From an uncultured Paracoccaceae bacterium (GTDB taxonomy: Bacteria; Pseudomonadota; Alphaproteobacteria; Rhodobacterales; Rhodobacteraceae), in assembly GCA_947311485.1 (NCBI GenBank), contig CAMZLM010000016.1:1-43138 (forward strand): DNA of 43,138 bases. Direction: 5' to 3'. The notes beneath the pieces were generated by a model. It was not told the DNA's origin. It worked only from the letters and a program-made list of their open reading frames with translations, and ran no database searches. This document shows positions 1-43,138 of this stretch, one piece after another. The translations under genes and the position numbers were made by a program. Each line of letters opens with the position of its first letter. Position 1 is the stretch's first letter.

Positions 1-1
1 A

Positions 2-766
2 ATTTCGATCCAGATGAAACAATTGGAGCAGCAAATGGGGGCACCACTGTTTGTCAAAGGACGCCGGCCTGCGCTCTTGACACCTTTGGGGGAGGAATGC
101 GCGGAGAAAGCCTTTGCTATTGTGGCCCAGATTGATGCTCTCCGGTCGCTGGCCGGGGCGGACGATAGGGCAGGGCGGGTGACTTTGGGATTTGTGCCCA
201 CCACATTGCAAACGATTTTACCGGTAGTGCTGGATCGCTTGCGGGTGGATTTTCCGGCCCTGCGGGTGGCCGTACGATCAGGGTTGTCACGCGAATTGTC
301 CAATATGGTGGCAGGACGGGAAGTCGATTTTGCCTATTTGTCCTCGCCGATTGACCCCAATGCGTTGGTCCGGTTGCATGAAGTGGGGGCAGAGCCGCTG
401 GTGTTGGTGACCTCGCAGCACACGCCCAAGGGGGGCGTAATGGAACTGTTGCGGCAAAACCCTTATATCGCCTTTAGCCGCAGCACATGGCTGGGTGCGC
501 AGATCGCGGGGCATCTGGCGCAGATCGGACATATGGGGGAGCCGGAGATCGAACTGGACTCCATTGATGCGATCGAGGGGCTGGTGGCGCGGGGATTTGG
601 TGTGTCGGTTGTGCCGCAACGTTTGTTGGCCCCGCCGCTGGAAACCACGTTGAATTGTTTTCCCCTGTTCCGGCCCGCGCCGGTGCGCCGGATGATGTTG
701 GCAACACCGCGTCATTGTTGCCGGCAAACCCTGCTAAAATGTCTGTCGGGTATCGCTCGGGGATAA
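2..766 (+). CDS. LysR family transcriptional regulator (5' end cut by window)
   Basis: The reading frame is open from the first bases of the window. It begins inside the LysR winged-helix domain: the stretch IQMKQLEQQMGAPLF is the recognition-helix/wing region that normally lies near residues 30-45, so about 30 residues lie outside the window. The remainder (about 200 residues) is a LysR substrate-binding domain, starting at VTLGFVPTTLQTILP and ending with an ordinary C-terminus. It is a DNA-binding regulator with an unknown small-molecule effector. The methionine at base 14 is internal and not a real start. The next gene, icd, lies 99 bases downstream on the same strand behind its own palindrome, so co-regulation is not implied. 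The family call is secure; the target and ligand cannot be inferred. Confidence 0.88.
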   Translation: MSIQMKQLEQQMGAPLFVKGRRPALLTPLGEECAEKAFAIVAQIDALRSLAGADDRAGRVTLGFVPTTLQTILPVVLDRLRVDFPALRVAVRSGLSRELSNMVAGREVDFAYLSSPIDPNALVRLHEVGAEPLVLVTSQHTPKGGVMELLRQNPYIAFSRSTWLGAQIAGHLAQIGHMGEPEIELDSIDAIEGLVARGFGVSVVPQRLLAPPLETTLNCFPLFRPAPVRRMMLATPRHCCRQTLLKCLSGIARG

Positions 767-781
767 AAAGGCGTTGCAAAA

Positions 782-801
782 CGGTATACTTTGGTATACC
801 G
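782..801. promoter_or_regulatory. Perfect 8-bp inverted repeat upstream of icd
   Basis: CGGTATAC and GTATACCG flank a 4-base TTTG centre, 65 bases before the icd start codon. The symmetry, the GTATAC core and the lack of a following T-run suit a dimeric regulator's operator better than a terminator. GntR-type regulators often bind GTATAC-like cores, but no GntR gene is in the window, so the binder is unknown. Confidence 0.4.
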
Positions 802-865
802 ACTTCCCCAACACCCGAAAATGGGCTAGACAGCCCCGAATACGAATCTTGAACAGAGGTACCAC

Positions 866-2080
866 ATGACCAAGATCAAAGTAGAAAATCCGGTCGTCGA
901 GCTGGACGGCGATGAAATGACCCGCATTATCTGGCAGTTCATCAAAGACAAGCTGATCCTGCCCTATCTGGATATTGACCTGAAATACTATGACCTTGGC
1001 ATCGAGGAACGCGATCGTACCGACGACCAGATCACCGTCGATGCGGCGAATGCAATCAAAAAATACGGTGTTGGCGTTAAATGTGCGACCATCACACCGG
1101 ATGAGCAGCGGGTCGAGGAATTTGGCCTGAAGCGCATGTATCGTTCGCCTAACGGCACCATTCGCAACATTCTGGGCGGGGTTATTTTCCGCGAACCGAT
1201 CATCTGTTCCAACGTGCCGCGGCTTGTGCCGGGCTGGACCCAGCCGATTGTTGTGGGGCGTCATGCCTTTGGTGACCAGTACAAGGCCACCGATTTCCGG
1301 TTCCCGGGCAAAGGCAAGCTGACCATTAAATTTGTTGGCGAAGATGGCGAAACTATTGAACATGAACTCTATGACGCGCCATCCTCCGGTGTGGCTATGG
1401 GCATGTATAACCTTGATGAATCGATCAAGGATTTCGCCCGCGCGTCGCTGAATTATGGTTTGAACCGTGGCTGGCCTGTGTATCTGTCCACGAAGAACAC
1501 CATTCTCAAGGCCTATGACGGGCGCTTTAAGGATCTGTTCCAAGAGGTGTTCGACGCCGAGTTCGCCGAACAGTTCGAGGCCAAGGGCATTACCTATGAA
1601 CACCGTCTGATTGATGACATGGTGGCCTGTGCGATGAAATGGAACGGCGGGTTTGTCTGGGCCTGTAAAAACTATGATGGCGATGTGCAGTCCGATACGG
1701 TTGCGCAGGGGTATGGTTCTCTGGGTCTGATGACCAGCCAGCTGATGACGCCGGATGGAAAAATTGTCGAGGCCGAAGCCGCCCACGGCACCGTGACACG
1801 CCATTATCGTCAGCATCAGGCGGGCAAAGAAACTTCGACCAACTCGATCGCGTCAATTTACGCCTGGACCGGTGGCCTGAAGCACCGCGCCAAGCTCGAC
1901 GATAACACCGCATTGATGAATTTTGCCGATACGCTGGAAAAAGTCATTGTCGATACGGTTGAATCCGGCCACATGACCAAAGATCTGGCATTGCTGGTTG
2001 GTCCGGATCAGGGCTGGTTGTCGACCATGGGGTTCCTTGAGAAAATCGACGAAAACCTGAACAAAGCTTTGGCGGGTTAA
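866..2080 (+). CDS. icd: NADP-dependent isocitrate dehydrogenase
   Basis: It oxidatively decarboxylates isocitrate to 2-oxoglutarate with NADP+ in the TCA cycle, as a cytoplasmic homodimer. At 404 residues it matches the eukaryote-like (type II) subfamily used by most alphaproteobacteria. Visible signatures are the substrate loop [18 protein letters not shown] (catalytic-site Ser, Asn and two Arg), [14 protein letters not shown], the metal-binding aspartate region [20 protein letters not shown] with YDGDVQSD, and the NADP-binding segment [14 protein letters not shown]. The start is preceded by AGAGG at a suitable distance. A palindrome lies upstream and a stem-loop just after the stop, so it is probably transcribed alone. 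Confidence 0.98.
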
Positions 2081-2094
2081 TCGTCAGAAGAATT

Positions 2095-2126
2095 GACAAG
2101 GGGCGGCCTTGCGTTGCCCCTTTGTC
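2095..2126 (+). terminator. Stem-loop after icd, possible terminator
   Basis: GACAAGGGGC pairs with GCCCCTTTGTC (one bulged base) around an 11-base loop, 14 bases after the icd stop. The downstream T content is modest (GTGTTTGG), so intrinsic termination may be incomplete. Confidence 0.5.
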
Positions 2127-2187
2127 GTGTTTGGCTACTTGACATTCGCTTGCGTGATCGCAAAACCTGCCGAAAAAGGAGTATGAT

Positions 2188-2367
2188 ATGATAAATCTGA
2201 ACCTGATGAACGGCAAGGCAATGTTGGTCGGCGTGAATCACATTCAAGCGGTGATCACGGGGGGATCCGGTGATGGATCGCAAATTATTTTGGGCGGGAC
2301 GCTCACCTATGAAGTGCGTCAAAGCCTACAGGAAATCAAAGACCTTATTGCTGCGCTGGACGCATAA
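2188..2367 (+). CDS. Small hypothetical protein, 59 aa, possibly FlbD-like
   Basis: A 59-codon gene starts at ATG after a strong ribosome-binding site (AAAAAGGAG, about 6 bases upstream) and ends 18 bases before the next gene. The predicted protein reads as a small beta-rich domain: hydrophobic strand, N-G turn, VNHIQAVITG, then QIILGGTLTYEV, and a helix (SLQEIKDLIAAL). This order resembles the FlbD family (LNG ... vN...I ... t.I.l..g..y.V.eS..EI...I), but the similarity is judged by eye and the gene is not in a flagellar setting. There is no signal peptide or cysteine. The strong ribosome-binding site and tight spacing to the DUF4170 gene argue that it is real. Confidence 0.65.
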   Translation: MINLNLMNGKAMLVGVNHIQAVITGGSGDGSQIILGGTLTYEVRQSLQEIKDLIAALDA

Positions 2368-2385
2368 TTCCCGAAAGGAACCCCG

Positions 2386-2631
2386 ATGTCCCACAGATTA
2401 CACCTTGTTTTTGGCGGAGAGCTTGAAAGCCCCGATGGCGTGACCTTTCGCGATGTGGAGGCATTGGATATTGTCGGGATCTATCCGAGCTATGAAAAAG
2501 CCTATAATGCGTGGAAATCCGCCGCGCAGGGAACCGTGGATAATGCACATATGCGGTATTTTATTGCGCATTTGCACCGGCTCATGGATGAAAAGCGCGG
2601 CAAAGCAGAGGCGGCGGCGCTTAGCCAATAA
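2386..2631 (+). CDS. DUF4170 family protein
   Basis: An 81-residue protein with the DUF4170 pattern: an N-terminal LHLVFGGEL, then LDIVGIYPSYEKAYNAWKSAAQGTVDNAHMRYFIAHLHRL. The function is unknown; the family is small, soluble and widespread in Rhodobacterales and other alphaproteobacteria. A ribosome-binding site GAAAGGAA precedes the start. It follows the 59-residue gene by 18 bases and precedes upp by about 70 bases, all on the plus strand, so a short operon is plausible. Confidence 0.85.
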   Translation: MSHRLHLVFGGELESPDGVTFRDVEALDIVGIYPSYEKAYNAWKSAAQGTVDNAHMRYFIAHLHRLMDEKRGKAEAAALSQ

Positions 2632-2702
2632 GGTGAAAGTGCAATTGCGAAATGGCGCGTCAGGGGGTATCACCGGAACAGAACTTTTTCGGGAAAACCA
2701 CC

Positions 2703-3332
2703 ATGAGCCATCTTACTGTTGTTGACCATCCACTGATTCAACATAAACTGACCCTGATGCGGGACAAGAATACGCCGACCTCGGTGTTTCGCCAATTATT
2801 GCGTGAAATCAGTCACTTGTTGGCGTATGAAGTAACCCGCAGTCTGCCGGTTGCCCAGAAAACGATCGAAACGCCGTTGATGGAAATGCAAGCGCCGGAA
2901 CTTGCCGGTCGCAAGCTGGCGCTGGTTTCGATTCTGCGTGCAGGCAACGGTTTGCTGGATGGCATGCTGGATTTGATCCCTGCGGCGCGGGTCGGATTTG
3001 TTGGCCTGTATCGCGACGAAGAAACCCTGCAACCGGTGCAGTATTATTTCAAAGTTCCAGATCACATGGACGAACGGGTGGTGATTGCAGTGGACCCAAT
3101 GCTCGCGACCGGCAATTCATCGGCTGCCGCGATCGATCTACTGAAAAAGGCCGGTGCCAAAGACATCCGTTTCTTGTGCCTGCTGGCCGCACCAGAAGGC
3201 GTTGCCCGCATGAAGGAAGCCCATCCCGATGTGCCGATTGTAACGGCTGCACTGGACGAGCGTTTAAATGAACTGGGCTATATCGAACCCGGTTTGGGGG
3301 ATGCAGGTGATCGTATGTTTGGCACCAAGTAA
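2703..3332 (+). CDS. upp: Uracil phosphoribosyltransferase
   Basis: It converts uracil and PRPP to UMP in pyrimidine salvage, in the cytoplasm. The 209-residue product from the ATG at 2703 has the expected family length and N-terminus ([13 protein letters not shown]). The PRPP-binding motif appears as [18 protein letters not shown], and the C-terminal [16 protein letters not shown] is the family's uracil-recognition end. An in-frame ATG at 2652 would add 17 residues not seen in the family and was not chosen. It faces the lectin gene tail to tail; the strong hairpin between them has its T-run on the minus strand only. Confidence 0.97.
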
Positions 3333-3341
3333 CCGAACAAT

Positions 3342-3378
3342 AAAAACGTGTCAGCCACCACGGCGCAAGGCTGACACG
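3342..3378 (-). terminator. Intrinsic terminator of the H-type lectin gene, overlapping its last codons
   Basis: A perfect 10-bp inverted repeat (CGTGTCAGCC / GGCTGACACG, 12-base loop, 3347-3378) is followed on the minus strand by TTTTTATTG. The stem contains the stop codon and last codons of the minus-strand lectin gene. On the plus strand the stem is not followed by T's, so it does not obviously terminate upp. Confidence 0.8.
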
Positions 3379-3743
3379 GGCACCGCAGAACCGATAGCCG
3401 ACCAGCTGGCAGAGGCACGGGCAATTTTTGTGTCATCCCAGGTCACAAAACACAAAACGAACCCGTCACGGGTGACCTCCTCGGCAGAGATATTAAACCG
3501 CAAGTTCTGCGCGCGGGATGAATCAATGCCGGAAATCCCGACGGTAATATGGGGCGGCTTGTGAAACGGGGCCGCAAATTGTACAGGTACCCGAACGGCC
3601 CGATCGCCATCCTCGGACCACATCGGCTCATTCCGGTCCACGTGGTTAAAGATTTCCCCCGTGGCCGTAATAATTTGCATCCCGACCAACGGTGACGTGG
3701 TTTGCTGGTGAAACTGCATTGCAATGTGGCGTGTGCCGTCCAT
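3351..3743 (-). CDS. H-type lectin domain protein
   Basis: The C-terminal two thirds of this 130-residue protein match the H-type lectin domain: VPVQFAAPFHKPPHITVGISGID, NLRFNISAEEVTRDGF and FVTWDDTKIARASASWSAIG. H-type lectins bind N-acetylgalactosamine-type sugars in animals and slime moulds; in bacteria the ligand is generally unknown. There is no signal peptide, so the protein is predicted cytoplasmic or exported by an unrecognised route. The start has a ribosome-binding site (AGGAAA). The gene is monocistronic, with its own terminator overlapping its 3' end. The domain call is good; the role is unknown. Confidence 0.8.
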   Translation of the reverse strand: MDGTRHIAMQFHQQTTSPLVGMQIITATGEIFNHVDRNEPMWSEDGDRAVRVPVQFAAPFHKPPHITVGISGIDSSRAQNLRFNISAEEVTRDGFVLCFVTWDDTKIARASASWSAIGSAVPVSALRRGG

Positions 3744-3923
3744 GAATTTTTCCTGTGCTTACACTTCATCCAAATTCCTAACGGAGGGAAGTTACGAGTG
3801 GATTAAAACCCGTAACATTATTGGATAAAATTGAACGTACAAAGCTCTGTCCGCTTGACAAGCTGAACCTGACTGTCCTTACGCCGTAAAAGGACCATAG
3901 TATTGCTTGAAGGTCAAGCGGGG

Positions 3924-4301
3924 TTAATGGATATTTAAGGATTGCGCAGTGACGATCAACCTATCGGTTGTGATGTGCGTGGAGACCTCTGCTAAACGGC
4001 AACCTTTGGCCGGACCACTTGTGGACGTTCCATCTAGAATGCGGAATTCGGCCTGATGATTGGAGCATATCAACCGTAAACCATCCGTGCTCAAAATAGA
4101 ATCACTGCGCAGGTCCAGCGGTAAAAATTGATGTGGGCAGGCATTCACGAAAACCCGCACGACGTTCAGGTGTTTCAAAACCAGCAGCGGAAATTCACCG
4201 AGCATAATCGATAGAACCCCCTGTTCGGGAATATCGCCTAGCTGACAAATTTCCGTCCCCGACACAGGTGCGCCGGGGAATTCTTGCCATTTCAGGGTCA
4301 T
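3924..4301 (-). CDS. Rieske-type [2Fe-2S] protein coupled to hppD
   Basis: This is a 125-residue single-domain Rieske protein. The two cluster-binding motifs are CPH (in FVNACPHQFLPLD) and CSNH (in RLICSNHQAEF), 21 residues apart, giving the Cys-His/Cys-His ligand set. There is no signal peptide or membrane segment, so it would be a cytoplasmic electron carrier or an accessory domain. Its ATG overlaps the hppD stop (ATGA), implying translational coupling. HPPD itself is an Fe(II)/2-oxoacid-type enzyme that needs no Rieske partner, so the protein may instead serve another step of aromatic catabolism. About 180 bases of non-coding sequence separate it from the lectin gene. Confidence 0.85.
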   Translation of the reverse strand: MTLKWQEFPGAPVSGTEICQLGDIPEQGVLSIMLGEFPLLVLKHLNVVRVFVNACPHQFLPLDLRSDSILSTDGLRLICSNHQAEFRILDGTSTSGPAKGCRLAEVSTHITTDRLIVTAQSLNIH

Positions 4302-5395
4302 TCTACCAGAACGCCGCGATTGATCTGGTCGGCTTCGATGCTCTCAAACAAGGCACGAAAATTGCCTTCGCCAAAACCATCATCGCCTTTACGCTGGATG
4401 AATTCGAAAAAGATCGGACCAATCACGGTTTTGGAAAACACCTGTAGCAAAATTTTGGTTTCCGCTCCGTCTACAACGCCCTCTCCATCAATCAGGATGC
4501 CGTTCTTTTTCATGCGTTCCATTGGCTCGTCGTGGCCGGGTACGCGCGTATGACACATGGTATAATACATGTCCGGCGGGGCGGGCATAAACTCCAACCC
4601 GCGTGCGGCAACCGCATCGGTGCTGTCATAAATATCGTCACACCCGACGGCGATATGCTGAATGCCTTCGCCGTTATATTCCTTCAGGTACTCCTCGATC
4701 TGGCTTTTGTCGTCCGAACTTTCGTTGATCGGAATCCGGATCCGCTGACAAGGCGATGTCAGCGCCCGACTGGTCAGGCCGGTATATTTGCCGGAAATAT
4801 CGAAAAACCGGATTTCCTTGAAATTGAAAATATCCGCATAAAAGCGGTACCATTTATCCATATTGCCACGTTTGACGTTGTGGGTCAGATGGTCGAGGTA
4901 ATAAAAGCCGACTCCTTGGACTGGCCGGGCCACATCCAGCCATTCGTACTCCTGCGCATAAGCAGACCCGTCTGCGCCGTAAGTGTCGACAAAATACAGC
5001 AGGCTGCCACCGATGCCCTTGATCGCCGGCACATTCAGCACCTTGTCATCCGCATCATAGGGTTCCGCCCCTTTGGACAGCGCCATGTCATAGGCCTTTT
5101 GCGCATCCAATACGCGCCATGCCATCGATGGCGCACAGGGGCCGTGCTGCTCGACAAATTGCATGCCAAAGGATCCCGGCTCGGCATTCAGGATATAAGT
5201 CACATCGCCTTGCTGCCACAATTCGATATTCCGGCTCTTGTGCTTGGCCGTGTTGGCAAATCCCATTTTGGTAAACAAATCGCGGAGCTCTTGCGGGTTT
5301 TCATGGGCAAACTCGACAAATTCCATGCCATGGGTGCCGGCGGGGTTTTCAGCGCTAATTTTGGATTTCGGTGCATCGTGGGGAAACGGGCCCAT
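4298..5395 (-). CDS. hppD: 4-hydroxyphenylpyruvate dioxygenase
   Basis: It converts 4-hydroxyphenylpyruvate to homogentisate in tyrosine breakdown, as a soluble Fe(II) enzyme. The 365-residue length and two vicinal-oxygen-chelate halves fit the bacterial family. The three iron ligands are visible: His169 in LDHLTHNV, His246 in GIQHIAV and Glu330 in PIFFEFIQRKGDDGFGEGNF. The start has a clear ribosome-binding site (CAGGAG). It is divergent from an Lrp/AsnC regulator across a 150-base region containing nested palindromes, and its stop overlaps the start of a Rieske gene. Confidence 0.97.
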   Translation of the reverse strand: MGPFPHDAPKSKISAENPAGTHGMEFVEFAHENPQELRDLFTKMGFANTAKHKSRNIELWQQGDVTYILNAEPGSFGMQFVEQHGPCAPSMAWRVLDAQKAYDMALSKGAEPYDADDKVLNVPAIKGIGGSLLYFVDTYGADGSAYAQEYEWLDVARPVQGVGFYYLDHLTHNVKRGNMDKWYRFYADIFNFKEIRFFDISGKYTGLTSRALTSPCQRIRIPINESSDDKSQIEEYLKEYNGEGIQHIAVGCDDIYDSTDAVAARGLEFMPAPPDMYYTMCHTRVPGHDEPMERMKKNGILIDGEGVVDGAETKILLQVFSKTVIGPIFFEFIQRKGDDGFGEGNFRALFESIEADQINRGVLVE

Positions 5396-5433
5396 AGGTG
5401 ACTCCTGTTGGTTGGGTGTTTGTGGGATATTAC

Positions 5434-5458
5434 CGCACGAATAGTGCGCAAGTTGCGC
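5434..5458. promoter_or_regulatory. Nested inverted repeats between hppD and the Lrp/AsnC gene, candidate operator
   Basis: Two overlapping inverted repeats lie in the divergent intergenic region: CGCAC-GAATA-GTGCG (5434-5448) and GCGCAA-G-TTGCGC (5446-5458). They sit about 40-60 bases upstream of the hppD start. Lrp/AsnC proteins commonly bind such partly symmetrical sites next to their own divergent gene, so the neighbouring regulator is the likely binder (inference). Confidence 0.55.
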
Positions 5459-5545
5459 GAATATTGGCTTGATTAATTGAAATTATGCGTAGTTAGTGTA
5501 AATATTGACGATGAATAGCATTTTTTACGCAGGATAAAACACGCC

Positions 5546-6001
5546 ATGCTCGATTCAACGGATCTCCGCTTGCTACAAGCTCTTCAACGAAATGCCCACG
5601 CCACTGCACAGGAACTCGGTGACACCCTGCACCTGTCCCCGTCACAGGCAGGCCGTCGTCGCCAGCGGCTCGAAACTGCCGGCTATATCCGGGGCTATGT
5701 TGCACAGCTCAATCCGGCTCTTTTGGGATTGAACGTACAGGCATTTATCCAGATATCCATGGCCAGCCATTCATCCGACCCGGTTGACAGCTTTCACTCC
5801 CTGATGCAGCGGCAACCCGAGGTCGTCAGTGTCTGGACCATGACTGGCGAAGCAGATTACCTGTTACGGGTGTGGTGTGCGGATCTGGCGGCACTGAACA
5901 CTTTGGTGCATCAAGTATTCCTGCCCCACAGGGCCGTGCAGCGGGTGCAAACCCGCATTGTTATGGACCAAATCAAACATGACGCTCCACTACCTGTGTA
6001 A
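5546..6001 (+). CDS. Lrp/AsnC family regulator, probable local regulator of hppD
   Basis: A 151-residue protein with the family layout: an N-terminal winged helix (LDSTDLRLLQALQRNAHATAQELGDTLHLSPSQAGRRRQRLETAGYI) and a C-terminal RAM ligand-binding domain containing VVSVWTMTGEADYLLRVWCADL. Members sense amino acids or related metabolites and act as octamers. The divergent position next to hppD and the intervening palindromes suggest control of tyrosine or phenylpyruvate breakdown. It is followed by a GC-rich hairpin and faces the next gene tail to tail. Confidence 0.92.
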   Translation: MLDSTDLRLLQALQRNAHATAQELGDTLHLSPSQAGRRRQRLETAGYIRGYVAQLNPALLGLNVQAFIQISMASHSSDPVDSFHSLMQRQPEVVSVWTMTGEADYLLRVWCADLAALNTLVHQVFLPHRAVQRVQTRIVMDQIKHDAPLPV

Positions 6002-6018
6002 CGCCTCTTTGCTTTCAT

Positions 6019-6056
6019 CCCCGCCGGAGGCAATAATCCTCTGCTCTCCGGCGGGG
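6019..6056. terminator. GC-rich stem-loop between convergent genes
   Basis: CCCCGCCGGAG and CTCCGGCGGGG form a perfect 11-bp stem with a 16-base loop, between the Lrp/AsnC gene and the convergent hydrolase gene. Neither strand has a T-run after it, so it is more likely a transcript-stabilising or Rho-assisted boundary than a simple intrinsic terminator. Confidence 0.55.
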
Positions 6057-6076
6057 AAACGCGGCTGGCGCGCGTC

Positions 6077-7399
6077 TTATTCTCCGGCCTTCAATCTCTC
6101 GAACCGTAACCCCTTGGCAGTGCGGTTCTGAAACCCGGCCCAATGGGTATGCTCCGCTTTTGGCGTTCCGTCGTCATTCATCGCCCAAACACCGTCATTC
6201 GCCTCGGGAACCAGATCAAAATACACATCCATTTTGGCATCTTGCAGCAAATATTTCCCCAACCAGGCTGTGACAAAATGCTGGGCAATGTTGTTCATTC
6301 GAACGGTATCCCAAACCGCATCCGAATAATGCTCTGACAGGTTGAAACCCAGATCTTTGTCCACCTTGTTCGCCTCTGCCGGTGCCGGCATCGGGGCCGC
6401 TGAATTGTGGTTGCCATTCTCGAAGGTCAATAACGACCGATCCACATTTCCGGCCAGTTGCCAAATCGCACGGGTGCCTTTTTCATAGCCGGAAACATCG
6501 TCTTGTGACCCCGCCACAAACAGCATTGGAATTTTAATTCCCTTCAGGCTATCCGCGCTCCAGAACCCGTAATTCATCCCCCAAGGTCCAATCGCGACTG
6601 CGGTTTTAATCCGGGGGTCGGGCAGGGCGCTGTGGCTGTCGGACCCGCTCAGGTGCACCCCGAGCGTCCCGTGCGGACCGCCCCAGACATAATCAACTGC
6701 CGCCTGCGTAACACCGCCGCCCGCCGTAATTACCGCGCCATAGGCCCCCATCGAATAGCCCACAATCGCTGTGTTGGACGCATCCGCCAAACCGTTCAAA
6801 AACGACCCGTTGTCTTTGCTCAGCCGATCCAGCTGGTTCAGCACAAATATCTGGTCCAGTGACCGGTTCACCAAGGTCGACCCAAATGCTGCCTTGTCCC
6901 GATAGGTCGAATCCCGATGATCAATCGAGGCCACAACATACCCCTTGGAGGCAATATTTTCTGCCAAATGCGATAGCAAAAACCGGTTGCCGGGATACCC
7001 GTGCGAAATAATCACCAAAGGATATTTCTGTTCCGCGTCCGGCTCTGCGTCGCGCATGGCCTTGCCGATAATATCCACCTCTGTTTTGCCGTCCCGCAGG
7101 AAAACCTTTAGCGTGGTATCCCCGCTGGCCCCCTTGGCTGCGGGATACCAGACCTCGACCGTCAGATCGCGGTCATAGGTAGGCAATACTGCGGGTTTTG
7201 GCACCGCCGGATCGATTTTAAGGATATCTATCTGCCCCGGATTGGTCAGCGTAATCTGGCGTACACCAACCGCATGATCGCCATAGGCGGCCAGCTCCGG
7301 TGCGTCAAACCGCTGTGTATCAATTCGGTTTTCTGCCAGTCCCATTGTTCCCATTCCCAAGCTGGCGGTAAAAACAGCCAAAACAAGTTGTCTCTGCAT
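6077..7399 (-). CDS. Exported alpha/beta hydrolase (PAF-acetylhydrolase/dienelactone hydrolase-like)
   Basis: The 440-residue product starts at ATG 7399, preceded by AGGGGAG; an in-frame ATG 60 bases upstream would spoil the signal peptide and was rejected. Residues 1-22 (MQRQLVLAVFTASLGMGTMG...) form a Sec signal peptide, so it acts in the periplasm or outside. The nucleophile elbow is GYSMG with Ser216; likely acid and base residues are Asp300/301 (in FVAGSQDD) and His331 (in NGNHNS). The oxyanion region is ISHGYPGNR. The overall pattern matches bacterial platelet-activating-factor acetylhydrolase-like lipases and esterases. The substrate is unknown. Confidence 0.85.
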   Translation of the reverse strand: MQRQLVLAVFTASLGMGTMGLAENRIDTQRFDAPELAAYGDHAVGVRQITLTNPGQIDILKIDPAVPKPAVLPTYDRDLTVEVWYPAAKGASGDTTLKVFLRDGKTEVDIIGKAMRDAEPDAEQKYPLVIISHGYPGNRFLLSHLAENIASKGYVVASIDHRDSTYRDKAAFGSTLVNRSLDQIFVLNQLDRLSKDNGSFLNGLADASNTAIVGYSMGAYGAVITAGGGVTQAAVDYVWGGPHGTLGVHLSGSDSHSALPDPRIKTAVAIGPWGMNYGFWSADSLKGIKIPMLFVAGSQDDVSGYEKGTRAIWQLAGNVDRSLLTFENGNHNSAAPMPAPAEANKVDKDLGFNLSEHYSDAVWDTVRMNNIAQHFVTAWLGKYLLQDAKMDVYFDLVPEANDGVWAMNDDGTPKAEHTHWAGFQNRTAKGLRFERLKAGE

Positions 7400-7528
7400 C
7401 GTAGTAATCTCCCCTGAAACGTTGGTGCCGATGGTCCGAATATCTTGCGGCGGGATCAACCGGCAATTGTGCCATGCAAGGGTGGTTATCGTTCTGAGTC
7501 AAGCAATGGGCACAATTACGTTGGGGAA

Positions 7529-8251
7529 TTATTTGTCGGATGTCACCACGCCCAAAATGGGCCCAAGCGGCAAACCCCGTTCGTTACGGTTCAGTTTTGG
7601 TGCATAAATCCGTGAAATAGCCCCATCCAAAAACAGGGCATTCGGGGTGTTCAGATAATCGCGAAACAGGCTGGCAAAGCGGTGAAAATTTACAGGCTGG
7701 TTGGAAATAACCAGAAATGCGCGCGTGCCGTTCGCGTTGACGCCAACACCGTTGCGAATGTAACGTGAACTGGAACCTGCGCGGAATTTCGGATGCAGTT
7801 TACCGTCAACCACCAACATCGGGCCGGACTGGGTGGCATAGCGACACTGCGGGCGGCTTTGGTCAAATGTCAGGGTTTCAATCACCGCAAGCTGCCCGTC
7901 GCCAAAGCAAAACACACCGTTGGGAACCAGCCCGAAGTTACCGGCACTGGCCCCGAGGATCAGGCGGGTTTTCTGTTTGAAGTCTTCAACATACAGCCCC
8001 ACCGGCGCGCGGTCCGGGTGATACATGCCGGCGTTCATGGCAAATGCCAGGCGCTGATCGGCAGGCAGGCTTTGTGCGATATTGTCAAAGCTGCCAAAGA
8101 CCAGCCCCGTCTGATCCGCATGCCACAGGCGCAGGTCATCGCGAGCATTCACTTCGCAAACAACATAGCTGTTGGTCTGATAAGTGATGTCCCGACAAGC
8201 GGCATTCGCGCCGCTTGCCAGTAGGATCAGTAAACCCATTAACCGGATCAT
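7529..8251 (-). CDS. Phosphodiester glycosidase family protein (NAGPA/DUF2233), exported
   Basis: A 240-residue protein with a short Sec signal peptide ([17 protein letters not shown]). The rest has the phosphodiester glycosidase (NAGPA) pattern: [66 protein letters not shown] and [13 protein letters not shown]. The family cleaves GlcNAc from phosphodiester-linked glycans (uncovering enzyme in animals, cell-surface glycan turnover in bacteria). Its ATG overlaps the stop of the racemase-like gene upstream (ATGA), making it the last gene of the ribE-nusB run. The periplasmic substrate is unknown. Confidence 0.85.
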
Positions 8252-9273
8252 GGCTTGCGGAACCTCGGGGCTGGGCGGGGTTCGCCGGTTGCGGGATCAA
8301 ATACGTTGCGCGCGGTGTTGTACGGGTGGTGCGGGGCTTCGGACATGCTCAGAACCGGTGCGGCACACGCATCGGTCCCTGCGAAAACAGCGGCCCAGGC
8401 ATCACGGGATTTTTGTGCGATACGCTGCGCAAGGGCCGCATGCAATGCCGGCCAGCGGGTTTGGTCATGTTGATCGGGCAGGGTGGCCGGATCAAGGCCA
8501 AGGCCCGCCAAAAAGGCCGCATAAAACTGTGGTTCAATTGCGCCCACGGCCAGAAACTTCCCGTCCGCACAGGGGTACACCCCATAATAAGGCGCGCCGC
8601 CGTCAAGGATGTTTCCCGTGCGACGGTCCTGCCACAGGCCGGAATTGGCCATGGAATAGATCATCGTCATCAGGCTGGCAGTGCCATCCACAATTGCGCA
8701 ATCGACCACTTGCCCCGTACCGGTACGTTCCGCCGATAGCAACGCTGCCAGTAGACCATTCACCAGATACAGCGCCCCACCCCCAAAGTCACCCAGCAGG
8801 TTCAGCGGTGGCACCGGCGTTTGGGCGGTGCCAATTGCATGCAGCGCACCGGTCAGGGCGATGTAATTAATATCGTGGCCGGCGGTTTGCGCCAGCGGGC
8901 CGGTCTGGCCCCAGCCGGTCATGCGTCCGTAAACCAGTTTCGGATTGGTTGTCAGGGCAATATCGGGACCAAGGCCCAACCGTTCCATCACCCCCGGGCG
9001 CAGGCCTTCGATCATCAGATCTGCGGTTTCCAATCGTTCCAGCAAGGCCGCCCGGCCTGCATCGGATTTCAGATCAAGCGAAACAACGGCGCGCCCCCGA
9101 TTGAGGAAATCCGGATTTTGCGGCAGCAAAGCGCGGGCGTTCGGGCGTTCGATGCGCACCACGTCTGCGCCCATATCGGCCAGCAGCATCGCCGCAAAGG
9201 GTGTCGGGCCAAGGCCGGAGATTTCCACGACGTTGACACCAGTCAGCGGGCCATTTTTTGCAGGCCCGCCCAT
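8248..9273 (-). CDS. Alpha-methylacyl-CoA racemase-like CaiB/BaiF protein
   Basis: A family III CoA-transferase fold protein of 341 residues. The segments [18 protein letters not shown] and [10 protein letters not shown] contain the His and Asp that serve as the two catalytic bases in alpha-methylacyl-CoA racemase, and [18 protein letters not shown] fits the racemase branch rather than the true CoA transferases. The likely reaction is epimerisation of 2-methylacyl-CoA so that branched-chain acids can enter beta-oxidation. The start chosen (ATG 9273) lies one base after the nusB stop; a longer frame starting at 9369 would overlap nusB. Being in the riboflavin/nusB run looks like co-transcription rather than shared function. 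Confidence 0.87.
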
Positions 9274-9274
9274 G

Positions 9275-9736
9275 TCAGAATTTCTCGGGTGCGATTTCGC
9301 GGGCCATGTGGTCCAGCACCCCGTTGACAAAACGGCTCTCGCGGCCTTCGGGGAAGAAGGATTTCGCAATGTCCACGAATTCGTTGATAACCACCTTGGG
9401 CGGGGTTTTTCCGATCACCAATTCCGCACCGGCGGCGCGAAACAAGGCGCGCAGCGTCGGGTCGATCTTGGCAATGGGCCATTTAGCCACCAGCGCGCGG
9501 TCGGTGAGCTGATCAATTTTTGCCTGCTGGGCAACCACGGTTTCCAGCAGGGTTTCAAACAGGTTGATGTTGCCGGGAACCCATTGCACGCCGTCGACCT
9601 CTGCGCCGAAACGATGCAGGACAAATTCGTCCCGAACCTGATCCATTGGCGCACCGCCGGATTCCATCTGGAACAGCGCTTGCACCGCATAAAGACGCGC
9701 GGCGGATTTCTTTTGAAACGAGGATGGGGCGGTCAT
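9275..9736 (-). CDS. nusB: Transcription antitermination factor NusB
   Basis: It binds boxA RNA with NusE (S10) to prevent premature termination of rRNA transcription. The 153-residue all-helical protein shows the family N-terminus ([15 protein letters not shown]) and the conserved C-terminal region [35 protein letters not shown]. The start overlaps the ribH stop by 4 bases. Placement directly after ribH is the common bacterial order. Confidence 0.96.
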
Positions 9737-10287
9737 GCGATGTCTTTTCCTGGCTCATCACCGGCGATGAGGATGTTTTCGGAGGAAGGCCTAAACCCGA
9801 TGCCCCCCGTGGGTTTGGTGAACTTGCGCGACAGGGCGATCAGATGCAGCGCAGCATCGGCAGCACCGCCGCCTTTGTTCTGGCCCGAAGCCTCTGCGCG
9901 CACTTCTGCCTGAGTGCGGTTTTCTACTGTCAGAATGCCGTTGCCGATGCAATAGCCCTTTAGGCCCAACAAGGTTAATCCGCGCGAACTGTCGTTGCAA
10001 ACCGTGTCGTAATGGCTGGTTTCACCGCGAATGACACAGCCTAGTGCGACAAAGCCATCGTATTTATCAGAGTTTCCGGCCAAGCGGATTGCCGTCGGGA
10101 TTTCCAGTGCGCCCGGCACATCGACGACGTCACAGGTGGCTCCCGCTGCGGCAATCGCGCCACGCGCGCCGGTCAGCAGGTTGTCGGCGATGTCCTTGTA
10201 ATAGGGTGCACGCACGATCAACAGATGCGGGCGGCTGTCGGTGAATGTCACGGGCGGCAAGGTGTAGTGAGCTTCGTTTGCGGCCAT
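9733..10287 (-). CDS. ribH: 6,7-dimethyl-8-ribityllumazine synthase
   Basis: It condenses 3,4-dihydroxy-2-butanone 4-phosphate with the ribitylamino-pyrimidine to form lumazine, the penultimate riboflavin step. Family motifs include the VPGALEIP loop, GFVALGCVIRGETSHYD (His92 is the catalytic general base) and IGNGILTVEN. At 184 residues it is somewhat longer than the usual 150-160, with an N-terminal extension of about 15 residues and a C-terminal tail. It follows ribBX closely and overlaps nusB. Confidence 0.96.
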   Translation of the reverse strand: MAANEAHYTLPPVTFTDSRPHLLIVRAPYYKDIADNLLTGARGAIAAAGATCDVVDVPGALEIPTAIRLAGNSDKYDGFVALGCVIRGETSHYDTVCNDSSRGLTLLGLKGYCIGNGILTVENRTQAEVRAEASGQNKGGGAADAALHLIALSRKFTKPTGGIGFRPSSENILIAGDEPGKDIA

Positions 10288-10290
10288 GAT

Positions 10291-11367
10291 CTATTCCTTT
10301 GTCAGCGGGGCAACACCCACGATTTCAAGGCCGTAAGCGTCCAGTCCGATAACTTTGGGCATGGGGCTGTCGGTCAGCAGGGTGATTTTATGCAACCCCA
10401 TGCTGGAGAGGATTTGCGAACCAAGCCCGGTATAACGCAGGGTTTCCGGCTGGGTTTCCTCGCCAAATTCGAGCCGGTGTGAAATATCGCGAAACAACAG
10501 AACCGCCCCGCGGCCATCTTCGGCGATACGGGCCATAGCGCGCGGCAGCTTGTCTGTGGCGGCCCCGATGCCCAAAACATCCTCAAGCGCATTCAAGGCG
10601 TGGGTGCGCACCAGAACCGGTTCCGGTGTGGTAATGTCGCCCTTGGTCAGAACCACATGTTCGGTGCCTTCTGTTTGGTCGGTAAACACCCGCAGTTGCC
10701 AATCGCCGCCATAGGCCGACGTGACCATACGGCTATCGGTTTCGCGTACCAGATTGTCATAGCGCAGACGATAGGCGATCAAATCGGAAATGGTGCCGAT
10801 TTTCATGTCGTGTTTGTCGGCAAAATCCATCAGGTCCGGCAGGCGGGCCATGGTGCCGTCGTCGTTCATGATTTCGCAGATCACACCGGACGGGTTCAGC
10901 CCCGCCAGACGGGAAATATCCACGGCTGCCTCGGTGTGGCCGGCACGTACCAAAACGCCGCCATCGCGCGCGCGCAGCGGGAACACATGCCCCGGTGTCG
11001 CGAGTTCGTCAGGGCGCAGTTGCGGGTTGATCGCTACGGAAACCGTATGCGCGCGGTCGTGCGCGGAAATGCCGGTGGTGACGCCTTCGCGGGCCTCGAT
11101 AGACACGGTAAACGGCGTTTCATGGCGCGAAGAATTGCTGCTGGCCATCATAGGCACATTCAGACGATCGGTCTGTTCATTGGTGAGGGTCAGGCAAATC
11201 AACCCGCGTCCGTGGGTCGCCATGAAATTTACCGCTTCGGGCGTGGCCATTTGCGCGGGGATCACCAGATCGCCTTCGTTTTCGCGGTCCTCGTGGTCCA
11301 CCAGAATGAACATGCGCCCGTTGCGCGCGTCGTCGAGGATGTCTTCGATTTTGGAAATCTTGGCCAT
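10291..11367 (-). CDS. ribB: 3,4-dihydroxy-2-butanone 4-phosphate synthase with degenerate GTP cyclohydrolase II domain (RibBX type)
   Basis: Residues 1-200 are a complete DHBP synthase: DHEDRENEGDL (acidic metal/substrate loop), GRGLICL, HDRAHTV, HVFPLRARDGGVLVRAGHTEAAVD. It makes the four-carbon riboflavin precursor from ribulose 5-phosphate. Residues about 205-358 are homologous to GTP cyclohydrolase II, but the zinc-binding stretch that should carry three cysteines reads VRTHALNALEDVLG with none, so this half cannot have normal GCHII activity. Such fusions are known as RibBX in Proteobacteria. A separate active RibA is therefore expected elsewhere. The start (ATG 11367, AAGGAA ribosome site) lies two bases after the ribE stop. 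Confidence 0.93.
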   Translation of the reverse strand: MAKISKIEDILDDARNGRMFILVDHEDRENEGDLVIPAQMATPEAVNFMATHGRGLICLTLTNEQTDRLNVPMMASSNSSRHETPFTVSIEAREGVTTGISAHDRAHTVSVAINPQLRPDELATPGHVFPLRARDGGVLVRAGHTEAAVDISRLAGLNPSGVICEIMNDDGTMARLPDLMDFADKHDMKIGTISDLIAYRLRYDNLVRETDSRMVTSAYGGDWQLRVFTDQTEGTEHVVLTKGDITTPEPVLVRTHALNALEDVLGIGAATDKLPRAMARIAEDGRGAVLLFRDISHRLEFGEETQPETLRYTGLGSQILSSMGLHKITLLTDSPMPKVIGLDAYGLEIVGVAPLTKE

Positions 11368-11369
11368 CG

Positions 11370-11975
11370 TTATATTCCTTGCATATCCGCCAGTCGCGCC
11401 ACATAGCGTGCCAGCGTGTCGATTTCCAGATTGATCTTGTCGCCCACGGCAACCAGACCCCAAATGGTGTGTTTCTTGGTGTGATCGATAAAATTCACGT
11501 CAAAGCGGCAGTTGTCCACACCGTTCACCGTTAACGACGTGCCGTTCAACGCAACAGACCCTTTGGGGGCGATAAAACGGGCCAGATCGGCAGGGGCCTC
11601 GAAGGTCACGCGGGTGCTGTCGCCCTCGTCATGCATTTCGACGACTTCGGCCAAACCGTCCACATGCCCTGAAACGATATGCCCGCCGAGTTCATCACCC
11701 ACACAAAGCGCACGTTCCAGATTGACCGGTTGGCCGATTTCCCATTCGCCAATGTTGGTCTTGGACAGGGTTTCGGCGGAAATATCCACATCGAACCAGT
11801 TCTGGCCCTCGTCCGTGCCGGTATTGACCACGGTCAGGCAAACGCCGTTATTGGCGATCGAGGCCCCGATATCAATGGTTGCGGAATCATACCCGCATGC
11901 GATGCGCGCACGCAAATCACCGCGTTGATCCAAGGCCGCAACCTTGCCTACATCTGTGATTATTCCGGTAAACAT
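11370..11975 (-). CDS. ribE: Riboflavin synthase, alpha subunit
   Basis: It dismutates two lumazine molecules to riboflavin. The 201-residue protein shows the two tandem lumazine-binding barrels: MFTGIITDVGKV ... IANNGVCLTVV in the first half and LGGHIVSGHVDG ... VALNGTSLTVNGV in the second, followed by the C-terminal trimerisation helix. It is the first gene of the minus-strand run ribE-ribBX-ribH-nusB. The 175 bases upstream (11976-12150), shared with divergent kpsS, show no recognisable FMN riboswitch. Confidence 0.96.
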   Translation of the reverse strand: MFTGIITDVGKVAALDQRGDLRARIACGYDSATIDIGASIANNGVCLTVVNTGTDEGQNWFDVDISAETLSKTNIGEWEIGQPVNLERALCVGDELGGHIVSGHVDGLAEVVEMHDEGDSTRVTFEAPADLARFIAPKGSVALNGTSLTVNGVDNCRFDVNFIDHTKKHTIWGLVAVGDKINLEIDTLARYVARLADMQGI

Positions 11976-12150
11976 CGATTCTCACCCATTAAATGACGGT
12001 TCAGGAATTAGCCCTTGTGTACATCGTGAGCAAGAAGAACTATAGGTCAAAAGGATGAAAAGCCGTCATTCGGGTGGGATGGTGGTAAAGTTAGTGCTGG
12101 TAAAGGGGCATTTGTGAGCAAGGCTTGTGAATGCGGAGTTGGAATAAACC

Positions 12151-13452
12151 ATGATGTCTGTGCCGAACCATCAGGAGATAAGCCGCAAATCCTTTGTCTT
12201 TTTGCAAGGCCCGCATGGGCCGTTTTTCTATGAGTTGTCCAAATCCATTGCAGCCTCGGGGGCGCAGGTTGCCAAGATCGGGTTTAACGAAGGCGACCGT
12301 TTCTTTTGGCGGAATCGCACAAATTTCATCGCCTATACCGATGCGATGGATGAGTGGGCGGCGTATATTGATGCGTATCTGGCGGAAGGTGTTACGGATC
12401 TGGTAATCTATGGCGATACGCGTCCGGTCCATAAAACCGCGATTGCGGCTGCCAAACGCCACGGCGTACGGATCCATTGTTTTGAAGAAGGCTACTTGCG
12501 GCCCTATTGGGTGACCTATGAACGGGGCGGGGTGAATGGGCATTCACGGTTGATGGATCTGAGCGTGGCGCAGATGCGCGAAGCATTGAAAAACATGGAT
12601 AACGATCAACCGGAGGCCCCGGCCCGTTGGGGAGATATGCGCCAACATATCCTGCTCGGGGCGATTTATCATTGGCATATCCTGTTTCGTAACGGACGGT
12701 TTACCAATTACAAAACCCACCGTGATGATTCCGTCAGCTCCGAATTCTGGTTGCACCTCAAGCGGCTGTTGACACGTCCGTCCCACGCCTATCGTCGCTG
12801 GAAGGCAACGCGTCGCATTAAACGGGGCAATTTTGTGTACCATCTGGCGCTGTTGCAGCTTGGGCATGATGCCTCGATCCGCAGCCATTCCAGTTTTACC
12901 AACATGCCCGATTTTATGCAGGTCTGTGTCAAGGCATTTGCTACCAACGCGCCGCATCATCACCATCTGGTGTTTAAATCCCATCCTCTGGAGGATGACC
13001 GTCAAGGGTTGGAAGGCGTAACCCGCGATTTGGCGCAGCAATACAATGTTCAGGGCCGTGTGCATTACGTACAGGGCGGGAAATTGGCGGAGCTGCTTGA
13101 TTATGCGCGCTCGGTTGTGACAATCAATTCCACGGCTGCGCAACAGGCCCTGTGGCGTGGCCTGCCGGTCAAGGCGCTGGGGACGGGAGTCTTTTGCAAG
13201 CCGGAATTTACTTCGGAACAAAGCCTCGACGATTTTATGGCCGATCCGCAAAAGCCGGACCTGCTCGCCTATCGGGACTATCGCCAGTATCTACTGATGA
13301 CATCGCAGATCACCGGCGGGTTTTATTCGCGCAAGGGGCGCGCCCGTTTGGTGCGTCAGGTGGTGGATATGGTGCTGTCCGACCAAGACCCCTATGACCG
13401 GTTGGCGCACGAGAGCGCGTCTCCTGTGCAACAGTTGCAGGCTGTCAAGTAA
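12151..13452 (+). CDS. kpsS: Capsule polysaccharide beta-Kdo transferase KpsS
   Basis: A 433-residue protein of the KpsS/LipB family, which with KpsC builds the poly-Kdo linker joining group 2-type capsular polysaccharide to its lipid anchor, at the cytoplasmic membrane face. Recognisable segments are FVFLQGPHGPFFYELSK at the N-terminus, LVIYGDTRPVHKTAI, IHCFEEGYLRPYWVT, and the C-terminal HHLVFKSHPLEDD and VVTINSTAAQQALWRGLPVKALG that form the nucleotide-sugar site. It is followed by an export lipoprotein gene and kpsC on the same strand. The two adjacent ATG codons (12151, 12154) cannot be distinguished. Confidence 0.92.
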   Translation: MMSVPNHQEISRKSFVFLQGPHGPFFYELSKSIAASGAQVAKIGFNEGDRFFWRNRTNFIAYTDAMDEWAAYIDAYLAEGVTDLVIYGDTRPVHKTAIAAAKRHGVRIHCFEEGYLRPYWVTYERGGVNGHSRLMDLSVAQMREALKNMDNDQPEAPARWGDMRQHILLGAIYHWHILFRNGRFTNYKTHRDDSVSSEFWLHLKRLLTRPSHAYRRWKATRRIKRGNFVYHLALLQLGHDASIRSHSSFTNMPDFMQVCVKAFATNAPHHHHLVFKSHPLEDDRQGLEGVTRDLAQQYNVQGRVHYVQGGKLAELLDYARSVVTINSTAAQQALWRGLPVKALGTGVFCKPEFTSEQSLDDFMADPQKPDLLAYRDYRQYLLMTSQITGGFYSRKGRARLVRQVVDMVLSDQDPYDRLAHESASPVQQLQAVK

Positions 13453-13541
13453 CAAAACTTGGTAAAAGATTTGTGTTTCCTGCATCTTTGTGTAGGGTGA
13501 AAGAAAAAACGTAGGCAGTTTTGACAAAAGGGGCAGTAACC

Positions 13542-14669
13542 TTGTCAAATTATAGTAGACCCAGAGTCGGGTTAATGGCTCTTTTGGTGACGGCATTTGC
13601 CGTGTCTTCTTGTGGTTTGCCACGGGTGGGGCCAAATAAACGCGAGATTTTTGCGGGTAGTGTGCAAAAACAAGGAAATGCGTATATCATTTCGGTGAAT
13701 GACCGGGTGGTAGAGGCAACGGCAAAGGCACCGGCAGCAGGATTTAGCGGAAAATTCTTGCGGGCTGGTAAAATGGGGGCGGATACGATCCAACCTGGTG
13801 ATACGCTGTTGGTTACGGTTTATGAAAACGTGAATGATGGCTTGTTTAGCAAGGCCGGCGCGCCCTCGACCCTGACACAGCTTCAGGTGGACCAGACTGG
13901 ACATATATTTATTCCCTACGTTGGGCGTATTCGTGCCGCAGGCAGTTCACCCGAGGCATTGCGCCGCTTGATCACCCGCAAGCTGGAACCACAAACGCCG
14001 GAACCACAGGTGATTGTTCAGCGTGCAGCCGGTGACGGGGCCACAGTATCCATCCTCGGGGCCGGCGGTCAGGGTGTTTTCCCGATCGAGGCCTCCACCA
14101 GTACGCTCTCAACCATGATTGCCAAGTCTGGCGGGATAACCACTGATCCTGAAAATACCCGCGTGACGGTTATTCGTGGCAAATACAAAGGTACGGTGTG
14201 GCTTGAGGATCTGTTCAATAAGGCAGGGCAGGACATTGCACTGCGGCCCAATGACCGGATCCTGATTCAGGAAGACAAGCGCCGCTTTACCGCGCTTGGG
14301 GCCACCGGTGGCCAGTCCTTGGTGGATTTCCCGAAACCCACGATGTCCGCGATCGAGGCGATTGCCTTTCTTGGCGGTTTGAATTCTGCGACGGCGGATC
14401 CGACGGGTATTTTCATTTTCCGTGATGAAACGCCGGAATTTGCAAACAAAGTTCTGGGCCGCAATGATTTTGTCACCCCGAAACGGTTTGCCTATGTGTT
14501 GGACCTGACCGAACCTACGGGCGTGTTCTTGGGCCGTGATTTCCAGATGCGGGACGGGGATACAATTTACGTGACCGAAGCCCCCTATGTGCAGTGGACC
14601 AAAACCCTGTCTGTCCTGACCACAAGCGCAGGCGCAGCCGGATCGCTGACCTCTGCAGCCGGTGGCTAA
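13542..14669 (+). CDS. Outer-membrane polysaccharide export lipoprotein (Wza/KpsD/BexD type)
   Basis: It belongs to the polysaccharide biosynthesis/export family that forms the outer-membrane channel for capsule. The N-terminus carries a signal ending in a lipobox (AVSSC), so the mature protein is a lipoprotein. IQPGDTLLVTVYE ... LQVDQTGHIFIPYVGRIRAAG is the conserved export domain, followed by SLBB-type repeats (VSILGAGGQGVFPIEAS and ALGATGGQSLVDFPKPTMSAIEAIAFLGG). No ATG gives a good signal peptide; TTG at 13542 (AAGGGGC upstream) gives a normal one, and TTG at 13521 is a longer alternative. The last 8 bases overlap kpsC. Confidence 0.88.
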   Translation: MSNYSRPRVGLMALLVTAFAVSSCGLPRVGPNKREIFAGSVQKQGNAYIISVNDRVVEATAKAPAAGFSGKFLRAGKMGADTIQPGDTLLVTVYENVNDGLFSKAGAPSTLTQLQVDQTGHIFIPYVGRIRAAGSSPEALRRLITRKLEPQTPEPQVIVQRAAGDGATVSILGAGGQGVFPIEASTSTLSTMIAKSGGITTDPENTRVTVIRGKYKGTVWLEDLFNKAGQDIALRPNDRILIQEDKRRFTALGATGGQSLVDFPKPTMSAIEAIAFLGGLNSATADPTGIFIFRDETPEFANKVLGRNDFVTPKRFAYVLDLTEPTGVFLGRDFQMRDGDTIYVTEAPYVQWTKTLSVLTTSAGAAGSLTSAAGG

Positions 14670-16737
14670 GTCCAGCGCAAATAAAAAATGTAAATCCGTG
14701 GCAGGGGAGCCCCCCCTGCCGCGGATTTTTGTTTATTCGCTGGGTTTTCTGCTGAATAAACCGTTGCGGCGCAAAATGGCGGCGCTGGGCTGGCCGGTGC
14801 GTATCGGAGTGCCAAGCCCGCAGGACGCCGTGGCGGTTTGGGGGCGCAAACCCGTGGCCAAACGCGGGCTTGCGGTGGCGCGCTGGCGCGGGGTGCCGGT
14901 CATCAGTTTTGAAGACGGTTTTTTGCGTTCTGTGCAAACCGGTCGCCAAGGCGCGGCAGGCCTGTCCCTGATTGCGGATGATCTGGGCATCTATTTTGAG
15001 ACCAGCCACGCCAACCGTCTGCAACAATTGATTGCTGAAACGGCGGATCAATCCGCACAAGAACTGGCACGGGCGCGTGACGGCATTGGCCTGTTGCGCC
15101 GTCACCATCTGTCAAAATATAATGATTATCCTCTTCAAGTTCCGGATATTCCCAATGAATTTGTTCTGGTGGTTGATCAGACCCGCAACGATGCCTCGCT
15201 TGTCGGGGCTGCTGTTGGTGCGGATGATTTCCAACGTATGCTAGGGGATGCGCTCGCCGACTACCCCGATCTGCCGGTGGTTTTGAAAACCCACCCTGAA
15301 ACCAATGCCGGCACCCGCGAAGGCCATTTTCAGGCTTCTGATTTGCCGGATCGGGTGGTCGTTCTGGATAAGCCCTGCTCCCCTTGGCATTTGTTTGATG
15401 GTGCTGTCGCTGTTTATGTGGTGTCTTCGCAACTGGGCCTTGAGGCAATTTTTGCCGGCCACAAACCGGTGACCTATGGGCGGGCATTTTATGCCGGGTA
15501 TGGCCAGAGCATCGATCGCCACCTAGACCCGCCAACCCACGCGCCGCGCACGGCAGAGCAGTTGTTTCAGGCGACCTACCTGCAATATAGCCGCTGGTAT
15601 GATCCGTATTTTGACCGCGAAACCGATTTTGAAACCACGGCACGCGTGTTGTCCGCGCAGGCAAATATGCACCGCGACACCCGCCAACCGACGATCTGCA
15701 TGGGGATGCGGCTGTGGAAACGGGGATTTCTGAAAACCTACCTTGGCAATCCGCGTTATCTGGAAAACATTGATGCCGCCGTGGATGTTGCCCGGCAAAC
15801 CAATGCCCGCATTGCGATCTGGGCGGGCAAGGAAACCGATGAGTTGCGGGAAAAAACCACCGCCGCCAAGGTGCCTTTGCTGCGGATCGAGGATGGTTTC
15901 TTGCGTTCTGCGGGGCTTGGTGCGGAATTGGTACGACCGGTTTCTTTGGCATTTGATGATTTGGGAATTTACTATGATCCCACCCGCGAGAGCCGGCTTG
16001 AGCGCTTGATAACCGCGTCGGTGGAGCTTCCGGAATACGCCTTGAAACGGGCGGATGCCCTGCGCCAATCCATTTTGGCGGCGGGGTTGTCAAAATATAA
16101 CCTTGGCGGTGATGTCCCGTTGCTTGCGCCGGCCAAGGGACAGAAAACGGTTCTGGTTCCCGGTCAGGTGGAAGATGATGCCTCGATCCTCAAGGGGGCG
16201 GACAAGGTCCGGAGCAACCTTGATTTGCTCAAAGCCACCCGCGCGGCTTTTCCCGATGCCTATCTGGTCTACAAGCCACATCCTGATGTGCAAAAGGGCT
16301 TGCGCAAAGGCGCGCTTGCGGCATCGGAAACTGCCGATCTGGCCGATTTGGTGGTTACAGATGCCGATATTTCCGCGTTGCTGGATCAGGTGGATCAAGT
16401 GGCAACGATCACCTCCTTGACCGGTTTTGAAGCCCTGCTGCGGGGCAAGAAAGTAACCTGTTTCGGGGTGCCATTTTACGCGGGGTGGGGACTGACGCAG
16501 GATTTTGCCAAAACGCCAGCCCGTCGCCACGCCCGTCCATGTTTGCGCGCCCTGATCCATGCCACGCTGATCGGCTATCCGCGTTATTGGGATCCCGTGA
16601 CCGGGTTGCCCTGTCCGCCGGAAGTTGTGCAAGAACGGCTGGCAAGTGGTGAAACCGGTCGTGGATCCCGTGCGGGAATTCGGCTGTTGGCAAAACTTCA
16701 GGGGGTTTTTGCCAGCTACAGCCATCTGTGGCGGTGA
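14662..16737 (+). CDS. kpsC: Capsule polysaccharide beta-Kdo transferase KpsC (two tandem domains)
   Basis: A 691-residue protein made of two homologous halves. Each contains the same signature: ISFEDGFLRSV ... GLSLIADDLGIYFE ... NRLQQLI in the first half, and LRIEDGFLRSA ... VSLAFDDLGIYYD ... SRLERLI in the second. Each also has a HLSKYN/GLSKYN element, a VVDQ/VPGQ strand and a KTHPE/KPHPD motif. KpsC adds alternating beta-Kdo residues to the lipid-linked capsule anchor. It starts with GTG, overlapping the export gene by 8 bases, so the pair is translationally coupled. It ends 6 bases before a convergent gene. No capsule ABC transporter is in the window. Confidence 0.93.
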   Translation: MAKSSANKKCKSVAGEPPLPRIFVYSLGFLLNKPLRRKMAALGWPVRIGVPSPQDAVAVWGRKPVAKRGLAVARWRGVPVISFEDGFLRSVQTGRQGAAGLSLIADDLGIYFETSHANRLQQLIAETADQSAQELARARDGIGLLRRHHLSKYNDYPLQVPDIPNEFVLVVDQTRNDASLVGAAVGADDFQRMLGDALADYPDLPVVLKTHPETNAGTREGHFQASDLPDRVVVLDKPCSPWHLFDGAVAVYVVSSQLGLEAIFAGHKPVTYGRAFYAGYGQSIDRHLDPPTHAPRTAEQLFQATYLQYSRWYDPYFDRETDFETTARVLSAQANMHRDTRQPTICMGMRLWKRGFLKTYLGNPRYLENIDAAVDVARQTNARIAIWAGKETDELREKTTAAKVPLLRIEDGFLRSAGLGAELVRPVSLAFDDLGIYYDPTRESRLERLITASVELPEYALKRADALRQSILAAGLSKYNLGGDVPLLAPAKGQKTVLVPGQVEDDASILKGADKVRSNLDLLKATRAAFPDAYLVYKPHPDVQKGLRKGALAASETADLADLVVTDADISALLDQVDQVATITSLTGFEALLRGKKVTCFGVPFYAGWGLTQDFAKTPARRHARPCLRALIHATLIGYPRYWDPVTGLPCPPEVVQERLASGETGRGSRAGIRLLAKLQGVFASYSHLWR

Positions 16738-16743
16738 GGCGGT

Positions 16744-17787
16744 TTATGCCGAGAGAAGTTCCATATCCACGGACACCGGAAAATGGTCGGATGCGGTGAG
16801 CAACGCCTTGCATAGCCTGCCATTTTTAAAACAGGCAGGATCATTGAAGGGATGCCAGATCCGCCAGCGCGGCGCGGTGTTGGCGTTCAAATCCGCGCTT
16901 AACATCACATAGTCCAGCATCGCATTCAGATAGGTATCATCCCGCCGATTATAAAACCGCGATGACGTGGGAATTGCCGCGGCGCGCGGGGCCATCAGTG
17001 CCTTGGCGTGGGGATCAAATAGTTGATCCGAAAGGGGCTTGTCGCTTCCCAGAACGATTTCCACACCCGAGCGGCCAAACAGTTCTTCGTATTCGTCCAG
17101 CCCCGGACCATCGTTGAAATCCCCCAATACGATCACAGGCTGATCTGCTGCCAAATGCCCGTCAACCCGTTGGCGCAGCCAGATGCATTGTGCCAGTTGT
17201 TTGCGCCGGTTCTCAATAGAAATCCGAACCGCTTCGCGTTTGTTTCGCGCGCCATGCGGGGCCTTGGATTTGGCATGCACCCCGATCAACCGCATCGGTT
17301 GACCGCCGTTTGGCGTTAAAGCGATTTCCAGTGGCGGCTTGGAAAATGTTATGGTGTCCGGTTGATTGTCTACATTCAGATCAAGCTGAAACACCCCGTC
17401 AAAACGTGGTGCAACGGGGCTGTCTTCGGCCTGGATTTTCTCGCCTTGTGGATCATGGCGGGCGTTTATTTTTGTGGGGTCATACAGCAGGGCGATTTCT
17501 TGCTGAGTGTCATTTTCAAACCCGATCAGGGCCTTGTTCTGGCGCAAATTGAAATGGCGGGCAAAATTTTCCAGCGCTGCAACACCGGATTGGTGTCGGC
17601 CGGTGTCCGGGGCCTCGATCACCATGATTGCATCTGCATCAAGCGCGCGGAACACCTTGCCCAAGGCGGCAATTTGCTGTGATTTTGTTACATCGCGCCG
17701 ACGGGACCAACTGTTGTCGTTAATCAGCTGGTTGTCGCGGTCAAACAGGGCTGAAAACCATTCCACATTATAGGTTGCCAGCCGCAT
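16744..17787 (-). CDS. Endonuclease/exonuclease/phosphatase (EEP) superfamily protein
   Basis: A 347-residue single-domain EEP protein: LATYNVEWF at the N-terminus, VIEAPDTG (metal-ligand Glu), LIGVHAKSK, VIVLGDFND (catalytic Asp/Asn) and TASDHFPV (Asp-His) at the C-terminus. The superfamily cleaves phosphodiester or phosphomonoester bonds in nucleic acids, lipids or inositides; the substrate cannot be named. No signal peptide is present, so it is probably cytoplasmic. Its ribosome-binding site (GAGGAA) lies inside the end of the DjlA-like gene, which it follows by 3 bases. Confidence 0.88.
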   Translation of the reverse strand: MRLATYNVEWFSALFDRDNQLINDNSWSRRRDVTKSQQIAALGKVFRALDADAIMVIEAPDTGRHQSGVAALENFARHFNLRQNKALIGFENDTQQEIALLYDPTKINARHDPQGEKIQAEDSPVAPRFDGVFQLDLNVDNQPDTITFSKPPLEIALTPNGGQPMRLIGVHAKSKAPHGARNKREAVRISIENRRKQLAQCIWLRQRVDGHLAADQPVIVLGDFNDGPGLDEYEELFGRSGVEIVLGSDKPLSDQLFDPHAKALMAPRAAAIPTSSRFYNRRDDTYLNAMLDYVMLSADLNANTAPRWRIWHPFNDPACFKNGRLCKALLTASDHFPVSVDMELLSA

Positions 17788-17790
17788 GTT

Positions 17791-18483
17791 CTATTCCTCG
17801 TTGATCATATCGTTGATTTCTTCCCAAGCTTTATTCACCGCAATCATATGTTTGGTGGCCAGGGTTATGGCCTCTTCGGGCAGGCCGCGTGCCATCAATT
17901 GATCCGGATGTGTTTCGCGAATGCGCTGGCGCCAGGCGGTACGGATATCGGCCATGGGGGTGTCCGGCGTCACCCCAAGCACATCATAGGCATCCGGTGG
18001 GGCGTCCGGCGCAAAACGGGTGCGCAGCCCGCGAAAGCTGTCTTCGTCGATGTGGAATTTGCGGGCGACCACATGTACAAAATCGTCCTCGTTCGGATGG
18101 TAATGCCCATCGGCCATAGCAATGTAAAACAGCCCCTCGATCAGATCCTCAAGTACCTTGGGATCCTGTTTGAACATCGCCCCGACGGTGGCGGCATAAA
18201 CTTCGAAACCGGCGACATCCTGACGTGCCAGATTGAACACCTTTGCCGCCTGTTTTTCATCCCGTTTTGGAATAAAAAACACCTGCCGAAAGGCCGCGAC
18301 CTCGTCACGGGTAACCAGCCCGTCCGCCTTGGCCATTTTCGCCCCGAGCGCGATCACTGCAATGGTAAAGGCAACAGAGCGTTCCGGTGGGGTTTTCAGT
18401 TGCTCAAGCACATCCGACAGGCTCTCGCCTTTGGTTAACGCCGCAATAGCATTACCGATACGGGTCCAGATTGAAATTGCCAT
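17791..18483 (-). CDS. DjlA-like co-chaperone (TerB domain plus C-terminal J domain), soluble
   Basis: A 230-residue protein with a TerB-like helical domain (about residues 30-150; KMAKADGLVTRDEV and YIAMADGHYHPNEDDFV are paired acidic motifs of that fold). A C-terminal J domain (about 165-230) holds the essential HPD motif at 192-194. E. coli DjlA has the same order but begins with a membrane helix. Here the N-terminus (MAISIWTRIGNAIAAL) is at most amphipathic, so a soluble form is predicted. J domains stimulate DnaK ATPase. It is the first gene of a two-gene unit with the EEP protein. Confidence 0.88.
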   Translation of the reverse strand: MAISIWTRIGNAIAALTKGESLSDVLEQLKTPPERSVAFTIAVIALGAKMAKADGLVTRDEVAAFRQVFFIPKRDEKQAAKVFNLARQDVAGFEVYAATVGAMFKQDPKVLEDLIEGLFYIAMADGHYHPNEDDFVHVVARKFHIDEDSFRGLRTRFAPDAPPDAYDVLGVTPDTPMADIRTAWRQRIRETHPDQLMARGLPEEAITLATKHMIAVNKAWEEINDMINEE

Positions 18484-18784
18484 TACAGAACCTTTGGTGT
18501 GACTGTTTTCCCTGTGTTACAGGTTTTTTCGTATCGAAATCAAGTTCGGCGCGCAGGAAAGGCGCGTGCTTGCCGAGGTGTTCAGTCGCGGTAGGCCGTC
18601 CTTTATGCATGTGGAGCGAGTTTCAGTCCGCTTAACCTCCATGCTGAGACTAATTACGGGGGGATTCAGGACGATTTATTCGCCGTATGCTTTCAGTTAT
18701 AAAATATAGGTGAGCCTTATAGTTGAAATGCAGTCAGAAATAGCGCACAAAAACGGATAACCAATTTTCAACAGGGGAAAACCA
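18484..18784. other. Intergenic region with no gene recognised
   Basis: This stretch separates two divergent genes and must hold both promoters. No convincing coding frame was seen. One imperfect stem (GCATGTGGAG at 18607 with CTCCATGC at 18637, one bulged base) is present without a T-run. The 3' half is AT-rich (TTATAAAATATAGG near 18697) and is a plausible promoter zone for the DsrE-like gene. Confidence 0.5.
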
Positions 18785-19219
18785 ATGAGAAAACTATTTA
18801 TATCGCTGATGGCCGTTCTGGTCAGTGTGCAGATGGCTGTAGCTGCCGGTGTCGAACATAAAGTTGCCATCCATGTAGATCAAAGCGATCCTAGGGTGCA
18901 GAATATGGCGTTGAATAACGCGATGAATATTTCCAAGTATTATGCGTCGCAGGGGGATACGGTTATCATCGAAATGGTTGCCTATGGCCCGGGCTTGACC
19001 ATGCTGATTCCGGGGAAATCCAAGGTTGGCGCACGGATTTCCAAAATGGCGCTGGAACTGGACAACCTTACCTTTTCCGCTTGTGGCAACACCCACCGTA
19101 AAATGAGCGCCAAGGCCGGCAAAGATATCAAATTGATGAGCGAAGCGGTTATGACACCCTCCGGTGTGGTGCGTTTGATTGAATTGCAGGAAAAAGGTTA
19201 CGCCTACGTGCGTCCGTAA
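18785..19219 (+). CDS. Exported DsrE/DsrF-like protein
   Basis: A 144-residue protein with a clear Sec signal peptide (MRKLFISLMAVLVSVQMAVA, cleavage near AAG). The rest follows the DsrE/F fold: HKVAIHVDQSDP, a helix MALNNAMNISKYYAS, VIIEMVAYGPGLTML and LTFSACGNTHRKM. The cysteine in SACGNT is in the region where DsrE-family proteins place a sulfur-binding or catalytic Cys. Exported members are annotated as sulfur-metabolism-like, but their function is unproven. A ribosome-binding site (CAGGGGA) precedes the start and a strong terminator follows. Confidence 0.8.
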   Translation: MRKLFISLMAVLVSVQMAVAAGVEHKVAIHVDQSDPRVQNMALNNAMNISKYYASQGDTVIIEMVAYGPGLTMLIPGKSKVGARISKMALELDNLTFSACGNTHRKMSAKAGKDIKLMSEAVMTPSGVVRLIELQEKGYAYVRP

Positions 19220-19236
19220 TGCTATAAAATGACCTG

Positions 19237-19268
19237 CCGCCCCTTGTCACCGCAGGGGGCGGTTTTTT
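19237..19268 (+). terminator. Intrinsic terminator after the DsrE-like gene
   Basis: CCGCCCC and GGGGCGG form a stem around a 12-base loop, directly followed by TTTTTT. It ends 18 bases before the aldo/keto reductase start codon, leaving almost no room for a separate promoter between them. Confidence 0.85.
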
Positions 19269-19286
19269 GTGTTCAAAGGAAAAACC

Positions 19287-20333
19287 ATGCGTATGAATCC
19301 CCTTGGCCGTACGGGCATAGAAATCAGCGAGCTGTGTCTCGGGTCTATGACATGGAGCACCCAAACCCCGCAAGCAGAGGCCCATTCCCAAATCGATATG
19401 GCGCTGGAACGCGGGGTCAATATGATTGATACCGCCGAAATGTACCCGACCAGCCCGCTTTCCAAGGAAACGCAGGGCAATACCGAACGGGTGATTGGCA
19501 ACTGGAACGCAGCAAATCCGGCGCGACGGGCGGATTATATCTTGGCAACCAAAGTCTCCGGCTCTGGCTATATGAATGTACGTGATGGGGCACCGATTTC
19601 ACGCCAAACGATTACAACCGCCCTTGAAAATTCCCTCCGGTCGCTAAGAACCGATTACATCGACCTGTATCAATTGCACTGGCCAAATCGCGGTTCCTAT
19701 ATGTTTCGTCAGAATTGGACATTTGATCCAACGGGCCAGAACCGGACCGAAACCCTTGCCCATATGAATGAGGTACTGGACACGCTTCAAGAATTCGTTA
19801 AAGCCGGAAAAATTCGCCATTTCGGCCTGTCTAACGAAAGCACATGGGGCACCGCGCAATGGTTACGCCTGTCCGGGGAAAACAATCTGCCGCGGGTGGT
19901 TTCAATACAGAATGAATATTCGCTTCTGTGCCGGCTTTATGATCTGGATATGGCGGAATTATCCCATAACGAAGACGTGGGCCTGTTGGCGTTTTCCCCC
20001 CTTGCGGCGGGGCTTTTGACCGGAAAATATCAAGGCGATGTGATACCGCCTGCATCGCGGCGGACGTTTGTTGCGGACCTTGGCGGGCATATGACGCCCC
20101 GTGCCCTTACGGCGGTGGATGCCTATCTGGCGATTGCGCAAAAACATGGGCTGGATCCGGTTCACATGGCGCTGGCCTGGTGCCGTACACGGCCATTTGT
20201 GGCATCTGCAATCTTCGGGGCAACCACGCTTGCACAGCTGGATCATGCCTTGGGATCCGTGGTAGTGACGTTACCGGATGTGGTTCTGGAGGATATTGCA
20301 TCCGCTCACAAAGAACACCCGATGCCCTATTGA
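19287..20333 (+). CDS. Aldo/keto reductase, Tas-like
   Basis: A 348-residue NADPH-dependent oxidoreductase of the aldo/keto reductase superfamily. The catalytic tetrad is visible as Asp48 and Tyr53 (MIDTAEMYP), Lys89 (ILATKVSG) and His131 (YQLHWPNR). Segments such as ETQGNTERVIGNW and the C-terminal FVASAIFGATTLAQL closely follow E. coli Tas. The start at 19287 has AAAGGA upstream; a GTG 18 bases earlier is inside the terminator's shadow and was not used. The substrate is unknown. Confidence 0.92.
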   Translation: MRMNPLGRTGIEISELCLGSMTWSTQTPQAEAHSQIDMALERGVNMIDTAEMYPTSPLSKETQGNTERVIGNWNAANPARRADYILATKVSGSGYMNVRDGAPISRQTITTALENSLRSLRTDYIDLYQLHWPNRGSYMFRQNWTFDPTGQNRTETLAHMNEVLDTLQEFVKAGKIRHFGLSNESTWGTAQWLRLSGENNLPRVVSIQNEYSLLCRLYDLDMAELSHNEDVGLLAFSPLAAGLLTGKYQGDVIPPASRRTFVADLGGHMTPRALTAVDAYLAIAQKHGLDPVHMALAWCRTRPFVASAIFGATTLAQLDHALGSVVVTLPDVVLEDIASAHKEHPMPY

Positions 20334-20357
20334 AAACGACACGGGGTCTTCGTTTTT
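20333..20357 (+). terminator. Weak stem-loop after the aldo/keto reductase gene
   Basis: AAAACGA pairs with TCGTTTT around a 10-base loop and runs into a T-rich stretch, immediately after the stop codon. The stem is short and AT-rich, so termination is uncertain. Confidence 0.35.
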
Positions 20358-20410
20358 AGAATAGCCTGCGTCAATATTTCGGTGCCTATTGGCCAAAACA
20401 GGAGGCTGCC

Positions 20411-21322
20411 ATGCCATTATCGATGAACCGCAACGTATTTATCACCTGTGCCGTTACCGGATCAGGCAGCACGCAGGATCGTTCCCCGCATGTGCCCCGT
20501 TCCCCGGCTGAAATCGCCGATAGCGCCATTGCGGCGGCGCAGGCAGGGGCCGCTGTTGTGCATTGTCATGTGCGCGATCCGGAAACCGGCGCGCCATCGC
20601 GGGATTTGAAACTGTACCGCGAACTGACCGAACGGATACGTGATTCCGGCACGGATGTGGTGTTGAATCTGACGGCGGGGATGGGCGGTGATATGACCTT
20701 TGGCGACACGGAACACCCGTTGCCGCTGCAACAGGCCGGCACCGATATGGCCGGGGCGGCAGAACGGGTGGCGCATGTGATCGAATGCCGTCCCGAAATT
20801 TGTACGCTGGATTGTGGCACAATGAATTTCGCCGAGGCCGATTATGTGATGACCAACACCCCGGGCATGCTACGTGCCATGGGGCAGATGATGACGGATA
20901 CCGGCGTGAAGCCCGAGATCGAGGCCTTTGATACGGGGCATTTGTGGTTTGCCAAGCAACTGGTAAAGGAGGGGATTCTGGAGGGGTCTGCTCTGATACA
21001 GCTGTGCATGGGGGTGCCTTGGGGTGCGCCGGATGATTTGAATACGTTCATGGCGATGGTTAACAATGTGCCGCAGGATTGGAACTTTTCCGCCTTTGCC
21101 TTGGGGCGCAACCAGATGGCATATGTGGCTGCCAGTGTGCTGGCGGGGGGGAATGTGCGTGTCGGGCTGGAGGACAACCTGATGCTGGATCGCGGTGTTT
21201 TGGCGACCAATGCACAACTGGTTGAACGGGCGCGCGAAATAATTGAACGTATGGGGGCATCTGTGATAGGTCCGGAACAGGTTCGCCAGACCCTTGGCCT
21301 AACAAAGAAAGCCCCGAAATGA
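20411..21322 (+). CDS. BKACE family beta-keto acid cleavage enzyme, probable 3-dehydrocarnitine cleavage
   Basis: A 303-residue member of the beta-keto acid cleavage enzyme family (formerly DUF849). These Zn enzymes transfer an acetyl-type unit from acetyl-CoA onto a beta-keto acid, releasing acetoacetate and a new CoA ester. The N-terminal ITCAVTGSG, the zinc-ligand motif AAVVHCHVRDPETGAPSRD, and EICTLDCGTMNF and EAFDTGHLWFA are family marks. The carnitine dehydrogenase gene two genes downstream makes 3-dehydrocarnitine the likely substrate, giving betainyl-CoA and acetoacetate. This assignment rests on context. The stop overlaps the small lipoprotein start. Confidence 0.88.
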   Translation: MPLSMNRNVFITCAVTGSGSTQDRSPHVPRSPAEIADSAIAAAQAGAAVVHCHVRDPETGAPSRDLKLYRELTERIRDSGTDVVLNLTAGMGGDMTFGDTEHPLPLQQAGTDMAGAAERVAHVIECRPEICTLDCGTMNFAEADYVMTNTPGMLRAMGQMMTDTGVKPEIEAFDTGHLWFAKQLVKEGILEGSALIQLCMGVPWGAPDDLNTFMAMVNNVPQDWNFSAFALGRNQMAYVAASVLAGGNVRVGLEDNLMLDRGVLATNAQLVERAREIIERMGASVIGPEQVRQTLGLTKKAPK

Positions 21323-21528
21323 TCCGTTTAACCTTGATTGCCGCCGTGTTGGTTGGTTGTGCAGAAACGCCTCGTCCGATTGATCCGGCCACTGGAAAAC
21401 CGGTGCCATCAAATTTGAACGTGGAATATTGCCGCAAAATTGCGGATGAAACGGCCCGTGCCGGCAAACTGAATTATCACCTTTGTCCGGGCTATATGCT
21501 GGACGGCTACCCTATTGAAATTCCATAA
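21319..21528 (+). CDS. Small lipoprotein in the carnitine gene set
   Basis: A 69-residue protein with a short signal ending in a lipobox (LIAAVLVGC), so the mature part (about 55 residues) would be membrane-anchored in the periplasm. It has two further cysteines (VEYCRKIA and YHLCPGY) that could form a disulfide. Its ATG overlaps the BKACE stop (ATGA) and it ends 36 bases before the carnitine dehydrogenase gene, so it is embedded in that operon. The function is unknown. Confidence 0.7.
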   Translation: MIRLTLIAAVLVGCAETPRPIDPATGKPVPSNLNVEYCRKIADETARAGKLNYHLCPGYMLDGYPIEIP

Positions 21529-21564
21529 AATACCGAAACCCCCTAAATTAGGCAGGATGACAAG

Positions 21565-23019
21565 ATGACCAAAACAGCAGCGATTATCGGTGGTGGTGTG
21601 ATTGGCGGTGGCTGGGCTGCTCGTTTTTTGTTGAATGGGTGGGATGTGCGGGTGTTTGATCCAGATCCGGAAGTCGCTCGCAAAATTCGCGAGGTTCTGG
21701 ACAATGCCCGCCATGCCCTGCCGAGCCTGTCGGATCGGGTGATGCCGGCGGAGGGCAAGCTCAGCTTTCACGCCACCATTGCAGAGGCGGTCAGGGACGC
21801 GGCCTATATTCAGGAATCCGTGCCGGAGCGGCTCGACATCAAGCATACCACATTCGCCGCGATTCACGCGGCGGCGCATCCGGAGGCGGTGATCGGATCC
21901 TCGACTTCTGGCTTTAAGCCATCCGAGCTGGCGCAAGGGGCGGAAAATGCCCGTCAAATCATGGTCTGCCATCCGTTTAATCCGGTTTACCTGCTGCCCT
22001 TGGCCGAGGTCGTGCCCAGTCCGGAAACCTCGGATGCTGCTTTGAAACGGGCGTTTTCGGTGCTGAAGGAAATCGGGATGAAACCTGTGAAAATCCGGCG
22101 TGAAATGGACGCTCATGTGGCGGATCGGTTCCTTGAGGCAGTCTGGCGCGAGGCGCTCTGGCTGATCAAGGATGACGTGGCCACCACCGAAGAAATTGAC
22201 GATATCATTCGTTACGGGTTCGGTTTGCGCTGGGCGCAAATGGGCCTGTTCGAGACCTACCGCATTGCCGGAGGCGAGGCCGGCATGGCGCATTTCATTG
22301 AACAATTCGGGCCGGCTTTGAAATGGCCCTGGACAAAATTGATGGATGTGCCGGAACTTGACGATGCGTTGGTCCGGAAAATTGCGGACCAATCGGATGC
22401 ACAATCCGGCATGTATTCTATCCGCGAACTGGAACGCATTCGCGATACCAATCTGGTGTTGATTTTACGCGGCTTGAAAACCCAAAATTGGGGTGCAGGA
22501 GCGGTTTTGAACAATATCGACAGCGCCGCCAAGGATGCTGCGGGCCTGCCGGATCTGCAAGGCCTGGTGCGTACGTTACACCGCACGGTGCCGCTGGATT
22601 GGTTGGATTATAACGGCCACATGACCGAATCCCGCTATCTGCATGCCTTTGCCGATGCCACGGATCGGTTTATGGAAATTATCGGCTGTGACGCAGAATA
22701 TATTGCCTCCGGAGGCAGCTATTTTACCGCTGAAACCCACATCCGCCATTTGGACGAGGTCCATGCGGGGGCAGAAATTACGGTGGATACGCAGGTGTTA
22801 AAGGGCGTTGGCAAGAAGATGCATTTATTTCACCGGATGCATCACGCAGATGGTCGTTTGCTGGCAACGGGGGAACATTTCCTGTTGCACGTCAGCTTGA
22901 AAACCCGTCAATCCTGCCCACCGGCACCGCATATAGAGGCAAATCTTCTGGACATTTCCCGCAACCACGCCGCGTTGCCAATGCCGGAGGGGGCAGGCCG
23001 TGCAATTTCAAAACCTTAA
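21565..23019 (+). CDS. lcdH: L-carnitine 3-dehydrogenase fused to a betainyl-CoA thioesterase-like domain
   Basis: Residues 1-320 are a 3-hydroxyacyl-CoA dehydrogenase-like NAD enzyme: Rossmann motif GGGVIGG (9-15), SSTSGFKPSEL, and VCHPFNPVYLLPLAEVV with the catalytic His136. This is the length and pattern of L-carnitine dehydrogenase (carnitine to 3-dehydrocarnitine). Residues 335-484 are a hot-dog thioesterase: VPLDWLDYNGHMTESRYLHAFADATDRF, with Asp348 as the likely catalytic acid, then THIRHLDEVHAGAEITVDTQVLKGV. The fusion links the first and third steps of carnitine-to-betaine conversion, with the BKACE enzyme encoded upstream doing the second step. No carnitine transporter is evident nearby. 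Confidence 0.93.
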   Translation: MTKTAAIIGGGVIGGGWAARFLLNGWDVRVFDPDPEVARKIREVLDNARHALPSLSDRVMPAEGKLSFHATIAEAVRDAAYIQESVPERLDIKHTTFAAIHAAAHPEAVIGSSTSGFKPSELAQGAENARQIMVCHPFNPVYLLPLAEVVPSPETSDAALKRAFSVLKEIGMKPVKIRREMDAHVADRFLEAVWREALWLIKDDVATTEEIDDIIRYGFGLRWAQMGLFETYRIAGGEAGMAHFIEQFGPALKWPWTKLMDVPELDDALVRKIADQSDAQSGMYSIRELERIRDTNLVLILRGLKTQNWGAGAVLNNIDSAAKDAAGLPDLQGLVRTLHRTVPLDWLDYNGHMTESRYLHAFADATDRFMEIIGCDAEYIASGGSYFTAETHIRHLDEVHAGAEITVDTQVLKGVGKKMHLFHRMHHADGRLLATGEHFLLHVSLKTRQSCPPAPHIEANLLDISRNHAALPMPEGAGRAISKP

Positions 23020-23055
23020 GGTGGGAAGGCGTGGTTTGGTGCGCAGGGACAGGTG

Positions 23056-23961
23056 ATGCCACTCTGGATTCCGATAACCATTGCCGCCGCCTTTAGCCAA
23101 AACTTGCGGTTTATGTTGCAAAAGCACCTGAAGGCGACGGGTCTGACGACGGCGGGCGCAACGTTTGCGCGTTTTTTGTATGCTGCCCCCTTGGCGGCGG
23201 GATTGTTGGCAACCTACATGGGGATGACCGGTGGAGGTTTTCCGCCGGTGTCCCCGCGGTTTATGGCGTTTGCTTCGCTTGGGGGGATGGCCCAAATTTT
23301 GGCGACAATGCTGGTGGTGGCGCTGTTTGCAGAACGTAATTTTACGGTCGGGATCACGTTTAAAAAAACAGAAACCATTCAAACCGCGCTGTGGTCGTTG
23401 TTGATTTTGGGGGAGGGGCTTTCTGGCAATGGCCTGATGGCCATTCTGGTGGGGCTGCTAGGTGTTATCGTGCTGGCCGATCCACCGCGTAACGGGGGGC
23501 TGGTTTGGCATCAACGGGTGTTTAACCGGGCCTCTGTTTATGGCATCGGCGCGGGGGCATTGTTCGGCTTTTCCGGCATGGCCTATCGGGGGGCGTCATT
23601 GTCGCTCGGGGAGAGCGATTTTTTCCTGCGCGCGGTGTTCACGCTGATATGTGTGACAAGTTTTCAAACGCTGGCAATGGCGTTGTATTTACGGCTGCGT
23701 CAACCGGGGGAAATCACCCGCGTTGCCCGCCATTGGCGGGTGACGGGGTTGGTGGGGCTGACCGGAATGCTGGGGTCTCTCGGTTGGTTTACCGCCTTTA
23801 CTTTGCAAAATGCGGCATATGTAAAGGCGCTTGGGCAAGTGGAGTTGGTGTTCACCTTCCTGGCATCCTATTTCATCTTTAAGGAACGCAGCAGCCCCCG
23901 CGAATTGGCGGGGATAGGTCTGGTTTTGATCAGTATTTTACTGCTGATACTGGCCCTTTAG
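23056..23961 (+). CDS. EamA/DMT family transporter
   Basis: A protein of about 301 residues with ten predicted membrane helices in two EamA repeats. Examples are LAAGLLATYMGM, LGGMAQILATMLVVALFAE, LMAILVGLLGVIVLA, VTGLVGLTGMLGSLGWFTAF and ELAGIGLVLISILLLILAL. LGQVELVFTFLASYFIFKE is the typical last-pair motif. It is a metabolite/drug exporter-type permease of the inner membrane; the substrate is unknown. The start is ATG 23056 (a GTG one codon earlier is possible). It follows lcdH on the same strand and overlaps the convergent KAS III gene by 4 bases. Confidence 0.88.
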   Translation: MPLWIPITIAAAFSQNLRFMLQKHLKATGLTTAGATFARFLYAAPLAAGLLATYMGMTGGGFPPVSPRFMAFASLGGMAQILATMLVVALFAERNFTVGITFKKTETIQTALWSLLILGEGLSGNGLMAILVGLLGVIVLADPPRNGGLVWHQRVFNRASVYGIGAGALFGFSGMAYRGASLSLGESDFFLRAVFTLICVTSFQTLAMALYLRLRQPGEITRVARHWRVTGLVGLTGMLGSLGWFTAFTLQNAAYVKALGQVELVFTFLASYFIFKERSSPRELAGIGLVLISILLLILAL

Positions 23962-25079
23962 GCGCGGCGCAGGATGACCGACCCCACCGAATAACCGGCC
24001 CCGAACGAACAGATAATGCCCAGATCCCCAGCTTCAAAATCATCCGAATGCTTGGAAAAGGCAATGATTGATCCTGCGGAGGATGTGTTCGCGTAATCCT
24101 GCAAAATATTGGGCTGCTCATGGGGTTCCGGCACCCGTCCGAGAACCTTTTTCCCAATGAAATCGTTCATCGCCTTGTTGGCCTGATGCAGCCACATACG
24201 TTTGAGCTGTTCGGGTTCGATGCCTTCTTGGGTCAAGTGATTGCTCATATGTTTTGAAACGATTGGCAGCACTTGTTTAAACACGGTCCGTCCGTTTTGC
24301 ATGAATTGCATATCGCGTCGGTCGGCCACACCGTCGGGACGGGAGCGGCGCAGAAAACCGTTGTTATTGCGAATATTATTGGAAAATTTGGTCAGGCATT
24401 TGGTTGACAGAATATTGAAATGGCCGGGTTTGGCGGTGTCTTTGCGTTCTATTACGGTAGCTGTACAAACATCCCCGAAAATAAAATGGCAATCGCGGTC
24501 GCGCCATTCCAGATGACCGGAACAAATTTCCGGGTTCACCACCAAAACCGCCCGTGCGGTGCCAGCACGGACCATATCGGCGGCGGCCTGAATGCCGAAA
24601 GTGGCGGAGGAGCAGGCCACATTCATATCAAACCCAAAGCCATCGATCCCGAGTAGATCCTGCACTTCGATAGCAATGGCAGGGTAGGCGCGTTCCAGAT
24701 TGGAAGCGGCAATAATCACGATATCAATATCTTGTGCCGTTTTTCCGGCATCTGCCAGCGCTTTGGTACAGGCATCAAGGGCCATTTCAGCCATAATTCC
24801 AGGTTCATCGTCTGTGCGTTGGCGCAAGAGCGGGTGCATGATTTCCGGATCCAGAATACCGGTTTTATCCATTACATGGCGTTGGTGAATGCCGCTGGCA
24901 TTCACGATGAATTCCTCGCTGGAATGCCCTTTGGCTGGCAACTCTCCGGCCTCGATCGCGGTGGCATTTTCAGCATTGTAGAGATCGGCATAAGCATTAA
25001 ACGCGATCACCAATTCCTTGTTTGTGATGACTTGCTCTGGGGTGAAAACCCCGCTTCCCGAAATGACTGGTTGATACAT
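23958..25079 (-). CDS. Beta-ketoacyl-ACP synthase III-like enzyme
   Basis: A 373-residue thiolase-fold condensing enzyme with the KAS III triad: Cys156 (NVACSSATFG), His298 (WLHQANKAMND) and Asn331 (ANTSSAGSIIAF), and the C-terminal GDLGIICSFGAGYSVGSVILRR. It is longer than housekeeping FabH (about 320), with inserts near residues 25-90. This suggests a secondary FabH-like enzyme that takes a medium-chain acyl-CoA primer rather than acetyl-CoA, as some long FabH homologues in Pseudomonas do (inference). The start at 25079 is fixed by AAGGAGA just upstream; a longer frame from 25115 lacks a ribosome site. A LytTR regulator gene lies upstream on the same strand. Confidence 0.88.
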   Translation of the reverse strand: MYQPVISGSGVFTPEQVITNKELVIAFNAYADLYNAENATAIEAGELPAKGHSSEEFIVNASGIHQRHVMDKTGILDPEIMHPLLRQRTDDEPGIMAEMALDACTKALADAGKTAQDIDIVIIAASNLERAYPAIAIEVQDLLGIDGFGFDMNVACSSATFGIQAAADMVRAGTARAVLVVNPEICSGHLEWRDRDCHFIFGDVCTATVIERKDTAKPGHFNILSTKCLTKFSNNIRNNNGFLRRSRPDGVADRRDMQFMQNGRTVFKQVLPIVSKHMSNHLTQEGIEPEQLKRMWLHQANKAMNDFIGKKVLGRVPEPHEQPNILQDYANTSSAGSIIAFSKHSDDFEAGDLGIICSFGAGYSVGSVILRRA

Positions 25080-25161
25080 GCTGCTCTCCTTGGCGATGTT
25101 GAACAACAAGGCCAATTGTTGAGGCCAAGGTCAAGTGGAAAGATGTATTATTGACGGAATG

Positions 25162-25959
25162 CTAGAGCACACCGGCCTTGCGCAGGGCAGGGCTATAACT
25201 ACGCGAGACCGGAACGTCGCTGCCATCGGACATCCGGAGCCAGATTTTCCGATTGCGTTTGATGACACATTTTACTTCTTCTAGGTTGACCCAGTGGGAT
25301 CGATGCACTTGCTGACCATTGGATCCGGTGAGCAATTCCACGGCATCGCCCAAACGCATCAACAATAACTTGGCACCGGTGTCGGTGTGGACCTCCACAT
25401 AGTGGTCAGCGCTTTGCAGGCGCACCAATTTGTTGCCACTGTCCGGCCCGAGTTTTTGAAGTAGTCCACGAATGGACCCCATGCGCGAAACGGCGGAAAT
25501 CTGATCGCGCACGGCAGCGGTCCCGCGTAGAATAAAGAAGAAAACGGGCATCAAGAGCATGCCAACCATAAGATTTAACAGGAACCAGCGACTATTGATT
25601 TGGCCGTGTTGACCGCTCGCAGTATCCATAAATAGGTACATGAGCACGAGGGAAATGCCCCCTATACAAACAAAAATCAGGGATACAATTGCCATGCGAT
25701 GTGTGGTTGAACCGTCAGGATAAACCCGGCGCAGAGAAATATATGCCAGTCGATAGATCGGGTAACTGAGCAAAATACACATACCCAGTACCCCGGCATT
25801 GATGAGGGAAACAGGGCTGTCTGTGGTCAGACCGGGCGGCAAAGCCTGAAGTTCCGTCAAGACCGCATAAAGACAGCTGGCCATCCACAAGACAGCAGGC
25901 AATGCATGAAGCACAGTGCGGTCGCGTTGAGAGAAAACAAGTTTGATAGGGTTAGGCAT
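25162..25959 (-). CDS. Membrane-bound LytTR-domain transcriptional regulator
   Basis: A 265-residue protein with four predicted transmembrane helices in the first 145 residues (TVLHALPAVLWMASCLYAVL; VSLINAGVLGMCILLSYPIY; MAIVSLIFVCIGGISLVLMYLF; RWFLLNLMVGMLLMPVFFFI). A C-terminal LytTR DNA-binding domain covers about 165-265 (VRLQSADHYVEVHTDTG, LMRLGDAVELL, QVHRSHWVNLEEVKCV). No receiver domain is present, so the signal is presumably sensed in or through the membrane. It precedes the KAS III gene by 82 bases, and a long inverted repeat lies about 117 bases upstream of its start. The target is unknown; autoregulation is plausible. Confidence 0.88.
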   Translation of the reverse strand: MPNPIKLVFSQRDRTVLHALPAVLWMASCLYAVLTELQALPPGLTTDSPVSLINAGVLGMCILLSYPIYRLAYISLRRVYPDGSTTHRMAIVSLIFVCIGGISLVLMYLFMDTASGQHGQINSRWFLLNLMVGMLLMPVFFFILRGTAAVRDQISAVSRMGSIRGLLQKLGPDSGNKLVRLQSADHYVEVHTDTGAKLLLMRLGDAVELLTGSNGQQVHRSHWVNLEEVKCVIKRNRKIWLRMSDGSDVPVSRSYSPALRKAGVL

Positions 25960-26075
25960 TTACAATTCCGAATCTGTCACCAACTACATCCTGTTTGCGA
26001 CATATGCAGCCAATAAGGTTAAAATATGACAAACAACACTTACAATGTGGCGCAACATAGGTGTTCTTATGACGC

Positions 26076-26117
26076 TTCGTGAAATGCACAGGTGATTTTT
26101 GGTGTGCATTTCACGAA
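26076..26117. repeat. Long perfect inverted repeat (15-bp arms) upstream of the LytTR gene
   Basis: TTCGTGAAATGCACA (26076-26090) and TGTGCATTTCACGAA (26103-26117) are perfect complements separated by 12 bases. A partial third copy, TTTCACGAA, lies at 26171-26179. No T-run follows on either strand. The position within a 473-base intergenic region, upstream of a DNA-binding regulator, suggests an operator with two half-sites about 27 bases apart centre to centre. Confidence 0.65.
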
Positions 26118-26230
26118 ACGTGGAGAATGCAAATTATTTTTTTGGTCGATCTGGCGAAGAATAGGTGTCGTTTCACGAATACGGGCTGGAAAACAAGCGG
26201 TTTATGCAAGATAACCATTCTCGACATCAA

Positions 26231-26413
26231 GGAGCTTTGGCTCCCCTCCAAGTCAACGGTACCCTAGGTACCAAATGTGTGAGTAAACTCAGGTCGGTTC
26301 CTCAAGAACCATCTCCAGGCCTCTATTGCGCCAGTGACGTGCTCGTCCCACGTCATTCCGGTACGCACCACACACCAAAAAAGCCGCGCTGGGTTTCCCA
26401 AGCGCGGCTTTTT
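26231..26413 (+). ncRNA. Candidate structured small RNA, plus strand, ending in a terminator
   Basis: A non-coding stretch holds five consecutive short hairpins: GGAGC/GCTCC (26231-26244), GGTACC/GGTACC (26258-26272), GAGT/ACTC (26281-26290), GGTTC/GAACC (26296-26310) and TGACGTG/CACGTCA (26335-26355). They are followed by a strong terminator whose plus-strand side ends in TTTTT. This is the shape of an sRNA gene, but no family is recognised and the promoter is not defined. It could also be regulatory DNA plus the end of the soe operon. Confidence 0.3.
26377..26413. terminator. Bidirectional intrinsic terminator downstream of soeC
   Basis: GCCGCGCT (26383-26390) pairs with AGCGCGGC (26401-26408), with GGG/CCC extending the stem around a small loop. 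The stem is flanked by an A-run on the left (AAAAAA) and a T-run on the right (TTTTT), so it works in both directions. It lies 20 bases after the soeC stop and is the expected end of the soeABC transcript. Confidence 0.9.
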
Positions 26414-26432
26414 GCTTTAATGTAGACTGTTC

Positions 26433-27314
26433 TTAGGCGCGGTGCTTGTCGTAGTAAAGGCCCACCACATGTTCTGCTTGGGCAAAGAACAGCCAGCGCG
26501 ATGCAAACAGGCCAACCATATGCAGCACCAAGGCGCTGACAATGGTCAGATAACCGCCGGTCGAGAAGGACAGGATCATCACCGGCAACAGGCCAATGCA
26601 TAGTACCGAAATGATCCGCAGCTTGGCCGCATGTTTACGCCCGATTTCGTACGCGAATTCTTTCAGCAGATAGTTGGTGCCGGAATGAGGCGATTCCAGC
26701 AAGCGTACCTGACCGAGGTTCCCCAGGCCGGTTGCTGTTCCAATGTTGGACCCGGCATTTACAAACGCCTTGTCGCCAATCACCCAATGCAGCATTTGCA
26801 CCAAGGTTGCCAGCGCCAACAACAGTGCAGCCAAGGGCACCTGGCGGGTCAACAGCGCGCCACCTGCAAACATATAGACCAGATACAAGACCGGGGTCAG
26901 CATCTGGTTCCAGCGCGGAATGGTCTTCATCTGACCATAAATCATGGCGGTACAATACACGGTTGCAACGGTCAGAACCGATCCGATTATTCCGATAACC
27001 GGCAGCTTCATGTCCAGAAAAATCAACGCAGCCGCGTAAATGCCAAGGGTGCCCAATGCCAATACAGCCAGCACGCCTTCGCGGCTGAGCCAGGAGGAGC
27101 GCCACTGCTTAAAGGCTTTCATCGCCCGCTGTGGGTTGCCAAGGTGGAATGTTGAAGACAACAAGCCGCCAACAGCCAATGCGTATCCGATGAAGAAATA
27201 GCCAAATGCCGTCCATCCGGAGATTTCCGGTACGCCAAGGCCGAGGAAAAACAACATACCAAAGCCAAGGCCGGAGAGTGTTGTAAACAGAATTACTGAA
27301 GGTGCCGGGTGCAT
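26433..27314 (-). CDS. soeC: Sulfite dehydrogenase membrane anchor subunit SoeC (DmsC/NrfD-like)
   Basis: A 293-residue polytopic protein with about eight transmembrane segments, of the DmsC family: LFTTLSGLGFGMLFFLGLG, AFGYFFIGYALAVGGLLSSTFHLGNPQRAMKAF and YLVYMFAGGALL, plus the conserved WSSWLSREG-like element here as WRSSWLSREG. It anchors the molybdoenzyme to the cytoplasmic face of the inner membrane and passes electrons to quinone. It overlaps soeB by one base (TAATG) and is followed by the operon terminator. The Soe rather than Dms assignment comes from the catalytic subunit, which lacks a Tat signal. Confidence 0.85.
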   Translation of the reverse strand: MHPAPSVILFTTLSGLGFGMLFFLGLGVPEISGWTAFGYFFIGYALAVGGLLSSTFHLGNPQRAMKAFKQWRSSWLSREGVLAVLALGTLGIYAAALIFLDMKLPVIGIIGSVLTVATVYCTAMIYGQMKTIPRWNQMLTPVLYLVYMFAGGALLTRQVPLAALLLALATLVQMLHWVIGDKAFVNAGSNIGTATGLGNLGQVRLLESPHSGTNYLLKEFAYEIGRKHAAKLRIISVLCIGLLPVMILSFSTGGYLTIVSALVLHMVGLFASRWLFFAQAEHVVGLYYDKHRA

Positions 27315-28063
27315 TAGATTGCCTCCAGTGCTTTGTCGAGCCAGCCCATAAAGCCGCCCTTGTTTTCAGGAACCGGCGCCAGAAGTGGTGCCAGAATATC
27401 GATGTCGCCGGAAATATCGGCCTTGGGGCGCGGTGGCAGATACCGGTTCACCGGCTTGGTTGCCAGTTCCGGCATCAATTCCATGCCGCCGCGTTCACGG
27501 GTCATCACCGACACATTGCTGTCCGGATCGGCAAAGTCGCCAAAATGGCGGGCCTTGGCCGGGCAGGTCCGTACGCAGGATGGTTCGCGGTCGATTTCGG
27601 GAATGTTCTCGTTGTAGATGCGATCCACACAGAGGGTACATTTCTTCATCACACCCTCGGCGGCATCCATTTCGCGCGCGCCATAAGGACAGGCCCAGGC
27701 GCACAGCCCACAGCCGATACAGTCGCTCTCGTTGACCAGAACAATGCCGTCTTCGACACGTTTATAGCTGGCACCGGTTGGGCAAACCGTGACGCAAGGT
27801 GCGTCTTCACAATGCAGGCAGGATTTGGGGAAATGTACGGTTTGTGCATTACAACCCGCGGATTTTACCTCGAATGTGTGCACGCGGTTCAGAAAAGTAC
27901 CAACCGGGTTTTCCCCGTAGGCATCCATATCCGACAAAGGTGCCCCGTAATTCGAGGTGTTCCATTCCTTGCAGGAGATCACACAAGCATGACAGCCCAC
28001 GCAGATATCCAGATCGATCACCAGACCCAATTTCTTGGCGGTAGAGGCAGGTAGAGTGGTCAT
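27314..28063 (-). CDS. soeB: Sulfite dehydrogenase iron-sulfur subunit SoeB
   Basis: A 249-residue four-cluster ferredoxin of the DmsB/PsrB type. Four cysteine groups are visible: CVGCHACVISCKEW, CLHCEDAPCVTVCPTGA, CIGCGLCAWACPYG, and CTLCVDRI with CVRTCPAKA. It relays electrons from the molybdenum subunit SoeA to SoeC. There is no signal peptide, in keeping with a cytoplasm-facing complex. Start and stop overlap both neighbours by a single base (TAATG on each side), indicating tight translational coupling of the three subunits. Confidence 0.9.
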   Translation of the reverse strand: MTTLPASTAKKLGLVIDLDICVGCHACVISCKEWNTSNYGAPLSDMDAYGENPVGTFLNRVHTFEVKSAGCNAQTVHFPKSCLHCEDAPCVTVCPTGASYKRVEDGIVLVNESDCIGCGLCAWACPYGAREMDAAEGVMKKCTLCVDRIYNENIPEIDREPSCVRTCPAKARHFGDFADPDSNVSVMTRERGGMELMPELATKPVNRYLPPRPKADISGDIDILAPLLAPVPENKGGFMGWLDKALEAI

Positions 28064-30891
28064 TAAAAGTCCTCCCCGTAAGTGATGTCTTGTGGACCGC
28101 GGCCCACGGGTGATTTTTGTGCCGGTGTATCGGGTTGTGCAATTTCGTCCCCGGCGGCGGCTTTTTCGATTTTAACCCGCAGGTCAAACCATGCGGCCTG
28201 TCCCGTGACAGGATCGGAGTTGGCCCACCGCATACCGTCGCCTTTGGCTGGCAGCAATTCGTGGATCAGATGGTTCAGCAAGAAACCTTTGTTGGCTTCC
28301 GGTGCTTTTTCATCCAGTGCCCAGGCCCCTTTGCGTTTGCCGATCGCATTCCAGGTCCAGATGGTTTTGCCGTTGAGCGCATCCATCTTGACCACGGGGA
28401 CTTTGATCTTGCCGTGAACCGATGTGACCCAAGCCCAGTCGCCTTCTTCAAAGCCATGCTCGTTCCAGATTTCGCCGGAAACATACATCGGGTTGGTACC
28501 ATGGATCTGGCGCAGCCAGGCATTTTGCGTGCCCCAGGAGTGATACATCGCCATGGGGCGTTGGGTCAGGGCGTGGATCGGATATTCGTCCGTGTCCACA
28601 ATCGTTTGTTCAAACGGTTCATACCAGATTGGCAGCGGATCCATGACCATATCCAGCTGTGCGCGCAGGTGCTCGGGGGGCTGGTGCGCGCCATGTCCCT
28701 GTGCGGCAAGCCGGAATTTCTGAACAGTTTCGCTATAAACTTCAAACACATAGGGTTGAATGCTGTCGAAAATACCGCGCTCCACGGCCCAATCCTGATA
28801 GGCGGCATTCCAGGGTTTGAAATAGGTGCCATCCTCGGGGATATGGTCAATCCAGAAGCCACCGTTGTCGATATAATCCTGAATCTGGTTCGGGTTTGGT
28901 TCCCCGCGACCCTTGCCTTTTTTGTCCTTGCCACGGAAACCGGCCAGCGGGCCAACGCCGGGACGACGTTCGTGGTTCTGGATGTAATCGGCGTAATCTT
29001 CGTACACGGCGCTGCCGTCTTCGTTGGTCATGCCGGGCAGGCCCAGACGCACGCCCAACTGGATCAGTGCGGTTTGGAATCCGCGCACATCACGGTCCGG
29101 TTCCACAACCGGCCAACGGATGCTGTCGGCAATGGCATCGGCCTCGCAGATCGGACGGTCCAGCAAAGAGATACAGTCGTGCCGTTCCAGATAGGTGGTG
29201 TCGGGCAGGATCAGGTCGGCAAATGCGACCATTTCCGAAGAATAGGCATCGGAGTAGATCAGCTTGGGGATCACATATTCGCCGTTTTCATCCTTGTCCG
29301 TCAGCATTTTCATGACTTCGGTGGTATTCATCGACGAATTCCACGACATATTGGCCATATACATGAACAAAACGTCAATTTTATAGGGATCACCCGCATA
29401 AGCGTTGGAAATCACCATATGCATCAGTCCGTGACTGGACATGGGATTTTCCCAAGTGAAAGCCTTGTCGATACGGGCGGCAGTGCCGTCCTCCTTGAGC
29501 AACAAATCCTCGGGGCCACGTACAAAACCCAGATGTGGGCCGTTTAGGGGCGCGCCGGCAGTTACGCCCATATGCGGTTTGGGGTGTGCGCTTACCGGTT
29601 TCGGATAAGGCGGTTTAAAACGGAAGCCCCCCGGACATTCAACGGAGCCGAGCAAAATTTGCAGCACATGCAGCGCGCGGCAGGTCTGAAAGCCGTTGGA
29701 GTGCGCAGAAATCCCGCGCATGGCGTGGAAGGCAACCGGACGGCCAATCATTTTGTCGTGCTTTTCGCCTTTCCAGTCGGTCCAGGGCTGATCAATGGTG
29801 ATCTCTTCCTTGAACGCGGTATGGGCCAGCTGTGCCGCGATGGCTTTGATCCGTTCCGCCGAAATTCCGCAACGGTCTGCGGCTTTCTCCGGAGCGTATT
29901 CATCGGACATGTATTTTTCTGCCATCACAAGGAAGGCCGGCTTGTAGGTTTTGCCGTCGACCTCGTAACCATTGGCCATGTCCGCCATGATGCCCGGTGT
30001 GTCAAAGGCAACGAGCTTGCCTGTGGCACGGTCCAGAACTTGTGGTTTGTCGTCGGCATCGCGCAGGAACAGGCCGAATTCGGCGCTGCCCTCAACCGTA
30101 TTCACCAGTTGCGGCAGGTTGGTATAGCGGCGCAGATAATCCACATCGACCTTGCCCGCCTTGAGCAGTTCATGGATCATCGACAGGATGAACAACCCGT
30201 CCGTACCGGGGGTGATGCCAACCCATTCATCGGCAATCGCGTTATAGCCGGAGCGGATCGGGTTGACGCCGATGATCTTGCCGCCGTTTGCCTTGACTTT
30301 GGACAGGCCGGTTTTGATCGGGTTGGAATCGTGATCTTCTGCAACGCCAAAGATCATAAATAATTTGGTGCGGTCCCAATCGGGCGCGCCAAATTCCCAG
30401 AATGCGCCGCCCATGGTGTAAATACCTGCGGCTGCCATGTTAACGGAACAGAACCCGCCATGTGCCGCATAGTTTGGCGTGCCGAAATTCTGTGCCCACC
30501 AGCTGGTCATGGATTGGGATTGGTCGCGACCAGTGAAAAAAGCCAGCTTTTCAGGGTTGTTTTCGCGAACCGGCTTGAGCCAGCTGACTGCGATGTCAAA
30601 GGCTTCGTCCCAGCTGATTTCCTCGAACTCGCCAGAGCCACGCTCGCCGACCCGTTTCATCGGGGACTTCAGGCGGGCAGGGGAATAATGCTGCATGATC
30701 CCGGCGGAACCTTTGGCGCAGAGCACGCCTTTGTTCACTGGATGATCGCGGTTTCCCTCGATGTATTTTACTTTGCCATCCTGCATGTGCACATTGATGC
30801 CGCAACGGCAGGCACACATGTAACAGGTGGTTTTACGGATCTCGTCCGATACCTTCGCAGAGGTATCTAGATCGGGCTGGTGCACAGTCAT
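28063..30891 (-). CDS. soeA: Sulfite dehydrogenase molybdopterin subunit SoeA
   Basis: A 942-residue molybdopterin-guanine-dinucleotide oxidoreductase of the complex iron-sulfur molybdoenzyme family. The N-terminal [4Fe-4S] site is Cys23, Cys26, Cys30 and Cys58; the probable Mo ligand is Cys148 in HGGFCSVN; the C-terminal part is the molydopterin dinucleotide-binding domain (IHALTQRPMAMYHSWG). There is no twin-arginine signal, which separates it from periplasmic DmsA/PsrA and fits SoeA, which oxidises sulfite to sulfate in the cytoplasm. The adjacent phosphotransacetylase and MocR regulator fit sulfonate catabolism, which releases sulfite. Substrate specificity is inferred; another sulfur substrate is possible. 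Confidence 0.85.
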   Translation of the reverse strand: MTVHQPDLDTSAKVSDEIRKTTCYMCACRCGINVHMQDGKVKYIEGNRDHPVNKGVLCAKGSAGIMQHYSPARLKSPMKRVGERGSGEFEEISWDEAFDIAVSWLKPVRENNPEKLAFFTGRDQSQSMTSWWAQNFGTPNYAAHGGFCSVNMAAAGIYTMGGAFWEFGAPDWDRTKLFMIFGVAEDHDSNPIKTGLSKVKANGGKIIGVNPIRSGYNAIADEWVGITPGTDGLFILSMIHELLKAGKVDVDYLRRYTNLPQLVNTVEGSAEFGLFLRDADDKPQVLDRATGKLVAFDTPGIMADMANGYEVDGKTYKPAFLVMAEKYMSDEYAPEKAADRCGISAERIKAIAAQLAHTAFKEEITIDQPWTDWKGEKHDKMIGRPVAFHAMRGISAHSNGFQTCRALHVLQILLGSVECPGGFRFKPPYPKPVSAHPKPHMGVTAGAPLNGPHLGFVRGPEDLLLKEDGTAARIDKAFTWENPMSSHGLMHMVISNAYAGDPYKIDVLFMYMANMSWNSSMNTTEVMKMLTDKDENGEYVIPKLIYSDAYSSEMVAFADLILPDTTYLERHDCISLLDRPICEADAIADSIRWPVVEPDRDVRGFQTALIQLGVRLGLPGMTNEDGSAVYEDYADYIQNHERRPGVGPLAGFRGKDKKGKGRGEPNPNQIQDYIDNGGFWIDHIPEDGTYFKPWNAAYQDWAVERGIFDSIQPYVFEVYSETVQKFRLAAQGHGAHQPPEHLRAQLDMVMDPLPIWYEPFEQTIVDTDEYPIHALTQRPMAMYHSWGTQNAWLRQIHGTNPMYVSGEIWNEHGFEEGDWAWVTSVHGKIKVPVVKMDALNGKTIWTWNAIGKRKGAWALDEKAPEANKGFLLNHLIHELLPAKGDGMRWANSDPVTGQAAWFDLRVKIEKAAAGDEIAQPDTPAQKSPVGRGPQDITYGEDF

Positions 30892-30921
30892 TTGGCGCTT
30901 GCTTTCCGAATTCTTCCCTGG

Positions 30922-30958
30922 GCGCTGAAACAGCGCGTGTCATATAGTTGAATATTCA
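30922..30958. promoter_or_regulatory. Palindromes in the soeA upstream region
   Basis: Two symmetrical elements lie between pta and soeA: GCGCTG-AAA-CAGCGC (30922-30936), 31 bases before the soeA start, and the 10-base palindrome TGAATATTCA (30949-30958). Neither has a T-run. They may mark a promoter or operator specific to soeABC, meaning the operon need not depend on read-through from pta. The binder is unknown. Confidence 0.35.
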
Positions 30959-30987
30959 TATGCGTATAATTGAATTGGTTCGGCGAG

Positions 30988-31923
30988 TCATGGCTTTTTT
31001 GTGGCACTTGCCATGATTGCCGCCAGTGCTACCGATGCCAACCGCGCCTGAGGGGGATCTGCGCGGCTGGTTAACAGCACGGGAACCTTGGCCCCCATAA
31101 CGATTCCAGCGGCGCAGGCCCCTGCCAAATAGACAAGGGATTTGAATAAAACATTGCCGGAAACAATGTCCGGGACAATTACGGCATTGGCGTTCCCTGC
31201 AACGGAATTATCTTGTAACCCTTTGATTAGTACAGAGTCTTTACTTAGGATCAGATCCAGCGCCAAAGGCCCCGCAACATCAATGTCCGGATATGCCTGC
31301 TCGGCCCAAAGCATCAACTCTTTTGCCGCAATAGAAGACGGCACCGATGCAATCGGTGTTTCGGTTGCCGATAAAATGGCGATTTTAGCGCGGCTGGCGG
31401 CGACCATCTGCAACATTTCGACGCAATAGCTCAAAGCGGCCTGTTTTGTGGCCATATCCGGCACCACATTCACCGCACAGTCGCTCAGGATCAACGGGTC
31501 GGTCGCATCCGGGACCGTCATGTGAAACAGATGTACCAGCCGGTTTTGTGTGCGTAACCCATTGTCACGCGACAGGATGGATTTCATAAACACATCCGTG
31601 TGCAAATGGCCTTTCATCAACACATCGCCATGGCCTGCCCCGCAGGCGGAAGCGGCGACAAAGGCAGCTTCGGTTTCGTCCTTGGCTGTCATAATTTCAT
31701 AGGCCGAAATATCCCAATCCAGCGCGGCAGCCTGTGTTTTGATTTGATCCGGCTCGCCGACAAAAACGGGGATCATGATACCGGCATCTACCGATTGTTT
31801 GGCGGCTTGCATCGGCAGGCTGGCTCCGGCATTGGCAATCACCACACGCGGCGCGGGGCGGGATTGGGCAAGACGCAACAGGTTTTCAGGGCAGGTTATT
31901 TCGCGGGTTGATAAAAAGGACAT
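30988..31923 (-). CDS. pta: Phosphate acetyltransferase
   Basis: A 311-residue protein of the phosphate acetyl/butyryltransferase family, in the short single-domain form. Recognisable pieces are MKGHLHTDVFMKSIL, DPLILSDCAVNVVPD, LSATETP and DIVSGNVLFKSLVYLAGACAAGIVMGAKVPVLLTSRAD. It interconverts acetyl phosphate and acetyl-CoA. In taurine and isethionate users a Pta of this type takes the acetyl phosphate formed by sulfoacetaldehyde acetyltransferase (Xsc). Direct-repeat sites lie 57-87 bases upstream, between it and the MocR regulator gene. Butyryl specificity cannot be fully excluded from sequence alone. Confidence 0.9.
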   Translation of the reverse strand: MSFLSTREITCPENLLRLAQSRPAPRVVIANAGASLPMQAAKQSVDAGIMIPVFVGEPDQIKTQAAALDWDISAYEIMTAKDETEAAFVAASACGAGHGDVLMKGHLHTDVFMKSILSRDNGLRTQNRLVHLFHMTVPDATDPLILSDCAVNVVPDMATKQAALSYCVEMLQMVAASRAKIAILSATETPIASVPSSIAAKELMLWAEQAYPDIDVAGPLALDLILSKDSVLIKGLQDNSVAGNANAVIVPDIVSGNVLFKSLVYLAGACAAGIVMGAKVPVLLTSRADPPQARLASVALAAIMASATKKP

Positions 31924-31979
31924 GCAGGCACCAGTTCTAGGTTGTTCGCTTTTGGCTTAACAACCCGATGTGTGCTTGA

Positions 31980-32010
31980 ATAGGGCCAGTGGAAAACACC
32001 GTAAGGCCAG
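31980..32010 (-). promoter_or_regulatory. Direct repeats upstream of pta, candidate MocR (TauR-like) site
   Basis: Reading the minus strand, CTGGCCTTAC (32010-32001) and CTGGCCCTAT (31989-31980) are direct repeats 21 bases apart, i.e. on the same helix face. They lie 57-87 bases upstream of the pta start codon, a usual place for an activator. They match the repeats seen before the MocR gene itself. Confidence 0.5.
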
Positions 32011-33474
32011 TTAATATTGCCGCACGGCCTTGCCGATCAGGCGCACGCCTTCCTGAATGGCCTTTGGCTTGATGGAGGAATAGGCCAGGCGATAATAATT
32101 CAGCGGCTTGTCTTCGCCTTCGAAGAAATGGCCGCCGGCCTCGATCAACACGCCTTGTTCATGCAGCCGCGCCGCCAAAATGCCGGCATCCACATGGGAC
32201 GGGGCCCTCATCCAGAAGCTCGACCCCCCAAAACTGGCGATGCCTGTTACCTCGAGGTTCTCTGCTTGCAGGGCTTTGGCCATGATCTGACGGCGTTCAA
32301 AAAAGGCGGTTTTCATACGTTGGATATGGGAATTATAATGTCCAAGTGCGAGGAAATTGGCCGTGGTGCGCTGCATATGCCCGGGTGGGTGGCGCAAAAC
32401 CGTACTGCGCAGGGCACGGGCATGGCGAATAAACGGTTCCGGCCCAACCAGATAGCCGAGCCGCAATCCCGGAAACAGGGATTTGGAGAAGCTCCCGACG
32501 TAAATCACCCGCCCATCCGTATCCAGTGATTTTAACGCCGGGAGCGGTGGTTTGAGAAAGCTCATTTCGAATTCATAGTCATCCTCGACCACCAGAAAGT
32601 TATCCCGCTGGGCCTGTTCCAGCAGCGCATGACGGCGGTACATTGGCATGGTTACCGTTGTCGGTGCATGGTGGCTTGGCGTGGTGAAAACCACATCGCA
32701 GTTACGCGGCAGGTTGTTTGGATCCAACCCTTCGTGGTCTACATCAATCGGGCAACGGCGGCACCCCATTTGACGCAATATTTCGCGAACCCCAGGATAA
32801 CCCGGATTTTCATAGGCCGCAGTTTTATCCGTATGGAGCAGCAACTGGGTTACCAGCCACAGTGCATTTTGCGCACCAATGGTGACCAGAATATTTTCAG
32901 GTCGAGCAAAAATACCTCGCTGGGGCAGGGTATGACGGGTGATGAAATCCACAAGTAACGGATCGTCGCGGACGCCGTAGTCCTGTGTCAGGCTGTCAAA
33001 TTCCTTTTTGCCCAAGGCCTGATGCGCACACAGGCGCCAATTGGAATGGCTGAATAAATCCGGATCAATTTGTCCGTAAATGAAAGGATAGGGGTACAGG
33101 CGCCAATTTGGGGTCGGGTTGGCGGTAATCGAACCAGAATAATTGCGGTGTAACAATCGATCCCAGTCAACGCTGTCATTGACCGGTCCGCCCCCGCCCG
33201 TGTCCAGATCGGCGACAGGGGCGGTTTCTGAAACAAAATAACCCGACCGCGTGCGGGTCGACAGATAGCCGTCAGCCACCAATTCGTGATAGGACAGGGT
33301 GACGGTAATGCGGGAAATATTAAGGTGCTCCGCCAATTTGCGCGATGACGGCAGGCGCTCTCCGGGCAAAAGCCGCCGCGACAGGATTGCCGAGGTCACA
33401 ATCTGGCGAATTTGGCTTTGCAGCGTACCCTTGAAATCCGGGTCAAGAAAGAAGGTATCTTCGCTTAGGGTCAT
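32011..33474 (-). CDS. MocR-type GntR regulator with aminotransferase domain, TauR-like
   Basis: A 487-residue regulator: an N-terminal GntR winged helix (about 15-85; LPSSRKLAEHLNISRITVTLSYHELVADGYLSTRTRSGYFV) joined to a fold-type I aminotransferase-like domain. The PLP lysine lies in GSFSKSLFPGLRLGY, and the aspartate motif is VVEDDYEFE. MocR proteins use PLP to sense an amine; TauR, a family member, controls taurine use in Rhodobacter. The N-terminal wording and the CTGGAC-type repeats around it resemble what I know of TauR, and adjacent pta and soeABC fit a sulfonate regulon. Another amine effector is possible. Confidence 0.88.
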   Translation of the reverse strand: MTLSEDTFFLDPDFKGTLQSQIRQIVTSAILSRRLLPGERLPSSRKLAEHLNISRITVTLSYHELVADGYLSTRTRSGYFVSETAPVADLDTGGGGPVNDSVDWDRLLHRNYSGSITANPTPNWRLYPYPFIYGQIDPDLFSHSNWRLCAHQALGKKEFDSLTQDYGVRDDPLLVDFITRHTLPQRGIFARPENILVTIGAQNALWLVTQLLLHTDKTAAYENPGYPGVREILRQMGCRRCPIDVDHEGLDPNNLPRNCDVVFTTPSHHAPTTVTMPMYRRHALLEQAQRDNFLVVEDDYEFEMSFLKPPLPALKSLDTDGRVIYVGSFSKSLFPGLRLGYLVGPEPFIRHARALRSTVLRHPPGHMQRTTANFLALGHYNSHIQRMKTAFFERRQIMAKALQAENLEVTGIASFGGSSFWMRAPSHVDAGILAARLHEQGVLIEAGGHFFEGEDKPLNYYRLAYSSIKPKAIQEGVRLIGKAVRQY

Positions 33475-33498
33475 CGGTTCCCAATCCCGCTGCCATTT

Positions 33499-33530
33499 TT
33501 GGACTTACTATGGATTAAAACTGGACTTAA
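33499..33530. promoter_or_regulatory. Triple direct repeat upstream of the MocR gene, candidate autoregulatory site
   Basis: On the plus strand TTGGACTTAC (33499), ATGGATTAAA (33510) and CTGGACTTAA (33521) repeat with an exact 11-base period. They occupy bases 25 to 56 upstream of the MocR start. CTGGACTTAA corresponds to the element I recall as the TauR binding repeat in Rhodobacter capsulatus. Confidence 0.6.
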
Positions 33531-33546
33531 GCAAGAGTAAAACCGG

Positions 33547-34227
33547 TTAAAGGCGATGAAATTGTGAAATGCCGTTTTCATGGGTGAAAAACGGAACCGG
33601 ATGCTGTTTCTTTGGATAGCGCATCCGCGATTGAACCTCGGCGAGAACAACCTCGGTGACGAAAGGCAAGTCAAACTCGCGGGTTTTGGACAGGGGGATC
33701 CATTGCAAATGCGCCAATTCGTCCGATGCTGCTGAAAAATCATCCGGATCGCCCTTGATAGCACTGGCATTCCCGAGGAAAAACCGCGCGTCAAAGCGGC
33801 GTGAACGGCCCGGTGGGGTGATGGCGCGAAAAATAAACTGCAAACCGCTGGCATCCGGCAGCCAGCCTTGTTTGAAAAATCCTTGCCAGTTTTCCGGCTG
33901 CTCGGCCGCGATTTCACAGGCGCGCGGCGATTCTACTGCCAACGCGTGGCCGGTTTCTTCCCACATTTCCCGCACAGCCGCCAGTAACAATGGTTCGCTC
34001 AATTCAGGGTCCGAGTGTTTGGCCAATTTCGTTAACAAATCGGGTGCCGCGGGTTTTGCCAGCTTGATTTCCCGATCTTCAGGATCCAGAGCACCGCCGG
34101 GAAACACAAATTTATTGGGCATAAAGGCAGCCTTGGTGCCGCGTTGCCCCATCAATACACTGGGTTCCGGTGTGTCGTGACGAATGAGAACAACCGTCGC
34201 AGCATGACGAATAGCGGTTTTGTCCAT
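33547..34227 (-). CDS. NUDIX hydrolase
   Basis: A 226-residue NUDIX protein: ATVVLIRHD, an FVFPGGALDPED element, an insertion of about 35 residues, then AAVREMWEETGHAL, which is the REx2EE part of the Nudix box. Insertion-containing members of this type resemble the NUDT19/CoA-diphosphatase-like group that hydrolyses CoA esters or nucleoside diphosphates; the substrate is uncertain. The start is ATG 34227 with AGGGAA upstream; a longer frame from 34272 would cover the repeat element described next. It lies upstream of, and co-directional with, the MocR gene. Confidence 0.88.
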   Translation of the reverse strand: MDKTAIRHAATVVLIRHDTPEPSVLMGQRGTKAAFMPNKFVFPGGALDPEDREIKLAKPAAPDLLTKLAKHSDPELSEPLLLAAVREMWEETGHALAVESPRACEIAAEQPENWQGFFKQGWLPDASGLQFIFRAITPPGRSRRFDARFFLGNASAIKGDPDDFSAASDELAHLQWIPLSKTREFDLPFVTEVVLAEVQSRMRYPKKQHPVPFFTHENGISQFHRL

Positions 34228-34245
34228 GTGAGCATTTCCCTGAGT

Positions 34246-34266
34246 TTTAATCCGACTTAAGGCCAG
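34246..34266 (-). promoter_or_regulatory. Direct repeats upstream of the NUDIX gene, matching the MocR site
   Basis: On the minus strand CTGGCCTTAA (34266-34257) and TCGGATTAAA (34255-34246) lie 11 bases apart. The 11-base string GGATTAAAACT is shared exactly with the site before the MocR gene. The element ends 19 bases before the NUDIX start codon, a position suited to repression. Confidence 0.45.
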
Positions 34267-34313
34267 AAGCACAGGTTTGTCCAGCGTTACAACACGGCTA
34301 TTTCACGGGCCCC

Positions 34314-34721
34314 CTAGGAGTCCCCGAATCCGTGCATACGTTTTGCCCATTGCAGTGCCACAAACATGCCTTTGATGCGAGGCAACATAAACAACGCCAT
34401 AGCAACAAAACCAATGGAAAACCCGACCATCAAAAGCAAAGGATCGGGGCGGTATATCTCAAACAAGACCAGCATCAACGGCGCAAGGATATGGCCGCAA
34501 ATCAGGATCGTCACATAGGCCGGGCCATCATCGGCACGGTGATGGGACAATTCCTCGCCGCAAACCTCGCATTGATCATGAACGCTGAGAAAACCGCTCA
34601 TCATCGGGCCGGTGCCGCAATTCGGGCAGAGCAGCTTGGCCCCGCGCAACAGCGCAGGTTTGAGCGGGCGATCTTCGGGGGCGGCGGCGCTTGGCGCGGC
34701 AATTTGATGTTCTTCAATCAT
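34314..34721 (-). CDS. DUF983 family membrane protein
   Basis: A 135-residue protein with an N-terminal zinc ribbon (Cys32, Cys35 in LLCPNCG; Cys51, Cys54 in CEVCGEE) followed by two transmembrane helices (TILICGHILAPLMLVLFEIY and LLLMVGFSIGFVAMALFML). This is the DUF983 pattern common in Rhodobacterales; the function is unknown. The only in-frame methionine before the zinc ribbon is at 34721, where AGGAGG lies just one base from the ATG. That spacing is unusually short, so translation efficiency may be low. Longer frames upstream have no ribosome site. Confidence 0.85.
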   Translation of the reverse strand: MIEEHQIAAPSAAAPEDRPLKPALLRGAKLLCPNCGTGPMMSGFLSVHDQCEVCGEELSHHRADDGPAYVTILICGHILAPLMLVLFEIYRPDPLLLMVGFSIGFVAMALFMLPRIKGMFVALQWAKRMHGFGDS

Positions 34722-34812
34722 ACCTCCTATGTAATCATCCGGGGCGCAGATGGAACCCGTACAAAGTGTCTTGCGTCCGGATGTCGCAAAGGATCGCTTG
34801 GGGAGCCTGCCC

Positions 34813-36192
34813 CTAGGCCGCGCGCGGAATAATCGTGACGCGATTGCGCCCGGCCCCTTTGGATTGATAAAGCGCATCATCCGCAAGCTGGATCATCTTT
34901 TGCGGGAGGACGCACTCATTCTCGCAATGGGCGACACCAATACTGATTGAAGTGTGTATCGAGTGGGTGGGCGCATCTATCTGAAAGGGGCGCGCGTTGA
35001 TATGGGCGCACATGCGCTGTGCAATTTTACGGGCTTGCGCCCTTGACGTGTCGCGCAGAACCACCAGAAATTCTTCGCCACCGACACGGGCAACAAGGTC
35101 GGCCCCCCGAAGATTCTGGGTTAACCGGCGTGCAGTTTCACAAATGACAGCATCGCCAATCGAATGACCGTGCGCATCATTGATAGCTTTGAAGTTGTCC
35201 AGATCAAGCATCATCACAGTAACCGGTCGTTTGGCAACGCTGTTGGATTTATTAAGATTTTCCAGATATTGCAGCGCATACCGGCGGTTATACAGGCCGG
35301 TCATTTCATCGCGAAGTGCCAGTTGCAGCTTTTCATCTATGGCACTGTCCGCTTGACGCTTGACGTGATGAAACCAAGCCAGCCGGCGCAAGCGGGTCGC
35401 CAGCTCGGCAGTGCCGTATGGCGTGACCATAAAATCATCCGCCCCGAGTTCCAGTACCCGTCGGTGGCTTTCCAGATCGTCCTCACTGGCGATAAAGAGC
35501 AGCTTGGGGATTGTTTTCCCTTGTTTTCCGGCACGCTTTAAGGCCCCGAGAAGTTGTAACGCTTTGTCGTGCCCCAACTGGGCCTCGTCGATAATTTGCA
35601 CAACCGGTGAAGGGATCAGTTGGCTGACCAGTTTTACCAAAGCAAAATCCTGTTGCAGATGGTGGCGCAGATCATTTGTGCCGTATGCTGCCATGACCCG
35701 TAAAGCATAGGTGCAATCCACCCGTAATGGCCCCGGATTTCGGGGCGGGAAGACCAGACTCTCTTCCGCAAAACCCATATTCGCCAGCGTATTCTGGCGG
35801 TTTTGTTGTTCACCCAGCTGCTCTTTGCGGCGAATGATTTGTGTAAGCCGGAATGCCAGCAGTTTGATGTCGGAGAAATCGGGCAATATTTCTTCGACCC
35901 TCAAACGATAACTGCTCTGCCAAAAGCTGTCCTCGATGTGGCGGCATAACAGCACCAGCGGGATATTTCCGAGAACCGGATCCTGACGCAAGGCAGTGCT
36001 GGTCGCAAAACCGCTGGCCTCTTCGGTTTCGTAATTCAGCAGGATTACATCAGGCGGTATGCTGCGAAGTTGCTTGCGTGCGGAAGTAAGGTCATTGGCA
36101 ATTCCAACGGTAAAATATTCTGCAACCAACTGCGCCTTAAGCACAACACGGTTGGTTACAATCGGGTCTATGACAAATACTCTGCCTGGCAT
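34813..36192 (-). CDS. PleD-like diguanylate cyclase with degenerate receiver domains
   Basis: A 459-residue protein with the REC-REC-GGDEF order of Caulobacter PleD. REC1 (1-120) has Asn53 (VILLNYE) where PleD has its phosphoacceptor Asp53. REC2 (about 155-290) has TP where the conserved KP switch lysine should be (FMVTPYGTAEL). The GGDEF domain is intact: DEMTGLYNRRYAL, LDLDNFKAINDAHGHSIGD, the active site GGEEF and an inhibitory RxxD site (RGAD) five residues before it. It should make cyclic di-GMP from GTP, but activation by phosphorylation at REC1 looks impossible. It is divergent from the DUF3572 gene. Confidence 0.92.
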   Translation of the reverse strand: MPGRVFVIDPIVTNRVVLKAQLVAEYFTVGIANDLTSARKQLRSIPPDVILLNYETEEASGFATSTALRQDPVLGNIPLVLLCRHIEDSFWQSSYRLRVEEILPDFSDIKLLAFRLTQIIRRKEQLGEQQNRQNTLANMGFAEESLVFPPRNPGPLRVDCTYALRVMAAYGTNDLRHHLQQDFALVKLVSQLIPSPVVQIIDEAQLGHDKALQLLGALKRAGKQGKTIPKLLFIASEDDLESHRRVLELGADDFMVTPYGTAELATRLRRLAWFHHVKRQADSAIDEKLQLALRDEMTGLYNRRYALQYLENLNKSNSVAKRPVTVMMLDLDNFKAINDAHGHSIGDAVICETARRLTQNLRGADLVARVGGEEFLVVLRDTSRAQARKIAQRMCAHINARPFQIDAPTHSIHTSISIGVAHCENECVLPQKMIQLADDALYQSKGAGRNRVTIIPRAA

Positions 36193-36331
36193 GAACTACT
36201 CCGGTATCGACCGAGCCGCTGACGGACGGTAAAAGGTAGACTTATAAGAAAGGATTCTCACAGTGAACGCGAAATGTGTTAATGAAACCTTTCCAGAATA
36301 TAAAAAAATTATGAAAAATTGGGGTCAATGC

Positions 36332-36610
36332 ATGAAACAAGAGCAAGCAGAGGTCATCGGGCTACAGGCCTTGGTGTGGTTGATCGAAAATGAAGAATTG
36401 CGCCCGGTGTTCCTTGGGGCCAGTGGTGCAACGGTGGACGATCTGAAGACCCGGGCCGGAGACAGCGATTTTCTGGCGTCTGTGCTGGATTTCATCCTGA
36501 TGGATGATGCCCATGTCACCGGTTTTTGTGATGCCAACAATTTGTCATATGACACCCCGATGCTGGCACTGCACAGCTTGCCAGGACAAGAGGTGCTTCA
36601 TTGGACCTAA
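36332..36610 (+). CDS. DUF3572 family protein
   Basis: A 92-residue protein with the DUF3572 pattern: AEVIGLQALVWLIENEELRPVFLGASGATVDDLKTRAGDSDFLASVLDFILMDDAHVTGFCD. The function is unknown; in alphaproteobacteria it often neighbours divK/pleD genes, as here. The ATG at 36332 with GGGGT upstream gives the usual family length. A GTG at 36263 with AAAGGA upstream would add 23 residues and cannot be excluded. Its stop overlaps the convergent dehalogenase gene. Confidence 0.85.
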   Translation: MKQEQAEVIGLQALVWLIENEELRPVFLGASGATVDDLKTRAGDSDFLASVLDFILMDDAHVTGFCDANNLSYDTPMLALHSLPGQEVLHWT

Positions 36611-39600
36611 AGGTCGATTTCCAATATCCCATCCGGTTCTGCGGCGCGGGATTGGCACAGGATTATGGTGGTTTCACGTTGTTTGTTGGATAAAACAAAA
36701 TCGCGGTGTTCAACGGCACCGGAGACCAGCCCGCATTGGCAGACCCCGCAAATACCGTTGGCACATTTGACCGTCACGGGGATGCCCGCCTTTGCCAGAA
36801 CATCGGTGGCCGTTTCTGTGGCCGACACCGGAAATTCACGGCCCGATTTTTTGAGCCGCAAGGTAAAGGGATGGTTTTCGTATTCCGGTGTTTCCGGCGC
36901 GTCGAAATATTCCATATGGCGGGAATTTTCGCCAAAACCGTTTTCCGCAGCCGTATCCAGAACGGCAGCCATATAGGCCGCTGGCCCGCAGGTGTAAACG
37001 TGGCTACCGGATTGATAGTGTAATATTTCTTTAAGGTTTGCCCGGTTCCCCTGATCCGAATAGTGCAACTGGACATGCTTTGCCCAAGGCATGGTTTTCA
37101 ACACTGCGTCAAAGGCGGCCTCGCTTGCGCGTGAGGCAGAGTAATGCAGTTCGAAATCCGCGCCGCTGGCGTGTAATGTGTGGGCCATGGCAATCATCGG
37201 TGTAATGCCGATCCCGCCCCCCATCAGATAGGTTTTTTGTGCCTTTTCTTGTAACGGAAAATGGTTTGTCGGGGTGCTGACAAACACCATGCGCCCGGGT
37301 TCAAAAATACTGTGCAGCAGGCTTGATCCTCCGCGCCCTTTGTCCTCTCGCAGTACGGCGATTTCATATTTTGAGCGGTCCATCGGGTCAGAGCACAAAG
37401 AATAGGGGCGCAAATATTCCGGAGCAACCACCACATCCAGATGTGCGCCGGCGGTAAAGGCCGGCAGGTCGGATCCGTCAGGGGCAACAAAACTGTATTT
37501 GGATACGGTTGTGCTCAGGCGTTCAACCCGATCCAGTTTTAGACGCATTACAGGGACATTGGCCGCCGTATCGATTTCATAGCGATGTTCCGGCGGGATG
37601 CCTTTTGCGCGCCGGGCCTTGTGTTCCGTGGCTGAAATCATGGCGTCATAGGCCTCGATTGCGGCGTTGCGGTCCATCGGATAGGGCCATGGATAGGGCG
37701 GAGGTAAAAGGTTGGCGGTATAGGCCGCAAGGGTTTGGTCGCTATGCTTTAGCACCAGATCCTTTTGCAACTGGCGTGTGTTAACCGGTTGTTGCGGTTG
37801 TTTATAGGGGCCTTCGTCCCGCATCTCCAGATCCCACCACCATTTCTTTTGCGGATTGATCGTGCCATTGTTCAGCGCATCATCCAGACGGGTTAACCAT
37901 TTGGCTGCCTTGGGGAAATGCATACCAGCCCAACGAAACGGGGCTTCTTTGAATAGCCCTTCAAGGTTCCACGGACAGGTTTTCATGCAGCGGCCACACA
38001 TGGCACCGCCTTCATTGGTGATGCGGTAATTGGTGCATTTCTGGCTGTCGGGTTTCCAGATTTCATAACCGTTGAACATACGCTTGGGGCCGGCGGTAAT
38101 GGCACCGGATGGACATTCACGGGCACATTTATTGCAGCTGTCACAAAAACGCTGCAAGCCAAAATCAATCGGTTTGTCGTGCTCCATTGGCATGTTGGTC
38201 GTCACGGTGCCCGATTTCAATCGCGGCCCCAAGAACGGGTTGAGGATCACGTCCCCGATACGGCTGATTTCCCCCAATCCGGCCAGCAATGTCAGCGGCG
38301 GCTGGATCACGTCGCTGCCCATAACCGTATGCACTTTGGCGGAATACCCCATGTTGCGAATTTGCTGCGCCAACACACCGCCAAGCAAGGAAAATCGCAA
38401 ATATGCCCGCATGGATTGGGCACAGGCAATCCAGTCGTCACCGCTTGCGCCCTCCATGGTTTCATGGCCCTGATCAATGACAATGGAAATGGCGTTTTTA
38501 TGATAGGGTATCAGCTCTTCGCCATTGGGATCGTGGGAATAATAACACCAGTCCGGACAGCGTGACAGCCCCACGGCATCGCAGCCGAGGAAATAGGCTG
38601 TGGCCTTGAGGTTGGCGGCATTTCGCACGGGATCACTGGCCGACGGGGCGACTTGGGGGGCAACAGGCCCTTCCTGCAGGGGGACAAATGCTGCAAGAGC
38701 ATAGCGAAAAGCATAGGCTGAAGCCGATTTTCTGACATAATTACCATTTTTTGCCGCTTCCTGAACCTTGGGGCCAAGATCGCCGAAAAGCGAGCGGGCA
38801 AACATGTCCGAGCGTTTTGGCACGCGCGCAATGTGCGCTTCGTCGAGGTAATTTGTTGTGGTTTCAACCCGTTTCAGGGTTTCAAAAGGAAAGGGGCCAT
38901 TCACAAAGAACCGTTTTGCAAACGGATCATGGTTACGCCTGTTTCTGGCATTGGTTCCCAAGCCCAACTGATAGGAAACAAGGGGTACAGCCATGCTGGC
39001 CAAGGGCTGATCCGGCGTGATTTCCATATTCGTCGTCACCACAGACAGGCCGAAACGGTCGCCTAGCAGCGGGTTCTTGACGGTAGAACCTTGGAGTATG
39101 GCCAGACCTGCTGCTACCGCCATCATTGGCAAATGGACATCGCTGGCCGATCCGCTGTGGGCGCGCGCGCTATAGCCGAGGGACCGCAGGTAGCTCGCCA
39201 AAACGCTGGCGGTTTCTGCCCCGCGCAGGGCGGCGCGCTGGGCTTGAGCATGTTGGATCCAGTCGGTTCCGGGTTCATCTGTGGATGGGTCACGGGGGTA
39301 TTCGTACAAAAATACCAGTGCATGGCTGTGCTTATGACAGCTAGACAAGGGTTCTTTCATGGCTTTTTTGATTGCAGCCAGTACAAAGTCGAGGCCCGAA
39401 GCCATGGATTTGGACTGTCCGGCATTCAGGCGTTTTTCCAGTCGGTGAACATCGGGGTTTTGAACGGGGTTTGATAGGCGCGCTGCAGATGGAATTTCGC
39501 AAACACCAACCATTGATGCATCGCAATAATAGCCAAATGCCTTGAGATGGGCTGCCCGCTCTTGGGGGCATTCTGGAATATCGGCAATTTCAGTCTTGAC

Positions 39601-39807
39601 CGCGCCATCGCGAATAGCATCCATCATTGTCTGATATTCACCCATCGCGTTCACGATGGATAAAGGCGCGTCCTGATTTTTGAAGGGCACCGGCTCAAAG
39701 GGTGAAAATGCATCCCAATTTGGGAACCCGCTTGTTCGGTGTAGTTTTTCCAGAGGATAAGGCCCGAGGTCTACGGGGCGCTGCGCATATGAAAACAATT
39801 TACCCAT
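36607..39807 (-). CDS. Self-sufficient cytoplasmic reductive dehalogenase-like protein with fused flavin/[2Fe-2S] reductase (BhbA/NpRdhA class)
   Basis: A 1066-residue fusion. Residues 1-660 are a RdhA-type cobalamin unit with two [4Fe-4S] sites: Cys555/558/561/565 (CDSCNKCARECP) and Cys591/604/607/611 (CGRCMKTCP). Residues 745-960 are an FMN/NAD reductase (RPYSL at 800-804; GGGIGITP at 863-870). Residues 980-1066 are a plant-type [2Fe-2S] ferredoxin (Cys1015/1020/1023/1051). No Tat signal is present, unlike respiratory RdhA, so it should be soluble and take electrons from NAD(P)H to remove halogen from an organohalide, probably an aromatic one. Residues 89-270 and 401-547 are clear duplicates; the first lacks FeS sites and looks vestigial. 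Tyr422/423, Lys491 and Arg553 are candidate catalytic residues (unaligned). Confidence 0.88.
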   Translation of the reverse strand: MGKLFSYAQRPVDLGPYPLEKLHRTSGFPNWDAFSPFEPVPFKNQDAPLSIVNAMGEYQTMMDAIRDGAVKTEIADIPECPQERAAHLKAFGYYCDASMVGVCEIPSAARLSNPVQNPDVHRLEKRLNAGQSKSMASGLDFVLAAIKKAMKEPLSSCHKHSHALVFLYEYPRDPSTDEPGTDWIQHAQAQRAALRGAETASVLASYLRSLGYSARAHSGSASDVHLPMMAVAAGLAILQGSTVKNPLLGDRFGLSVVTTNMEITPDQPLASMAVPLVSYQLGLGTNARNRRNHDPFAKRFFVNGPFPFETLKRVETTTNYLDEAHIARVPKRSDMFARSLFGDLGPKVQEAAKNGNYVRKSASAYAFRYALAAFVPLQEGPVAPQVAPSASDPVRNAANLKATAYFLGCDAVGLSRCPDWCYYSHDPNGEELIPYHKNAISIVIDQGHETMEGASGDDWIACAQSMRAYLRFSLLGGVLAQQIRNMGYSAKVHTVMGSDVIQPPLTLLAGLGEISRIGDVILNPFLGPRLKSGTVTTNMPMEHDKPIDFGLQRFCDSCNKCARECPSGAITAGPKRMFNGYEIWKPDSQKCTNYRITNEGGAMCGRCMKTCPWNLEGLFKEAPFRWAGMHFPKAAKWLTRLDDALNNGTINPQKKWWWDLEMRDEGPYKQPQQPVNTRQLQKDLVLKHSDQTLAAYTANLLPPPYPWPYPMDRNAAIEAYDAMISATEHKARRAKGIPPEHRYEIDTAANVPVMRLKLDRVERLSTTVSKYSFVAPDGSDLPAFTAGAHLDVVVAPEYLRPYSLCSDPMDRSKYEIAVLREDKGRGGSSLLHSIFEPGRMVFVSTPTNHFPLQEKAQKTYLMGGGIGITPMIAMAHTLHASGADFELHYSASRASEAAFDAVLKTMPWAKHVQLHYSDQGNRANLKEILHYQSGSHVYTCGPAAYMAAVLDTAAENGFGENSRHMEYFDAPETPEYENHPFTLRLKKSGREFPVSATETATDVLAKAGIPVTVKCANGICGVCQCGLVSGAVEHRDFVLSNKQRETTIILCQSRAAEPDGILEIDL

Positions 39808-39809
39808 CG

Positions 39810-40265
39810 TCAGAGGCCGGAAATGGCATTGGTGTCACCAGACAGTAATCTTTCCAGAATTTTAGAAAGCTGGTCAAATTCTTCCTCGGTCAGACGGTTA
39901 CGCAAATTATCCTGCGCAGCCTGTGCCATGGGCATAGAAGCTTCGAGTGTCATTTGTCCGACCGGAGTTAAGTTAATATGGGTTGTCCGCCGGTCTTGGG
40001 TTCCGCTGCTGCGGGCCAAAAATCCTTTTTTCTCCATTTGGCGCAAACTGCGGGAAACAGACGTCCGATTCACCCCGATATACTGCGCTATTTCGCCCGG
40101 GAGGGCGATGTTTCGCGTCCCTACTGACACCAGAATGGCCCACATTTGGCGTGTTAACCCCAAGTTAGTAAGGTGGTTTTCAAAAAATTGCTGGTTTTTT
40201 CGGGCGGCCAGTGTCAAACGGTATCCCGGCCCGGAATGCAAATCGTATGGTTCGTTTTTTGTCAT
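39810..40265 (-). CDS. MarR family regulator of the dehalogenase gene
   Basis: A 151-residue MarR protein: helices LAARKNQQFFENHLTNLGLTRQMWAILVSV, a winged helix (ALPGEIAQYIGVNRTSVSRSLRQMEKKGFLARSSGTQDRRTTHINLT) and a C-terminal dimerisation helix. MarR repressors are typically released from DNA by phenolic or aromatic ligands. It ends 2 bases before the dehalogenase start codon on the same strand, so the two are co-transcribed. A halogenated aromatic or its product is a reasonable inducer (inference). It is divergent from a HAD phosphatase gene. Confidence 0.92.
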   Translation of the reverse strand: MTKNEPYDLHSGPGYRLTLAARKNQQFFENHLTNLGLTRQMWAILVSVGTRNIALPGEIAQYIGVNRTSVSRSLRQMEKKGFLARSSGTQDRRTTHINLTPVGQMTLEASMPMAQAAQDNLRNRLTEEEFDQLSKILERLLSGDTNAISGL

Positions 40266-40280
40266 GGCCAGAAGATGATA

Positions 40281-40307
40281 AATATATGTAACAATGTCAA
40301 CTATATT
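40281..40307. promoter_or_regulatory. AT-rich inverted repeat between the MarR and HAD genes, candidate operator
   Basis: AATATA and TATATT end a 27-base element in the short divergent region, whose centre is GTAACAATGTCAAC. On the minus strand it includes TTGACA (40300-40295), a possible -35 box for the MarR-dehalogenase operon. The symmetry is limited; this is the only plausible MarR site seen there. Confidence 0.35.
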
Positions 40308-40360
40308 CTACCATTTCAAAAGGTGGCGTAACTGACTGTGGTTAAGTGAAAAGGGGAAAA

Positions 40361-41068
40361 ATGGTTATTAAGGGTATTCTCTTTGATAAGGATGGAACTT
40401 TATTCGATTTTGAACGTACATGGGGCACATGGCTGGAGCGGGTGATTTCTGAACTGGCAGCAGGAGATCCGGCGTTGAAACACAGGTTGGCCCATTCCTG
40501 TGGCTATGATCTTGCCAAGCAGCGGTTCGTCGCGGGTTCCTTGATTGTGATTGCAACATCGGAAGAGGTGAACGCTGCATTGGCGGATTGCTTGCCTGAC
40601 TTTACGATTGAAAGAGTGGACGCCGTTGCACGCCACCATTTGGCCGCGCTGCCTTGTGTGCCGGTGTGTAATTTGCGTCAATTATTGCAAGATTTACGGG
40701 AAATGGGGTACGTTCTTGGGGTGGCAACCAATGATTATCTAGAAGGTGCAAATAAACAGTTAACAGACGCAGGCATCAGTGATCTATTTGCGTTCGTTTG
40801 CGGTTCGGATAGCGGGTTTGGCGGCAAGCCCGGCGTTGGAATGATACAGGCATTTTGTGCTGAAACGGGATTGAAATGCGCCGAAGTTGCCGTTGTCGGG
40901 GATAGCATCCACGATTTGGAATCCGGAATTGCAGCGCAGGTCGGCAAACGCATTGGTGTTTTAACAGGGCCGGCAAAACAAAACGAATTAGCTCCGTTTG
41001 CGGATTTAGTGCTAGAGGATATTTCCTTGCTGATAATGACCGATGTTCAGTTGGGTTTTTGCCGATAA
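40361..41068 (+). CDS. HAD family phosphatase (phosphoglycolate phosphatase-like)
   Basis: A 235-residue haloacid-dehalogenase-superfamily protein. Motif I is FDKDGTLFDF (two aspartates, the phosphatase form), motif II is in LGVATND, and motif IV is VAVVGDSIHDLESGIAA, with GFGGKPG as motif III Lys. True L-2-haloacid dehalogenases have a DxYGT first motif, so despite the neighbouring dehalogenase this is predicted to hydrolyse a phosphate ester. The start at 40361 has AAGGGG upstream; a GTG at 40346 is less likely. It is divergent from marR. Confidence 0.88.
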   Translation: MVIKGILFDKDGTLFDFERTWGTWLERVISELAAGDPALKHRLAHSCGYDLAKQRFVAGSLIVIATSEEVNAALADCLPDFTIERVDAVARHHLAALPCVPVCNLRQLLQDLREMGYVLGVATNDYLEGANKQLTDAGISDLFAFVCGSDSGFGGKPGVGMIQAFCAETGLKCAEVAVVGDSIHDLESGIAAQVGKRIGVLTGPAKQNELAPFADLVLEDISLLIMTDVQLGFCR

Positions 41069-41355
41069 GGGGTGCTTGTCTATAGGGCCTGTTTGTCGCT
41101 CCTTGGTAAGGCAGTTGTCTGGATTGAGCGGAGCTTAGTCTGTATTTCTGAAGAATTTGTTACAGACCTGAGTTTTTTCAAATTAAACGGGGCAACAGTT
41201 TATCCTGAAGGTTTATTCAAGCGCAACTGTTGGGCAAACGGCGTGACGTATGAAAGGAAACTAAAAGGCGCTATAATTTTTGCAAACAGTAGCGGAATAT
41301 TAATCTTTCTAACGTTTTTTAGATTTGTATTATTTATGAGGAAGGGTGGTGCCGT
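41069..41355 (+). other. Intergenic region upstream of the H-NOX gene
   Basis: These 287 bases separate the HAD gene from the H-NOX gene. An open frame crosses it and runs into the H-NOX gene in another frame, but it has no ribosome site and no recognisable domain, so it is not called. The 3' part is AT-rich and probably holds the H-NOX promoter. No FNR/NnrR-type (TTGAT-N4-ATCAA) box was seen. Confidence 0.5.
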
Positions 41356-41949
41356 ATGCACGGGATGTTTAATCGTGGATTGCAGTGTTTTGTGCGTGAT
41401 ATTTACGGGGCAGAGGTGTGGGAAGAAACCTGCTCGCGTGCGGAATTACCCTACTTTAACTTTGAAACGATGCTCCACTATGATGATAGCATCACGTTTC
41501 GTGTTTTACAGACTTTATCAACTGTATTGGGGCGTTCTGTTAACGATTTGCTAGAAGATTTTGGCACCTATGCTGTTTCAGAAGAGCGCTTGGCAATAGT
41601 GCGTCGGCTCTTGCGCTTTGGGGGGGACACTTATGAGGAGTTTTTGCACTCCCTAGAGGATGTGCACGACCGTGCGAAAATGGCCTTGCCGGATTTGGAT
41701 ATGCCGAATCTGCGGCTCACGCCGCATTCCGAAATGAAATTCACATTGCATTACCGGTTCGCCAAGCAGGGATACGGGAGCTTTTTTTTGGGCTTGCTGC
41801 GGGGGATGGCCGATGATTACGGTGCGCTTGTTGTGATTTCACACGAACCGAGCAGGCGGGGAACTCTGGATACGGATCGATTTGGCATTTCGTTGATGCA
41901 ATTCGATTGGGCGGACTCTGATAGTCCAATGTCGCGAGTGCAGCAGTGA
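41356..41949 (+). CDS. H-NOX (haem NO-binding) sensor protein with altered YxSxR motif
   Basis: A 197-residue single-domain H-NOX protein. His104 (in SLEDVHDRAK) is the proximal haem ligand and Pro117 the conserved haem-distorting proline. Spacing relative to Thermoanaerobacter H-NOX (His102, Pro115, Tyr131-Ser133-Arg135) is exactly +2. The YxSxR motif that binds the haem propionates therefore aligns to Tyr133-Phe135-Lys137 (YRFAK), so Ser and Arg are replaced. The downstream FFLGLLRGMA fits the family. It should bind NO (or CO/O2) through haem and control the cyclase encoded next, which starts within its stop codon (TGATG). A GAGGAAGGG ribosome site precedes the start. Confidence 0.88.
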   Translation: MHGMFNRGLQCFVRDIYGAEVWEETCSRAELPYFNFETMLHYDDSITFRVLQTLSTVLGRSVNDLLEDFGTYAVSEERLAIVRRLLRFGGDTYEEFLHSLEDVHDRAKMALPDLDMPNLRLTPHSEMKFTLHYRFAKQGYGSFFLGLLRGMADDYGALVVISHEPSRRGTLDTDRFGISLMQFDWADSDSPMSRVQQ

Positions 41950-42965
41950 TGGAATTATCTGTACAGAAAATAGAAAATTATGGGGCTTCATCCGCGGAAT
42001 TATCGGCTGAAATGCTGGATATTCTATTGCCATTACATGTTTTGGTTGCAAAGCCGGGCCGGATAATTCATGTCGGTCCAACCTTTGCCAAATTGATGAA
42101 TGCAGACAGCCCGGTTGGGCAAGATATTTTCAAATTGTTTGAGTTTCGTCGCCCGGTAGGATTGCGTCGTTGGGAAGGGCTTTGTAAATCCACTGGGTTG
42201 GCTTTAATCGCCCGATTGAAAAACCTCGAAAATCATAACCTCAAAGCAGTCTGTGTGCCTCTCGTGGGGGCTGATAAAATTCTTATTAATTTTTCGTTAG
42301 GGGCAGGAATTCATGAAATTGTGGCCAGCCGGAATTTGAAAATTAGGGATTTTTCCCCCGCAGAATCAACGGGTGAAATGCTCTATATGAAAGAAATCCA
42401 GTCGGTTGTTCTGAGCGCTTCGCGAGATCTGAATAACCGATTGGACGGAGCTAAAACGATGGCGGAAGAGCAAGCTTTTAGCGATTCTTTAACAGGACTG
42501 AATAATCGGCGAGCGTTGTATGGATTTATTTCGCGCCTACAAGACCGGAAGGCGCTGGGGGGATTTGCGATTATGCAGATAGACTTAGATTTCTTCAAAT
42601 CTGTAAACGATACCTATGGCCATGCGGCTGGCGACCATGTGCTTCAAGAGGTTGCTCGAGTTTTACTTTCGGAAACACGCAGCACGGATCTGGTGGCGCG
42701 TGTCGGAGGGGATGAGTTTGTGATCGTTCTTAGTGATTTCGGAACGCAGGAACAACTAAAGGAAGTTGGGTTACGGATTATAGAAGAGGTTGCTAAGCCA
42801 ATCAAATTCGGAGCGCACGAATGCTTGGTTGGGGCCAGTATCGGGGCGGTTATCGTACCGCAGGTGAGTGAAATAAAGGCTGACGATCTCTTGGCCTTGG
42901 CAGATAAGGCCTTGTATCGTTCCAAAAACGCAGGCCGTGGCATGTTCAACTTGGTACAGTGTTGA
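41949..42965 (+). CDS. HNOBA (PAS-like)-GGDEF diguanylate cyclase partnered with H-NOX
   Basis: A 338-residue protein. Residues about 22-135 resemble the HNOBA/H-NOXA PAS domain that binds H-NOX in guanylate cyclases: LDILLPLHVLVAKPGRIIHVGPTFAKLM ... GQDIFKLFEFRRP. A helical linker (about 140-175, LYMKEIQSVVLSASRDLNNRL) leads to a GGDEF domain with DSLTGLNNRRALY, IDLDFFKSVNDTYGHAAGDH, active site GGDEF and an inhibitory RxxD (RSTD) five residues upstream. It should synthesise cyclic di-GMP under control of the H-NOX protein. The ATG at 41949 overlaps the H-NOX stop by one base. Confidence 0.92.
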   Translation: MELSVQKIENYGASSAELSAEMLDILLPLHVLVAKPGRIIHVGPTFAKLMNADSPVGQDIFKLFEFRRPVGLRRWEGLCKSTGLALIARLKNLENHNLKAVCVPLVGADKILINFSLGAGIHEIVASRNLKIRDFSPAESTGEMLYMKEIQSVVLSASRDLNNRLDGAKTMAEEQAFSDSLTGLNNRRALYGFISRLQDRKALGGFAIMQIDLDFFKSVNDTYGHAAGDHVLQEVARVLLSETRSTDLVARVGGDEFVIVLSDFGTQEQLKEVGLRIIEEVAKPIKFGAHECLVGASIGAVIVPQVSEIKADDLLALADKALYRSKNAGRGMFNLVQC

Positions 42966-42998
42966 AGAGAATAGGACGATTTCTGAGGCTTTTTGCCT

Positions 42999-43138
42999 TT
43001 ATTTTCCACCTATTGGAGATAAACCACCGGCTTGTCTTATGACTTTCTCAGGTTCCCGTGCGAGAAGGGAGCCGCTGACCGGCACCTTGTATATGCCGGA
43101 CAGCGGCGGCGGCTGGATCGTCTCAGGCTTGGTTTTTG
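42999..43138 (-). CDS. Possible C-terminal end of a minus-strand gene (cut by window)
   Basis: A minus-strand frame is open from the window's right edge to a TAA at 42999, giving 45 residues that include SGIYKVPVSGSLLAREPEKV and end RQAGGLSPIGGK. The composition looks protein-like and one alternative frame stops quickly, but no family is recognised and the piece is short. It would be convergent with the cyclase gene, 33 bases away. Confidence 0.4.
   Translation of the reverse strand, partial: KTKPETIQPPPLSGIYKVPVSGSLLAREPEKVIRQAGGLSPIGGK

Follow-up and report, generated by a model that had tools for sequence, protein, structure and literature searches.

A MarR-dehalogenase gene pair at the DUF3572-HAD site

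The window, meaning the whole stretch of 43,138 nucleotides that was analysed, carries a tight pair of genes on its reverse strand. The first of the two, marR (39810-40265, - strand), encodes a MarR-family regulator of 151 aa, and the second, rdhA-PDOR (36607-39807, - strand), encodes a self-sufficient reductive dehalogenase of 1066 aa. Both begin with ATG, and 2 nt separate the marR stop from the rdhA start. An earlier note on this DNA had placed a MarR-dehalogenase pair here, and the open reading frame list bears out both genes at those positions. The pair is flanked by a DUF3572 gene on the left (36263-36610, + strand) and a HAD-family hydrolase gene on the right (40346-41068, + strand), each supported by an open reading frame and a profile match. 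This placement of marR-rdhA, antiparallel between the DUF3572 and HAD genes, is new. DUF3572 and HAD adjoin on the same strand in 115 of 144 genomes of the host's family, the Rhodobacteraceae, and as 73 of those 115 have no listed fusion, the HAD gene is the older neighbour and probably no partner of the dehalogenase. The operon has neither a transporter gene nor an aromatic-catabolism gene next to it.

Domain architecture and catalytic residues

The 1066-aa protein scores 211.1 bits against TIGR02486 (reductive dehalogenase; cut-off 160.35), with the best stretch at residues 429-615, and both Fer4_7 and Fer2 exceed their Pfam cut-offs. The closest PDB relative is NpRdhA (4ras/6zxu), which aligns in two stretches lying within residues 3-735 (E about 1e-151); residues 753-1063 match phthalate dioxygenase reductase (2pia) with an E-value of 7.5e-59. 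A 1066-codon reading frame with such profile and PDB matches is far beyond chance. Residues 1-394 (38625-39807, - strand; boundary approximate) align to the N-terminal half of NpRdhA and include a second, weak TIGR02486 match (43.9 bits, 39001-39570); they are a degenerate RdhA copy of the kind labelled 'vestigial' in PMC10463259. Inside this copy, alignment reveals an insertion relative to NpRdhA at residues 106-147 (39367-39492, - strand), which may be the insert described, without coordinates, for JtRdhA-type fusions in the same paper.

The catalytic cobalamin/2x[4Fe-4S] domain, assigned through TIGR02486, spans residues 395-655 (37843-38625, - strand; boundary approximate). By alignment, its catalytic triad (38023-38403, - strand) consists of Tyr469 (38403-38401), Lys531 (38217-38215) and Arg595 (38025-38023), which correspond to NpRdhA Y426, K488 and R552 and are the same in all 107 aligned fusions. 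PMC10463259 names six active-site residues of NpRdhA (F291, S422, M423, Y426, K488 and R552), and all six are likewise kept in 107/107 fusions, in an alignment that was made without JtRdhA itself. Eight cysteines predicted to bind the [4Fe-4S] clusters (555, 558, 561, 565, 591, 604, 607 and 611; 37975-38145, - strand) are present in 108/108 alignment rows. The phthalate-dioxygenase-reductase module follows at residues 753-1066 (36610-37551, - strand), as defined by the 2pia and Fer2 matches, with flavin, NAD(P) and [2Fe-2S] parts, the last of these having Cys1015, Cys1020, Cys1023 and Cys1051 as its aligned ligands. A Foldseek search with the predicted structure returned NpRdhA chains as its top 14 rows (E 5e-45 to 4e-43), followed by 2pia. 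The model itself falls below pLDDT 50 at residues 550-632, the iron-sulphur region, and in other stretches, and its rmsd to NpRdhA is 12-13 Å, so that the cobalamin pocket is putative.

Two other assignments were considered. A respiratory RdhA is not supported, as no twin-arginine motif was found by eye at the N-terminus and the adjoining genes are DUF3572 and marR, with no RdhB anchor gene. Epoxyqueuosine reductase (QueG) is ruled out by a TIGR00276 score of 27.2 bits against a cut-off of 200. The earlier note's description of a MarR-linked, RdhA-type enzyme with its own reductase and without a Tat signal is sustained. With Tyr469, Lys531 and Arg595 invariant and QueG set aside, neither outcome named there as contrary to a dehalogenase, namely loss of the catalytic residues or grouping with epoxyqueuosine reductases, is seen at the level of sequence.

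A predicted operator that follows the recognition helix

The regulator matches the MarR winged helix PF01047 at 42.3 bits (cut-off 24.6). Near the marR start, a palindrome, TTGACAnTGTCAA, occurs at two mismatches or fewer in 37 of 45 marR-bearing loci, the window included, where shuffles predict 0.23 such loci. The shuffled controls, here and in the analyses described below, preserve base content only. At this threshold the palindrome is missing from eight of the 45 loci. Three marR loci mis-started by the ORF caller (L029, L057 and L103) were inspected separately; L103 has a TTGACA-type site, and L029 and L057, as well as L089, possess a MarR gene but no site on inspection. In the window the predicted operator, TTGACATTGTTAC (40288-40300, - strand), lies 35 nt before the marR ATG and overlaps TATAGT, a -10-like hexamer recognized by eye. 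This copy, a hybrid, is a weak match: it has two mismatches, and chance alone would give 1.86 hits of that quality across the 43-kb window. Its assignment draws on where it lies and on the sites in relatives.

Across the relatives, sites are of GAC type in all 33 cases with Asp in the recognition helix, and of AAC type in all seven with Ile/Lys. The predicted operator class thus tracks one recognition-helix residue, a covariation that stems from few independent events, since all Ile forms belong to a single clade, which is also the source of the AAC motif. This palindrome at the marR start, with a class that follows the helix residue in the sequences compared, is new. In the proposed code, an Asp helix would read TTGACAnTGTCAA, Ile/Lys would read TTAACAnnGTTAA, and Asn a hybrid site.

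The idea that MarR governs a wide regulon in the host was rejected. The exact sequence TTGACATNGTTAC occurs only at marR, and the 12 host sites at one mismatch or fewer, against nine in a reversed control, represent background. The best candidate at the host's second reductive dehalogenase has five mismatches, and we found no operator there. An operator-like site with no more than two mismatches does occur at the start of a Bcr/CflA pump homologue in eight of 20 genomes, 19 of which are relatives; the scoring took in 23 loci, and two of the 20 genomes (G394 and G395) appear to duplicate G298 and G103, having identical coordinates. The host's own pump homologue (45% identity) lacks the operator, its best site having five mismatches.

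Distribution and comparison with known systems

The host is a Rhodobacteraceae bacterium of marine type, in line with the earlier note's Rhodobacteraceae-like genome. Among 394 sampled genomes from its family, 149 are listed as having the RdhA-PDOR fusion. This count, together with the published record of the class (PMC10463259, PMC13101508), runs counter to the earlier view that soluble NAD(P)H-driven forms are few, and bhbA homologues have been called 'widely distributed' across the Roseobacter clade (PMC13101508). Enzymes of this type were known before and are frequent in the host's family. Self-sufficient RdhA-PDOR enzymes form an established class that includes BhbA and JtRdhA (PMC10463259). 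JtRdhA (WP_104007082), from the marine Jhaorihella thermophila, debrominates and deiodinates phenols with NADPH, with and without air; as described in that paper, it resembles the window protein in being an RdhA-PDOR fusion without Tat signal, in its key catalytic residues, in carrying an insert that NpRdhA lacks and in coming from a marine host, but the text mentions no MarR. BhbA of Comamonas sp. 7D-2 (WP_015585978, L115) is a fusion of full length, with 49.2% identity across 100% of the query. Unlike the window gene, bhbA lies in a plasmid cluster that, in an incomplete gene table, holds ligA, an extradiol dioxygenase and a tripartite tricarboxylate binding protein; no MarR gene was found next to it. 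NpRdhA of Nitratireductor pacificus (4RAS, 6ZXU) shares the RdhA fold and catalytic residues at 38-39% identity, but has neither a fused reductase (PMC10463259) nor the insertion at residues 106-147.

The host also has a second reductive dehalogenase (L002, on contig C12), in which no twin-arginine motif was found by eye. It is 75% identical to Ros_A3X954 of Roseobacter sp. MED193, a tested debrominase (PMC13101508) that is a relative of this second enzyme and not the window protein and, unlike the fusion, stands alone with no reductase module. The earlier remark that no other dehalogenation genes lie around accordingly holds for the window's contig, where no further reductive dehalogenase match was found, but not for the genome. 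A profile search of the host genome also found CobN, PobA and PcaH, each over its cut-off, with pobA/pca on another contig than marR-rdhA.

MarR-type control of related pathways has precedents. Dehalococcoides Rdh2R and related MarR regulators control rdh genes, but respiratory ones (PMC6299228, PMC4635342). The MarR-family regulator BhbR2 of Pigmentiphaga controls catabolism of 3-bromo-4-hydroxybenzoate through a hydroxylase/pca operon (PMC12016517); it differs from the regulator proposed here in its site, TTGATT-N5-AATCAA, and in acting as an activator.

Proposed function and alternatives

We assign a probability of about 0.8 to the reading that marR and rdhA-PDOR form a catabolic reductive dehalogenase operon under MarR control, in the same class as BhbA and JtRdhA (RdhA-PDOR). 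The enzyme is best read as an ortho-halophenol debrominase or deiodinase that NAD(P)H would drive and MarR would repress; it would feed ordinary aromatic catabolism and probably strips bromine or iodine off naturally occurring phenols. Its reaction, class of substrate, loading with cofactor and oxygen tolerance are taken from the biochemistry of the family. NAD(P)H would reduce the flavin in the C-terminal reductase by hydride transfer, and single electrons would then run through its [2Fe-2S] cluster and the two [4Fe-4S] clusters to base-off cobalamin. The cobalamin would take the ortho halogen, most likely bromine or iodine, off a phenol with a para substituent, 3,5-dibromo-4-hydroxybenzoate for example, and Tyr469 would be the proton donor, supported by Lys531 and Arg595. 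The phenolic product could enter the host's own pobA/pca route. A MarR dimer on the palindrome of its own promoter would hold the operon off until a halophenol binds; both the repressor role and the identity of the ligand with the enzyme's substrate are putative.

The earlier note favoured stand-alone detoxification or salvage. Under pure detoxification, the enzyme would make bromophenols from algae or sponges less toxic, some relatives would induce an efflux pump alongside it, and the product would not be used for growth. The lack of a catabolic gene next to the operon favours this, as do the pump-gene sites in eight of 20 genomes, but the host's pump homologue lacks such a site, BhbA supports use of bromoxynil as a carbon source in Comamonas (PMC10463259), and the host possesses pobA and pcaH. 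Together with the second reductive dehalogenase, these two genes qualify the term 'stand-alone' and make carbon catabolism at least as likely as pure detoxification, which we consider possible but doubtful.

That the operon is a recently acquired mobile module appears improbable. Plasmid-borne fusions exist (eight plasmid records at 80% coverage or more), and marR-rdhA sits at a different site in Leisingera and a few others, but all 67 tree rows at the DUF3572-HAD site, from many genera, fall within one supported 79-row clade of a tree built with FastTree only and with a long outgroup. Quite improbable, too, is a partnership with the conserved HAD protein and, in relatives, an MTTB methyltransferase, for example in halo-anisole demethylation before dehalogenation. 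Of the 74 relatives with enough flank, 45 have a divergent HAD gene no more than 1 kb away, and in 35 of those 45 MTTB lies within 5 kb; against this, the adjacency in genomes without listed fusion indicates that HAD predates rdhA at the site, and no MTTB was found next to HAD among the window's reading frames. Very improbable, finally, is a non-organohalide substrate, whereby the RdhA-PDOR fold would reduce another ortho-substituted phenol or a cofactor-like molecule. The tested enzymes placed in the tree, BhbA and NpRdhA, do fall outside the window protein's clade, but the six active-site residues of NpRdhA/JtRdhA are retained throughout, and the tested relatives of the class dehalogenate (PMC10463259).

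Implications

The new part of this work overall is how the switch appears to work. We lean towards regarding this MarR clade as a dedicated halophenol sensor of aerobic RdhA-PDOR enzymes, which would bind a site at its own gene and, in several genera, one at the start of the Bcr/CflA pump gene. With an operator over both marR and the pump gene, reductive debromination would be joined with efflux in a single small marine regulon for the response to organobromines. Marine systems are rich in bromophenols (PMC13101508). The operator prediction renders the inducing signal testable with reporter strains. The host's family is largely aerobic, and if 149 of 394 sampled genomes of one such family do carry the fusion as listed, debromination in oxic waters may be common and not a speciality of anaerobes.

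A predicted self-sufficient dehalogenase

Two bases separate marR (40265-39810, minus strand, 151 aa) from the downstream ORF for a reductive dehalogenase fused to a C-terminal phthalate dioxygenase reductase module (RdhA-PDOR; 39807-36607, minus strand, 1066 aa). Residues 3-735 of the latter align, in two stretches, to NpRdhA, the structurally characterized enzyme of Nitratireductor, residues 753-1063 match phthalate dioxygenase reductase, and [2Fe-2S] cysteines are found at 1015, 1020, 1023 and 1051, so that the positions and anatomy proposed for both genes in an earlier note are right. The assignment to RdhA rather than to the QueG type also holds: the protein scores 211.1 bits with the RDH family model (cut-off 160.35), and 27.2 bits against a cut-off of 200 rules out a QueG identity. 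NpRdhA was aligned with 107 fusions (the window copy and those of 106 loci; 108 rows), which places window F336, S465, M466, Y469, K531 and R595 opposite NpRdhA F291, S422, M423, Y426, K488 and R552. All six, including the catalytic Tyr, Lys and Arg that the earlier note had singled out for such a comparison, are invariant in 107/107 fusions, as are the eight [4Fe-4S] cysteines in 108/108 rows. Relative to NpRdhA, the window fusion carries an insertion at residues 106-147; the accessible part of PMC10463259 reports an insert in fusions of the JtRdhA type (Jhaorihella thermophila), giving no coordinates. A Foldseek search with the AlphaFold model, which is poor at 550-632, returned NpRdhA chains as its first 14 rows and 2pia next; the rmsd to NpRdhA is 12-13 Å, so the cobalamin pocket is a putative one. 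The window protein belongs to an enzyme class already published and is a well-formed example of it, and the mechanism proposed for it in the earlier note is plausible.

That such soluble forms are few was an overstatement, as the fusion occurs in at least 149 of 394 sampled genomes of the host's family (spanning at least 3,000 bases in at least 145) and the class is published; the window copy is not very unusual there. In the portions available, PMC10463259 defines the self-sufficient RdhA-PDOR subfamily, characterizes JtRdhA and names a Ruegeria pomeroyi RdhA in a tree legend, and PMC13101508 describes bhbA homologues as widespread across the Roseobacter clade. The Comamonas BhbA is 49.2% identical to the window fusion over its full length.

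A predicted operator for MarR

MarR adjoins rdhA in 46/107 loci, always upstream and on the same strand (46/46). Around the marR start lies a palindrome, TTGACAnTGTCAA, which in a scan of 45 marR loci (L003 and L089 excluded) was exact in 17, had one mismatch in 11, two in nine, and three or more in eight, against a shuffle expectation of 0.23 loci with at most two. At the same threshold it occurs in 5/32 MarR-less loci at the DUF3572/HAD site (see below) and 0/28 elsewhere. A search of 20 genomes, two of them apparently duplicates, found one or two exact copies in 13 and none in seven, the host included; a reversed-pattern control matched in two. Without duplicates, 14 exact copies remain: ten at marR, three at the start of a Bcr/CflA pump gene (family model 226.9 bits, cut-off 200.9) and one, in genome G133, at another gene.

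Bcr/CflA homologues occur in 20/20 genomes, at 23 places, eight of which, each in a different genome, carry the predicted operator at no more than two mismatches (three exact, one with one, four with two: L166, L167, L168, L171, L172, L175, L176 and L178), where shuffles predict 0.14. Relative to the aligned start, each of the eight sites is at -6, -18 or -35. The remaining 15 places lack such a site at this threshold; the host homologue, with five mismatches, is one of them.

In the window, the candidate at 40288-40300 is the sole exact TTGACATNGTTAC in the host genome; with one mismatch allowed, the count there is at background, and scored against the 43-kb window alone the match is not significant. 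The relatives supply further evidence in the form of covariation. MarRs with Asp at the recognition-helix position aligned to the Asn of window GVNRT have GAC-type sites in 33/33 loci, two of which score as ties between both motifs, and TTAACAnnGTTAA-type sites accompany Ile or Lys at this position in 7/7. Asn is borne by the window MarR and that of L006; both sites read TTGACAT(T/G)GTTAC, the window scoring as a tie and L006 as AAC-type (2 versus 3 mismatches). The count (n=42) excludes L003, L089, six duplicates, and L029, L057 and L103, the last three for misplaced starts; on inspection a site is present in L103 and absent from L029, L057 and L089. This protein-DNA covariation supports direct binding of MarR to the predicted operator, although it does not amount to independent replication: the second motif was derived from the very clade that carries Ile, and that clade may reflect one event. 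The predicted, dedicated MarR switch of the window operon has a putative operator that can now be named.

Dehalococcoides already offers examples of rdh genes under MarR control, and 3-bromo-4-hydroxybenzoate catabolism in Pigmentiphaga involves a MarR activator, according to the excerpts available. The open-access literature as accessible yielded no description of a MarR operator of an RdhA-PDOR fusion, which is weak evidence of novelty, and a term search of the available text of PMC10463259 and PMC13101508 returned no MarR regulator.

A likely insertion site and possible loss of MarR

The operon is flanked by genes for DUF3572 (36263-36610, plus strand) and HAD (40346-41068, plus strand). 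DUF3572 was found in 144/149 genomes, and in 115 of these it is followed, at no more than 1.5 kb and in the same orientation, by HAD (73 genomes for which no fusion is listed, 42 whose fusion lies elsewhere). Another 18 have no HAD match on the same contig, and the remaining 11 have larger gaps; eight of these gaps measure 1.5-6 kb, in genomes that contain a fusion. An antiparallel fusion between the two genes is seen in 6/149 genomes, the host among them. Given the adjacency in 115/144 genomes, the most likely history is an insertion of marR-rdhA between two long-standing neighbours, which sets aside HAD as a partner by origin. Within 5 kb upstream, 35 of 45 relatives with HAD adjoining rdhA have an MTTB-family (trimethylamine methyltransferase) gene (for example, L006:5624-7213, minus strand); none was seen beside HAD in the window.

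In a FastTree phylogeny of RdhA, one clade of 79 rows (support 100) takes in every one of the 67 rows at this site, besides ten with marR-rdhA elsewhere, mostly from Leisingera, and two that bear neither mark. The tree requires ten changes of the MarR label and five of the site label, which suggests repeated loss of MarR, although incorrect ORF calls may account for some of the apparent losses. In relatives without MarR, mostly the close kin Yoonia and Loktanella, a conserved long dyad, TTGACA-N22-TGTCAA, stands just before rdhA in 13/32 loci at the site (L040, L042, L045, L053, L054, L056, L060, L064, L070, L072, L073, L074 and L078; shuffle mean 0.005) and 1/28 other loci; it is placed 3-6 nt before the gene.

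Elsewhere in the window, an H-NOX haem-NO-binding gene (41356-41949, plus strand) overlaps an HNOBA-GGDEF diguanylate cyclase gene (41946-42965, plus strand); H-NOX is near rdhA in 19/108 loci. A three-gene molybdopterin oxidoreductase operon (26433-30891, minus strand) encodes a catalytic subunit, which scores far below the cut-off of every named NCBIfam type shown, together with an Fe-S subunit and a DmsC-like anchor.

A second dehalogenase and the equipment of the host

No further RDH match was found on the contig of the window, but the genome as a whole has one. Host contig C12 encodes a second reductive dehalogenase (L002:670-1842, plus strand, 390 aa; 166.2 bits, cut-off 160.35) without a reductase module, directly downstream of an AraC/FtrA-like regulator gene (L002:56-652, plus strand) whose score does not reach the cut-off of that model. 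The dehalogenase shares 75% identity with a Roseobacter sp. MED193 protein whose iron-sulphur motifs begin at residues 283 and 337, precisely the positions that PMC13101508 reports for Ros_A3X954; the available part of that paper describes Ros_A3X954 as a tested 2,6-dibromophenol debrominase. This type occurs in 25/149 genomes, 16 of which also have a listed fusion, versus 55/149 overall (Fisher p = 0.003, kinship ignored). CobN, PobA and PcaH of the host all exceed their cut-offs; pobA and pcaH share a contig, and next to pcaH lies a PcaG-like gene that, at 110 bits, falls short of the PcaH cut-off. The presence of these three proteins, as judged from sequence, makes B12 synthesis and the use of 4-hydroxybenzoate by the host plausible.
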